From SAR116 cluster bacterium MED-G04 (GTDB lineage: Bacteria; Pseudomonadota; Alphaproteobacteria; Puniceispirillales; UBA1172), in NCBI GenBank assembly GCA_002457135.1, contig NTKX01000006.1, positions 1 through 41,617 on the forward strand: 41,617 nt of DNA, read 5' to 3'. Made by a program: the position numbers and the translations under genes. Below the pieces are notes generated by a model. That model was given only the letters and a program-made list of their open reading frames with translations. It did no database searches and was not told the origin of the DNA. Shown piece by piece: positions 1 to 41,617 of the stretch. How positions within the stretch are numbered: the stretch's first letter is position 1; every line of letters begins with the position of its first letter.

Positions 1-426
1 GCCGCTGCGAATATGGCGAAAGATGCTGCATACCTAAAGTTAATGGCTGATCGCGAGTCTAATCCGGCGGGAGATGTCGAGGGGCCGAACGTTGCCCGCA
101 TTGTTATGGGCGAGCCGCACGCTTCCGATCGTGTGCGCATGCAACGCACTTATTCTCTCAGCCGCGACAACCTTAAGCCCGCGCTTGAACTTCTAGGTGA
201 GTTTGTTGATACAATCAAAGATCACCCGGTTAACCTAATGGCTGCTGTGCCGGTGTTGTGGGATAATATGAGCTCTTTCACCGTTGTCTATGGTTTCCCA
301 GATCTCCATGTTTTTGGCGAGATGGTAGATACAATCGGCACGTCCGACGCCTTTCAGGAGATGTTAGTTAAAGCCAGCAATTTAGGCACATTACAGGAAG
401 CCCGAGTTATAACGGCCATCGACTAA
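1..426 (+). CDS. Partial hypothetical protein, possible duplicated alpha/beta-barrel-like domain
   Basis: The reading frame is open to the left edge, so the true start may lie outside the window; the first ATG is at 13. I do not recognise a named family. The visible part seems to contain the end of one domain followed by a second domain of about 90 residues. The segment near residues 3-32 (AAYLKLMADRES, then VARIVMG) resembles the C-terminal segment (AFQEMLVKASN, then ARVITAI). This suggests two tandem copies of a small ferredoxin-like (dimeric alpha/beta barrel) domain, with the first copy cut by the edge. No catalytic motif, signal peptide or membrane segment is visible. It is followed by a GC-rich hairpin at 434-481. 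Function unknown; the duplication is my reading from pattern, not an alignment score. Confidence 0.6.
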   Translation, partial: AAANMAKDAAYLKLMADRESNPAGDVEGPNVARIVMGEPHASDRVRMQRTYSLSRDNLKPALELLGEFVDTIKDHPVNLMAAVPVLWDNMSSFTVVYGFPDLHVFGEMVDTIGTSDAFQEMLVKASNLGTLQEARVITAID

Positions 427-433
427 AAACAAT

Positions 434-481
434 CTTCACCCGGCTCCCGCAAAAATTGCTGCGTAACGGTGCCGGGTGAAG
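434..481. terminator. Stable inverted repeat after the first gene
   Basis: Perfect 11-base arms (cttcacccggc at 434-444 and its complement at 471-481) enclose a 26-base loop, starting 8 bases after the stop codon at 426. There is no T-run directly after it, so it is not a textbook intrinsic terminator, but position and stability suggest a transcript end or 3' stabiliser. Confidence 0.35.
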
Positions 482-609
482 TGGCTTTAGTGACTACTAT
501 GGTGATGTGTGAACGTGGTGAACAGGATAGTTTTCAGCAGCTTGTATACCAAGCAACTAGACGATTTTTGTTTTTGCTTCATGACGCATGATTTTTTTGA
601 TCCCCAAAG

Positions 610-927
610 TTACAGCTTTTTAAGCTTCTCCATCCACCCATGCATGACGGGAAGGCTGTGTCCTTGGCCATATTTATGACCGATGCCTTCGGTCGTCCAA
701 CCACCAATGGCATCGATGATGTCGGCTGGGCATTCGATGGCGCGGAGGCGATCGCGCAGACTGTGACGGAAGGAGTGGATGACACATCCATCCGGCACCC
801 TTGGCTTTAGCCATTTGTTCAGCGCCATTGCCATTTTGAAATCAAAAATACCTCGCCAGCCGAGGATAAAGCCAATAGCGCCTATCCCAAAAACCGGCAG
901 TACACCATTAAGAAAATGAGATATCAC
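610..927 (-). pseudogene. Chimeric ORF: AEC-like transporter N-terminus joined to integrase C-terminus
   Basis: The 105-residue frame (GTG at 927) has two unrelated parts. Residues 35-105 match the last 72 residues of the full integrase at 2849-4000, with about 57 of 72 identical. They keep the catalytic HxxR (H51, R54), a Trp at 77 and the Tyr at 86 in GHKYGQG. Residues 1-33 do not match that integrase. They are hydrophobic and look like the first membrane helix of auxin efflux carrier (AEC) family permeases (LPVFGIGAIGFILGWRG). The join falls at ALNKW, and AEC proteins commonly carry a similar ALN-aromatic stretch there, so recombination at a short shared sequence is plausible. It lacks the integrase N-terminal and core-binding domains and most of the transporter, so it is almost certainly not a functional gene. 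The AEC assignment is from memory of the family pattern. Confidence 0.7.
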
Positions 928-1261
928 TGTTACTACCAGTTCAATGCCGTTTAGTTCGGTTCACTGTTTTTATCTTGATTAGGCTTATTACCACTTGCAA
1001 GCGGCCTACTAAGACAAACTAATTCCAAAATTTTTGTTTAGGCTATCCAACACATCAAGACTCATCCGTGTAACACCCCAACAGCATAATACGTACTCAC
1101 CCCCCATGGCCCATGCGTGGGGTGGGTGTTTGGGGTATTAGAGGCAGTTTAGGTGAGGCATGAAGGTGTCTATTCATAGGTAGGTATAAAGGCACCTACC
1201 TCCATCACCTTCCCTATAATCAGAGGAAACCCAGGATATCACCTACGTGCTGTCACTATCT
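928..1261. other. Non-coding gap with clustered inverted repeats
   Basis: I see no convincing gene here. Two palindromic blocks stand out. At 1071-1140 the outer arms taacaccccaa (1071-1081) and ttggggtatta (1130-1140) match with one mismatch, and C-rich and G-rich runs inside them could extend the stem. At 1178-1201 a perfect 8-base inverted repeat aggtaggt / acctacct has an 8-base spacer, flanked by aggtga (1151) and tcacctt (near 1205). The second could end transcription of the cupin gene, but no T-run follows on either strand. Recombinase sites or remnants of a small element are other possibilities. Confidence 0.4.
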
Positions 1262-1672
1262 CTATTTGTGTTTTTCAAGTTCTGCGGTTAATTCTGGCAT
1301 GGAAATTAGTTCATCTTGGTCGTCCCCAGATGAATGAACTACCACCCAAATACACTCAGTCTCACTTTGATTAAAAGGTGCATGCGGAACATTTTCAGGA
1401 ATGAAAATTTGCTCACCTTCGCGGACCAGAGTTTGATGTTCTAACTTATTTCCATGAAACAGGGTACACTCACCCTTCAACAGATATGCTATTGTTTCTA
1501 TCTCTTTATGGATATGGGGAACTGAATGAACACCCGGAGACATAGGTAGGACATTCATACAAACTTTTTGCGAACCTGCTGTTTTTCTTGATACTCCTGC
1601 GCTGTACGTGACGCCCTGCGCACCCATATATGTTTCGCCAGGCTTTATTAACGTTACATTTTTTTCTTCCAA
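1262..1672 (-). CDS. Single-domain cupin protein
   Basis: A 136-residue one-domain cupin, the usual length for a small stand-alone beta-barrel metal-binding protein. Cupin motif 1 is visible as HIHKEIE (H53, H55, E59) and motif 2 as GEQIFIP followed by H97 and N101, so all metal ligands are present. It has no signal peptide, so it should be cytoplasmic. The start is a TTG preceded by a strong AGGAG six bases upstream; no in-frame ATG lies near the beginning. It lies 120 bases downstream of the SDR-like gene on the same strand and may share its transcript. Possible roles include a small dioxygenase, an isomerase or a sensor of polar or aromatic compounds; the substrate cannot be read from the sequence. 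Confidence 0.8.
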   Translation of the reverse strand: MEEKNVTLIKPGETYMGAQGVTYSAGVSRKTAGSQKVCMNVLPMSPGVHSVPHIHKEIETIAYLLKGECTLFHGNKLEHQTLVREGEQIFIPENVPHAPFNQSETECIWVVVHSSGDDQDELISMPELTAELEKHK

Positions 1673-1792
1673 TTTATTCTCCTGATTATGCTTGGGATAT
1701 TACACCCTCACCAAAAGATTTCTGTTCGCACGCAACTCTGCCTACCTTGTATGCATGACTGACGTATCTATGACAAACAGCGCAAAAATAGT

Positions 1793-2521
1793 CTACAAAT
1801 GCATATCAGCACTTTTCCAAGGAGAACGCTGTGGTTGCATAGTGATTTCAGTTGGACAAGCTGTAGTGGAAGTACCCAAAATAAACTTAACAACTTGAGA
1901 TATATCTTCTGGCTGCATCATCAGTTCTGGATTTAACCGTTTAGGATTGACCATCGGTGTATTTACAAAGCCTGGATTTATGGTGCAGACCTTAGTCCCG
2001 TATTCTCTAACATCTTCAAAAAGAACCTCCATGTAACCGTCGATAGCGCGTTTTTGAGCGGTTTGAATTCCTACGCCTGCATACGGTGCGTCTCTCGAGT
2101 TTACACGAATTACAGCACCACCCGGTGTCCTATTGATTTGTGGAAGTAAGTGCCTTGCGAAGTGATAGGTGCTGCGAAGATTTGAATCTAAAACGTCATC
2201 CCAAACCTCTAGGTCGCACTCTCCAGCTGAGGCCTTATCATACTGGCCCGCACAGTGAATTAAATAGTTCACGCCACCAAGACTATTAATTGCCTCTTCG
2301 CAGCATCTTTTAATTTCAGACCCATCTGATATGTCACAAGAAAATGTAAAACAGGGATTGCCGTGCGAAGAACAAACTGAAAACACACTTTTTAATTTTT
2401 GTTTGTTACGACCAACTAAAGCGCAATGCACTCCATTTTCTGCGAGCATAGACGCTACTGCACTGCCTATCCCACCACTCGCACCAACGATTAACGCTTT
2501 TTTATTAGATATATCTGTCAT
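1793..2521 (-). CDS. SDR-family protein lacking the catalytic tyrosine
   Basis: A 242-residue short-chain dehydrogenase/reductase of classical length. The N-terminal Rossmann motif is intact (GASGGIG, residues 13-19), as are an NNAG-like HCAG (99-102), N114, S142 and the NPG turn after beta-6. The catalytic YxxxK motif reads QTAQK, so the proton-donating tyrosine is glutamine (Q153) while K157 is kept. Codon CAA at 2063-2065 shows this directly. The protein may still bind NAD(P) but is unlikely to be a normal dehydrogenase. It could be a regulatory pseudo-enzyme or a decaying gene. The ATG start has AGGA upstream. The truncated YdhR-like ORF ends nine bases before it, implying co-transcription, with the cupin gene downstream. 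Confidence 0.8.
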   Translation of the reverse strand: MTDISNKKALIVGASGGIGSAVASMLAENGVHCALVGRNKQKLKSVFSVCSSHGNPCFTFSCDISDGSEIKRCCEEAINSLGGVNYLIHCAGQYDKASAGECDLEVWDDVLDSNLRSTYHFARHLLPQINRTPGGAVIRVNSRDAPYAGVGIQTAQKRAIDGYMEVLFEDVREYGTKVCTINPGFVNTPMVNPKRLNPELMMQPEDISQVVKFILGTSTTACPTEITMQPQRSPWKSADMHL

Positions 2522-2530
2522 ATTTTTTTC

Positions 2531-2707
2531 CTACTTTTTATCAGCCCAGAGGTACACGCCTCCATATGTATTGGTCGCTTCATCGGCCAGCCAATGCTTT
2601 GAAATCAGACCCGGCAAATCAGCAAAGACCGGTGCCAATTCCATGGCGCCTTTCTCGTAGTCTTCACCAGAGACTTTGATGTTGAAGTTGATTATTTGGA
2701 TATGCAT
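2531..2707 (-). pseudogene. Truncated YdhR-like monooxygenase
   Basis: A 58-codon ORF with an ATG at 2705-2707 and a strong GGAGG at 2715-2719, seven bases upstream. Its protein follows the N-terminal half of the YdhR family of putative monooxygenases: an opening beta strand (IQIINFNIKV), a middle LAPVFADLPGLISKHWL segment, and the conserved YGGVYLW strand near residues 48-54. The family is about 100 residues long; here a TAG stop follows ADKK directly after that strand, and the SDR start comes nine bases later, so no room remains for the C-terminal half. Half of the ferredoxin-like fold is therefore missing. The good ribosome site suggests it is still translated, perhaps only as a leader for the SDR gene. 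Family assignment is by pattern recognition. Confidence 0.65.
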
Positions 2708-2848
2708 GTCTCATCCTCCACAGCTGAGCACACAAGTTAAGCAAGCCTTTTTACATTTTTGTTAAACAATAAATGAGAATTACCAGACATAAATTAGCGC
2801 TTAAAATCCGCTCCAGATAAGCTCACGCGTTCCCGTAAACCAAAGAAG

Positions 2849-4000
2849 TTAGATCTGTCCAAGCTTCTTTATCCACCCATGCATGACAATAAGGCTGTGT
2901 CCCTGGCCATATTGATGTCCAACGCCCTCAGTCGCCCAGCCTCCAAGTCGGTCAATGATTTCAGCAGGGCATTCAACGGCTCTAAGTCTATCTCTAAAGC
3001 TGTGTCTGAAGGAGTGGATGACACATCCATCTGGTACCCGAGGCTTCAGCCATTTGTTTAGTGCCGCACTGGCAGAGTTTGATTTGGTGTTTTGTCCATC
3101 ACAATACTTTGGAAACAAGAACCCGTTATCAGATGATTCTAGAAGGCGCTCAGAGGCCCACAGAGCGGCACCTACAAGCGGTATGGTACGGGTGCTGCTC
3201 TTTGTCTTTAATGGCCGCCAGTGACTCTCCTGAATCGATACAGAGGGTATGCCGTTTTGAGTGATAATATCGCTAGCCTGAAGCCCTAATGCCTCACTAA
3301 GTCGCATGCCTGTATCGGAGAGTAGGGCAATAAGCCAACGTGCTTCATCGTCTAACTCTCGACACTCTTCCTGAATGGTTCTTATCGTTGCTAACGGTAT
3401 CGGCATCCGTTCAGGGCGGTTGCTTTCGATTTTAGGTAAATACACGGACGCAAACGAGGGGTTTGGGTTCAGGCCGACTTCTCTGCAGGCGAACCAGACC
3501 AAAGCCCTAAGAGTGCTTAGGTTGCGTTTAACGCTTGCTGCCGTAAGGCCTCTTTCAATTAGGCTATCTCTAATGTTGTTCACATCTGATCGGCTAATCG
3601 CATCAATCGGCTTATCTCCACAGCCTTCGATCAAGCAGTTTGCGGCTCTCTCAACGCTATTGAAGAAAGTCTGTGAACGCCCGGTGCCGACTTGCTTCAG
3701 GTAAAGGGCCTTCGCTTCACTTACAGTCGGCCCCTGAGCGGCGGTAATTCCAGCACCTGAGACTTTTCTAAATCGAGATAGCGGACTTTCACACACGTTC
3801 CAGGACAAACTAGACCATTCATCATCCAGCTGTTGCGAGAGCTTTGCGGCGCGGGACTGAGCGACTGCTATCGATTTAGTTCGAAGTGAAAGCGCTATCC
3901 TATCCACCGAGTAATAGCCAAGGAGGGCCTTCGGTACCCTTCTAACGAAGTAATACACGCCGAGTTTACGATAGATATTCGGTGGATATTTGTTCTCCAA
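2849..4000 (-). CDS. Tyrosine recombinase / integrase
   Basis: A full-length 383-residue site-specific integrase. The N-terminal region (residues 8-55, YYFVRRVPKALL) resembles the DUF6538-type domain found on many proteobacterial island integrases; a SAM-like core-binding domain spans about 92-190 and the catalytic domain about 200-375. Catalytic residues visible are R233 (TGMRLSEAL), a lysine at 265 or 267, H329 and R332 (HSFR), W355 in the His/Trp position, and the nucleophile Y364 (HQYGQG). An in-frame TAG lies three codons upstream and there is no ATG near the beginning, so the TTG at 3998-4000, preceded by GGGGTAG, is the only reasonable start. It points away from the adjacent tRNA-Asn, its likely attachment site. 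A diverged copy of its last 72 residues lies at 610-827. Confidence 0.93.
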   Translation of the reverse strand: MENKYPPNIYRKLGVYYFVRRVPKALLGYYSVDRIALSLRTKSIAVAQSRAAKLSQQLDDEWSSLSWNVCESPLSRFRKVSGAGITAAQGPTVSEAKALYLKQVGTGRSQTFFNSVERAANCLIEGCGDKPIDAISRSDVNNIRDSLIERGLTAASVKRNLSTLRALVWFACREVGLNPNPSFASVYLPKIESNRPERMPIPLATIRTIQEECRELDDEARWLIALLSDTGMRLSEALGLQASDIITQNGIPSVSIQESHWRPLKTKSSTRTIPLVGAALWASERLLESSDNGFLFPKYCDGQNTKSNSASAALNKWLKPRVPDGCVIHSFRHSFRDRLRAVECPAEIIDRLGGWATEGVGHQYGQGHSLIVMHGWIKKLGQI

Positions 4001-4008
4001 TTTGTTCT
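3988..4008. repeat. Direct repeat at the integrase start (possible recombinase arm sites)
   Basis: The nonamer atttgttct occurs at 3988-3996 and 4000-4008, 12 bases apart, and a partial inverted version (agaacag) lies near 4056-4062. Position between integrase and tRNA 3' end fits arm-type or autoregulatory binding sites, but the repeats are short and could be chance. Confidence 0.25.
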
Positions 4009-4077
4009 ACCCCGTGCAATGACCGATCGTTAAATCGTATGCAATACAGGTAGTTAGAACAGAATTGGATCGGAAGT

Positions 4078-4152
4078 TGGCTCCCCGGGACGGATTCGAA
4101 CCGCCGGCCAAGCGATTAACAGTCGCTTGCTCTACCGCTGAGCTACCGGGGA
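4078..4152 (-). tRNA. tRNA-Asn (GTT)
   Basis: The minus strand folds as a standard cloverleaf. The acceptor arm TCCCCGG pairs with CCGGGGA, followed by discriminator G and a genome-encoded CCA (tgg at 4078-4080). The D arm contains AGCTCAGCGGTAGAGC, the anticodon loop is CTGTTAA with anticodon GTT, and the T arm contains GGTTCGAATCC. It is the probable attachment site for the integrase whose gene starts at 4000. The tRNA remains complete, so the island either restores its 3' end or inserted beyond it. Confidence 0.95.
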
Positions 4153-4165
4153 ACAGGGTGTCATT

Positions 4166-4194
4166 TTCCTAGACCAAAGACAGGGCGGATGCAA
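4166..4194 (-). promoter_or_regulatory. Candidate promoter of tRNA-Asn
   Basis: Reading the minus strand, TTGCAT (4189-4194) and TAGGAA (4166-4171) are separated by exactly 17 bases, and the -10 box ends 13 bases before the tRNA 5' end. The -10 match is weak (three of six). Since mnmH ends at 4213 on the same strand, read-through from that operon is an alternative source of the transcript. Confidence 0.35.
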
Positions 4195-4212
4195 GCCCGA
4201 AAAGAGAAAAAC

Positions 4213-5274
4213 CTAAGCCATCACTGCTTTTTCAGCTAATTCGGTGACGCTGGCGGCCAGTACCGGAATATCATCAGGCGATAACCCGCCTGCGGTGATA
4301 GCCCCCAGCACATCGCCTTTACGCCGCCGGGTGGAGGATTGATAGGCCGGATCATAATGATCGGTGATGAGCGCGGTAACCAGCCCGTCCCAATCCCCCT
4401 CACTGACCTGCCTGCGCCATTCATCACAGATGGCATGGCCGTGACGATAAACCATCCCGTCAATAAGAACGGTGAGGGTTTCGGGTGAAGCGATGATATG
4501 CGCGTAATCGCGTTTCAGGAATTCTACCCGTGCCGCAATATCAGCCTTGATAAGGATCTGGGGAGCATGTTGCATTTTCTGCCACAGCGCACGCGGGATA
4601 TGGCATTGCCCGATGCGGCTGCTCTCAGCCTCAATCAACACCGGGCGCGATGGGTCGAGCTGGCACAGGGCCTGATGCAAGAGACTTTCAAAATGGCGTT
4701 GACCGGGCTGATCCGCCCCCGGTTCCGCCCCGAGGAGGGAGCCTCTGTGACAGGCCAGGCCCTCCAGATCAAGCACCTGCCCGCCTGCTGCTGACGCTGC
4801 CCGCAAAATATGGGTCTTGGCTGTTCCTGTTGGCCCCTGCAACAGGACAGGGTAGAGGGGGTCAACCCGGGAGATGAGTTCCTCACTGACGCGCTGGCGA
4901 TAATACTTGTAGCCGCCTTCCAGCACAGTGGTGACCCAGCCGATCTCAGCCAGAATACGCGCCATCGAACCTGATCGTTGGCCACCCCGCCAGCAATAGA
5001 CCAGCGGTTTCCATCCCGCCGCCTGATCCTTCAGGTTTTCCTGAATATGCCGGGCGATATTGGTTGCGGCCATGCTGGCCCCCAGTTTTCTTGCCTCAAA
5101 CGGGCTGATCTGTTTGTGGATCGTGCCAACCTTGGCGCGTTCGGCATCACTCAGCACCGGCAGGTTGATCGCCCCCGGGATATGATCCTCGGCAAACTCG
5201 GCCGGGCTGCGCACATCAATAATGGTATCAACATCACGGGTCCATTCCGTGCCAATCCTGATCGGGGCCACCAT
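4213..5274 (-). CDS. mnmH: tRNA 2-selenouridine synthase
   Basis: MnmH (SelU, YbbB) replaces sulfur with selenium in 2-thiouridine at tRNA wobble position 34, using selenophosphate and passing through a geranylated intermediate. The 353-residue protein has the two expected parts: an N-terminal rhodanese domain with IDVRSPAEF near residue 19 and the active cysteine C94 in YCWRGGQRS, and a C-terminal P-loop domain with GPTGTAKT (147-154). Length is normal. Its ATG overlaps the stop of the SelD-fusion gene by one base (TAATG), so the two are translationally coupled. This is direct evidence that selenophosphate is used for tRNA modification here. No selA, selB or tRNA-Sec is in the window, so selenoprotein synthesis cannot be judged. 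Confidence 0.95.
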   Translation of the reverse strand: MVAPIRIGTEWTRDVDTIIDVRSPAEFAEDHIPGAINLPVLSDAERAKVGTIHKQISPFEARKLGASMAATNIARHIQENLKDQAAGWKPLVYCWRGGQRSGSMARILAEIGWVTTVLEGGYKYYRQRVSEELISRVDPLYPVLLQGPTGTAKTHILRAASAAGGQVLDLEGLACHRGSLLGAEPGADQPGQRHFESLLHQALCQLDPSRPVLIEAESSRIGQCHIPRALWQKMQHAPQILIKADIAARVEFLKRDYAHIIASPETLTVLIDGMVYRHGHAICDEWRRQVSEGDWDGLVTALITDHYDPAYQSSTRRRKGDVLGAITAGGLSPDDIPVLAASVTELAEKAVMA

Positions 5275-7499
5275 TACGGCACTGCCCTGATCTGGCCCAA
5301 TCCATCAGCGATCACCTTACCCACCGGCACGGCCATAACGCCTTTATTCCCGCAATCGGCCAGGACGGCATCAAGGAGACGCGGCGGGATCGCCGCCATC
5401 AGGCCGCCGCCTGTCTGCGGGTCATGATATATCGTCGGGGTGAGGCCTTGCCCGGTGAGCAGGGGGTCCATCACAACGGGCGCGGCCTGCCTGTTCATCA
5501 CATCAAGGGAGGATGCATGGCCCGCCCTGATCAGGGTTTCAGCCCCGGGGATGAGCGGCAGGGCCGAATGGTTGAATTCAGCCGACAGGCCCTCATCCGA
5601 ACGTTCCAGCAATGACAGCGTATGCCGCGCCAGGCCAAAGCCGGTGACATCGGTCATCATGAACCCGCCATGGCGGGCAAAAACAGCCGCCGCATCGCCG
5701 TTTGACTGGGCCATGATGGATAGTGCCGCCTGCCGCGTATCACCGCAGGCCAAACGATCACCGGCACCATGGGCCGCCATGATCACCCCGATGCCCAGCG
5801 ATTTGGTCAGGACCAGAATATCACCATCACCGATGGCGGGCGGGTTTATCCCTTTCAGCGGTGTTCCGGTGACCGCGAAACCGACCTGCATGGCGGGGCC
5901 TTCTGCGGTATGGCCGCCGTTCAGCACCGCGCCCTCACTGGCGAGGGCGGTCATCGCCCCGGCCATGATCTGCGCCAGATCATCCTGCTGGAGCCGCGCC
6001 ATGGCAGGCGGCAGGGTGATGACGGCCAGCGCAGAGGCCGGTTTCGAATGACTGGCGTGGAGATCGCTGATGGCATGCAGTGCGGCAATACGGCCAAGGC
6101 TGAACCCGTCATCAACAATGGCTGAGATGGCATCCACGGATTGCACCACCATCTCATTGCCGATTGCCATTGTGCTGCTGTCTTCGGTGATCGGTGTCGA
6201 TGCGGCCAGATCGGGGTAATCCCCCGCCACCATCACGCGGGCGGCATCAATCGCCTCAGCCAGTGTCTGAAACCCTGATTTCGACCCGCAGCCGAGGCAT
6301 CGCATGGGGGCAAGCGCGGGATCATCATCATCCGCATTCACCAGCGAGCGGTTGACAGCAGGCGCCGCCATTTCAGGCAGATCGGAAAATCGGGTCATGA
6401 ATTTGCGGTCAATATATTCCTTGAGCCGCCATCCCGTGTGGCCGAGGTTAAGGCCGAACCCGCCACGCACGGCATAGGCCGTTTTATCGCCAAGGCCGAT
6501 GAGGGCAAGGTACCGGGATTGCGGGGTCCAGTTGATGAGCGGCCGTTTCAGCAGTTGCCGCCTGATATTCTCAGCCAGATACTGGCCCGCCCTGACAGCG
6601 AAAACCCCGGCCTTGGGCCTCGGGTCACGGGTCAGGCTGGCAACATCGCCTGAGACAAAAACATTATCATGCCCGATGGTCTGGAGCGTTGGGTGGACAG
6701 CGATAAACCCCTGATCATCAAGATCAAGGCCCGTTTTGTTGAGCCATCCGGGGGGCGCACCGGCGGTGATCATCAGGGCCAGATCAACCTCAATTTCAGT
6801 TCCGTTTTCAAGGCAAAGCGATTTAGCCCCGATGCGGCTTACGGCCTGACCGAGATGGATATCAACGCCCTTGCGCTCAAGCAGGGATTTCAGGTCACGC
6901 GAAACACCGGCCGGGTATTCAGGGGTCAGCCTGTTGCCCCGCTGAAAAAGGCTGATCCGGCAGTTTGGCAGACGCTGTTTGAGGGAAAAGGCAACCTCAA
7001 CCCCGGCGGCACCCCCGCCGATGATGCTGATATGACGGCCTGATGTATCACCAAGCACAGGGTTGAGCCTGCCCATGAGGGTAGAGATAGGCTTTACCGG
7101 AATGGCGTGTTCGGCGGCCCCTTCAATCGAGGTCAGGTCAGTGTTTGAGCCGATGTTGATCGACAGGGTATCATACCGCATCGGCGGCCGGCCCTTAACA
7201 GTGATGGTTCTGGCATCAGGGTCGATATGGTCAACCGATGCCGCGATAAACCGCGCCCCCGCCAGCCGCGCCAGATGGCTGAGATCAATGACGATTTCAT
7301 CAGCGTCATAAACGCCTTCGAGGAAGCCGGGCAGCATGCCTGAATACGGTGTCATGATATCACGGCTGATCAGCGTGACCCTCAACCCCGGCATGGGTTT
7401 CATGGCCAGGTTTCGCAGCACGGCAATCTGGGCATGGCCGCCCCCCACCAGCACCAGATGCCGGAGGTGAGGCTGTTCAGTATTAACGGTCATGGTCAT
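5274..7499 (-). CDS. selD: FAD-dependent oxidoreductase / selenide, water dikinase fusion
   Basis: A 741-residue fusion. Residues about 14-370 form a pyridine-nucleotide-disulfide (NDH-like) oxidoreductase with the FAD motif GGGHAQ (19-24), the NAD motif GGGAAGVE (161-168) and a late FAD-contact VFVSGDVAS (280-288). Residues about 395-741 are SelD, which makes selenophosphate from selenide and ATP. The SelD active-site region reads MRCLGCGSK: C404 and K407 align with catalytic Cys17 and Lys20 of E. coli SelD, while the second E. coli cysteine is serine. The conserved VDAISAIVDDGFSLGRIAA stretch follows. No in-frame UGA replaces the catalytic Cys. This fusion type is known in bacteria and some protists; the oxidoreductase is thought to supply reduced selenium, which is inference. 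Its ATG overlaps the EamA-transporter stop by four bases. Confidence 0.95.
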   Translation of the reverse strand: MTMTVNTEQPHLRHLVLVGGGHAQIAVLRNLAMKPMPGLRVTLISRDIMTPYSGMLPGFLEGVYDADEIVIDLSHLARLAGARFIAASVDHIDPDARTITVKGRPPMRYDTLSINIGSNTDLTSIEGAAEHAIPVKPISTLMGRLNPVLGDTSGRHISIIGGGAAGVEVAFSLKQRLPNCRISLFQRGNRLTPEYPAGVSRDLKSLLERKGVDIHLGQAVSRIGAKSLCLENGTEIEVDLALMITAGAPPGWLNKTGLDLDDQGFIAVHPTLQTIGHDNVFVSGDVASLTRDPRPKAGVFAVRAGQYLAENIRRQLLKRPLINWTPQSRYLALIGLGDKTAYAVRGGFGLNLGHTGWRLKEYIDRKFMTRFSDLPEMAAPAVNRSLVNADDDDPALAPMRCLGCGSKSGFQTLAEAIDAARVMVAGDYPDLAASTPITEDSSTMAIGNEMVVQSVDAISAIVDDGFSLGRIAALHAISDLHASHSKPASALAVITLPPAMARLQQDDLAQIMAGAMTALASEGAVLNGGHTAEGPAMQVGFAVTGTPLKGINPPAIGDGDILVLTKSLGIGVIMAAHGAGDRLACGDTRQAALSIMAQSNGDAAAVFARHGGFMMTDVTGFGLARHTLSLLERSDEGLSAEFNHSALPLIPGAETLIRAGHASSLDVMNRQAAPVVMDPLLTGQGLTPTIYHDPQTGGGLMAAIPPRLLDAVLADCGNKGVMAVPVGKVIADGLGQIRAVP

Positions 7500-8389
7500 G
7501 ATGCGTTGCGTTCGGGGGTCAGTTCAATGATCAATACAGCGGTAAATATAAGCGTTGCCCCGGCAATCGCCAAGCCTGCCATGGACTGGCCCAGCATCAG
7601 CCAGCCAGCAATGGCGGCAAAAACACCTTCGAGCGACAACAGAATGGCTGAGGCAGTGTTGGAGGCATAACGCTGGGCCACCAGCTGCAAGCCAAAGCCC
7701 AGCCCGGTGGAAAGAACCCCGGCAAACAGCAATTCAGGCAGGGCAGGGGTGATGGCGGCCAGGCTGATTGTCTCGGATGATGGCAGGATGAAAAGAAAGG
7801 CAAAAACCGCCGTCATCGCGGTCTGGCAAAAAGCCAGTTGAAACGGTGCGTCGGTCAGGCGGGCGAGCCAGCCCACCACCATGATATGCCCGGCCCAGAA
7901 CAGCGCGCCAATGGCGACGATAATATCACCGAACACAGCCTCATCAGGGGAAACGCCTGTCATCATGCCGGAACCGATGATGAACACCGCCACCGCACCC
8001 CAGCGGATCACGCTGATATTGCGGCGAAACAGCATCAGCCCGAAAATCGGCACCAGCGGAACATAGAGCGTGGTCAGAAAGGCAGCATTGGCAACACTGG
8101 TATGACCAAGGCTGATCTGTTGCAGGATCGACCCTGTTGCCATCAGCAATCCAAGGCCAAAGACCCCGATCAGCACGGTTTTACCATCAACCGCGCTGAA
8201 CTGGCTGATGAGGGAGACCCGCCGCGCCTCAAACAGCGCAATCGGCAACAGCGCAATCGCCCCGACCAGGAACCGGGCGGCGGTGAAGCCGAGCGGGCCG
8301 AGGGTTTCCATCCCGGTTGTCTGGAATACAAAGGTTGTGCCCCAGATGATCGCCGTCAGGATCAGGAGCCCGTGGGAGATGAGACGCAT
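7496..8389 (-). CDS. EamA/DMT-family transporter
   Basis: A 297-residue integral membrane protein with about ten hydrophobic helices arranged as two EamA repeats. The first repeat opens with GLLILTAIIWGTTFVFQ and the second near residue 150 (DIIVAIGALFWAGHIMVVG), the typical drug/metabolite transporter pattern. It should sit in the inner membrane as a small-molecule exporter or importer. Substrate is unknown. It overlaps the stop of the upstream MFS gene (TGATG) and the start of selD (ATGA), so it lies inside the selenium operon, which raises the possibility of transport of a selenium or sulfur compound. That link rests only on position. Confidence 0.85.
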   Translation of the reverse strand: MRLISHGLLILTAIIWGTTFVFQTTGMETLGPLGFTAARFLVGAIALLPIALFEARRVSLISQFSAVDGKTVLIGVFGLGLLMATGSILQQISLGHTSVANAAFLTTLYVPLVPIFGLMLFRRNISVIRWGAVAVFIIGSGMMTGVSPDEAVFGDIIVAIGALFWAGHIMVVGWLARLTDAPFQLAFCQTAMTAVFAFLFILPSSETISLAAITPALPELLFAGVLSTGLGFGLQLVAQRYASNTASAILLSLEGVFAAIAGWLMLGQSMAGLAIAGATLIFTAVLIIELTPERNAS

Positions 8390-9651
8390 CAGGAATTGGC
8401 CTTTTCAGGATCAGTATTTTCAGGATGGGCATTGCCCCGTTCACGCAGGATAAAATTGATAAACACCGAGGTTCGCGGAATGTAGCGGTAGCTCGACATG
8501 TTGAGCGCAGGGCGAATACCCATCCGCCAGACACTGTAGGTCACCAGCACGATATGAACGCTGGCAATAAAGAGGAACATTGCCCCGGCATTGAAGTTTT
8601 CAATCAGATAACCGCATAACACCGGGCTTAAGATCGCCCCGATTGAAAAGAGCAGGATCAGGGATGCGGATAACTCCACCAGCTCATCGATTTTGGCAAA
8701 ATCATTGGCGTGGGTCGCGCAGATCGAATAGATCGGCATCGTGGCCGCGCCAAACAGGAAGGCCATCAGAAAACCCACCATGACCGTCTGCAACCCGAGG
8801 AAGGAAAGGGAACCCGTGATCAGACAGACAATAATAGCCGCCATCGAAAAGCCGATCAGGACAAAACGCCGGTTGAACCGGTCGGTGATATACCCTGCCG
8901 GAACCTGAATAAAAGCCCCGCCAACAACACCAAGCACCAGAAAAATAGCGATATCCGTTGCCTCCAGCCCGGTTTCAATGGCATAGACCGGCCCGACCAT
9001 CCGGAAGGAAGCATTGGTCATCCCGGCCGAGATAACCCCGAGACCGGCAAGCGGTGACAGCCTGAGCGCAAAGAACGGTTTGAACCGCAGGGTTGCGGGC
9101 AATTCAGGCGGCACAGAACGCGTCAGGGCAAGCGGCATCAGGCTCAGGCACGCGACAACGGCGATGATGTTATAGGCCGCGTAGGTGGCGGGGTCGAGCA
9201 TGGCGATCACCCCCTGGGCCAGGACCACGCCCGACATATCAACCACCCGGTAAATCCCGAAAACCCTGCCGCGATTATCGTTGGTCAGCTTGGCCTGAAG
9301 CCAGCTTTCGATGATGGTATAGGCACCGGCAATCGAAAACCCGGTCATCACCCTCAACATGCACCAGAAGAAAACATCTATAAAAAGCGGGTGAAGCAGG
9401 GCGGAAATGGCGCTGATCGATGCCGTCATGGCAAAGATACGGACATGCCCGGAACGCCGGATCAGGTGAGGATAAATAAAACACCCGATCAACAGGCCCA
9501 GAAAATGCGATGAGCCGAGCAGCCCGATCTGGCCTGCAGTGAACCCGTTGCTCTGCCCCGCCAGGGCATCGAGCGGGCCAAGCGAACCGCTCCCCACCTG
9601 AATGAATATGACGGAGAGCAACAGTGCCGATAGAGAAATGATGAGGGACAT
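8389..9651 (-). CDS. Major facilitator superfamily transporter
   Basis: A 420-residue protein with about 12 hydrophobic segments. The loop after helix 2 (HLIRRSGHVRIF) and the matching loop after helix 8 (YITDRFNRRFVLIG) carry the basic MFS signature pattern of the two six-helix halves. The opening helix, followed by LGSSHFLGLLIGCF, resembles YcaD/UMF-type MFS permeases. A soluble tail of about 40 residues ends the protein. It is the first gene of the run that continues through the EamA transporter, selD and mnmH with 1-4 base overlaps, and is divergent from the MmgE/PrpD gene across 202 bases. Substrate is not readable; a role in selenium handling is only suggested by the operon. Confidence 0.85.
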   Translation of the reverse strand: MSLIISLSALLLSVIFIQVGSGSLGPLDALAGQSNGFTAGQIGLLGSSHFLGLLIGCFIYPHLIRRSGHVRIFAMTASISAISALLHPLFIDVFFWCMLRVMTGFSIAGAYTIIESWLQAKLTNDNRGRVFGIYRVVDMSGVVLAQGVIAMLDPATYAAYNIIAVVACLSLMPLALTRSVPPELPATLRFKPFFALRLSPLAGLGVISAGMTNASFRMVGPVYAIETGLEATDIAIFLVLGVVGGAFIQVPAGYITDRFNRRFVLIGFSMAAIIVCLITGSLSFLGLQTVMVGFLMAFLFGAATMPIYSICATHANDFAKIDELVELSASLILLFSIGAILSPVLCGYLIENFNAGAMFLFIASVHIVLVTYSVWRMGIRPALNMSSYRYIPRTSVFINFILRERGNAHPENTDPEKANS

Positions 9652-9853
9652 GGAGAATTTCCGGTCTTAATACCTTACCCTTCGCCTATAGAGACGGCTT
9701 TTCAAGCAAAAACGTGCCAGCCCATGAATAATTCACCCCATTGGCGCATAAAGCGCAGTTTGTGTCTCATTCATTACAATTCCAAAAACTCACAGGACCA
9801 GCCTTAAAAGGTAGGCTGTTGTATCCGCAAGGGGGCCTGCACGGGGGGAGAAA
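9652..9853. promoter_or_regulatory. Divergent intergenic region between the MFS and MmgE/PrpD genes
   Basis: The region must contain promoters for both directions. No strong -35/-10 pair is obvious. A perfect inverted repeat CAGCCT / AGGCTG with an 8-base spacer (9799-9804 and 9813-9818) lies 36 bases before the MmgE/PrpD start and could be an operator or 5' UTR hairpin. The MmgE/PrpD start has a very strong purine-rich ribosome site (GGGGGGAG) directly upstream. Confidence 0.4.
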
Positions 9854-11227
9854 ATGAACAGTTTCAATACGATTAAGGACATGGTCTTTGGCCTGAACCT
9901 CAACGATATTCCCGATACCGCGCAGCATCAGGCCCGCCGTTGCCTGCTTGATCTGGTTGGCGTGCTGATCGCCGGGCGGACAACACCGCTATCCCGCATT
10001 ATCAATGATCACGCCCACCGCTATTTCCACAGCCCTGATCGGAACGGAACCCTGCTGGGGGACGGGCGGTCTGCCAGCGCACCGGGGATCGCGCTTGCCG
10101 GCGGCATGACGATTGATTCGATTGATGCCCATGACGGCATGAAAAACGCCAAGGGCCACGCCGGATGCGGGGTCTTTCCGGCACTGGTGGCCCTGCTGGA
10201 GACGACGGGGCGGCCCTATGATGATGCCGATTTCCTCACCGCCCTTATCATGGGGTATGAGATTTCCATCCGGGATGCGCTGGCCCTGCATGACAGCGCG
10301 GATGATTATCACACCTCCGGGGCCTGGGTTGCGGTTGGCATTGCCGCCATGGCGGCCCGCGTTCGTGGCCAGACCGAAAACCAGTTGTTCGAAGGCATGG
10401 GGATTGCCGAATACCACGGCCCGCGCAGCCAGATGATGCGCACCATTGATCACCCCACCATGGTCAAGGATGGTTCAGGCTGGGGGGCAATGGCCGGGGT
10501 ATCAGCGGCCCTGCTGGCTGAGGATGGCTTCACCGGCGCGCCTGCCGTGACCGTCACCGACCCGGCGCTTGCCCCGTTCTGGTCCAACCTCGGGCAGGAA
10601 TGGCATATCGTCAATCAGTACATCAAACCCTGGCCTGTCTGCCGATGGGCGCAGCCCGCCGTGACGGCAACGATGATGGTCATGCATAACAATAAGATCA
10701 ATCATGAAACTATTGAAAAGATTACGGTTCATTCATTCCATCAGGCGGTGAGGTTGGCCACGGCAATCCCGCGCAATACCGAGGAAGCGCAGTATTCACT
10801 GCCCTGGCCGGTGGCGGCGGCGGCTGTCCGTGGCCAGTTGGCCGTGGCCGAAATCAGTGAGCCTTTCGATGATGAGAGGATCATGGAACTGGCGCAGTCA
10901 ATGGAATTGCTGGAGGATGACCGCCATAATGCGGCCTTCCCCGGTGAGCGGATTGGCCGGGTTTCCATCACCACGAAATCAGGCGAGGTTTTCCAGTCTG
11001 ATGATATGCGCGCCACCTGGGACCCGGAAGCCCCGCCCAGTGATGATGAGATGATAGAAAAATACCACCAGCTGGCTGATCCGGTGATCGGTCAGGAGCG
11101 GGCCACCCGCATTCGTGCAATGATCGCCGCCATAGGTGAGGATGGGGGGCAAAATGGGGGCCGGCACAGTGTTAAGGGTGGCATGGCGCAACAACTGATC
11201 ACCGAGCTGGGGAAACCGTTCCTATAA
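9854..11227 (+). CDS. MmgE/PrpD family protein
   Basis: A 457-residue protein of normal MmgE/PrpD length. This family includes 2-methylcitrate dehydratase (PrpD), cis-aconitate decarboxylase and iminodisuccinate epimerase, all acting on small polycarboxylic acids. The N-terminal helical domain has RCLLDLVGVLIAGR, and the conserved active-site region reads SIDAHDGMKNAKGHAG near residues 89-104, followed by VFPALVALLE. The hinge and small domain follow (PWPVCRWAQPA near residue 259). No prpB or prpC lies nearby, so a methylcitrate-cycle role is not supported. It is followed after 86 bases by an MttB-family gene, suggesting a shared catabolic pathway; the substrate is unknown. Confidence 0.9.
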   Translation: MNSFNTIKDMVFGLNLNDIPDTAQHQARRCLLDLVGVLIAGRTTPLSRIINDHAHRYFHSPDRNGTLLGDGRSASAPGIALAGGMTIDSIDAHDGMKNAKGHAGCGVFPALVALLETTGRPYDDADFLTALIMGYEISIRDALALHDSADDYHTSGAWVAVGIAAMAARVRGQTENQLFEGMGIAEYHGPRSQMMRTIDHPTMVKDGSGWGAMAGVSAALLAEDGFTGAPAVTVTDPALAPFWSNLGQEWHIVNQYIKPWPVCRWAQPAVTATMMVMHNNKINHETIEKITVHSFHQAVRLATAIPRNTEEAQYSLPWPVAAAAVRGQLAVAEISEPFDDERIMELAQSMELLEDDRHNAAFPGERIGRVSITTKSGEVFQSDDMRATWDPEAPPSDDEMIEKYHQLADPVIGQERATRIRAMIAAIGEDGGQNGGRHSVKGGMAQQLITELGKPFL

Positions 11228-11271
11228 ATATTGGCGTTTCTATAAACACAGGATTTTCTATAAACACTGGC
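11218..11271 (+). repeat. Three tandem 18-base units spanning the MmgE/PrpD stop codon
   Basis: Copies lie at 11218-11235, 11236-11253 and 11254-11271. Each has the core TTYCTATAAAYA; copies 2 and 3 share TTTCTATAAACAC. The TAA stop of the MmgE/PrpD gene lies in copy 1, so the later copies add TAA triplets in the same frame. The array fills most of the space before the MttB gene and is A/T-rich against its surroundings. Confidence 0.8.
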
Positions 11272-11313
11272 CTTACCGTCACCATTTAAGAGATTTTGGC
11301 AGAAAGAGATATC

Positions 11314-12870
11314 ATGTCCGCAAGATCAGAACGCCGGAGCAGGCGGCGCAACACCGATAAGGGGGAGCCATCATCGCTTTCCCCGATTGCCGGCCAACCG
11401 GCGTTCAGGCCGATCCGGAACAGCTGGATGGTGCTGGAACCCCTCAGCACCGATCAGATTGAGGCAGTGCATCAACAATCGCTGAAAATCATCAGTGAGC
11501 TTGGTGTCAAGGTCCTCAGCCCCACGGCCCGCGCCCATTTGAAACAGGCAGGCTGCATCGTTGATGAGGGGGAAGAAATTGTCCGCATGGACCCGGCGTT
11601 TGTTGAGCAGATGGTGGCGAAAGCCCCGGCTGAATTCACGATGACCCCGCGCAACCCGGACCGTGCGCTCACCATTGGCGGCAACATGATCAATTTCGGG
11701 CTGGTCTCAGGCCCGCCCAATGCCCATGACTGCATCAGGGGTCGCCGCCCCGGCAACTTCGCTGATTATCAGGATATTGTTCGCCTGGGGCAGAGCTTCA
11801 ACGCTATTCATTTCATGGGGAATCAGGCGCTTTCCACCAATGATCTGCCCGCCAACACGCGTCATCTGGATTGCATGCTGGCCAATATCACCCTGTCGGA
11901 CAAGATCACGTCATCCATGTCCATCGGGGCTGGCAGGGTGCGGGATGCCGCCGCCATGCTGGCGATCAGCCGGGGCTTGACCCTGGATGAGCTGAAAGAC
12001 AGCCCCACCGCGATGACCAATATCAACGTCAACTCCCCCCGGGTGCTGGATCAGGAGATGTCGGATGCTGCCCTGATGCTGGCCTCAATCGGTCAGGTGG
12101 TGATTGTGACCCCGTTTACCCTGATGGGGGCGATGACCCCGGTGACCTTTGCGGCCGCGCTGGCCCAGCAGAATGCCGAGGCCCTGTTCACCATTGCGTT
12201 GATCCAGTCCTGTCACCCCGGTGCGCCGGTGGTCTATGGCGGTTTTACCTCCAACGTTGATATGAAATCCGGCGCCCCCGCGTTTGGCACGCCTGAAAAC
12301 AGCCGCGCAAACATGGCGGGCGGGCAAATGGCCCGTCGCTACAGCTTGCCTTACCGGACCAGTGCCTGCAATGCCTCCAACACCGTTGACCCCCAGTCTG
12401 CCCATGAAACCCAGATGGCCCTGTGGGGGGCGGTTACGGGTGTCGGCAACCTGATCTATCACGCCGCGGGCTGGCTGGAAGGCGGGCTGGTCGCCTCATT
12501 CGAGAAACTCGTTCTGGATGTCGAAATGCTCCAGATGATGACCAGCCTGATCAGTGACCAGAACTATGATGACAATGACTTTGCCCTTGATGCCATTGGT
12601 GAGGTTGGCCCGGGCGGCCATTTCTTTGGCAATGTGCATACGCTCGAACGTTACAAGACCGCGTTTTACGCGCCGTTTACAAGCGACTGGCAGAATAATG
12701 AAAACTGGGCCGCATCCGGCGGCTTGACCAGCACCCAGCGGGCAACGCAGATCTGGCAGGATATTCTCAAAACCTTTGAGCCACCGGCACTCGACCCGGC
12801 ACGGCTGGATGAGCTTCAGGAATATGTGGCGCGCAGAAAGGAAGACATCGGCACTGGCGAGCCGTCCTAG
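11314..12870 (+). CDS. Trimethylamine methyltransferase (MttB) family protein, non-pyrrolysine type
   Basis: A 518-residue member of the MttB superfamily. The basic N-terminal tail (RSERRSRRRN), the LEPLSTDQIEAVHQQSLKII helix and the later TIM-barrel body are typical. Pyrrolysine-type MttB enzymes contain an in-frame UAG near the middle; this frame has none, so it belongs with the non-pyrrolysine relatives, of which MtgB (glycine betaine methyltransferase) is a characterised example. Such enzymes transfer a methyl group from a quaternary amine to a corrinoid protein. No corrinoid protein or second methyltransferase lies nearby. I prefer the ATG at 11314 (preceded by AGAAAGAG) over an in-frame TTG at 11296. 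The MmgE/PrpD gene upstream is probably co-transcribed. Substrate unknown. Confidence 0.9.
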   Translation: MSARSERRSRRRNTDKGEPSSLSPIAGQPAFRPIRNSWMVLEPLSTDQIEAVHQQSLKIISELGVKVLSPTARAHLKQAGCIVDEGEEIVRMDPAFVEQMVAKAPAEFTMTPRNPDRALTIGGNMINFGLVSGPPNAHDCIRGRRPGNFADYQDIVRLGQSFNAIHFMGNQALSTNDLPANTRHLDCMLANITLSDKITSSMSIGAGRVRDAAAMLAISRGLTLDELKDSPTAMTNINVNSPRVLDQEMSDAALMLASIGQVVIVTPFTLMGAMTPVTFAAALAQQNAEALFTIALIQSCHPGAPVVYGGFTSNVDMKSGAPAFGTPENSRANMAGGQMARRYSLPYRTSACNASNTVDPQSAHETQMALWGAVTGVGNLIYHAAGWLEGGLVASFEKLVLDVEMLQMMTSLISDQNYDDNDFALDAIGEVGPGGHFFGNVHTLERYKTAFYAPFTSDWQNNENWAASGGLTSTQRATQIWQDILKTFEPPALDPARLDELQEYVARRKEDIGTGEPS

Positions 12871-12911
12871 CCATCTCATTAATGTGGTTGAAGTGGTGAA
12901 TGTCGATGAAC

Positions 12912-12985
12912 TGGAGGCCCGGACCGGAATCGAACCGATGTACACGGCTTTGCAGGCCGCTGCATAACCACTCTGCCACCGGGCC
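12912..12985 (-). tRNA. tRNA-Cys (GCA)
   Basis: The minus strand gives acceptor GGCCCGG paired with CCGGGCC, discriminator U as expected for Cys, and an encoded CCA (tgg at 12912-12914). The anticodon loop is CTGCAAA with anticodon GCA, and the T arm contains GGTTCGATTCC. It lies alone between mttB and the pcm-like gene, on the strand opposite both. Confidence 0.95.
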
Positions 12986-13000
12986 ATCGAGTGAGCACCT

Positions 13001-13029
13001 GTAATAGCCGAAGCCATAATGGTCGTCAA
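13001..13029 (-). promoter_or_regulatory. Probable promoter of tRNA-Cys
   Basis: On the minus strand TTGACG (13024-13029) and TATTAC (13001-13006) are separated by exactly 17 bases. The -10 box ends 15 bases before the mature tRNA 5' end, leaving a short leader. Five of six -35 bases and four of six -10 bases match the sigma-70 consensus, one of the best promoter matches in the window. Confidence 0.6.
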
Positions 13030-13126
13030 CAATCAACAGGAATGGTTTCTGCCATGATTGGTGTCTTTTCATGGCTGGCGTAGTAAGGTATTGTTCACCC
13101 AATTCCACTCATGCACCGGAAATGCC

Positions 13127-13792
13127 ATGCAGGTTTTCGAACAACGCCGCCTTCTGATGATTGAAACCCAGCTTCGGACCAACAAGGTTACCGATAATCG
13201 TGTCCTTGATGCGTTTGGCGTCATCCCGCGTGAGGTTTTTGTCGACCCCGAGCGGTCCGAGCTTGCCTATATTGATGAGGACCTGGCGATCGGTCATGGC
13301 CGGTTTCTGCTGGAACCGATGGTGTTTGCCCGCCTGGTTCAGGCGCTTGACCTGAAAAAGGAAGACAGCGTCCTCGATATCGGTGCTGCCAGCGGTTACA
13401 GCAGCGCGGTTCTGTCCCGGCTGGTGCAATCGGTTGTCGGCATTGAAAAAGTGGAAAGCCTGGCTGAATTCGGCCAGAAGAAAATGAGCGAAATCGACGT
13501 TGATAACGCTGTTATCCTCGGCGGTGCACTGACTGACGGGTTCAACGATGATGCGCCCTATAACGCCATTATCATTGAAGGCACGGTTGAGGCTGTACCC
13601 GAAAGCCTGCTTGAACAACTGACCCCCGATGGCCGTCTGGTGACGATTGTTAAACCCGCTGATGAGGTTCAGGGCAGGGCGCTTAAATACGTCCGTTCCG
13701 GTTCCGGTTTTGCCCATTCTGTCCTGTTTGATGCCAACACCCCGGTGCTGGACGATTTCGCCCAGACCCGCCAATTTGAATTTGGTGCCTAA
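13127..13792 (+). CDS. Protein-L-isoaspartate O-methyltransferase-like protein
   Basis: A 221-residue SAM-dependent methyltransferase of the PCMT family. It has the N-terminal QLRTNKVTDNRVLDAFGVIPRE helix pair and SAM motif I as LDIGAASGYSSAVL (about residues 80-93). Canonical Pcm has a TISQPY motif before the SAM fold; here the matching region reads GRFLLEPMVFARL, so substrate specificity may differ. The ATG at 13127 is chosen over an ATG at 13058 because the family alignment begins there and GGAAA lies upstream. The stop abuts the tolC start (TAAATG). A pcm-like gene before tolC is common in alphaproteobacteria. A second, canonical Pcm is encoded at 32298-33011. Confidence 0.85.
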   Translation: MQVFEQRRLLMIETQLRTNKVTDNRVLDAFGVIPREVFVDPERSELAYIDEDLAIGHGRFLLEPMVFARLVQALDLKKEDSVLDIGAASGYSSAVLSRLVQSVVGIEKVESLAEFGQKKMSEIDVDNAVILGGALTDGFNDDAPYNAIIIEGTVEAVPESLLEQLTPDGRLVTIVKPADEVQGRALKYVRSGSGFAHSVLFDANTPVLDDFAQTRQFEFGA

Positions 13793-15154
13793 ATGCGCAC
13801 CCACGGCATTCTGACAACTTTACTGGCCTTTACCCTTGGGCTGGCCATGCCCTCATTTGCGTGTGCCGGTGAATTTGAACGGTCCCTGGAAAGGGCGATG
13901 GAAAATTCCCGCGCTATCTCGGCGGCGCGATTGTCACTCCGCGCCGCGCTTGAGGAACTCCCCCTTGCCCGGCAGACCATGAACATGTCAACCGAGCTGT
14001 CGGTATCCGGTGCATCGTCCGAAACCTCCACCAATGACAGCGATTTTACCGAAGCCAATAATTCTTCCTTGAGCGTCACGCTTAAAAAGCCGCTTTATGA
14101 CGGCGGTATCGCCGATGCCGAGCTGCTGGTGCGGCAACTGGCGGTGGAACGGGCGCGGACCAATCTCGATCTTGAAGAACAGGCTGTTCTGCTTGATGCC
14201 ATTGATGCCTATGTGTCGCTGGTGGTGGCGCGGGATCGCGTAGCCCTCGAACAGGCCAATGAACGGCGGCTGCAGGAATACCTCAAGGCAACCGAATTGC
14301 GCATCAATCTGGGTGAGGCCACGCCCACCGATCTGGCCGCAACACGGGCGCAACTGGCCCGCGCCAGGGCAAGCCTGATCACCGCCAGAACCAGCCTCGC
14401 CAACGCGGAAGAAACCTTCAAGCTGAAGATGGATATGCCGCTTGGTGATCTGATCCTGCCGGTCATCCCGGCTGATCTGCCGGGGACGGCAGGGGCAGCG
14501 GGTGAGGCGGCATTACAGAATAATCACGCTCATGCGCTGGTCTATCTGGCTGAGCGCAATGAACGCAGGCTGATGGATGTGCTGGTGGCGAATATTCGCC
14601 CGAAACTGGATTTCAGCCTGACGGGCAAATCAACCGAAAGCAATATTGAAACCCGGGTTACCGATGAGGTGGCGGCCAATGTCACGCTTTCCATGCCGCT
14701 TTTCCCCAATAACACCGTCAGGGCCAGGGCCAGATCACGGGTGGCAACGCATCGGGCCGCGATGCTGAACCTGATCGACAGTGAACGCAACACCCGGCTG
14801 GCCGCTGAAAACGCCTATCGCAATTACGATGCCGCCAGTCAGGTGATTGATGCCTACAGTGCCGAGCTGGAGGCGGCTATCCTGCTCCGTGACGGCACCA
14901 ACAGTGAGGTTGAGTTCGGCCTGAAAACTGTTCTGGATCTGCTCGATGCCGAACAGGATGTGGTCAATGCACGGGTCAACCTGCTCGATGCCAACCGCAG
15001 CCGCGTGATGGCGGCGTATCAGCTGATGGCCTCGGTCGGGGCGTTATCGGCTGAAACCCTGGGGCTGGCCATGACCGGACCAGACCCCGAGGCACTGGAA
15101 ATTTCCAATCCGATCATCCTCACACCTTTACCGGCGATCGATTATCCCGAATAA
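13793..15154 (+). CDS. tolC: TolC-family outer membrane efflux protein
   Basis: A 453-residue protein starting with a Sec signal peptide (hydrophobic core LLAFTLGLAM, likely cleavage after the ACA near residue 25). It has the duplicated coiled-coil pattern of TolC/OEP proteins. The first repeat contains LKKPLYDGGIADAELLVR and an EATPTDLAATRAQLARA segment; the second contains VTLSMPLFPNNTVRARARSR and EVEFGLKTVLDLLDAEQDVVNA. These match the conserved OEP positions. It would trimerise as an outer membrane and periplasmic channel for type I secretion or RND efflux; partner pump genes are not in the window. It begins directly after the pcm-like stop and is followed eight bases later by the PopZ-like gene. 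Confidence 0.93.
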   Translation: MRTHGILTTLLAFTLGLAMPSFACAGEFERSLERAMENSRAISAARLSLRAALEELPLARQTMNMSTELSVSGASSETSTNDSDFTEANNSSLSVTLKKPLYDGGIADAELLVRQLAVERARTNLDLEEQAVLLDAIDAYVSLVVARDRVALEQANERRLQEYLKATELRINLGEATPTDLAATRAQLARARASLITARTSLANAEETFKLKMDMPLGDLILPVIPADLPGTAGAAGEAALQNNHAHALVYLAERNERRLMDVLVANIRPKLDFSLTGKSTESNIETRVTDEVAANVTLSMPLFPNNTVRARARSRVATHRAAMLNLIDSERNTRLAAENAYRNYDAASQVIDAYSAELEAAILLRDGTNSEVEFGLKTVLDLLDAEQDVVNARVNLLDANRSRVMAAYQLMASVGALSAETLGLAMTGPDPEALEISNPIILTPLPAIDYPE

Positions 15155-15161
15155 TACCGAT

Positions 15162-16115
15162 ATGGCCTGGTTTCGAAAAAAGAATGACCCTGTTGAACAG
15201 GATGAGATCATCATTCTGGATACGATTGTCTGGAAGGGTATTGATCAGAAAACCCGTCTGGACAAGCTGGCCGAGGCCGCTGACCGTGCCGCCGAACACC
15301 ACCGCACCAACCCCGAGGCCACCCCGCTGTATGAACCATCATCACCGCTGCCGGTTGATCTGTTTGAAACAAAACATCAGGCAGGGGGCGATGCTGTTCC
15401 TCCCTTGAATGAAGATCAGGTGAGGGATAGGGAACAGCAGGCTTATGCTGATAATGCGGGCGATGATCAGGAAGGCGAATACCAGCCTGACCCTGCTCCT
15501 GAAAACCCAATTCCTGATAATATGGTTCCCGAAAGCCTCATCAACGATGCCATGAACGCGGTCATGCAATCGGATACCTTCGCCGCCACGATGCGGGAAA
15601 AAACCGATCCCCCCGCTGATCCCACCGCCAATCCCCCCGCTAATCGCATGGCTGATCCTGCCGCACTGAATGACGGCATGGATGAGGGATACCCCTTTGA
15701 AGACCCCCATGATGAAACCGATACAGGGTTCAAATTATTCAAGCGGGAGATGAAATCCGGTTCTGAAAATAAAGCGGAGCCTGAAACCGGAACGGGGCGC
15801 GACAACAGAAAGGAGCCGGGTTTTGAAACCGGGCATGATGATGCTGGCGAGCCTGACAATTCCGTTGATATCGTTTCCACGGTCCAGTCGGTTGTGCGTG
15901 AAGAAATCGGCAGCTGGATGCAGCAGAACATGGACAAGATCATCGCCGAAAGCTTTTCCAAGGCGGCGATTGAGCAATCCGTGACTGAAACAAGGCGCGG
16001 CGCAAAGCCCGCCCGAAAGACCCGGCAGAAGGGCAGCAAGCCAGCCAAGCCCCGCGCCCAGCGCAATGTCAAGTCGAAGCCGGGTATTCAGCCCCTGTCA
16101 TCGCGTGACCAGTAA
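15162..16115 (+). CDS. PopZ-like (DUF2497-type) polar organizing protein with a basic tail
   Basis: A 317-residue low-complexity protein. The middle is rich in Pro, Glu and Asp, resembling the disordered acidic PED region of PopZ. Near the C-terminus residues 238-275 form an amphipathic helical stretch (VQSVVREEIGSWM, then MDKIIAESFSKAAIE) that fits the DUF2497/PopZ oligomerisation region. PopZ normally ends soon after this; here about 40 further residues (277-317) are strongly Lys/Arg/Pro-rich. Position between tolC and valS is the usual place for this family in alphaproteobacteria and supports the call. The role would be a polar scaffold for chromosome and cell-cycle proteins. The call rests on layout and context more than on sharp sequence motifs. 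Confidence 0.7.
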   Translation: MAWFRKKNDPVEQDEIIILDTIVWKGIDQKTRLDKLAEAADRAAEHHRTNPEATPLYEPSSPLPVDLFETKHQAGGDAVPPLNEDQVRDREQQAYADNAGDDQEGEYQPDPAPENPIPDNMVPESLINDAMNAVMQSDTFAATMREKTDPPADPTANPPANRMADPAALNDGMDEGYPFEDPHDETDTGFKLFKREMKSGSENKAEPETGTGRDNRKEPGFETGHDDAGEPDNSVDIVSTVQSVVREEIGSWMQQNMDKIIAESFSKAAIEQSVTETRRGAKPARKTRQKGSKPAKPRAQRNVKSKPGIQPLSSRDQ

Positions 16116-16259
16116 CCTCTGCCAGCCCACCCTGTCAGCTCATTTGCCAGCCCCATAGCCAATCCCCTGATGGCGGGTCGGCATTTCCCCATTGCCCCCT
16201 TGGCAAACCCTGTCAATATCACTAGAACCGTTGCTTGAACCGGTTTTATTGAGGCTCTC

Positions 16260-18893
16260 ATGCTTGAGAAGACGTACGATCCCAAATCCTTTGAAACCAG
16301 CTGGTATGAACGCTGGATGAAGAATGGCAGTTTTGCTTGCAATCCTGAGAGCGATGCGACCCCGTACACCATCATGATGCCGCCCCCTAATGTCACCGGA
16401 TCGCTCCATATTGGTCATGCCCTGACCTTTACCTTGCAGGATATCCTGATCCGCTATCACCGGATGCGCGGGCGTGATGCGCTCTGGCAGCCTGGAACCG
16501 ACCATGCCGGCATCGCCACCCAGATGGTGGTGGAACGCATGCTGGGGGAGGAGGGCATCAATCGCCGTGATCTCGGCCGGGACAAGTTCGTTGAGCGTGT
16601 CTGGCAGTGGAAAGAGGAATCCGGCGGCACCATTATTCGCCAGCTCCGTTCGCTCGGCGCATCACCCGATTGGCCGCGTGAGCGTTTTACCATGGATGAA
16701 GGCCTGTCCCACGCTGTCCGCAAGGTGTTTGTCGACATGCATGAGCAAGGCCTGATCTATCGTGACAAGCGGCTGGTCAACTGGGACCCCAAGCTGATGA
16801 CCGCGATTTCTGACCTTGAGGTTGAGCAGAAAGAGGTCAACGGCCATTACTGGCACCTCAAATACCCGGTTGAAGGGATGGAGGATACCTTCATCACCGT
16901 TGCAACTACCCGGCCTGAAACCATGCTGGGGGATACGGCGGTGGCGGTTCACCCCGATGATGACCGTTATCGTGATCTGGTGGGGAAAATGGTTCGCCTG
17001 CCTATCATGGATCGCCTGATCCCGATCATTGCCGATGAGTATTCCGATATGGAAAAGGGCACCGGTGCCGTCAAAATCACCCCGGCCCATGATTTCAATG
17101 ACTTTGATGTTGGTCGCCGCAACGGGCTGGAGATGATCAATATCCTGACGGCTGAGGCCAAACTGAACGAAAACACCCCCGAAGACTGGCAGGGCATGGA
17201 CCGTTTCGATGCCCGCAAGCGTATTGTCCAGGCATTTGAGGAAATGGGGCTGCTGGCTGATGTCACCGACACTCGCCACACTGTCCCCCATGGTGACCGG
17301 TCAGGCGTGACGGTTGAACCGTGGCTGATGGATCAGTGGTATGTCGATGCCCATACCATTGCCCAGCCTGCAATCAAGGCGGTTGAAGACGGCCGCACCC
17401 GCATTGTCCCCAAGCGGTGGGAGAAAACCTATTTCGAATGGATGCGGAACATCCAGCCGTGGTGTGTGTCCCGCCAGCTCTGGTGGGGGCATCGGATACC
17501 GGCATGGTACGGGCCTGATGGTCACGCCTTTGTCGCCATGACCGAGGAAGAGGCCAGCGCCAAGGCAAAAGCCCATTACGGCAATGATACCCCCATCGAA
17601 CAGGATGAGGATGTGCTGGATACATGGTTTTCATCGGGTCTGTGGCCGTTCTCAACCCTCGGCTGGCCCGAAGAAACCGTTGAGGTCAACCGCTATTACC
17701 CCGGTGATGTTCTGGTCACCGGGTTTGATATCATCTTTTTCTGGGTTGCCCGGATGATGATGATGAGCATGCATTTCAGGGGCGGTGAGGTGCCGTTCCG
17801 TGATGTCTATATCCATGCGCTGGTCCGTGATGAGAAGGGCCAGAAAATGTCCAAATCCAAGGGCAATGTCATGGACCCGCTCGATCTTTCCGAAAAATAC
17901 GGGGCTGATGCGCTGCGCTTCACGCTGGCGGCGATGGCGGCGCAGGGCAGGGATATCAAGCTGGCCGAAAGCCGGATCGAAGGTTACCGGAATTTCGCCA
18001 CCAAAATCTGGAATGCCTGCCGTTTTCTGGAAATGAATGGCTGCACGGAAAGCATGGCGGAAAGCCTCAACGATGCGGAAGAACCGGTCAATCAGTGGAT
18101 CATCACCGAGCTGGCCAATACCGCCGAAAAGGTTTCCGTTGCGATCGAGGAATACCGTTTCAATGAGGCCGCGGACAGCATCTATCAGTTTATCTGGAAC
18201 AATTACTGTGACTGGTATCTTGAGCTGATCAAGCCGCAACTGTCTGATGAGGGGTATGCCGGCGAAACCCGGGGTATTGCCGCCCGGGTTCTGGCAGAGG
18301 CAATCAGGCTGCTGCACCCGATGATGCCCTTCATCACCGAAGAGCTGTCCGAGAAGGTCTTTCATGGCCAATCGATGCTGATCACCGATGCCTGGCCAGA
18401 GATCAAACGCCCCGTTGCGGTGGAGGCTGCAACCGAAATCGGCTTCGTTGTTGATCTGATTACAGCGGTGCGCTCCCTCAGGAATGAGATGAATATCCCC
18501 GCCAATGCCAAGCCTGAGCTGGTGCTGGTGAGTGGCGGTGATGACCTGGCTGGCCGGATTGATCGCAATCGAAACGCTCTCTTGCGTCTGGCCCGGGTTG
18601 AGAAAATCACGCTTGCTGATGCTGTTCCCGGCCAATCTGCCCAGGGTGTTGTAGGCGGGATTAATTTCGCCTTGCCGCTGGAAGGGATACTTGATTTTGA
18701 TGCTGAACGCGCCCGGCTCAACAAAGAAATTGGTGTCGTTGAAAAAGAAATCGCTAAAATTGCGGGCAAGCTCAATAATCAGGGCTTTCTCGCCAAGGCC
18801 CCCGAAGAGGTGGTGGAGGAAAATCGCCAGCGCCTGGCCGATGAAACCGACACAAGGGATCGCCTGCAACTCGCCCTGGAAAGACTGGATTAA
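16260..18893 (+). CDS. valS: Valyl-tRNA synthetase
   Basis: Charges tRNA-Val with valine in the cytoplasm. The 877-residue protein is a class I synthetase with PPPNVTGSLHIGHAL at about residues 41-55 (HIGH at 50-53) and KMSKS at 529-533. The editing domain lies between, including TTRPETMLGDTAVAVHP. The C-terminal coiled-coil arm typical of ValS is present (LNKEIGVVEKEIAKIAGKLNN). Length is normal for a short-form bacterial ValS. The ATG has GAGG nine bases upstream. A gap of 144 bases separates it from the PopZ-like gene and may hold its own promoter; ilvD follows after 44 bases. Confidence 0.98.
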   Translation: MLEKTYDPKSFETSWYERWMKNGSFACNPESDATPYTIMMPPPNVTGSLHIGHALTFTLQDILIRYHRMRGRDALWQPGTDHAGIATQMVVERMLGEEGINRRDLGRDKFVERVWQWKEESGGTIIRQLRSLGASPDWPRERFTMDEGLSHAVRKVFVDMHEQGLIYRDKRLVNWDPKLMTAISDLEVEQKEVNGHYWHLKYPVEGMEDTFITVATTRPETMLGDTAVAVHPDDDRYRDLVGKMVRLPIMDRLIPIIADEYSDMEKGTGAVKITPAHDFNDFDVGRRNGLEMINILTAEAKLNENTPEDWQGMDRFDARKRIVQAFEEMGLLADVTDTRHTVPHGDRSGVTVEPWLMDQWYVDAHTIAQPAIKAVEDGRTRIVPKRWEKTYFEWMRNIQPWCVSRQLWWGHRIPAWYGPDGHAFVAMTEEEASAKAKAHYGNDTPIEQDEDVLDTWFSSGLWPFSTLGWPEETVEVNRYYPGDVLVTGFDIIFFWVARMMMMSMHFRGGEVPFRDVYIHALVRDEKGQKMSKSKGNVMDPLDLSEKYGADALRFTLAAMAAQGRDIKLAESRIEGYRNFATKIWNACRFLEMNGCTESMAESLNDAEEPVNQWIITELANTAEKVSVAIEEYRFNEAADSIYQFIWNNYCDWYLELIKPQLSDEGYAGETRGIAARVLAEAIRLLHPMMPFITEELSEKVFHGQSMLITDAWPEIKRPVAVEAATEIGFVVDLITAVRSLRNEMNIPANAKPELVLVSGGDDLAGRIDRNRNALLRLARVEKITLADAVPGQSAQGVVGGINFALPLEGILDFDAERARLNKEIGVVEKEIAKIAGKLNNQGFLAKAPEEVVEENRQRLADETDTRDRLQLALERLD

Positions 18894-18937
18894 TTAAACA
18901 ACTGGAATAAAGACTACCGCTTTGACTGGAGGATATC

Positions 18938-20656
18938 ATGACCAAATGGGATAAATCGAAACTGCCGAGCCGCCATGTATCGGTTGGCCCGGAACGCGCC
19001 CCGCACCGTTCGTATTACTATGCCATGGGCATGACCGAAGAGGAGATCGCCCAGCCGCTGGTTGGCGTTGTTACGACCTGGAATGAGGCCGCGCCCTGCA
19101 ACATCACGCTGGATCGTCAGGCCCAGGCCGCCAAAAAGGGCGTTGCCGATCATGCCGGCTCCCCGCGAGAATTTACCACCATCACTGTCACCGATGGTAT
19201 CGCCATGGGTCACCAAGGCATGAAATCATCCCTCGTCAGCCGTGAGATTATCGCCGATTCCATTGAGCTGACCATGCGGGGGCATTGCTATGATGCCATG
19301 GTCGGGCTGGCTGGATGCGATAAATCGCTGCCCGGGGTCATGATGGCCATGGCGCGGCTCAACGTCCCGTCGGTATTCATGTATGGCGGATCCATCCTGC
19401 CGGGCCGGTTCCGTGATCGTGATGTCACGGTTCAGGATGTGTTTGAGGCTGTTGGCGCCCATGCGGCGGGCAACATGTCCGAAGAAGACCTGTTTGAGCT
19501 GGAATGCGTTGCCTGCCCGAGCGCGGGATCATGCGGGGGCCAGTTCACAGCCAACACCATGGCTTGCGTTTCTGAGGCTATCGGCCTCGCCATCCCGGGG
19601 TCTGCCGGTGCGCCCGCGCCCTATGAAACCCGCGATGAATACGCCTATCATTCGGGCCGGATGGTGATGGAATTGCTGAAAACGGGGCTTCGCCCGCGTG
19701 ATATCCTGACCCGCAAGGCGTTTGAGAATGCGGCAACCGTGGTGGCGGCATCGGGCGGTTCGACCAATGCCGGTCTGCACTTGCCCGCGCTCGCCGCCGA
19801 ATGCGGGATCGAATTTGATCTGCATGATGTGGCCGAGATTTTCAAGCGCACACCCTATATCGCTGACCTCAAGCCTGGCGGCAAGTTTGTTGCCAAGGAT
19901 ATGTTTGAAATCGGCGGTGTACCGGTTCTGCTGAAAGCCCTTCTGGATGGCGGTTTCATCCATGGTGACTGCATCACCGTCAGCGGCAAGACCATGGCGG
20001 AAAACCTGGCCGATGTCGAATTCCCGACGGATCAGGTTGTTGTCTACCCTGTGACCAACCCGCTCAGCCCGACGGGTGGTGTGGTTGGCCTGCGCGGTAA
20101 CCTCGCCCCCGAAGGCGCGATCGTGAAAGTGGCGGGGATGAAAAACCTCGTCTTCACCGGAACAGCGCGCTGCTTTGATTGTGAAGAAGATGCCTTTTCC
20201 GCGGTTGAACGCCGTGACTACAAGGAAGGCGAGGTTCTCGTGATCCGCTACGAAGGCCCGAAAGGCGGCCCCGGTATGCGTGAGATGCTGGCCACCACGG
20301 CGGCGATCTATGGTCAGGGCATGGGGGACAAGGTTGCCCTCATCACCGATGGCCGTTTTTCTGGTGCGACACGCGGGTTCTGCATCGGGCATGTCGGCCC
20401 TGAAGCCGCTGTTGGCGGCCCGATTGGCCTGCTCAAGGATGGCGACAGCATCACCATTGATGCCGATCAGGGGACCATCACCGTTGACCTGAGTGATGCT
20501 GAACTTGAGGCCCGCCGCAAGGAATGGAAGCCGCGCGAAACCGATTATCAGTCCGGCACGCTCTGGAAATACGCCCAGACCGTTGGTTCAGCGGAAAAGG
20601 GTGCTGTCACCCATCCGGGTGCCAAGGCGGAAAAGCACGTTTACGCGGATATCTGA
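18938..20656 (+). CDS. ilvD: Dihydroxy-acid dehydratase
   Basis: Catalyses the dehydration of 2,3-dihydroxy-isovalerate and 2,3-dihydroxy-3-methylvalerate to 2-keto acids in valine and isoleucine synthesis. The 572-residue protein has the iron-sulfur cluster cysteines in GCDKSLPG (C127) and CPSAGSCGG (C199), plus the family [10 protein letters not shown] signature near residue 470. Length is normal. A strong GGAGG lies just before the ATG. It follows valS by 44 bases, so valine synthesis and valine charging may share a transcript. It converges with xth, with an inverted repeat between them. Confidence 0.97.
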
Positions 20657-20668
20657 TCTCTAATATCC

Positions 20669-20689
20669 AATATCCAAGGGGTGGATATT
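20669..20689. terminator. Hairpin between convergent ilvD and xth
   Basis: A perfect 8-base inverted repeat aatatcca / tggatatt (20669-20676 and 20682-20689) has a 5-base loop, 12 bases past the ilvD stop and touching the xth stop. A preceding partial tandem copy (atatcc) lies at 20664-20668. It is A/T-rich without a clear T-run, so bidirectional termination is only plausible. Confidence 0.4.
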
Positions 20690-21555
20690 CAGGATTGCGC
20701 CAGCACGCACCACACCGGTGTATGATCACTGGCGCGTTCCTGCCCCCTCGGGGTCTTGTCAATCCCGACAGCGCGGACCCTGTCAGTAGCCTCAGGGTTG
20801 GTCATGATATGATCAATGCGGATGCCGTTATCCTTCTGCCAGGCACCGCCCTGATAATCCCAGAACGAATAGGCGATGACACCGGGATGTATGGCCCGGA
20901 ACACATCGGTGTAACCTGACCAGCACATGGTCCTGAAGGCGGCTAGGGTTTCAGGGTGATACAGTGCATCACCCTTCCATACATCTTCATCCCAGCAATC
21001 AGCTGCATTCGGTATAATGTTGAAATCGCCGCAAAAAAGAACAGGTTTTTTGCCCTTTTGCAAGGCTATAGCATGGTGGTTGAGGCGTTTCATCCAGTCG
21101 AGTTTATAGGTAAACTTGGGGTGGTGTTCCCCCGCCTCATCCAGAACCGGATTGCCGTTGGGCATGTAAAGCCCGGCCATGGTCATGCCGCTGCAATCAA
21201 CCTCAATATAGCGGGCCTGTTCATCATCCATGCTATCGGCCAGCATGGGCAGCCCGGTGCGGACATCATCCAGTTCAACCCTGGTGGCAACGGCGACACC
21301 GTTATAGGTTTTCTGCCCATGGCAATGGATGTGATAGCCTGCGGCCTCAAACAGGGCGGCGGGGAAATTCTCATCAACAGATTTGGTTTCCTGCATAAAC
21401 AGGATATCGGTTTCGCTGGATTTCAGCCAGGCGATCACCTGTTCAGCGCGAACCTTGATGGAATTGACATTCCAGCTGGCGATTTTGAGTTGATCCGATG
21501 GCTTGATTTGATCAGATGGCAAAAGACGTTCCACACCCGCAGGAGGCAGTAGCAT
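20689..21555 (-). CDS. xth: Exodeoxyribonuclease III
   Basis: A Mg-dependent AP endonuclease and 3'-5' exonuclease of the EEP fold, used in base excision repair. Family motifs visible are ASWNVNSIKVR at the core start, LFMQETK (metal-binding Glu), a CGDFNIIPN stretch, and RIDHIMTNPEA with SDHTPVW at the end, so catalytic residues are intact. The family usually begins within a few residues of the KIASWN strand, but no ATG is there. Candidates are the ATG at 21555, giving a 23-residue extension and a 44-base overlap with erpA, or a TTG at 21522 with an 11-residue extension. Neither has a strong ribosome site; the first is listed. Downstream of erpA and probably co-transcribed. Confidence 0.93.
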   Translation of the reverse strand: MLLPPAGVERLLPSDQIKPSDQLKIASWNVNSIKVRAEQVIAWLKSSETDILFMQETKSVDENFPAALFEAAGYHIHCHGQKTYNGVAVATRVELDDVRTGLPMLADSMDDEQARYIEVDCSGMTMAGLYMPNGNPVLDEAGEHHPKFTYKLDWMKRLNHHAIALQKGKKPVLFCGDFNIIPNAADCWDEDVWKGDALYHPETLAAFRTMCWSGYTDVFRAIHPGVIAYSFWDYQGGAWQKDNGIRIDHIMTNPEATDRVRAVGIDKTPRGQERASDHTPVWCVLAQS

Positions 21556-21880
21556 TCGGGTTGCTGACCTGGAAATAGTTTCCGATCAGCTCCTGCACGA
21601 AATCCAGCTGACTGCCTGACAGCAATTCCAGCGACATCTCATCAACCGCAACCTTGATGCTGTTCCCCATACTGTCCGAAAGGTCCAGAATACGGTCATC
21701 ATCGTTGCTGCCGGTTTCAATACTGAACGAATACTGAAACCCGCTGCATCCGCCGCCGAGAACCGCCACGCGGAAAACATCGCCGCCGTTTTCATCCTGA
21801 TCAATCAGGGTGGAAACGCGGGTAACCGCCGCCTCGGTCAGGCTGAACGGGATCAGATCATTGGCTGTAACGTCATTCAT
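21512..21880 (-). CDS. erpA: A-type iron-sulfur carrier protein, ErpA/IscA-like
   Basis: A 122-residue A-type carrier that delivers Fe-S clusters to apo-proteins. The three conserved cysteines are present: one in GGGCSGFQY and two in SCGCGTSF at the C-terminus. The ATG at 21880 is chosen because family similarity (FSLTEAAV) starts about ten residues later and GAGGA lies upstream; an upstream ATG at 21928 would add 16 unrelated residues. The 3' end overlaps the proposed xth start. It is divergent from dgt across 130 bases, a pairing often seen in alphaproteobacteria. Confidence 0.92.
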   Translation of the reverse strand: MNDVTANDLIPFSLTEAAVTRVSTLIDQDENGGDVFRVAVLGGGCSGFQYSFSIETGSNDDDRILDLSDSMGNSIKVAVDEMSLELLSGSQLDFVQELIGNYFQVSNPNATASCGCGTSFAI

Positions 21881-22010
21881 TGCACTATCCTCTATGCCTA
21901 ATATAACCAGTGCATCCTGCTCCTGCAAGTGAGCGTGAATTCCGGTGGCTTCACATCGCTAAAGCGGCTAGGATCATGGGCATCATCATCGCTTCGGAAC
22001 TGGTTCATTC

Positions 22011-23204
22011 ATGCAGGCATATGGTCCCATTCTAGCCCCTTATGCTTCCCGCTGGCAGGATAGCAGGGGACGGCAGATCAAAACCGGCAAAGACGAAAGC
22101 ACCGAACACCGCACCGCCTTTCAACGTGATCGTGACCGCATCATTCATTCCGCCGCTTTCCGCCGACTGAAGCACAAGACACAGGTTTTCATCTATCATG
22201 AGGGTGATTATTTCAGGACCCGCCTGACGCATTCGCTAGAGGTGGCGCAGATCGCCCGGTCCATCGCCCGCAACCTTGGCCTGGATGAAGATCTGGCCGA
22301 GGGATGCTCGCTGGCCCATGATCTCGGGCACACGCCCTTTGGTCACGCTGGGGAAACCGAGCTGAACACCGCCATGGCCGGGGTAGGCGGGTTTGATCAT
22401 AATGAGCAGACAATCCGTATCCTGACACGGCTGGAGCATTGCTACGCCTCCTTTGACGGGCTTAACATGACGTGGGAGCTGCTTGAAGGCGTGGTCAAGC
22501 ATAACGGCCCGCTTGCGGTGGAAAAACGCCGGGCCACCATTCTGGAAATTGATGCCGGCATGGACCTGATGCTGGATACCTACGCCAGTCTGGAGGCGCA
22601 GGTGGCCGCGCTGTCCGATGATATCGCCTATATCGCCCATGATTGCGATGATGCGATCAGGGCAGGGCTGCTGAACCCCGATACGATGCATGATGTGCCG
22701 ATGGCCGGGCCGGTTCTGTCCATGCTGAGGAAAAATTACGGCACGATGGAAACATCCCGCCTGGTTCATGAGCTGACCCGGAACCTGATCAAGACAGCGG
22801 TGCAGGACCTGCTGGTTGAAACCGGCAAACGGCTGACTGAAATCAAACCCGGTAATGCTGATGACGTGCGCCATGCCGGTTTTCCCATTGTCGGGTTTTC
22901 CGAAAAAATCGGGGCTGACCTTGAGGAATTGCGCGGCTTTCTTTTTGCCTCGGTCTGGCGGCATTACAAGGTCAATCGTATGACCAGCAAGGCCAAGCGG
23001 GTGATGCGGCAGCTCTATGATCTCTTTATGAAGGAACCCAATACCCTGCCGGATGACTGGCAATCACTTGACGGCGAGCCGGTTGCGGATTTATCACAGG
23101 AACGCAAGGCCCGCCATATCGCCGATTATGTCGCCAGCATGACAGATCGCTACGCCATGTTGGAATATGAACGGCTCTTCGATCTTGGTCCTATTCTGAG
23201 ATAA
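22011..23204 (+). CDS. dgt: Deoxyguanosinetriphosphate triphosphohydrolase-like protein
   Basis: An HD-domain dNTPase that splits dNTPs into deoxynucleoside and tripolyphosphate. The 397-residue protein shows the expected order: RDRIIHSAAFRRLKHKTQVF near the N-terminus, RLTHSLEVAQ (first metal His, H74), then LAHDLGHTPFGHAGE (HD pair H103-D104), and a later DDIAYIAHDCDDAI with the distal metal Asp. Length matches the shorter non-E. coli Dgt group. It precedes argS by 29 bases, an order conserved in alphaproteobacteria. The stop codon lies in a 12-base sequence repeated just before argS. Confidence 0.95.
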   Translation: MQAYGPILAPYASRWQDSRGRQIKTGKDESTEHRTAFQRDRDRIIHSAAFRRLKHKTQVFIYHEGDYFRTRLTHSLEVAQIARSIARNLGLDEDLAEGCSLAHDLGHTPFGHAGETELNTAMAGVGGFDHNEQTIRILTRLEHCYASFDGLNMTWELLEGVVKHNGPLAVEKRRATILEIDAGMDLMLDTYASLEAQVAALSDDIAYIAHDCDDAIRAGLLNPDTMHDVPMAGPVLSMLRKNYGTMETSRLVHELTRNLIKTAVQDLLVETGKRLTEIKPGNADDVRHAGFPIVGFSEKIGADLEELRGFLFASVWRHYKVNRMTSKAKRVMRQLYDLFMKEPNTLPDDWQSLDGEPVADLSQERKARHIADYVASMTDRYAMLEYERLFDLGPILR

Positions 23205-23232
23205 ATTCCCGAGAAAACTCCTGAGATAAATT
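23196..23232 (+). repeat. Direct repeat spanning the dgt stop and the argS leader
   Basis: The 12-mer ctgagataaatt occurs at 23196-23207, containing the dgt TAA stop, and again at 23221-23232, ending one base before the argS ATG at 23234. The offset is 25 bases. The second copy supplies the purine-rich GAGAT that may serve as the argS ribosome site. Confidence 0.75.
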
Positions 23233-23233
23233 T

Positions 23234-24955
23234 ATGAACATTTTTCACCATTTCGAACAGGAAATCGCCGCCATTTTATCCGCCCTGGGTACGGATGGAA
23301 CCTTGCCCTCAGGGCTGGATGTGTCCGGCGTTTCCTGTGAGACCCCGCGTGACCCATCGCATGGCGATATGGCCACCAACGCCGCCATGGTGCTGGCCAA
23401 GAGGGCAGGCATGCCGCCGCGTCAACTGGCCGAGCATATCGCGGCCAGGATGGAGCAGATCAAGGGTGTCAGCGCTGTTGAGATCGCTGGCCCGGGTTTC
23501 ATTAACCTGAGGCTTGATCCCATGATGTGGAAGGCCCGCATCACCGATATCCTCACGGCAGGGACCGACTGGGGCCAGTCCGAAATCGGCCGGGGGCAGC
23601 GCGTCAATGTTGAATACGTCTCAGCGAACCCTACCGGGCCGCTCCATGCCGCCCATGCCCGCGGTGCCATTATCGGTGACAGCCTCGCCGCTCTCCTCGA
23701 AAAGGCAGGGTTTGAGGTTACCCGCGAATATTACATCAATGATGCCGGGGCCCAGGTCGATACCCTGGCCCGATCAGCCCATCTGCGTTACCGCGAGGCA
23801 CTGGGGGAGGATATCGGCACTATCCCCGAAGGATTTTATCCGGGCGAATACCTGAAAGACACCGGCAAGGCCTTTGCCAGTCAGCATGGTGAGGCCTACC
23901 TCAACAGGCCTGAGAATGAATGGCTGCCGGTGATCCGGTCCTTTGCCATTGACGCGATGATGGAGAGCATCAAGACAGACCTTGAGCGGCTCAACATCAC
24001 CATTGATGTGTTTTCATCCGAACGCGCCCTTGTTGAGGGCGGGGCCGTCAACACCGCCATGGAAAAGCTGGATGCTGACGGGCTGATCTATGAAGGCGTG
24101 CTGGAACCACCAAAGGGCAAGACCCCCGAAGACTGGGAACCAAGGGAACAGACCCTGTTCCGGGCCAGTGATTTTGGTGATGATACTGACCGGCCGATCA
24201 AGAAATCGGATGGGACATGGACCTATTTTGCCGCTGATGTTGCCTATCATCTGGATAAGCTGTCGCGGGGGTCGGACCGGCTGGTTGATATCTGGGGCGC
24301 GGATCATGGCGGCTATGTCAAGCGAATGCAGGCCGCTGTTGCCGCGCTGTCAGGGCAAAAGAATGCCCTTGATGTCAGGCTCTGCCAGCTGGTCAAGCTG
24401 ATGGATGGCGGCAAACCGGTGAAGATGTCGAAACGGGCAGGGACGTTTATCACCCTTTCCGATGTGCTGGATACCGTGGGCAAGGATATTCTCCGCTTTA
24501 TCATGCTGACACGGCGGAGCGATCAGGCCATGGATTTCGATTACGCCAAGGTCACCGAACAGTCACGCGACAACCCTGTTTTCTACGTTCAGTATGCCCA
24601 TGCCAGGGCTTCATCGGTGTTGCGTCAATCAGGCGGGGGCAGCCATGATGATGCTGATTTTACCCTGCTTGAGGATGATGCTGAACTGGATTTGATCCGG
24701 ATGATGGCATCATGGCCACGGGTGGTGGAAAGCGCCGCCGAAGCCCATGAGCCGCATCGCATCGCGTTTTTTCTGAATGATCTGGCCGCCTCTTTCCATG
24801 CGCTTTGGAACAGGGGCCGTGACAAGCCTGAACTGCGCTTTATCGTTGATGATAAAAGCGTCACCATCGCCCGCCTCGCCATGGTAGAGGCTGCGGCGTT
24901 GGTAATCCGTTCGGGTCTTGCTATGCTTGGGGTCGAAGCCGCCGAGGAAATGTAG
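23234..24955 (+). CDS. argS: Arginyl-tRNA synthetase
   Basis: Charges tRNA-Arg. A 573-residue class I synthetase with the N-terminal Add-1 domain ([20 protein letters not shown]), the HIGH-type motif as [15 protein letters not shown] from about residue 130, and KMSKR (397-401), the ArgRS form of KMSKS. The C-terminal DALR anticodon-binding domain begins near [14 protein letters not shown]. Length is normal. The SPOR-domain gene starts three bases after the stop, so the two are coupled, as in many alphaproteobacteria. Confidence 0.97.
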
Positions 24956-24958
24956 CGA

Positions 24959-25897
24959 ATGGCTGAAGACGATTATTTTGAGGAAGAAGAGGGCCGGTCC
25001 AGCACGACGCTAGTAATGGCGTTGCTGATCCTGATGGTGGCTGTTGCTGCCGGGGCTTTTTTCGCGTTTTTCATGGAAAGCGAAAACGATCCGGTGATCA
25101 TAAAGGCCGACAGGGAACCGATCAGGGTTCGGCCATCGGACCCGGGCGGGCTGAAATTCAACAACCTCGACAGCCCGGTCATGGGGCTGCTTGACCCGCT
25201 CAGCAATCAGGATACCGGGCGTGAAGTGCTGACCCCGCCGGAAACAGCACCGGAGTTGCCGCCGATCACGGTTGAGGAACCCGCCCTCGCCAGTGCTGAA
25301 ACCCAGCCAGAGGTTGAGGAACAGGACCCTGCCGCTGATCAACCGGTATCAGGGCAACTGGTGATCAAGCCATCGGATGACCCGCAGCCGCAATCACTGG
25401 TCCCCCAGCAGGCCGGGGCCGCAATTCAGGACCCCGCCACCCCTGACACAGTCCCGGATGCAGCACCGAAACCGGCCGCAACCAGCGTTGAAATCACTGA
25501 TCAGGGAGAAGGCGAGGCGGCCATCACTGATACCGCCGCCCTCAATAAAGCCCCGATTGAGGAAACCGGTGAAATTGATGGTCCCGTCAGGAAAGTGCTG
25601 TTGCCCCAGCCGAGGCCCAAAATCACCCCCAAGGTTCTGCCTGATGGTGATGCACCGTCATTCGTGGTTCAGTTTGCTGCCTTCAAGAACGAAAAGAACG
25701 CCACCAACACCGCCGCGGTGCTGGCCAACAAACATTCATCACGGCTCAACGATATTACCATCGGCTACATGAAGCGCGGCAAATACTGGCGCGTTGTGAC
25801 CGACCCGATGCCACGGGTTGATGCCAGCGCGCTGTGTTCACTGTTCCGGTCGGTGGGGCAGGATTGTATTGTCAAACTGCTGGAATCACCGCAATGA
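24959..25897 (+). CDS. SPOR-domain membrane protein
   Basis: A 312-residue bitopic inner membrane protein. An acidic N-terminus (EDDYFEEEEG) is followed by one membrane helix at about 16-38 (LVMALLILMVAVAAGAFF). A long periplasmic Pro/Glu/Ala-rich linker runs to about residue 230, then a C-terminal SPOR domain begins at FVVQFAAFKNEKNA. SPOR domains bind denuded glycan strands at the division septum, so it is probably a divisome or envelope protein. The two Cys near the end (ALCSLF, DCIVKL) are of a kind often seen in SPOR domains. Its TGA overlaps the scpA ATG. In many alphaproteobacteria nagZ sits between this gene and scpA; it is absent here. Confidence 0.88.
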   Translation: MAEDDYFEEEEGRSSTTLVMALLILMVAVAAGAFFAFFMESENDPVIIKADREPIRVRPSDPGGLKFNNLDSPVMGLLDPLSNQDTGREVLTPPETAPELPPITVEEPALASAETQPEVEEQDPAADQPVSGQLVIKPSDDPQPQSLVPQQAGAAIQDPATPDTVPDAAPKPAATSVEITDQGEGEAAITDTAALNKAPIEETGEIDGPVRKVLLPQPRPKITPKVLPDGDAPSFVVQFAAFKNEKNATNTAAVLANKHSSRLNDITIGYMKRGKYWRVVTDPMPRVDASALCSLFRSVGQDCIVKLLESPQ

Positions 25898-26685
25898 GCG
25901 CGACTGACGATTTTCTGCAACCATCGGAACGTCCCCTTGGCCGGGATGATGGCCAGCTTTCGCTGTTTGTGATCCTTGACGGGTTTGAAGGCCCGATTGA
26001 CCTGCTCCTGATGCTGGCCCGCGACCAGAAGGTCGATCTTGCGAAACTCTCCATCCTGCCACTGGCCGAACAATACCTTGAGTTCATCCAGAATGCGCGT
26101 GATCTGGATATTGAAATAGCCGCCGATTATCTGGTCATGGCGGCCTGGCTGGCTTACCTCAAATCAAGGCTGCTGATCCCTGACCCTCAACCCGATGAAA
26201 AGGAAGAAGCGCTGGATATGGCCGATGCGCTGAAATTCCAGCTGATGCGGCTTGAGGCGATGCAAAATGCCGCAAAGGCATTGATGGCCATGCCGAGGCT
26301 TGGCCAGGAACGTTTTGCCAATGGCCAGCCTGAGGCGTTGTCGCCACGCACAACCACCCGTTTCAAGGCAACGCTGTTTGATCTGCTCAGGGCCTATGGC
26401 CATATCTCGTCAGCCGGGGATGCCTCCACCCTCACCATTGCCCAGACCCGGCTTTACACGGTTGAAGATGCTGTGAAGAGGCTTTCGGGCCTGCTCCGGT
26501 CATCGCCGGGCTGGTCAACCCTGTCTTCTTTCATGCCGGAAGGGCTGGCCACGCCGCTGGATCACCGTTCTGCCATGGCCTCGCATTTCACGGCATCGCT
26601 GGAGCTGGTGCGTGATGGTGAACTGAAACTGAGGCAGGAAACATCGTTCGGGCCGATCTGGCTGGCCAGAAACAGTAAGGTTTAG
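25894..26685 (+). CDS. scpA: Segregation and condensation protein A
   Basis: The kleisin subunit of the SMC-ScpAB condensin, needed for chromosome compaction and segregation. The 263-residue protein shows the ScpA signature FEGPIDLLLMLARDQKVDL near residues 35-55, followed by AEQYLEFIQNARDLDIEIAADYLVMAAWL and the KSRLLIP stretch. The start is the ATG overlapping the SPOR-gene stop (ATGA), which gives a normal family N-terminus; an in-frame ATG at 25834 would lie inside the SPOR gene. scpB follows after nine bases. Confidence 0.95.
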   Translation: MSATDDFLQPSERPLGRDDGQLSLFVILDGFEGPIDLLLMLARDQKVDLAKLSILPLAEQYLEFIQNARDLDIEIAADYLVMAAWLAYLKSRLLIPDPQPDEKEEALDMADALKFQLMRLEAMQNAAKALMAMPRLGQERFANGQPEALSPRTTTRFKATLFDLLRAYGHISSAGDASTLTIAQTRLYTVEDAVKRLSGLLRSSPGWSTLSSFMPEGLATPLDHRSAMASHFTASLELVRDGELKLRQETSFGPIWLARNSKV

Positions 26686-26694
26686 GACTTGGAC

Positions 26695-27393
26695 ATGGCT
26701 GATAACACCCCCCGAACCAGCAGCATTCAGATAGGCCGTATCATCGAAGCCCTGATTTTTTCGTCAGCGGAGCCGGTATCAACCCGCACGCTGGAAAAGC
26801 ATCTGCCCGAAGGCGTGGTGCTGGACGATATCATGAAAGGCATTGCTGGCCGTTATGGTGAGGATAGCGGCATTGAGCTGCGCCAGATCGGTACCGCATG
26901 GGCGTTTCGCACCAGGGCTGATATCGCCTCATTGCTGATGATCGAAAAGGTGGCTGAACGGACATTGTCCCGCGCTGCGCTGGAAACCATGGCGATCATC
27001 GCCTATCACCAGCCCGTGACGCGATCCGAGATTGAGGAAATTCGCGGCGTATCGATTTCCAGCGGGACCATGGACATGCTGCTGGAACAGGGCTGGATCA
27101 AGCCGCGTGGCCGCCGCCGCACCCCCGGCAAGCCGCTGACATGGGGAACGACTGACGGTTTCCTTGATCATTTCGGTCTGGATGATATAGCCTCTTTACC
27201 AGGGCTGGATGAACTCAAGCAGGCAGGACTGCTGCGCAGCGGGGCATCCATCTCTGATCGCAATGGCCTTGGTGGTTTGCTGGACAGCAATTTTGGTGAT
27301 GATGATGGTGTTGATGAGGATAGCGATGATGAACCGGGTTTCGAGGAACGTTTCCCTGATTTCGAACCTGCCGATGGTGATGATGAGGGCTGA
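26695..27393 (+). CDS. scpB: Segregation and condensation protein B
   Basis: A partner of ScpA in the SMC complex, built of two winged-helix domains. The 232-residue protein has the typical start (RIIEALIFSSAEPVS) and the conserved ALETMAIIAYHQPVTRSEIEEIRG stretch, given here only in part as AYHQPVTRSEIEEIRGV, followed by GRRRTPGKPLTWGTTDGFL. The last 35 or so residues are strongly acidic (Asp/Glu-rich), a tail common in alphaproteobacterial ScpB. The ATG at 26695 has AGGA seven bases upstream; a TTG two codons earlier is possible. The ABC ATPase starts two bases after its stop. Confidence 0.94.
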   Translation: MADNTPRTSSIQIGRIIEALIFSSAEPVSTRTLEKHLPEGVVLDDIMKGIAGRYGEDSGIELRQIGTAWAFRTRADIASLLMIEKVAERTLSRAALETMAIIAYHQPVTRSEIEEIRGVSISSGTMDMLLEQGWIKPRGRRRTPGKPLTWGTTDGFLDHFGLDDIASLPGLDELKQAGLLRSGASISDRNGLGGLLDSNFGDDDGVDEDSDDEPGFEERFPDFEPADGDDEG

Positions 27394-27395
27394 TC

Positions 27396-28439
27396 ATGCT
27401 TCGTTTTGACAAGATCAGCCATCATTACGGTCTCTGGCCCTCGATTGATGATATCAGCCTTAATATCGAAGAGGGCAAGGTTGTCAGCCTGCTGGGCCCG
27501 TCCGGGTGCGGGAAATCCACCATTCTCAGGATTGCGGCAGGGCTGGAAAAACCATCCACAGGGTCAGTCTGGATTGATAGTGACAAAGTCGCCGGGGATG
27601 ATGCATTCACCGCGCCGGAACAACGCCGTGTCGGGCTGGTGTTTCAGGACTATGCTCTCTTCCCCCATATGACCGTGGCTGAAAATATCCTCTACAGCCT
27701 TGAGGGGGTCAGCACCGATAGCGCCTATAATCGCCAACGCCTCGGTGAGGTGCTGGAACAGGTTGATATGACGAATTATGCCGAAAGCTGGCCGCATATG
27801 CTGTCCGGCGGGCAGCAGCAACGGGTGGCCCTGGCCCGGGCCTTGGCACCGAAACCCAAGATCATGCTGCTCGATGAGCCGTATGCAGGCCTTGACAGCC
27901 GCCTGCGTGAACGCATTCGTGATGAGATGCTGCACGTCCTCAAGGAAGCCGGAACAACGGTGCTGATGGTCACCCACGATTCCGAAGAGGCCATGTTCAT
28001 GTCGGATTATATCTACGTCATGAAGGATGGCCATATCCAGCAGGCCGGGCGGCCGATTGATCTTTATTGCCGTCCCCAGTCGGTCTTTGTTGCCGAATTT
28101 TTTGGTGAAGTGAACCGGATTGACGGTCAGGCGAGGGATGGCTGCCTCAGAACACCATTGGGCAATTTCAACGTTCATCATGGCTATTCAGGCACGGCCT
28201 CGCTGGTGATCCGGCATGAGGCGCTGATCATCGGCAGTGATGGAAACGACAGCGTTAACGCCGAGGTCATGGAAACGCGGCTATTGGGTCGTCACAGCCT
28301 CATTCACCTGTCGATGCCGACCGAGGATGGGGAGGATGTTCACCTCCATGCCAGGGTGCCGGGGCTGAACATGATCAGCCCGGGGGAGAAAGTGTTTCTT
28401 TCGGTGGACCCTGATCAGGTCTTTGTGTTTCCGTTATGA
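27396..28439 (+). CDS. Orphan ABC transporter ATP-binding protein (FbpC/PotA type)
   Basis: A 347-residue importer-type ATPase. Walker A is GPSGCGKST (34-42), the Q-loop is VFQDYALFPHMT, the signature is LSGGQQQR (about 135-142), Walker B is IMLLDEP and the switch His is in MVTHDSEEA. A C-terminal TOBE-like domain follows (about 235-347). This layout fits ATPases for ferric iron, polyamine, thiamine or sugar importers. No permease or binding-protein gene is in the window, so its partners are encoded elsewhere or it serves more than one transporter. It sits two bases after scpB and before tatA, an unusual position in this conserved cluster. Base composition resembles its neighbours. Confidence 0.88.
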   Translation: MLRFDKISHHYGLWPSIDDISLNIEEGKVVSLLGPSGCGKSTILRIAAGLEKPSTGSVWIDSDKVAGDDAFTAPEQRRVGLVFQDYALFPHMTVAENILYSLEGVSTDSAYNRQRLGEVLEQVDMTNYAESWPHMLSGGQQQRVALARALAPKPKIMLLDEPYAGLDSRLRERIRDEMLHVLKEAGTTVLMVTHDSEEAMFMSDYIYVMKDGHIQQAGRPIDLYCRPQSVFVAEFFGEVNRIDGQARDGCLRTPLGNFNVHHGYSGTASLVIRHEALIIGSDGNDSVNAEVMETRLLGRHSLIHLSMPTEDGEDVHLHARVPGLNMISPGEKVFLSVDPDQVFVFPL

Positions 28440-28460
28440 CAATAAAATCACAATCTGGCG

Positions 28461-28490
28461 TTGCGATAGCCAGGCTTATATGGGTATATT
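28461..28490 (+). promoter_or_regulatory. Candidate tatABC promoter
   Basis: TTGCGA (28461-28466) and TATATT (28485-28490) are separated by 18 bases, 35 bases before the tatA ATG. Five of six -10 bases match the consensus. The gap after the ABC gene also has a short stem (ctggc / gccag) overlapping the -35 region. Confidence 0.45.
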
Positions 28491-28524
28491 CACTCCGTAA
28501 TTAACTTTCCGTGAGAGTAACACC

Positions 28525-28860
28525 ATGGGTATCACAGGCATTTGGCAATGGGTTATTATCCTTGCCGTTGTTCTTATTCTTTTTGCACGCCCCGGAAAAA
28601 TTTCCGGCATCATGGGCGATTTTGGCAAAGGCCTCAGCAAATTCAAAAAAGGCATGAAGGATGAAAATGCCGCTGATGCCGATGTTGAAGTCGAGGATGT
28701 CGAAATGATTGAGGCTGAGGTAACCCCGGCCCCTGCCAAAAAAACCGCGGCGAAGAAAAAGAAGGCTAAAAAAGCGGCTGGCAATTCAGCCTCAGCCAGG
28801 AAAAAAACCGCAGCGAAGAAAACCGCCACTAAAAAAGCTGCTAAAAAGGCGCGGGCCTAG
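28525..28860 (+). CDS. tatA: Sec-independent translocase protein TatA with a Lys/Ala-rich tail
   Basis: The pore-forming subunit of twin-arginine export. The N-terminal membrane helix ([16 protein letters not shown], about residues 6-21) is followed by the amphipathic helix [23 protein letters not shown], shown here by its start [14 protein letters not shown]. The acidic patch [14 protein letters not shown] follows. The last 40 or so residues (from about 71) are nearly all Lys, Ala and Thr ([12 protein letters not shown], then [14 protein letters not shown]), unlike the short tails of most TatA proteins and more like histone-H1-type tails. At 111 residues it is longer than the usual 70-90. 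tatB follows after 39 bases and tatC overlaps tatB. Confidence 0.92.
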
Positions 28861-28899
28861 GCCTGATCCTGACGGTGGTAACAGGCAGGGACTGCTCTG

Positions 28900-29370
28900 A
28901 TGCTTGATTTCGGCTGGCAAGAACTCATGGTGGTTGCCTTCGTTCTGGTGCTTGTCGTCGGACCGAAAGACCTTCCAAAAGTACTGCGCGCAATTGCCAA
29001 GACAGTGGGCAAGGCACGCGGCATGGCCAATGAATTCCAGTCCTCGATGATGGAAGTCGCCAATCAGGATGAATTCCGTGATGTGAAAAAGGCGCTTGAT
29101 GATGCGCGCTCCGGGCGGATTGAGGATCTTGAAGATATCAAGGACACGCTCGAGGATACCAAAAAGCAGTCCGGGATTGTCGAAACCATCGACCAGTTCA
29201 AAACAACCGGCAATGACCTGAAATCATCGGTCAAAAAGGAAGCCGAGGCCCCGGCCCAGAAAGCCGTGACTGATCAGGCCGCGAAACAGGCGGTCAAGAA
29301 AACAGCCACCAAAAAGAAATCCGTTGCAGCCGCTTCCGGTAAAACCGCCAAAGGCAAGGCGAAATCATGA
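28900..29370 (+). CDS. tatB: Sec-independent translocase protein TatB
   Basis: The substrate-receptor subunit with TatC. The N-terminus MLDFGWQELMVVAFVLVLVVG carries the conserved E8 and one membrane helix, followed by the hinge GPKDLPKVLR and a long charged helix. The protein is 156 residues. Like TatA in this operon, it ends in a Lys/Ala/Thr-rich tail (AVKKTATKKKS, then KTAKGKAKS), and both tails share the motif KKTATKK. The role of the tail is unknown. Its TGA overlaps the tatC ATG (ATGA). Confidence 0.92.
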   Translation: MLDFGWQELMVVAFVLVLVVGPKDLPKVLRAIAKTVGKARGMANEFQSSMMEVANQDEFRDVKKALDDARSGRIEDLEDIKDTLEDTKKQSGIVETIDQFKTTGNDLKSSVKKEAEAPAQKAVTDQAAKQAVKKTATKKKSVAAASGKTAKGKAKS

Positions 29371-30176
29371 CCACCCAGGATGAACCCACGACCCAAGGCG
29401 GGACCATGCCGCTGCTGGAACACCTGACCGAGCTGCGCAATCGGCTGGGTGTCTGTGTTCTGGTGTTTGTTATTCTTTTCATCGGTTGCCTGGTCCGGCC
29501 ATTTGGTGCCGAAAGCCAGAACATTGCCGATATCGTCTATCTGTTCCTGCAAAAACCCCTTGCGGATATTTTGAGGGAACAGGGCGGCAGGATGATTTTC
29601 ACCGCCTTGCATGAGGCTTTCTTCACGCAGATCAAGGTGGCTTTCTTCACCTCGCTGTTTATCTCTTTTCCGGTCATCCTGCTCCAGGTATGGCGGTTTG
29701 TGGCCCCCGGTCTCTATAAAAACGAAAAGGCGGCGTTCATGCCGTTTCTTGTGGCCACGCCGGTGCTGTTTTTCATGGGCGGGGCCATGGTCTATTATCT
29801 GGTCATTCCGCTGGCATGGGACTTTTTCCTGTCGTTCCAGATCAGCGGCGGTGATCAGGCTCTTTCCATTGAGGTTGAGCCAAGGATTTCGGAATACCTC
29901 AGTCTTGTCATGCGGCTGATCTTTGCCTTTGGGCTGTCGTTTGAGCTGCCGGTGGTGATCCTCCTGATGGCCAAGGCCGGGCTGGTGACCGCTGACGGTC
30001 TGGCGGATAAACGCAAATACGCCGTGCTGTCGTCTTTTGTCATGGCAGCGATCCTGACCCCGCCTGATGTGATCAGTCAGGTGATGCTGGCCGTTCCGAT
30101 TATCGTGCTGTATGAGTTATCGATTATTGCGACCCGCATCATGGTGAAACAGGATCGTTACGACGACGATGACTAA
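29367..30176 (+). CDS. tatC: Sec-independent translocase protein TatC
   Basis: A six-helix inner membrane protein of 269 residues that recognises twin-arginine signal peptides with TatB. The conserved cytoplasmic N-terminus reads [14 protein letters not shown] (E22 and R24), and the first periplasmic loop and helix 2-3 region contain [20 protein letters not shown], cited here in part as [12 protein letters not shown]. The [12 protein letters not shown] loop and the late [10 protein letters not shown] stretch are also typical. Length is normal. serS follows after 23 bases, continuing the conserved order. Confidence 0.97.
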
Positions 30177-30199
30177 ACCGAATTGAATGGAGCCTTCCC

Positions 30200-31501
30200 A
30201 TGCATGACATCCGCACCATCAGGCAGGATGCAAAAGCATTTGATGATGCCCTTTCCCGGCGGGGGATTGACCCCCAGTCGGCAATCATTCTTGAGATCGA
30301 TACAAAGCGTCGCCAACTGATCACCTCATTGCAGGAACTCCAGCAACGCCGCAATGATGCCTCTCGTGAGATCGGCACCATCAAGAAATCCGGCGGTGAT
30401 GCCAGCACCATCATGGAAGAGGTTTCATCCATCAAGGACCAGATGGCCACCATGGAGGTTGAGGAAAAGGCACTCGTTGAAGAACTCGATGCCATGCTGA
30501 TGGGCCTGCCCAATAGTCTGGACAGCGATGTTCCCCAGGGCGCGGATGAAGACGCCAATCTTGAAGTCCGCCGCCATGGTGATGCAAAGCCGCTGCCGTT
30601 TGCTGCCCGTGATCACGTTGATATCGGTGAACGTCTCGGCATGATGGATTTCGGCATTGCCGCCAAAATGGCAGGCTCGCGCTTTGTTTTGTTGAGGGGT
30701 GGGCTGGCCCGCCTCGAACGCGCCCTTGCTGCCTTCATGATTGATACCCATTGCGGTGAGTTCGGGTATGAGGAAATTCTGCCGCCTTCTCTCGTCAAGG
30801 GTGAGGCGCTGGCCGGTACCGGGCAGTTGCCGAAATTCGCTGATGATCTTTTCCACACCACCGATGATCGCTGGCTGATCCCGACCGCCGAGGTGCCGCT
30901 GACCAATATCGTTTCCGGCGAGATTCTCGACAGCGCAATCCTGCCCCTGCGGTTTACGGGCTATACCCCGTGTTTCCGGGCTGAGGCCGGGGCCGCCGGG
31001 CGTGATACCCGGGGGATGATCCGCCAGCATCAATTCTCAAAGGTTGAGCTTGTGTCGATTGCCCATCCTGACCAATCGGGGGATGAGCTGGAACGCATGA
31101 CCTCCTGCGCCGAGACGATCCTGCAACGCCTTGGGCTGAGCTACCGGGTCATGCTGCTCTGCACCGGTGATACCGGGTTTTCGGCCCAGCGGACCTATGA
31201 TATCGAAGTCTGGCTGCCCGGTCAGGATGAGGGCAGGGGCGCTTTCCGTGAGATTTCGTCCTGCTCGAACTGCGGCCCCTTTCAGGCCCGCCGCATGAAG
31301 GCGCGGTTCCGTCAGCAGGGCGAAAAGGACACCCGCTTTGTCCATACCCTCAACGGGTCGGGGCTGGCCATCGGACGGACCATGATAGCCATTCTCGAAA
31401 ATTACCAGCGTGAGGATGGCTCGGTTGCCATTCCCGAGGCCCTGCAATCCTATATGGGCGGGATGACCGAACTCAAACCCCAGGCTGACAACAGGGATTA
31501 G
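30200..31501 (+). CDS. serS: Seryl-tRNA synthetase
   Basis: Charges tRNA-Ser (and tRNA-Sec where present). The 433-residue class II synthetase has the N-terminal long coiled-coil arm (about residues 25-110), then the catalytic core with [10 protein letters not shown]-like [10 protein letters not shown], motif 2 as [16 protein letters not shown] and motif 3 as [20 protein letters not shown] ribosome site lies just upstream of the ATG. surE begins four bases after the stop. Confidence 0.97.
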
Positions 31502-31505
31502 TAGC

Positions 31506-32288
31506 ATGGCAATTGGTGAAAACGGGCGCGTTGGCCGGATTTTGATTTCCAACGATGATGGTATTGATGCCATGGGGATAGAGGTTCTGGAAGCCATCGC
31601 CCGTGAAATCGCTGATGAAGTCTGGGTCGTTGCGCCAGAGGGCAACTGTTCGGGATTTGGCCGTTCGATTACCCTCAAACGTGAAATCAGGGCCACCAGG
31701 GTTGGCGATAACCGCTACACCTGTGATGGCACGCCAACGGATTGCGTCATCTATGCGGTCAATCACCTGATGGCAGAAACCCCGCCTGATCTGGTCTTGA
31801 GCGGGATCAACCTGGGCATGAATATCAGTGATGATATCACCTGTTCGGGGACGATCGGTGCCGCCTGGGAAGCCGCGGTCTACCGTATTCCGGCGATTGC
31901 CCTGTCCCAGAAATACGATGCAACCAAGCCGATGGGAACGCCCGAGGTTTTTGATGCATCGCGCCAGCACGGGGTTTCCATTATCCAGTCCCTGATGCAG
32001 CGCGGCTGGCCTGATCATGTCATCATGAACGTGAATTTCCCCAGCCTGCCGGCTGACGGGATCAGCGGGATCAAGGTGGTGTCGGTTGGCAGCCACAAGG
32101 TTTCGGATGAGATCATCATGGGTTCAGGCGAAAACACCTACCGTATCGGCAAGCAACGCCAGAAATCCAAACTCGACCCCGACAGTGATATCGGCGCGCT
32201 TTTTGACGGCTATATCACGGTCACCCCGCTTTCGATTGACATGACGGACTATCATCTGTTGCGTGATCTGGGCGGGATGAACACCTGA
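31506..32288 (+). CDS. surE: 5'/3'-nucleotidase SurE
   Basis: A metal-dependent survival protein that removes phosphate from nucleoside monophosphates. The 260-residue protein begins with the family signature ILISNDDGIDAMG, including metal ligands D17 and D18. APEGNCSGFGRSIT supplies the ligand serine and SGINLGMN the ligand asparagine. Length is typical. It is followed after nine bases by pcm, the classical surE-pcm pairing. Confidence 0.96.
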   Translation: MAIGENGRVGRILISNDDGIDAMGIEVLEAIAREIADEVWVVAPEGNCSGFGRSITLKREIRATRVGDNRYTCDGTPTDCVIYAVNHLMAETPPDLVLSGINLGMNISDDITCSGTIGAAWEAAVYRIPAIALSQKYDATKPMGTPEVFDASRQHGVSIIQSLMQRGWPDHVIMNVNFPSLPADGISGIKVVSVGSHKVSDEIIMGSGENTYRIGKQRQKSKLDPDSDIGALFDGYITVTPLSIDMTDYHLLRDLGGMNT

Positions 32289-32297
32289 TCCAGGGCC

Positions 32298-33011
32298 ATG
32301 GTTGATCAGGCGCTGCTGGAAAATAAAGTCAGGCTGATCATGGAATTGCGGTCACTGGGTATCCATGACACCAACGTTCTGTCGGCGATTGAAACCGTCC
32401 CGCGAGAGCTGTTTCTGCCCGAAGCGCTCAAAAAACATGCTTATGACAATGTGTCCCTGCCGATCAGCCTCGGCCAGACCATCAGCCAGCCCTATGTGGT
32501 GGCCCGGATGACCGAGGCGCTTGAAATGTCGGGTCGGCAGAGGGTACTGGAAATCGGCACCGGCAGTGGCTATCAGGCGGCTGTGCTGAGCTGTCTTTCC
32601 CGCCGTGTCTATACGATAGAACGCCTGCGCCCCCTGCTGGTTGAGGCTGAACGCCGGCTCGGGCTGCTGAATGTCACCAACCTGACCAGCAAATACGGTG
32701 ATGGCGCGCTTGGCTGGCCTGAAGCCGCCCCGTTTGACCGGATCCTCCTGACCTGCGCTGCGGCCGAACGCCCCGGCATCCTGATTGATCAGCTCAAACC
32801 CGGCGGCATACTGGTGGCCCCTGTTGATAAGGAAGCCAGTAATAGCATTAAAGGGGATAGCATTAAAGGGGATGGCAATAAAAAAGAACAGGTCATCCGG
32901 CGGTATCGGGTTGATGACAAGGGCCGTGTCAGTGAGGAAGACCTGCTGCCTGTCCGGTTTGTTCCCCTGATAACCGATGTTGATATTGATCCTTCCTCAA
33001 ACACAAGATAA
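32298..33011 (+). CDS. pcm: Protein-L-isoaspartate O-methyltransferase
   Basis: Repairs isoaspartyl damage in proteins using SAM. The 237-residue protein has the canonical PIMT motif SLGQTISQPYVVARM near residues 55-69 and SAM motif I as LEIGTGSGYQAAVLS. Unlike the pcm-like protein before tolC, it keeps TISQPY. Near the C-terminus a lysine-rich insertion (NSIKGDSIKGDGNKK) is encoded by a 15-base tandem duplication at 32842-32886, between strands expected to be joined by a loop. It lies between surE and the LysM/M23 lipoprotein gene. Confidence 0.95.
   Translation: MVDQALLENKVRLIMELRSLGIHDTNVLSAIETVPRELFLPEALKKHAYDNVSLPISLGQTISQPYVVARMTEALEMSGRQRVLEIGTGSGYQAAVLSCLSRRVYTIERLRPLLVEAERRLGLLNVTNLTSKYGDGALGWPEAAPFDRILLTCAAAERPGILIDQLKPGGILVAPVDKEASNSIKGDSIKGDGNKKEQVIRRYRVDDKGRVSEEDLLPVRFVPLITDVDIDPSSNTR
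32842..32886 (+). repeat. 15-base tandem repeat inside pcm
   Basis: Two identical 15-base units (atagcattaaagggg) lie at 32842-32856 and 32857-32871, followed by a degenerate third unit at 32872-32886. The unit keeps the reading frame and adds a five-residue SIKGD-like repeat. The A-rich units contrast with the flanking sequence. Confidence 0.85.
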
Positions 33012-33056
33012 TGTGTTTCTGTCGCTGTCGATCATGAATTCCGGGAACCGGGTACG

Positions 33057-33965
33057 ATGAGAATTCTGCTACTGCTGATATCGGCCATGGTGCTGATGGG
33101 ATGCTCAATGGGGAAGGAACGTGCGCTTCTGCCCCTGCGGGATACCCCTCAGCGTGAGGCTGTGCGCGATGTGCCGCCTGATGGCATCATCATGGTTGAA
33201 CCCGGTGATACCATCTACACCGTGGCCAACCGTTATCAGGTCACGCCGCGCCGCATCATCCTGTCGAACCAGCTGGCCCCGCCCTATGATCTGACGGGCC
33301 GGACCACCATTTCCATCCCCAAGCCGAGGGGGCATCCTGTCCGACAGGGGGATACGCTCGACAGCATCAGCCGCCGCTACCGTGTCAGCAAGGCTGATCT
33401 GATCACCCTCAATGCGCTTGAACCGCCCTACAGCCTGCGCCCCGGCATGGAAATCGCCATCCCGCGCAAGCTGGATTATTCCTCACTGGATGCATCAGCG
33501 TTCAAATCATCGGGGGCTTCGGGGTCCGGCATCGGCAGGAAAGCGGTCAAACCCAAAACACCGATCCGGGACGTGAAGTTTTCCGAAACCGCATCGGATT
33601 TCACCTGGCCAGTCAACGGATCAATCGTTGAACGGTTCGGTGTTGCCGCCAAGGGGGTTCATAATGACGGGGTCAATATTGCCGCCACGCCGGGTGCGCC
33701 TGTTCGGGCATCGCTGGGTGGTGAGGTGGCGTTTGTCGGCTCGGGGCTGAAATCCTTTGGCAATCTTGTCCTGATCAAGCATCAGGATGGCTGGATCACG
33801 GCCTATGCCCATCTCGGTGAGGTTTCGGTTAAGGAAGGCCAGTCCATCAAGAAAGGCACTGTCATCGGTGCGGTTGGCCAGTCCGGCAAGGTGGATAGCC
33901 CGCAGCTGCATTTTGAGCTGCGCAAATCAAGGCAGCCCGTCAATCCCGAAGATTACCTGTCCTGA
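33057..33965 (+). CDS. LysM and LytM/M23-domain lipoprotein, NlpD-like
   Basis: A 302-residue envelope protein. The signal peptide ends in the lipobox LMGC (C16), so it should be lipid-anchored. Two LysM peptidoglycan-binding repeats span about 45-88 (MVEPGDTIYTVANRY) and 93-136 (PVRQGDTLDSISRRY). The C-terminal M23 domain spans about 183-300. Zinc-site positions read H202, N207 in place of the usual Asp (VHNDGVNIA), H252 (YAHL) and H285 (LHFEL). Loss of the Asp suggests a degenerate LytM factor that activates amidases at division rather than cutting peptidoglycan itself; this variant is common in alphaproteobacterial homologues. It converges with the DUF815 gene, 12 bases apart. Confidence 0.9.
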   Translation: MRILLLLISAMVLMGCSMGKERALLPLRDTPQREAVRDVPPDGIIMVEPGDTIYTVANRYQVTPRRIILSNQLAPPYDLTGRTTISIPKPRGHPVRQGDTLDSISRRYRVSKADLITLNALEPPYSLRPGMEIAIPRKLDYSSLDASAFKSSGASGSGIGRKAVKPKTPIRDVKFSETASDFTWPVNGSIVERFGVAAKGVHNDGVNIAATPGAPVRASLGGEVAFVGSGLKSFGNLVLIKHQDGWITAYAHLGEVSVKEGQSIKKGTVIGAVGQSGKVDSPQLHFELRKSRQPVNPEDYLS

Positions 33966-33977
33966 GATTGATTCCCT

Positions 33978-34859
33978 CTAGTCATCCATCCTGATTTTGA
34001 TATTGGCCTGACCCGCGGCATCAACGATGAATTGCCATGCCACGCGGCCTGACCGGCTGCCCCGCGTCACCGACCATTCGAGGCTGTCGCGTTCCAGTTG
34101 GGCGCGGTCATCCCCGGGGCTGAGGCCAATGGCATCAGCATAGGCGTTGATCATGGTGAGGTAGGTATCCTGGCCAATACTGTGGAAACCCAGCCAGAGG
34201 CCGAAACGGTCCGAGAGCGAGACTTTTTCTTCAACCGCCTCGGATGGATTGATGGCGGTGGAACGTTCGTTTTCGATCATATCCCGTGCCATCAGGTGCC
34301 GCCGGTTTGAGGTGGCGTAAAACAGCACGTTTTCAGGCCTGCCCTCAACCCCGCCTTCGAGAATGGCCTTGAGCGACTTGTAGGTGCTTTCGCCGCTTTC
34401 AAAGGCCAGATCATCACAGAACAGGATAAAACGCCGATCATCGCCCTGCAATGCATGCAGCAGATGGGGCAGGGTGGTGATATCCTCCCGGTGAATTTCC
34501 ACCAGCACCAGCGGCTGATCGTTGCTGACAGCGGCATGAACGGCTTTCACAAGGGATGACTTGCCGGTCCCGCGAGCGCCCCAGAGCAGCGCATTATTGG
34601 CGGAAAGCCCGCTGGCAAAACGGCGGGTATTTTCCATCAGCTGATCCTGCTGGCTGTCAATGCCGCGGAGCAGGTGAAGCGGGATCCGGTTGACTTGCCT
34701 GACCGGCTGAAAGCTGAGCGATGCCGCCTGCCAGACAAAGGCCATGCATTGAGGGGAGGGAGGCGAAGGCTGCTTTTCCGCCACCAGCGTTTCAAGGGCT
34801 GTTGCAATGCGTTCCAGCAGCGGGGTGATCGCGGTGGTGTTTTCCAGCCCTTTGGTCAT
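33978..34859 (-). CDS. DUF815-family AAA+ ATPase
   Basis: A 293-residue predicted ATPase. Walker A is GARGTGKSS (about residues 94-102) and Walker B is FILFCDDL; YATSNRRHLM matches the sensor region seen in DUF815 proteins, and SDRFGLWLGFH follows. Function is not established for the family. It sits between the M23 lipoprotein gene and yajC, a conserved alphaproteobacterial position, but on the opposite strand. The 140-base gap to yajC must carry divergent promoters. No partner gene is apparent. Confidence 0.88.
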   Translation of the reverse strand: MTKGLENTTAITPLLERIATALETLVAEKQPSPPSPQCMAFVWQAASLSFQPVRQVNRIPLHLLRGIDSQQDQLMENTRRFASGLSANNALLWGARGTGKSSLVKAVHAAVSNDQPLVLVEIHREDITTLPHLLHALQGDDRRFILFCDDLAFESGESTYKSLKAILEGGVEGRPENVLFYATSNRRHLMARDMIENERSTAINPSEAVEEKVSLSDRFGLWLGFHSIGQDTYLTMINAYADAIGLSPGDDRAQLERDSLEWSVTRGSRSGRVAWQFIVDAAGQANIKIRMDD

Positions 34860-34999
34860 GGCCTTAATCCCTCTATGTCAGTACAGTCGCGGTGAGGAGC
34901 GTAGCGAAAAACTTCAACAATGGCGATGCTTTATCGTTGCGCAGGGTCGTAACAGAGTAGTATCTTTCCTCAACCTAATTCCATTCGGAGATTGCATCC

Positions 35000-35356
35000 A
35001 TGATCATTTCCCCGGCCTACGCTCAGGCAGCCGGTGCGGCTGGCCCCGGTATCCTCGGGCAGCTGTTTCCCTTCATTCTGATCTTTGTGGTTTTTTACTT
35101 CCTCCTGATCCGTCCTCAGCAGAAACGCGCCAAGGAACACCGACAGCTGGTTGAAAGCATGAAGCGTGGTGACATTGTCACAACATCCGGCGGTATCCGG
35201 GGCAAGGTCACGAAAGCCGCTGAAGGCAGTGAAACCGTTGAGGTTGAAATCGCTTCCGGTGTCTCGGTTGAGGTTGTGCGGGCCACCATCTCGGAAGTGC
35301 GTGACAAGGATGGCAACGCAATGAAGCCATCAGCACCCGAAAAGAAGAAGAAATAG
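35000..35356 (+). CDS. yajC: Preprotein translocase subunit YajC
   Basis: A small single-span inner membrane protein that joins SecDF in the accessory translocon. The 118-residue protein has the helix ILGQLFPFILIFVVFYFLLI (about 18-37) directly followed by the family hallmark RPQQKRAKEH, and GDIVTTSGGIRGKV with EVVRATISEV. A GGAG lies upstream of the ATG. secD follows after 46 bases. Confidence 0.95.
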   Translation: MIISPAYAQAAGAAGPGILGQLFPFILIFVVFYFLLIRPQQKRAKEHRQLVESMKRGDIVTTSGGIRGKVTKAAEGSETVEVEIASGVSVEVVRATISEVRDKDGNAMKPSAPEKKKK

Positions 35357-35402
35357 TAATCAATCGCCTTGATAAACAATCTCAAAGCATGCTTCCAACG
35401 CC

Positions 35403-36953
35403 ATGATTGTATTTGAAAAATGGAAATCGATGTTGGTGGGGCTTGTGTTTGTCACGGCCGCCATCTTCGCCTTCCCCAACCTGTTTGACGAAGACCAGGG
35501 GTTTTTGCCGGAATACCGCATCAACCTTGGCCTTGATCTGCAAGGCGGCTCCTACCTGCTGCTCAGCGTTGATATGGACGCGGTGATTGAGGAACGGCTT
35601 GAGAATACGGCTGAGGCTATCCGTACCGAAATGCGCCAGTCACGCATCGGGATCACCGGTCTGGAAGCAACCACCGAAGCCGTCATGTTCAACCTGCGCA
35701 AGGCTGACGATACCGAAGCGGCAAACCAGATCCTGGCCACGCTGGTCGGCAACGACATTGAAATTGATCGCACCGAAAACAGGTTCACCCTGGCCTTTAC
35801 CAGTGACGGCATCAGCCGCCTGACCACGGCGACAGTGGGCCAGGCGATTGAGATTGTCCGCAACCGGATTGATGAAACCGGCACGAAAGAGCCAATTATT
35901 CAGCGTCAGGGCAGTGACCGTATCCTGATCCAGTTGCCCGGTGTTGATGATCCTGAGGCGATCAAGCGATTGCTCGGCCGTACGGCAAGGCTGGGTTTCC
36001 AGCTGGTTGATACCAGCCGTTCCGCGCTTGAGGCCCAGTCCTCTGGCCGGATACCCCCGGGATCGGAAATATTGCCTGCCTCCGATGGCAGTGGTGAGCT
36101 CTACCTGCTCCGCAAGCGTGTGCTGATCTCCGGTGACATGCTGGATGATGCCCGCCCCGGGTTTGGCCAGAACAATGACCCGGTGGTCAATTTCACGCTC
36201 AATTCAACAGGCGGCGCCCGCTTCGGCAAGGTTACGGGGCAGAATATCGGCCGTCCTTTCGCCATCGTGCTGGATGACAAGGTGATCTCGGCCCCGGTTA
36301 TCCGGGGGCAGATTTTCTCCAATGGCCAGATTTCAGGCAATTTCAGTATTGAGGAAACCGATGAGCTGTCGCTTCTCCTCCGCGCTGGTGCCTTGCCCGC
36401 ACCGCTCAATGTGCTGGAGGAACGCTCGGTCGGCCCCGGCCTTGGCAGTGACAGTATCGCCGCCGGTAAAATTGCAGCGGTCATCGGGATGATCGGTGTC
36501 GTTATCTTCGTGGTGGCGAGTTACGGGGTTTACGGGGTGATTGCGACCATTGCGCTTGCCTTTAACATGGTCATGATCATTGCCTCGCTTTCGCTGTTGC
36601 AGGCAACGCTGACCCTGCCCGGGATTGCCGGGATCGTGCTGACCATGGGCATGGCGGTTGATGCCAATGTGCTGATCTTTGAACGCATCAGGGAAGAACT
36701 GAAAAAGGGCCGCACCACAGTCAAATCGGTGACCGCCGGTTTTTCACAGGCCACCACCACCATCGTTGATGCCAACCTGACAACGCTGTTTGCGGTGCTG
36801 TTTCTCTACCTGCTGGGTTCCGGGCCGATCAAGGGCTTTTCGGTGACGCTGGGGCTGGGGGTCATCACGTCGATGTTCACCGCCATTCTGGTGACGCGGA
36901 TGATGGTATCCCTGTGGATTAATTTCAGCCGCCCGAAACAGCTGGTCCTTTAG
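35403..36953 (+). CDS. secD: Protein translocase subunit SecD
   Basis: An RND-family subunit that uses the proton gradient to complete protein export. The 516-residue protein has an N-terminal helix (KSMLVGLVFVTAAIFAFP), the conserved NLGLDLQGGSYLLL, the large periplasmic P1 domain, and five C-terminal helices. The SecD/RND motif GMAVDANVLIFERIREEL carries the essential Asp. Length is normal. It is followed by secF after a short G-run. Confidence 0.97.
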   Translation: MIVFEKWKSMLVGLVFVTAAIFAFPNLFDEDQGFLPEYRINLGLDLQGGSYLLLSVDMDAVIEERLENTAEAIRTEMRQSRIGITGLEATTEAVMFNLRKADDTEAANQILATLVGNDIEIDRTENRFTLAFTSDGISRLTTATVGQAIEIVRNRIDETGTKEPIIQRQGSDRILIQLPGVDDPEAIKRLLGRTARLGFQLVDTSRSALEAQSSGRIPPGSEILPASDGSGELYLLRKRVLISGDMLDDARPGFGQNNDPVVNFTLNSTGGARFGKVTGQNIGRPFAIVLDDKVISAPVIRGQIFSNGQISGNFSIEETDELSLLLRAGALPAPLNVLEERSVGPGLGSDSIAAGKIAAVIGMIGVVIFVVASYGVYGVIATIALAFNMVMIIASLSLLQATLTLPGIAGIVLTMGMAVDANVLIFERIREELKKGRTTVKSVTAGFSQATTTIVDANLTTLFAVLFLYLLGSGPIKGFSVTLGLGVITSMFTAILVTRMMVSLWINFSRPKQLVL

Positions 36954-36965
36954 GGGGGAATGTCG

Positions 36966-37922
36966 ATGCTTCCATTGCTCAAGATCGTTCCTGCCAATAC
37001 GGCGATCCCGTTCCTGCGTTTCCGGATGGCCGGTCTGGTTTTCTCCGTCATTCTGGTGCTGGGGTCCATTGGCTCCTTCCTTGGCATGGGGCTGAATACC
37101 GGCATTGATTTTCGCGGCGGCTTCCTGATTGAGGTCAGGGCCAAGGACGGTGTGGCTGATATCAACGGCCTTAGAACAACGCTGTCCCAGCTTGATCTGG
37201 GTGATGTTTCGTTGCAGGAATTCGGTGTTGAAACCGATGTGCTGATCCGTGTTCAGTCGCAGTCGCTCAAGGCCAGTGAAAAGCTCAGCGATACCGATAA
37301 GGCTGCCATCAGGCTGGTGAGTGATGCCATCGGGGCCGAATACGATATTCGCCGGACCGAATTTGTCGGCGCGGTGGTCGGGGGTGAGCTGCGCAATCAG
37401 GCGGCGATTGCGGTTCTGGCCGCGCTGGCCGCTATCCTAATCTATATCTGGTTCCGTTTTGAATGGCCCTTTGCCGCCAGTGCCGTGGTGGCGCTGACGC
37501 ATGATGTGATCACCACCATCGGGCTGTTTGCCATCACCGGGCTGGAATTCAACCTTTCCACTGTTGCCGCGCTTCTGACGATTGCCGGGTATTCGATCAA
37601 CGATACCGTGGTGGTGTTTGACCGGGTGCGCGATAACCTGCGCAAATACAAATCCTGGTCAATCCCCGATATCCTGTCCCTGTCGCTCAATGAAACGCTC
37701 AGCCGGACGATCATGACCTCATTGACCACGCTGATTGCGCTGGTCTCCATCTTCCTTTTCGGCGGGGCTGTCCTGGCTGATTTCGCGCTGGCGATGATCT
37801 GGGGCGTGCTGATCGGGACCTATTCATCCATCTTTGTTGCGGTTTCGGCATTGCTGTTCTTTGACCTGACCCCGATTGATGACGATGAGGATACCCCGAC
37901 ACCGGAATATGAGCAGGCATGA
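36966..37922 (+). CDS. secF: Protein translocase subunit SecF
   Basis: The partner of SecD. The 318-residue protein has a first helix (GLVFSVILVLGSIGSFL), the signature NTGIDFRGGFLIEV, a small periplasmic domain, and the C-terminal helices with GYSINDTVVVFDRVRDNLR carrying the conserved Asp. Two ATGs are close together at 36960 and 36966. The G-run at 36953-36958, which overlaps the secD stop, is one base from the first and seven from the second, so the second is chosen; the difference is two residues. Its TGA overlaps the next gene. Confidence 0.96.
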   Translation: MLPLLKIVPANTAIPFLRFRMAGLVFSVILVLGSIGSFLGMGLNTGIDFRGGFLIEVRAKDGVADINGLRTTLSQLDLGDVSLQEFGVETDVLIRVQSQSLKASEKLSDTDKAAIRLVSDAIGAEYDIRRTEFVGAVVGGELRNQAAIAVLAALAAILIYIWFRFEWPFAASAVVALTHDVITTIGLFAITGLEFNLSTVAALLTIAGYSINDTVVVFDRVRDNLRKYKSWSIPDILSLSLNETLSRTIMTSLTTLIALVSIFLFGGAVLADFALAMIWGVLIGTYSSIFVAVSALLFFDLTPIDDDEDTPTPEYEQA

Positions 37923-38329
37923 ACGGCCAGCCCAACACCTCCCCGCTGATCCGTGATTATGATCAGGGCGGTTTCACCATCGGTGATGATTTCCACCCCG
38001 GATCGGTACTGATCAATGGTGAGGAAGGTGAGGGGTTTTCAATCCAGTCATGGCCAGTGAATGACCCGGAGGCACTGACGGTGACGGATTTCACCATCCT
38101 CCTGGAAAGTCCGCAAAGGCCTGATCTGATCCTGCTTGGCGTGGGTGAGCAGATGAACCATCCCTTTGCCAAATTGCGCATGGCCATGACAGGTGCCGGT
38201 ATCCCGCTGGAGGTTCAGTCCACCCCGGCCATCTGCCGGACCTGGAACCTGCTGTTGAGCGAGGGCAGAAGGGTTGCGCTGGCCGCAATCCCGCTCGGGC
38301 AGAAAGAAGCCCTCGAAAACAATTCATGA
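37919..38329 (+). CDS. Mth938-domain (DUF498) protein, NDUFAF3 homologue
   Basis: A 136-residue single-domain protein of the Mth938/AAMDC family. It shows the ending pattern of that fold: PDLILLGVGEQM, then GIPLEVQSTPAICRTWNLLLSEGRRVA, cited in part as MSTPAI-type VQSTPAICRTWN. The mitochondrial homologue NDUFAF3 helps assemble respiratory complex I; the bacterial function is unproven. Translation is coupled to secF and to the following gene by four-base overlaps (ATGA). The next gene resembles NDUFAF6, another complex I assembly factor, supporting a shared role. Confidence 0.88.
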   Translation: MNGQPNTSPLIRDYDQGGFTIGDDFHPGSVLINGEEGEGFSIQSWPVNDPEALTVTDFTILLESPQRPDLILLGVGEQMNHPFAKLRMAMTGAGIPLEVQSTPAICRTWNLLLSEGRRVALAAIPLGQKEALENNS

Positions 38330-38922
38330 CCGGGAAAACCACCAGTAAGCCTTTCGCCCCGCTTGATCTGCTGCGGCGGGAGCTGCCAGCCCTTGGCCTG
38401 ACCATCGGTTTTGCCCCAAAATCCCGGCGAGACACGCTGGCTGTTTTCCTGTTGCTGTGGCTGGAATTGAGGCGGGCTACCCTGGCATCCGAGGTGATCC
38501 TGACGGCAACCCGGCTGGCGTGGTGGCGTGATGCGCTGGAAACTGGCCGCACCGAGGGCGTGCCCATGGCGGATTATTTCGTTGAACACGGTCTGGCTGA
38601 ACCCGTTGCCGCCGGTATCGGGATCATGGTTGAAGGCACCATGGAACAGGGCCGGCCAATCTCGCCGCATGGCCTGATCGCAGCATTGCTGGCCGATGTG
38701 ACAGCATGCGATGTCATGGTGATTGAGGATATCCTGAAAGGGCTTGATCAGGCCCTGAAAGGAAAGGGTGGGAAAGATAAGACAGGTGAGGCTGGTATCC
38801 GATCAGGTCACCCGAGCCTAGATCTCATCGCCTGGTGCTGCCAGAAACCATCCCGCCTCGATTATCCTGAAAAGCATCCGTTGCTGGCCGTGCAGATGAT
38901 GCTGGCCGCGATCAGATTATAG
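38326..38922 (+). CDS. Short squalene/phytoene-synthase-like protein, NDUFAF6-like
   Basis: A 198-residue protein whose first 80 residues follow the start of the squalene/phytoene synthase-like family: [18 protein letters not shown], then a helix leading to [10 protein letters not shown], the hallmark RxxWWRDAL. The family is usually 250-300 residues, so this copy is short. The DxxxD diphosphate-binding motifs of true synthases are not visible, so prenyl synthase activity is unlikely. A Lys/Gly-rich insertion ([14 protein letters not shown]) lies near residue 147. Mitochondrial NDUFAF6 belongs to this family. Position after the Mth938 gene is typical. Its end overlaps the convergent trmFO end by 11 bases. 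Confidence 0.75.
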
Positions 38923-40291
38923 CCCATCCCAGATCAGCATAACCCTGCATGGCATCAAGGGCACGTTGCGCGACCAGGGCCTTGCGATCACGCCCCTTGG
39001 GTTTGCGCGGCTTGCGGCCTGTCACCGGATCAGGGACAGGATCAGGCAGGATCAGTTCGGGGAACAACCCGAAATTGACGTTCATGGGCTGGAAGGTTTC
39101 GCTGTTGGCGCCGCCGGTGATATGCGAAAGCAGCGCACCATGGGCGGTTTCCAGTGGAGGCGGCGTGAATTTCTCACCCAGCAGATCAGCGGCGGCCATG
39201 CGCCCGGCCATCAGGCCGATAGCGGCGGATTCGACATAGCCTTCAACCCCGGTCATCTGACCGGCAAAACGCAGCCGCGGCATGACCTTGAGCCGCAGGC
39301 TGCCATCCAGCAGTTTGGGGGACCGGATAAAGGTGTTGCGATGCAACCCGCCAAGACGGGCGAAAGCCGCATTCTCCAGCCCCGGGATCATGCGGAACAC
39401 ATCAACCTGGGGGCCATAGCGCATCTTGGTCTGGAACCCGACCATGTTATAGAGCGTACCAAGTGCGTTATCCTGCCTGAGCTGAACCACCGCATGGGGG
39501 CGCGAGCCATCACGCGGGTTGTTCAGCCCGACGGGTTTCATGGGGCCGAAACGCGGGGTATCAATGCCGCGTTCTGCCATCACCTCAATCGGCATGCAGC
39601 CTTCGAAATAGGGGGTGTTGGACTCCCATTCATGGAAATCCATCTTTTCCGCCGCCAGCATTGCGTCAATCAGCGCGTGGTACTGGTCACGATCAAGCGG
39701 GCAGTTGATGTAATCCTTGCCATCGCCCTTGTCGTAGCGGGACTGGAACCACGCGATATCCATGTTGATACTCTCGGTATGGACAATCGGTGCAATCGCA
39801 TCGAAAAAGGCAAGATCATCTTCACCCGTCAGCCCGCGAATAGCCTCACCCAGGCTGGTGGAGGTGAGGGGGCCGGTGGCGATAATCACCTGCTCCCATT
39901 CCTCGGGCGGGATGCTGTCCACCTCACCGCGTTCCACGGTGATCATGGGGTGGGATTTGATCCGTTCTTCCACGGCAGCGGAAAACTGGTCACGATCAAC
40001 CGCCAGCGCCCCGCCAGCAGGGACAGCGGTTTCATCACCACAGCCGAGAATAATCGACGACAGCATCCGCATTTCGGCATGCAAAACGCCAACCGCGTTA
40101 CCGGTGGCATCATCCGACCGGAAGGAGTTGGAGCAGACAAGCTCGGCCAGCCCCTCGGTTTTATGGGCATCGGTCTTGCGGTGAGGGCGCATTTCATGGA
40201 TCACGACCCTGACCCCGCGATTGGCGGCCTGCCATGCAGCCTCGCACCCGGCCATGCCGCCGCCAATGACGTGGAGCGTCTGATCAGCCAT
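38912..40291 (-). CDS. trmFO: Methylenetetrahydrofolate-tRNA-(uracil-5-)-methyltransferase
   Basis: Makes ribothymidine at tRNA position 54 using methylene-THF and FAD. The 459-residue protein starts with the FAD motif [13 protein letters not shown] and has the catalytic cysteine C53 in [10 protein letters not shown] and the second conserved cysteine C232 in [13 protein letters not shown], with TRPVGL-like [12 protein letters not shown] after it. Length is typical. Its ATG overlaps the uvrA stop by one base, so the two genes are co-transcribed. Confidence 0.97.
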
Positions 40292-41617
40292 TATTCGGCG
40301 GCCCCTGCCTTGCGGCTGACCTGACGGTTCATGACCATGGAGAGGTATTCGCCGGTGATGGATGATGGATTGGCGCAGATATCCTCAGGCGTGCCATGGG
40401 CAATGATCAGGCCGCCGCCATCCCCGCCCTCAGGCCCGATATCAATGATCCAGTCGGCGGTCTTGATAACGTCCAGATTGTGTTCAATGACGATCACGGT
40501 ATTGCCGCTTTCCACCAGTTCCTGCAAGACTTCGAGCAGTTTTCGGATATCCTCAAAATGAAGCCCGGTTGTCGGCTCATCGAGGATATAGACGGTTCGC
40601 CCGGTCGCCCGTCGTGACAATTCCTTTGACAGCTTGATGCGCTGGGCCTCACCCCCCGACAGGGTGGTTGCCTGCTGGCCAATGCGGATATAGCCGAGGC
40701 CAACGCGCCGCATCGTTTCCAGCTTTTCGCGCACCGTTGGCACAGCCTTGAAAAACTCCAGCCCGTCCTCAATCGTCATGTCCAGCACATCGGCAATGGA
40801 TTTGCCGCGCCAGGTGATTTCCAGCGTCTCGCGATTGTAGCGTTTGCCCTTGCAGGTATCGCAGGTCACATAAACATCAGGCAGGAAGTGCATTTCGATC
40901 TTGATCAGCCCGTCACCCTGACAGGCCTCACATCGGCCGCCCTTGACGTTGAAACTGAACCGCCCCGGGGCATAGCCACGGGTTTTCGATTCGGGCATGG
41001 AGGCAAACCATTCCCTGATCGGGGTAAAGGCACCGGTATAGGTCGCCGGGTTGGATCGCGGTGTCCGGCCAATCGGTGACTGATCGATATCCACAACCTT
41101 GTCGAGCAGATGCAGACCTTCAATTTTATCAAGCGGGGCAGGGACTTCACGGGCGTTGTTGAGACGGCGTGCCATCGTTTTCCAGAGCGTTTCAAGGACC
41201 AGCGTGGATTTCCCCGATCCTGAAACCCCTGTCACGCAGGTCATCAGGCCAACGGGGAATTCGGCATCAACCGATTGCAGGTTGTTGCCACTGGCCCCGA
41301 ATACCTTGATCGACCTGTCCTTATTGAATTTGCGGCGGCTGGCCGGGATGGCGATTTCCTTTTTGCCCGACAGATACTGCCCGGTGAGGGATTTGTCCTG
41401 CCCGAGAATCTGGGCCGGTTTGCCCTCAGCCACCACCAGCCCACCATGAACACCGGCCCCCGGCCCCATGTCGATAACGTAATCGGCGGAAAGGATGGCT
41501 TCCTCGTCATGCTCGACCACCAGCACGGTGTTGCCGAGGTCACGCAGGCGTTTCAGGGTCTGCAACAGGCGGTCATTATCACGTTGATGCAGCCCGATGG
41601 ATGGTTCATCCAGCACA
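40291..41617 (-). CDS. uvrA: Excinuclease ABC subunit A, C-terminal part (cut by window edge)
   Basis: The damage-recognition ATPase of nucleotide excision repair. About 442 C-terminal residues are inside the window; the frame runs off the right edge at the [14 protein letters not shown] stretch of the first ATPase. The second ATPase is complete: Walker [10 protein letters not shown], the zinc module with CEACQGDG and CDTCKGKRY, signature [11 protein letters not shown] and Walker [11 protein letters not shown]. The start lies outside. trmFO follows with a one-base overlap. Confidence 0.97.

Follow-up and report, generated by a model that had tools for sequence, protein, structure and literature searches.

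A selenouridine operon of SAR116 bacteria extended by transporter genes, with an EamA transporter that appears to accompany the oxidoreductase half of NDH-SelD

The window analysed here is the whole stretch of 41,617 nucleotides of contig NTKX01000006.1 (G000:C56) from SAR116 cluster bacterium MED-G04, whose 1.56-Mb genome is 77% complete; the order name of the SAR116 clade is Puniceispirillales (PMC12262181). Checking the open reading frames of the window, we found an operon of four genes on the minus strand, in the order MFS-EamA-NDH-SelD-mnmH. The first gene encodes a weakly YcaD-like MFS transporter of 420 aa (8389..9651; PF07690, 109 bits), and the second an EamA/DMT transporter of 297 aa (7496..8389; PF00892, 99.5 bits). 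The third encodes a fusion (NDH-SelD, 5274..7499) of a FAD/NAD(P)H oxidoreductase, residues ~14-371, with a Cys-type SelD, residues ~400-731, and the fourth, mnmH/selU, a tRNA 2-selenouridine synthase of 353 aa (4213..5274). One base is shared at the MFS/EamA junction (TGATG, 8389), four at the EamA/NDH-SelD junction (ATGA, 7496-7499), and one at the NDH-SelD/MnmH junction (TAATG, 5274). Bacterial operons often have overlaps of 1 or 4 bases, from which no substrate can be read. The gene order is kept in relatives, and the arrangement is therefore not due to chance.

Two tRNA genes, both on the minus strand, frame the operon. tRNA-Asn(GUU) (4078..4152) is its conserved 3' anchor and lies beside mnmH in relatives too, and tRNA-Cys(GCA) (12912..12985), outside the operon, is the conserved anchor on the upstream side, as judged from synteny in relatives. 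Divergent MmgE/PrpD and MTTB genes (trimethylamine methyltransferase family, 629 bits) are located at 9854-12870 of the window, and several genomes of family f1 also have MTTB beside the operon.

Profile searches detected Pyr_redox_2, AIRS and AIRS_C domains in NDH-SelD and a Rhodanese domain in MnmH. The NDH half passed TIGR03169 (Nterm_to_SelD) with 425.3 bits against a cut-off of 310, and the SelD half passed TIGR00476 as a true SelD with 192.8 bits against a cut-off of 125; the fusion_not_SelD model TIGR04369 gave 423, below its cut-off of 700. MnmH, composed of the rhodanese domain and a C-terminal part and passing an equivalog model, scored 445.6 bits with NF008752 (cut-off 266) and 349 bits with TIGR03167, also above cut-off. 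The active-site motif of SelD is CLGCGSK, with CxxC present; in an alignment with the E. coli protein (PDB 3u0o), its Cys and Lys match the GCGCK motif, and TDVTGFG and DPQT-GG are matched too. The initial annotation, made from the letters alone, had described overlaps of 1-4 bases at every junction and an oxidoreductase-SelD fusion followed by mnmH, and both descriptions were borne out. No SelA was found in the genome of the window; at its 77% completeness, tRNA selenation is thus the only selenium use visible there.

SelD makes selenophosphate, which MnmH uses to convert 2-thiouridine to 2-selenouridine in tRNAs (PMC2398784), and the substrate of SelD has been predicted to come from the NDH half (PMC2432076). 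PMC2398784 puts Ndh-SelD fusions at ~40% of the Cys-SelDs of ocean metagenomes, with CxxC in all of them. The window protein is like these fusions (COG1252-SelD), common in marine bacteria, in domain order, Cys-type SelD and CxxC; measured against the parts of PMC2398784 and PMC4561486 that describe them, the protein itself is no different, and the window differs by its co-operonic transporters and the relatives by a flavin reductase. A joint selD-mnmH (ybbB) operon is likewise a frequent arrangement (PMC2432076), which the SAR116 version extends 5' by MFS, EamA and, in relatives, the flavin reductase. The fusion and the selD-mnmH pairing are already known; of this extension, MFS-EamA-(flavin reductase)-NDH-SelD-MnmH, no earlier report was found in the literature searched, where the SAR116 papers listed did not contain the word selenium.

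Across the order, SelD was above cut-off in 36 of 41 genomes and MnmH in 35 of 41. The window shares the arrangement MFS-EamA-NDH-SelD-MnmH with several genera of families f1 and f3, and a profile search placed EamA between MFS and SelD in G001 as well. Genus g3 has EamA at the locus without MFS, genus g9 has EamA and a flavin reductase (PF01613) without an adjacent MFS, and two genomes (G025 and G039) have MFS and the flavin reductase. In G016 the flavin reductase alone stands beside NDH-SelD-MnmH, with neither transporter at the locus, and G033 holds all five genes there. Families f2 and f4 have NDH-SelD and MnmH only, again with neither transporter at the locus. Among the genomes of the order, MFS and EamA have been lost independently of each other. 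The flavin reductase, ~160-184 aa and absent from the window operon, recurs directly before NDH-SelD in relatives (loci L035, at 10154-10669, L039, L042, L043, L044, L046, L049 and L062), and is a third recurrent operon partner that the initial annotation had not picked up. Where EamA or the flavin reductase meets NDH, junctions of -1 or -4 are frequent. Two genomes (G003 and G007) were selD-less in appearance only, their operons being cut by contig ends.

In the relatives checked, family f2 included, the operon is enclosed by the tRNA-Cys ... tRNA-Asn block, so its conservation is partly plain synteny. The transporters could on this basis be passengers, preserved by synteny between the two tRNA genes in small genomes and co-transcribed with, yet functionally unlinked to, their neighbours. 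We regard this as rather unlikely. The syntenic block and an f2 locus (L036) that has NDH-SelD and MnmH there without transporters would fit it, as would the independent losses of MFS and EamA and the divergent D12 methyltransferase gene beside the operon, which is also conserved in one branch. However, EamA stays by NDH while the outer flanks change (MTTB/PrpD, D12 or other genes), was in no case found apart from NDH, and is retained together with it in a genome described below.

An EamA alignment was scanned against 84,980 species genomes and returned 37 orthologues at an identity of at least 44%. All but one of these (36/37) have as their direct downstream neighbour NDH(-SelD), or a flavin reductase that is followed by NDH(-SelD), and the 37th is at a contig end. 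The next 43 EamA loci of the scan, at 40% identity or less and from Pelagibacteraceae, Neptunomonas and others, never have such a downstream neighbour. Within the order, every strong EamA match (20/20) is at the locus of the operon. Nothing speaks more strongly for a functional link than this exclusive pairing. The AlphaFold2 model of EamA (pLDDT 93) has the DMT fold shared by the choline importer LicB (7paf, TM-score 0.77), the triose-phosphate translocator (TPT; 5y78, 0.75) and the DMT protein 5i20 (0.73); EamA is only 10-18% identical to these proteins, and the match concerns the fold, not a transferable substrate. A sequence search of solved structures with EamA gave nothing usable.

A closed genome of the clade, OY288107.1 (G004; one 2.33-Mb contig, 99% complete), has at the syntenic site EamA, a 4-base overlap and a 374-aa NDH that ends at the domain boundary, with tRNA-Asn 57 bp downstream. 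The SelD domain and mnmH have been lost precisely from the stretch that separates the NDH domain from tRNA-Asn (L090:9614-11829). No SelD, MnmH or SelA was found in this genome, and no remnant at the locus. The NDH is full-length and scores 419 bits, and its branch in the tree (0.32) is not longer than those of the fused relatives (~0.35-0.45); the EamA branch measures 0.43, versus ~0.15-0.33 in fused relatives. EamA and NDH persist here without selenophosphate synthesis, a sign that they share a role for which it is not needed. This natural experiment suggests that the partner of EamA is the oxidoreductase half and not selenophosphate chemistry, as far as can be read from a single event that is undated and possibly recent. 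Another genome (G009) was not counted as a second loss of the module, since a PurL fragment in it is 99% identical to that of the operon-bearing G006; the absence there is probably an assembly gap.

These observations bear on the proposal of the initial annotation that both transporters are candidates for selenite, selenide or organoselenium transport. For EamA, an invariant partner of NDH(-SelD) in the order, the proposal is weakened, although EamA stays a candidate. A dedicated selenium permease, importing organoselenium or selenite or exporting excess selenide or selenol and thereby feeding or protecting NDH-SelD, would be paired exclusively with NDH(-SelD) in SAR116, as EamA is, and the overlaps are suggestive of translational coupling; no organism is known to have a dedicated selenium transporter, so one may have been overlooked (PMC11097638; PMC13188914). 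Such a permease seems improbable all the same: G004 keeps EamA after the loss of SelD and MnmH, many selenium users of the same order are without EamA, and five other candidate selenium transporters were dispensable in Methanococcus (PMC11097638). We give even less credence to the version in which EamA of SAR116 works in the selenium pathway as a transporter coupled to NDH-SelD, importing marine organoselenium or exporting toxic selenol, and the G004 copy is a relic or has switched to the sulfur analogue. If this were true, no dedicated selenium transporter would have been known before EamA.

For the MFS transporter, the proposal found no support. The best curated model, PRK03633, which we take to be YcaD, gave 124 bits, yet its cut-off is 361, so the protein is not a member. 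Its structural model (pLDDT 80.5) has a generic MFS fold whose nearest solved folds are a galactonate symporter, NorA and VMAT; a sequence search of solved structures produced nothing usable, with SV2 matches only (E 2e-4 or worse), and a literature search on YcaD found generic efflux papers only. The subfamily occurs in 15 genomes of the order, adjacent to selD in 11 of them and elsewhere in 4, and is missing in genus g3, from those genomes that have the fused selD. We examined its dependence on selD in 199 genomes of family f26, nearly all from different genera; judged from its size, this family is probably Rhodobacteraceae. MFS and selD occur together in 87 genomes, MFS only in 33, selD only in 60 and neither in 19, giving no association (odds ratio 0.83, P=0.62). 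In both f26 loci scanned (2/2) the MFS gene adjoins methionyl-tRNA synthetase, and in several other loci it adjoins open reading frames of the same size. One genome (G481) with MFS ~4 kb from selD was set aside as looking incidental, the MFS preceding a 571-aa open reading frame of methionyl-tRNA synthetase size, as in relatives.

In the tree, the selD-adjacent MFS copies were not resolved as a separate clade, the key branches having weak supports (0.106-0.694), and no fixed residue differences separate them from the non-adjacent copies. A selenium-specific MFS transporter would account for its place as first gene of the window operon and for the 11 of 15 adjacent copies. Given the lack of association with selD in the other family, the lack of a resolved clade or of fixed residue differences for the adjacent copies and the absence from g3, we consider it highly improbable, and the MFS protein is disfavoured as a dedicated selenium transporter. 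The MFS test was done in another family, which counts against our preferred explanation, as the SAR116 copies could have specialised.

Outside the order, the NDH domain was found in 68 of 385 genomes spread over the Alphaproteobacteria. Using the MFS and EamA search positions in these 385 class genomes and 32 neighbourhoods that were read, we found no MFS, EamA or flavin reductase gene adjoining NDH outside the order; the linkage is therefore specific to the order in these samples. Elsewhere in the class, NDH genes that stand alone likewise have no EamA neighbour. The conserved MFS and EamA neighbours expected around NDH-SelD fusions were thus found within the order for EamA and in part for MFS, and were missing outside it among the class genomes. 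TIGR03169 proteins that stand alone, lacking a SelD domain, occur in other alphaproteobacteria (L126:7457-8599, L128:8154-9302 and L131:7597-8691), where their neighbours are unrelated, for example an ABC transporter ATPase, an RlmJ-type methyltransferase and a sulfotransferase.

Weighing these results, we lean towards an ordinary selenouridine operon of known kind, in which EamA and MFS are accessory, a dedicated selenium transporter being the best explanation for neither. The NDH domain, with NAD(P)H and FAD, would bring selenium to the level of selenide, as the literature predicts; the SelD domain would then make selenophosphate, and at the wobble uridine of tRNAs MnmH would replace sulfur by selenium. 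EamA, coupled to the NDH gene, would most likely move a small metabolite tied to the redox chemistry of the oxidoreductase, such as a thiol, an amine or a by-product. The MFS protein may be a general exporter from a broadly used subfamily that is here by happenstance, export being the presumed direction, and the flavin reductase of relatives could supply extra reducing power. One further point counts against this explanation: EamA is tied to a locus that is a selenium locus in all but one lineage, and a selenium role predicts the same.

The case recalls YedE/YedF, where a membrane protein was also proposed as a selenium transporter from its linkage to selD (PMC5322559). YedE belongs to an unrelated protein family and, unlike the MFS subfamily of the window, was reported exclusively in selenium users (PMC5322559). 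Here, the candidates are cut from two to one, EamA, and the accessory genes rise to three with the flavin reductase. Found in a clade abundant in the ocean, a transporter that is the invariant partner of NDH-SelD makes a worthwhile test case for selenium transport.

On the 3' side of the operon, a tyrosine integrase gene (PF00589 and DUF6538) adjoins tRNA-Asn and mnmH (window 2849-4152). Integrases related to it occupy the same site in three relatives, G001 (L038), G025 (L039) and G018 (L036), so that a recurrent integration site adjoins the selenium operon.
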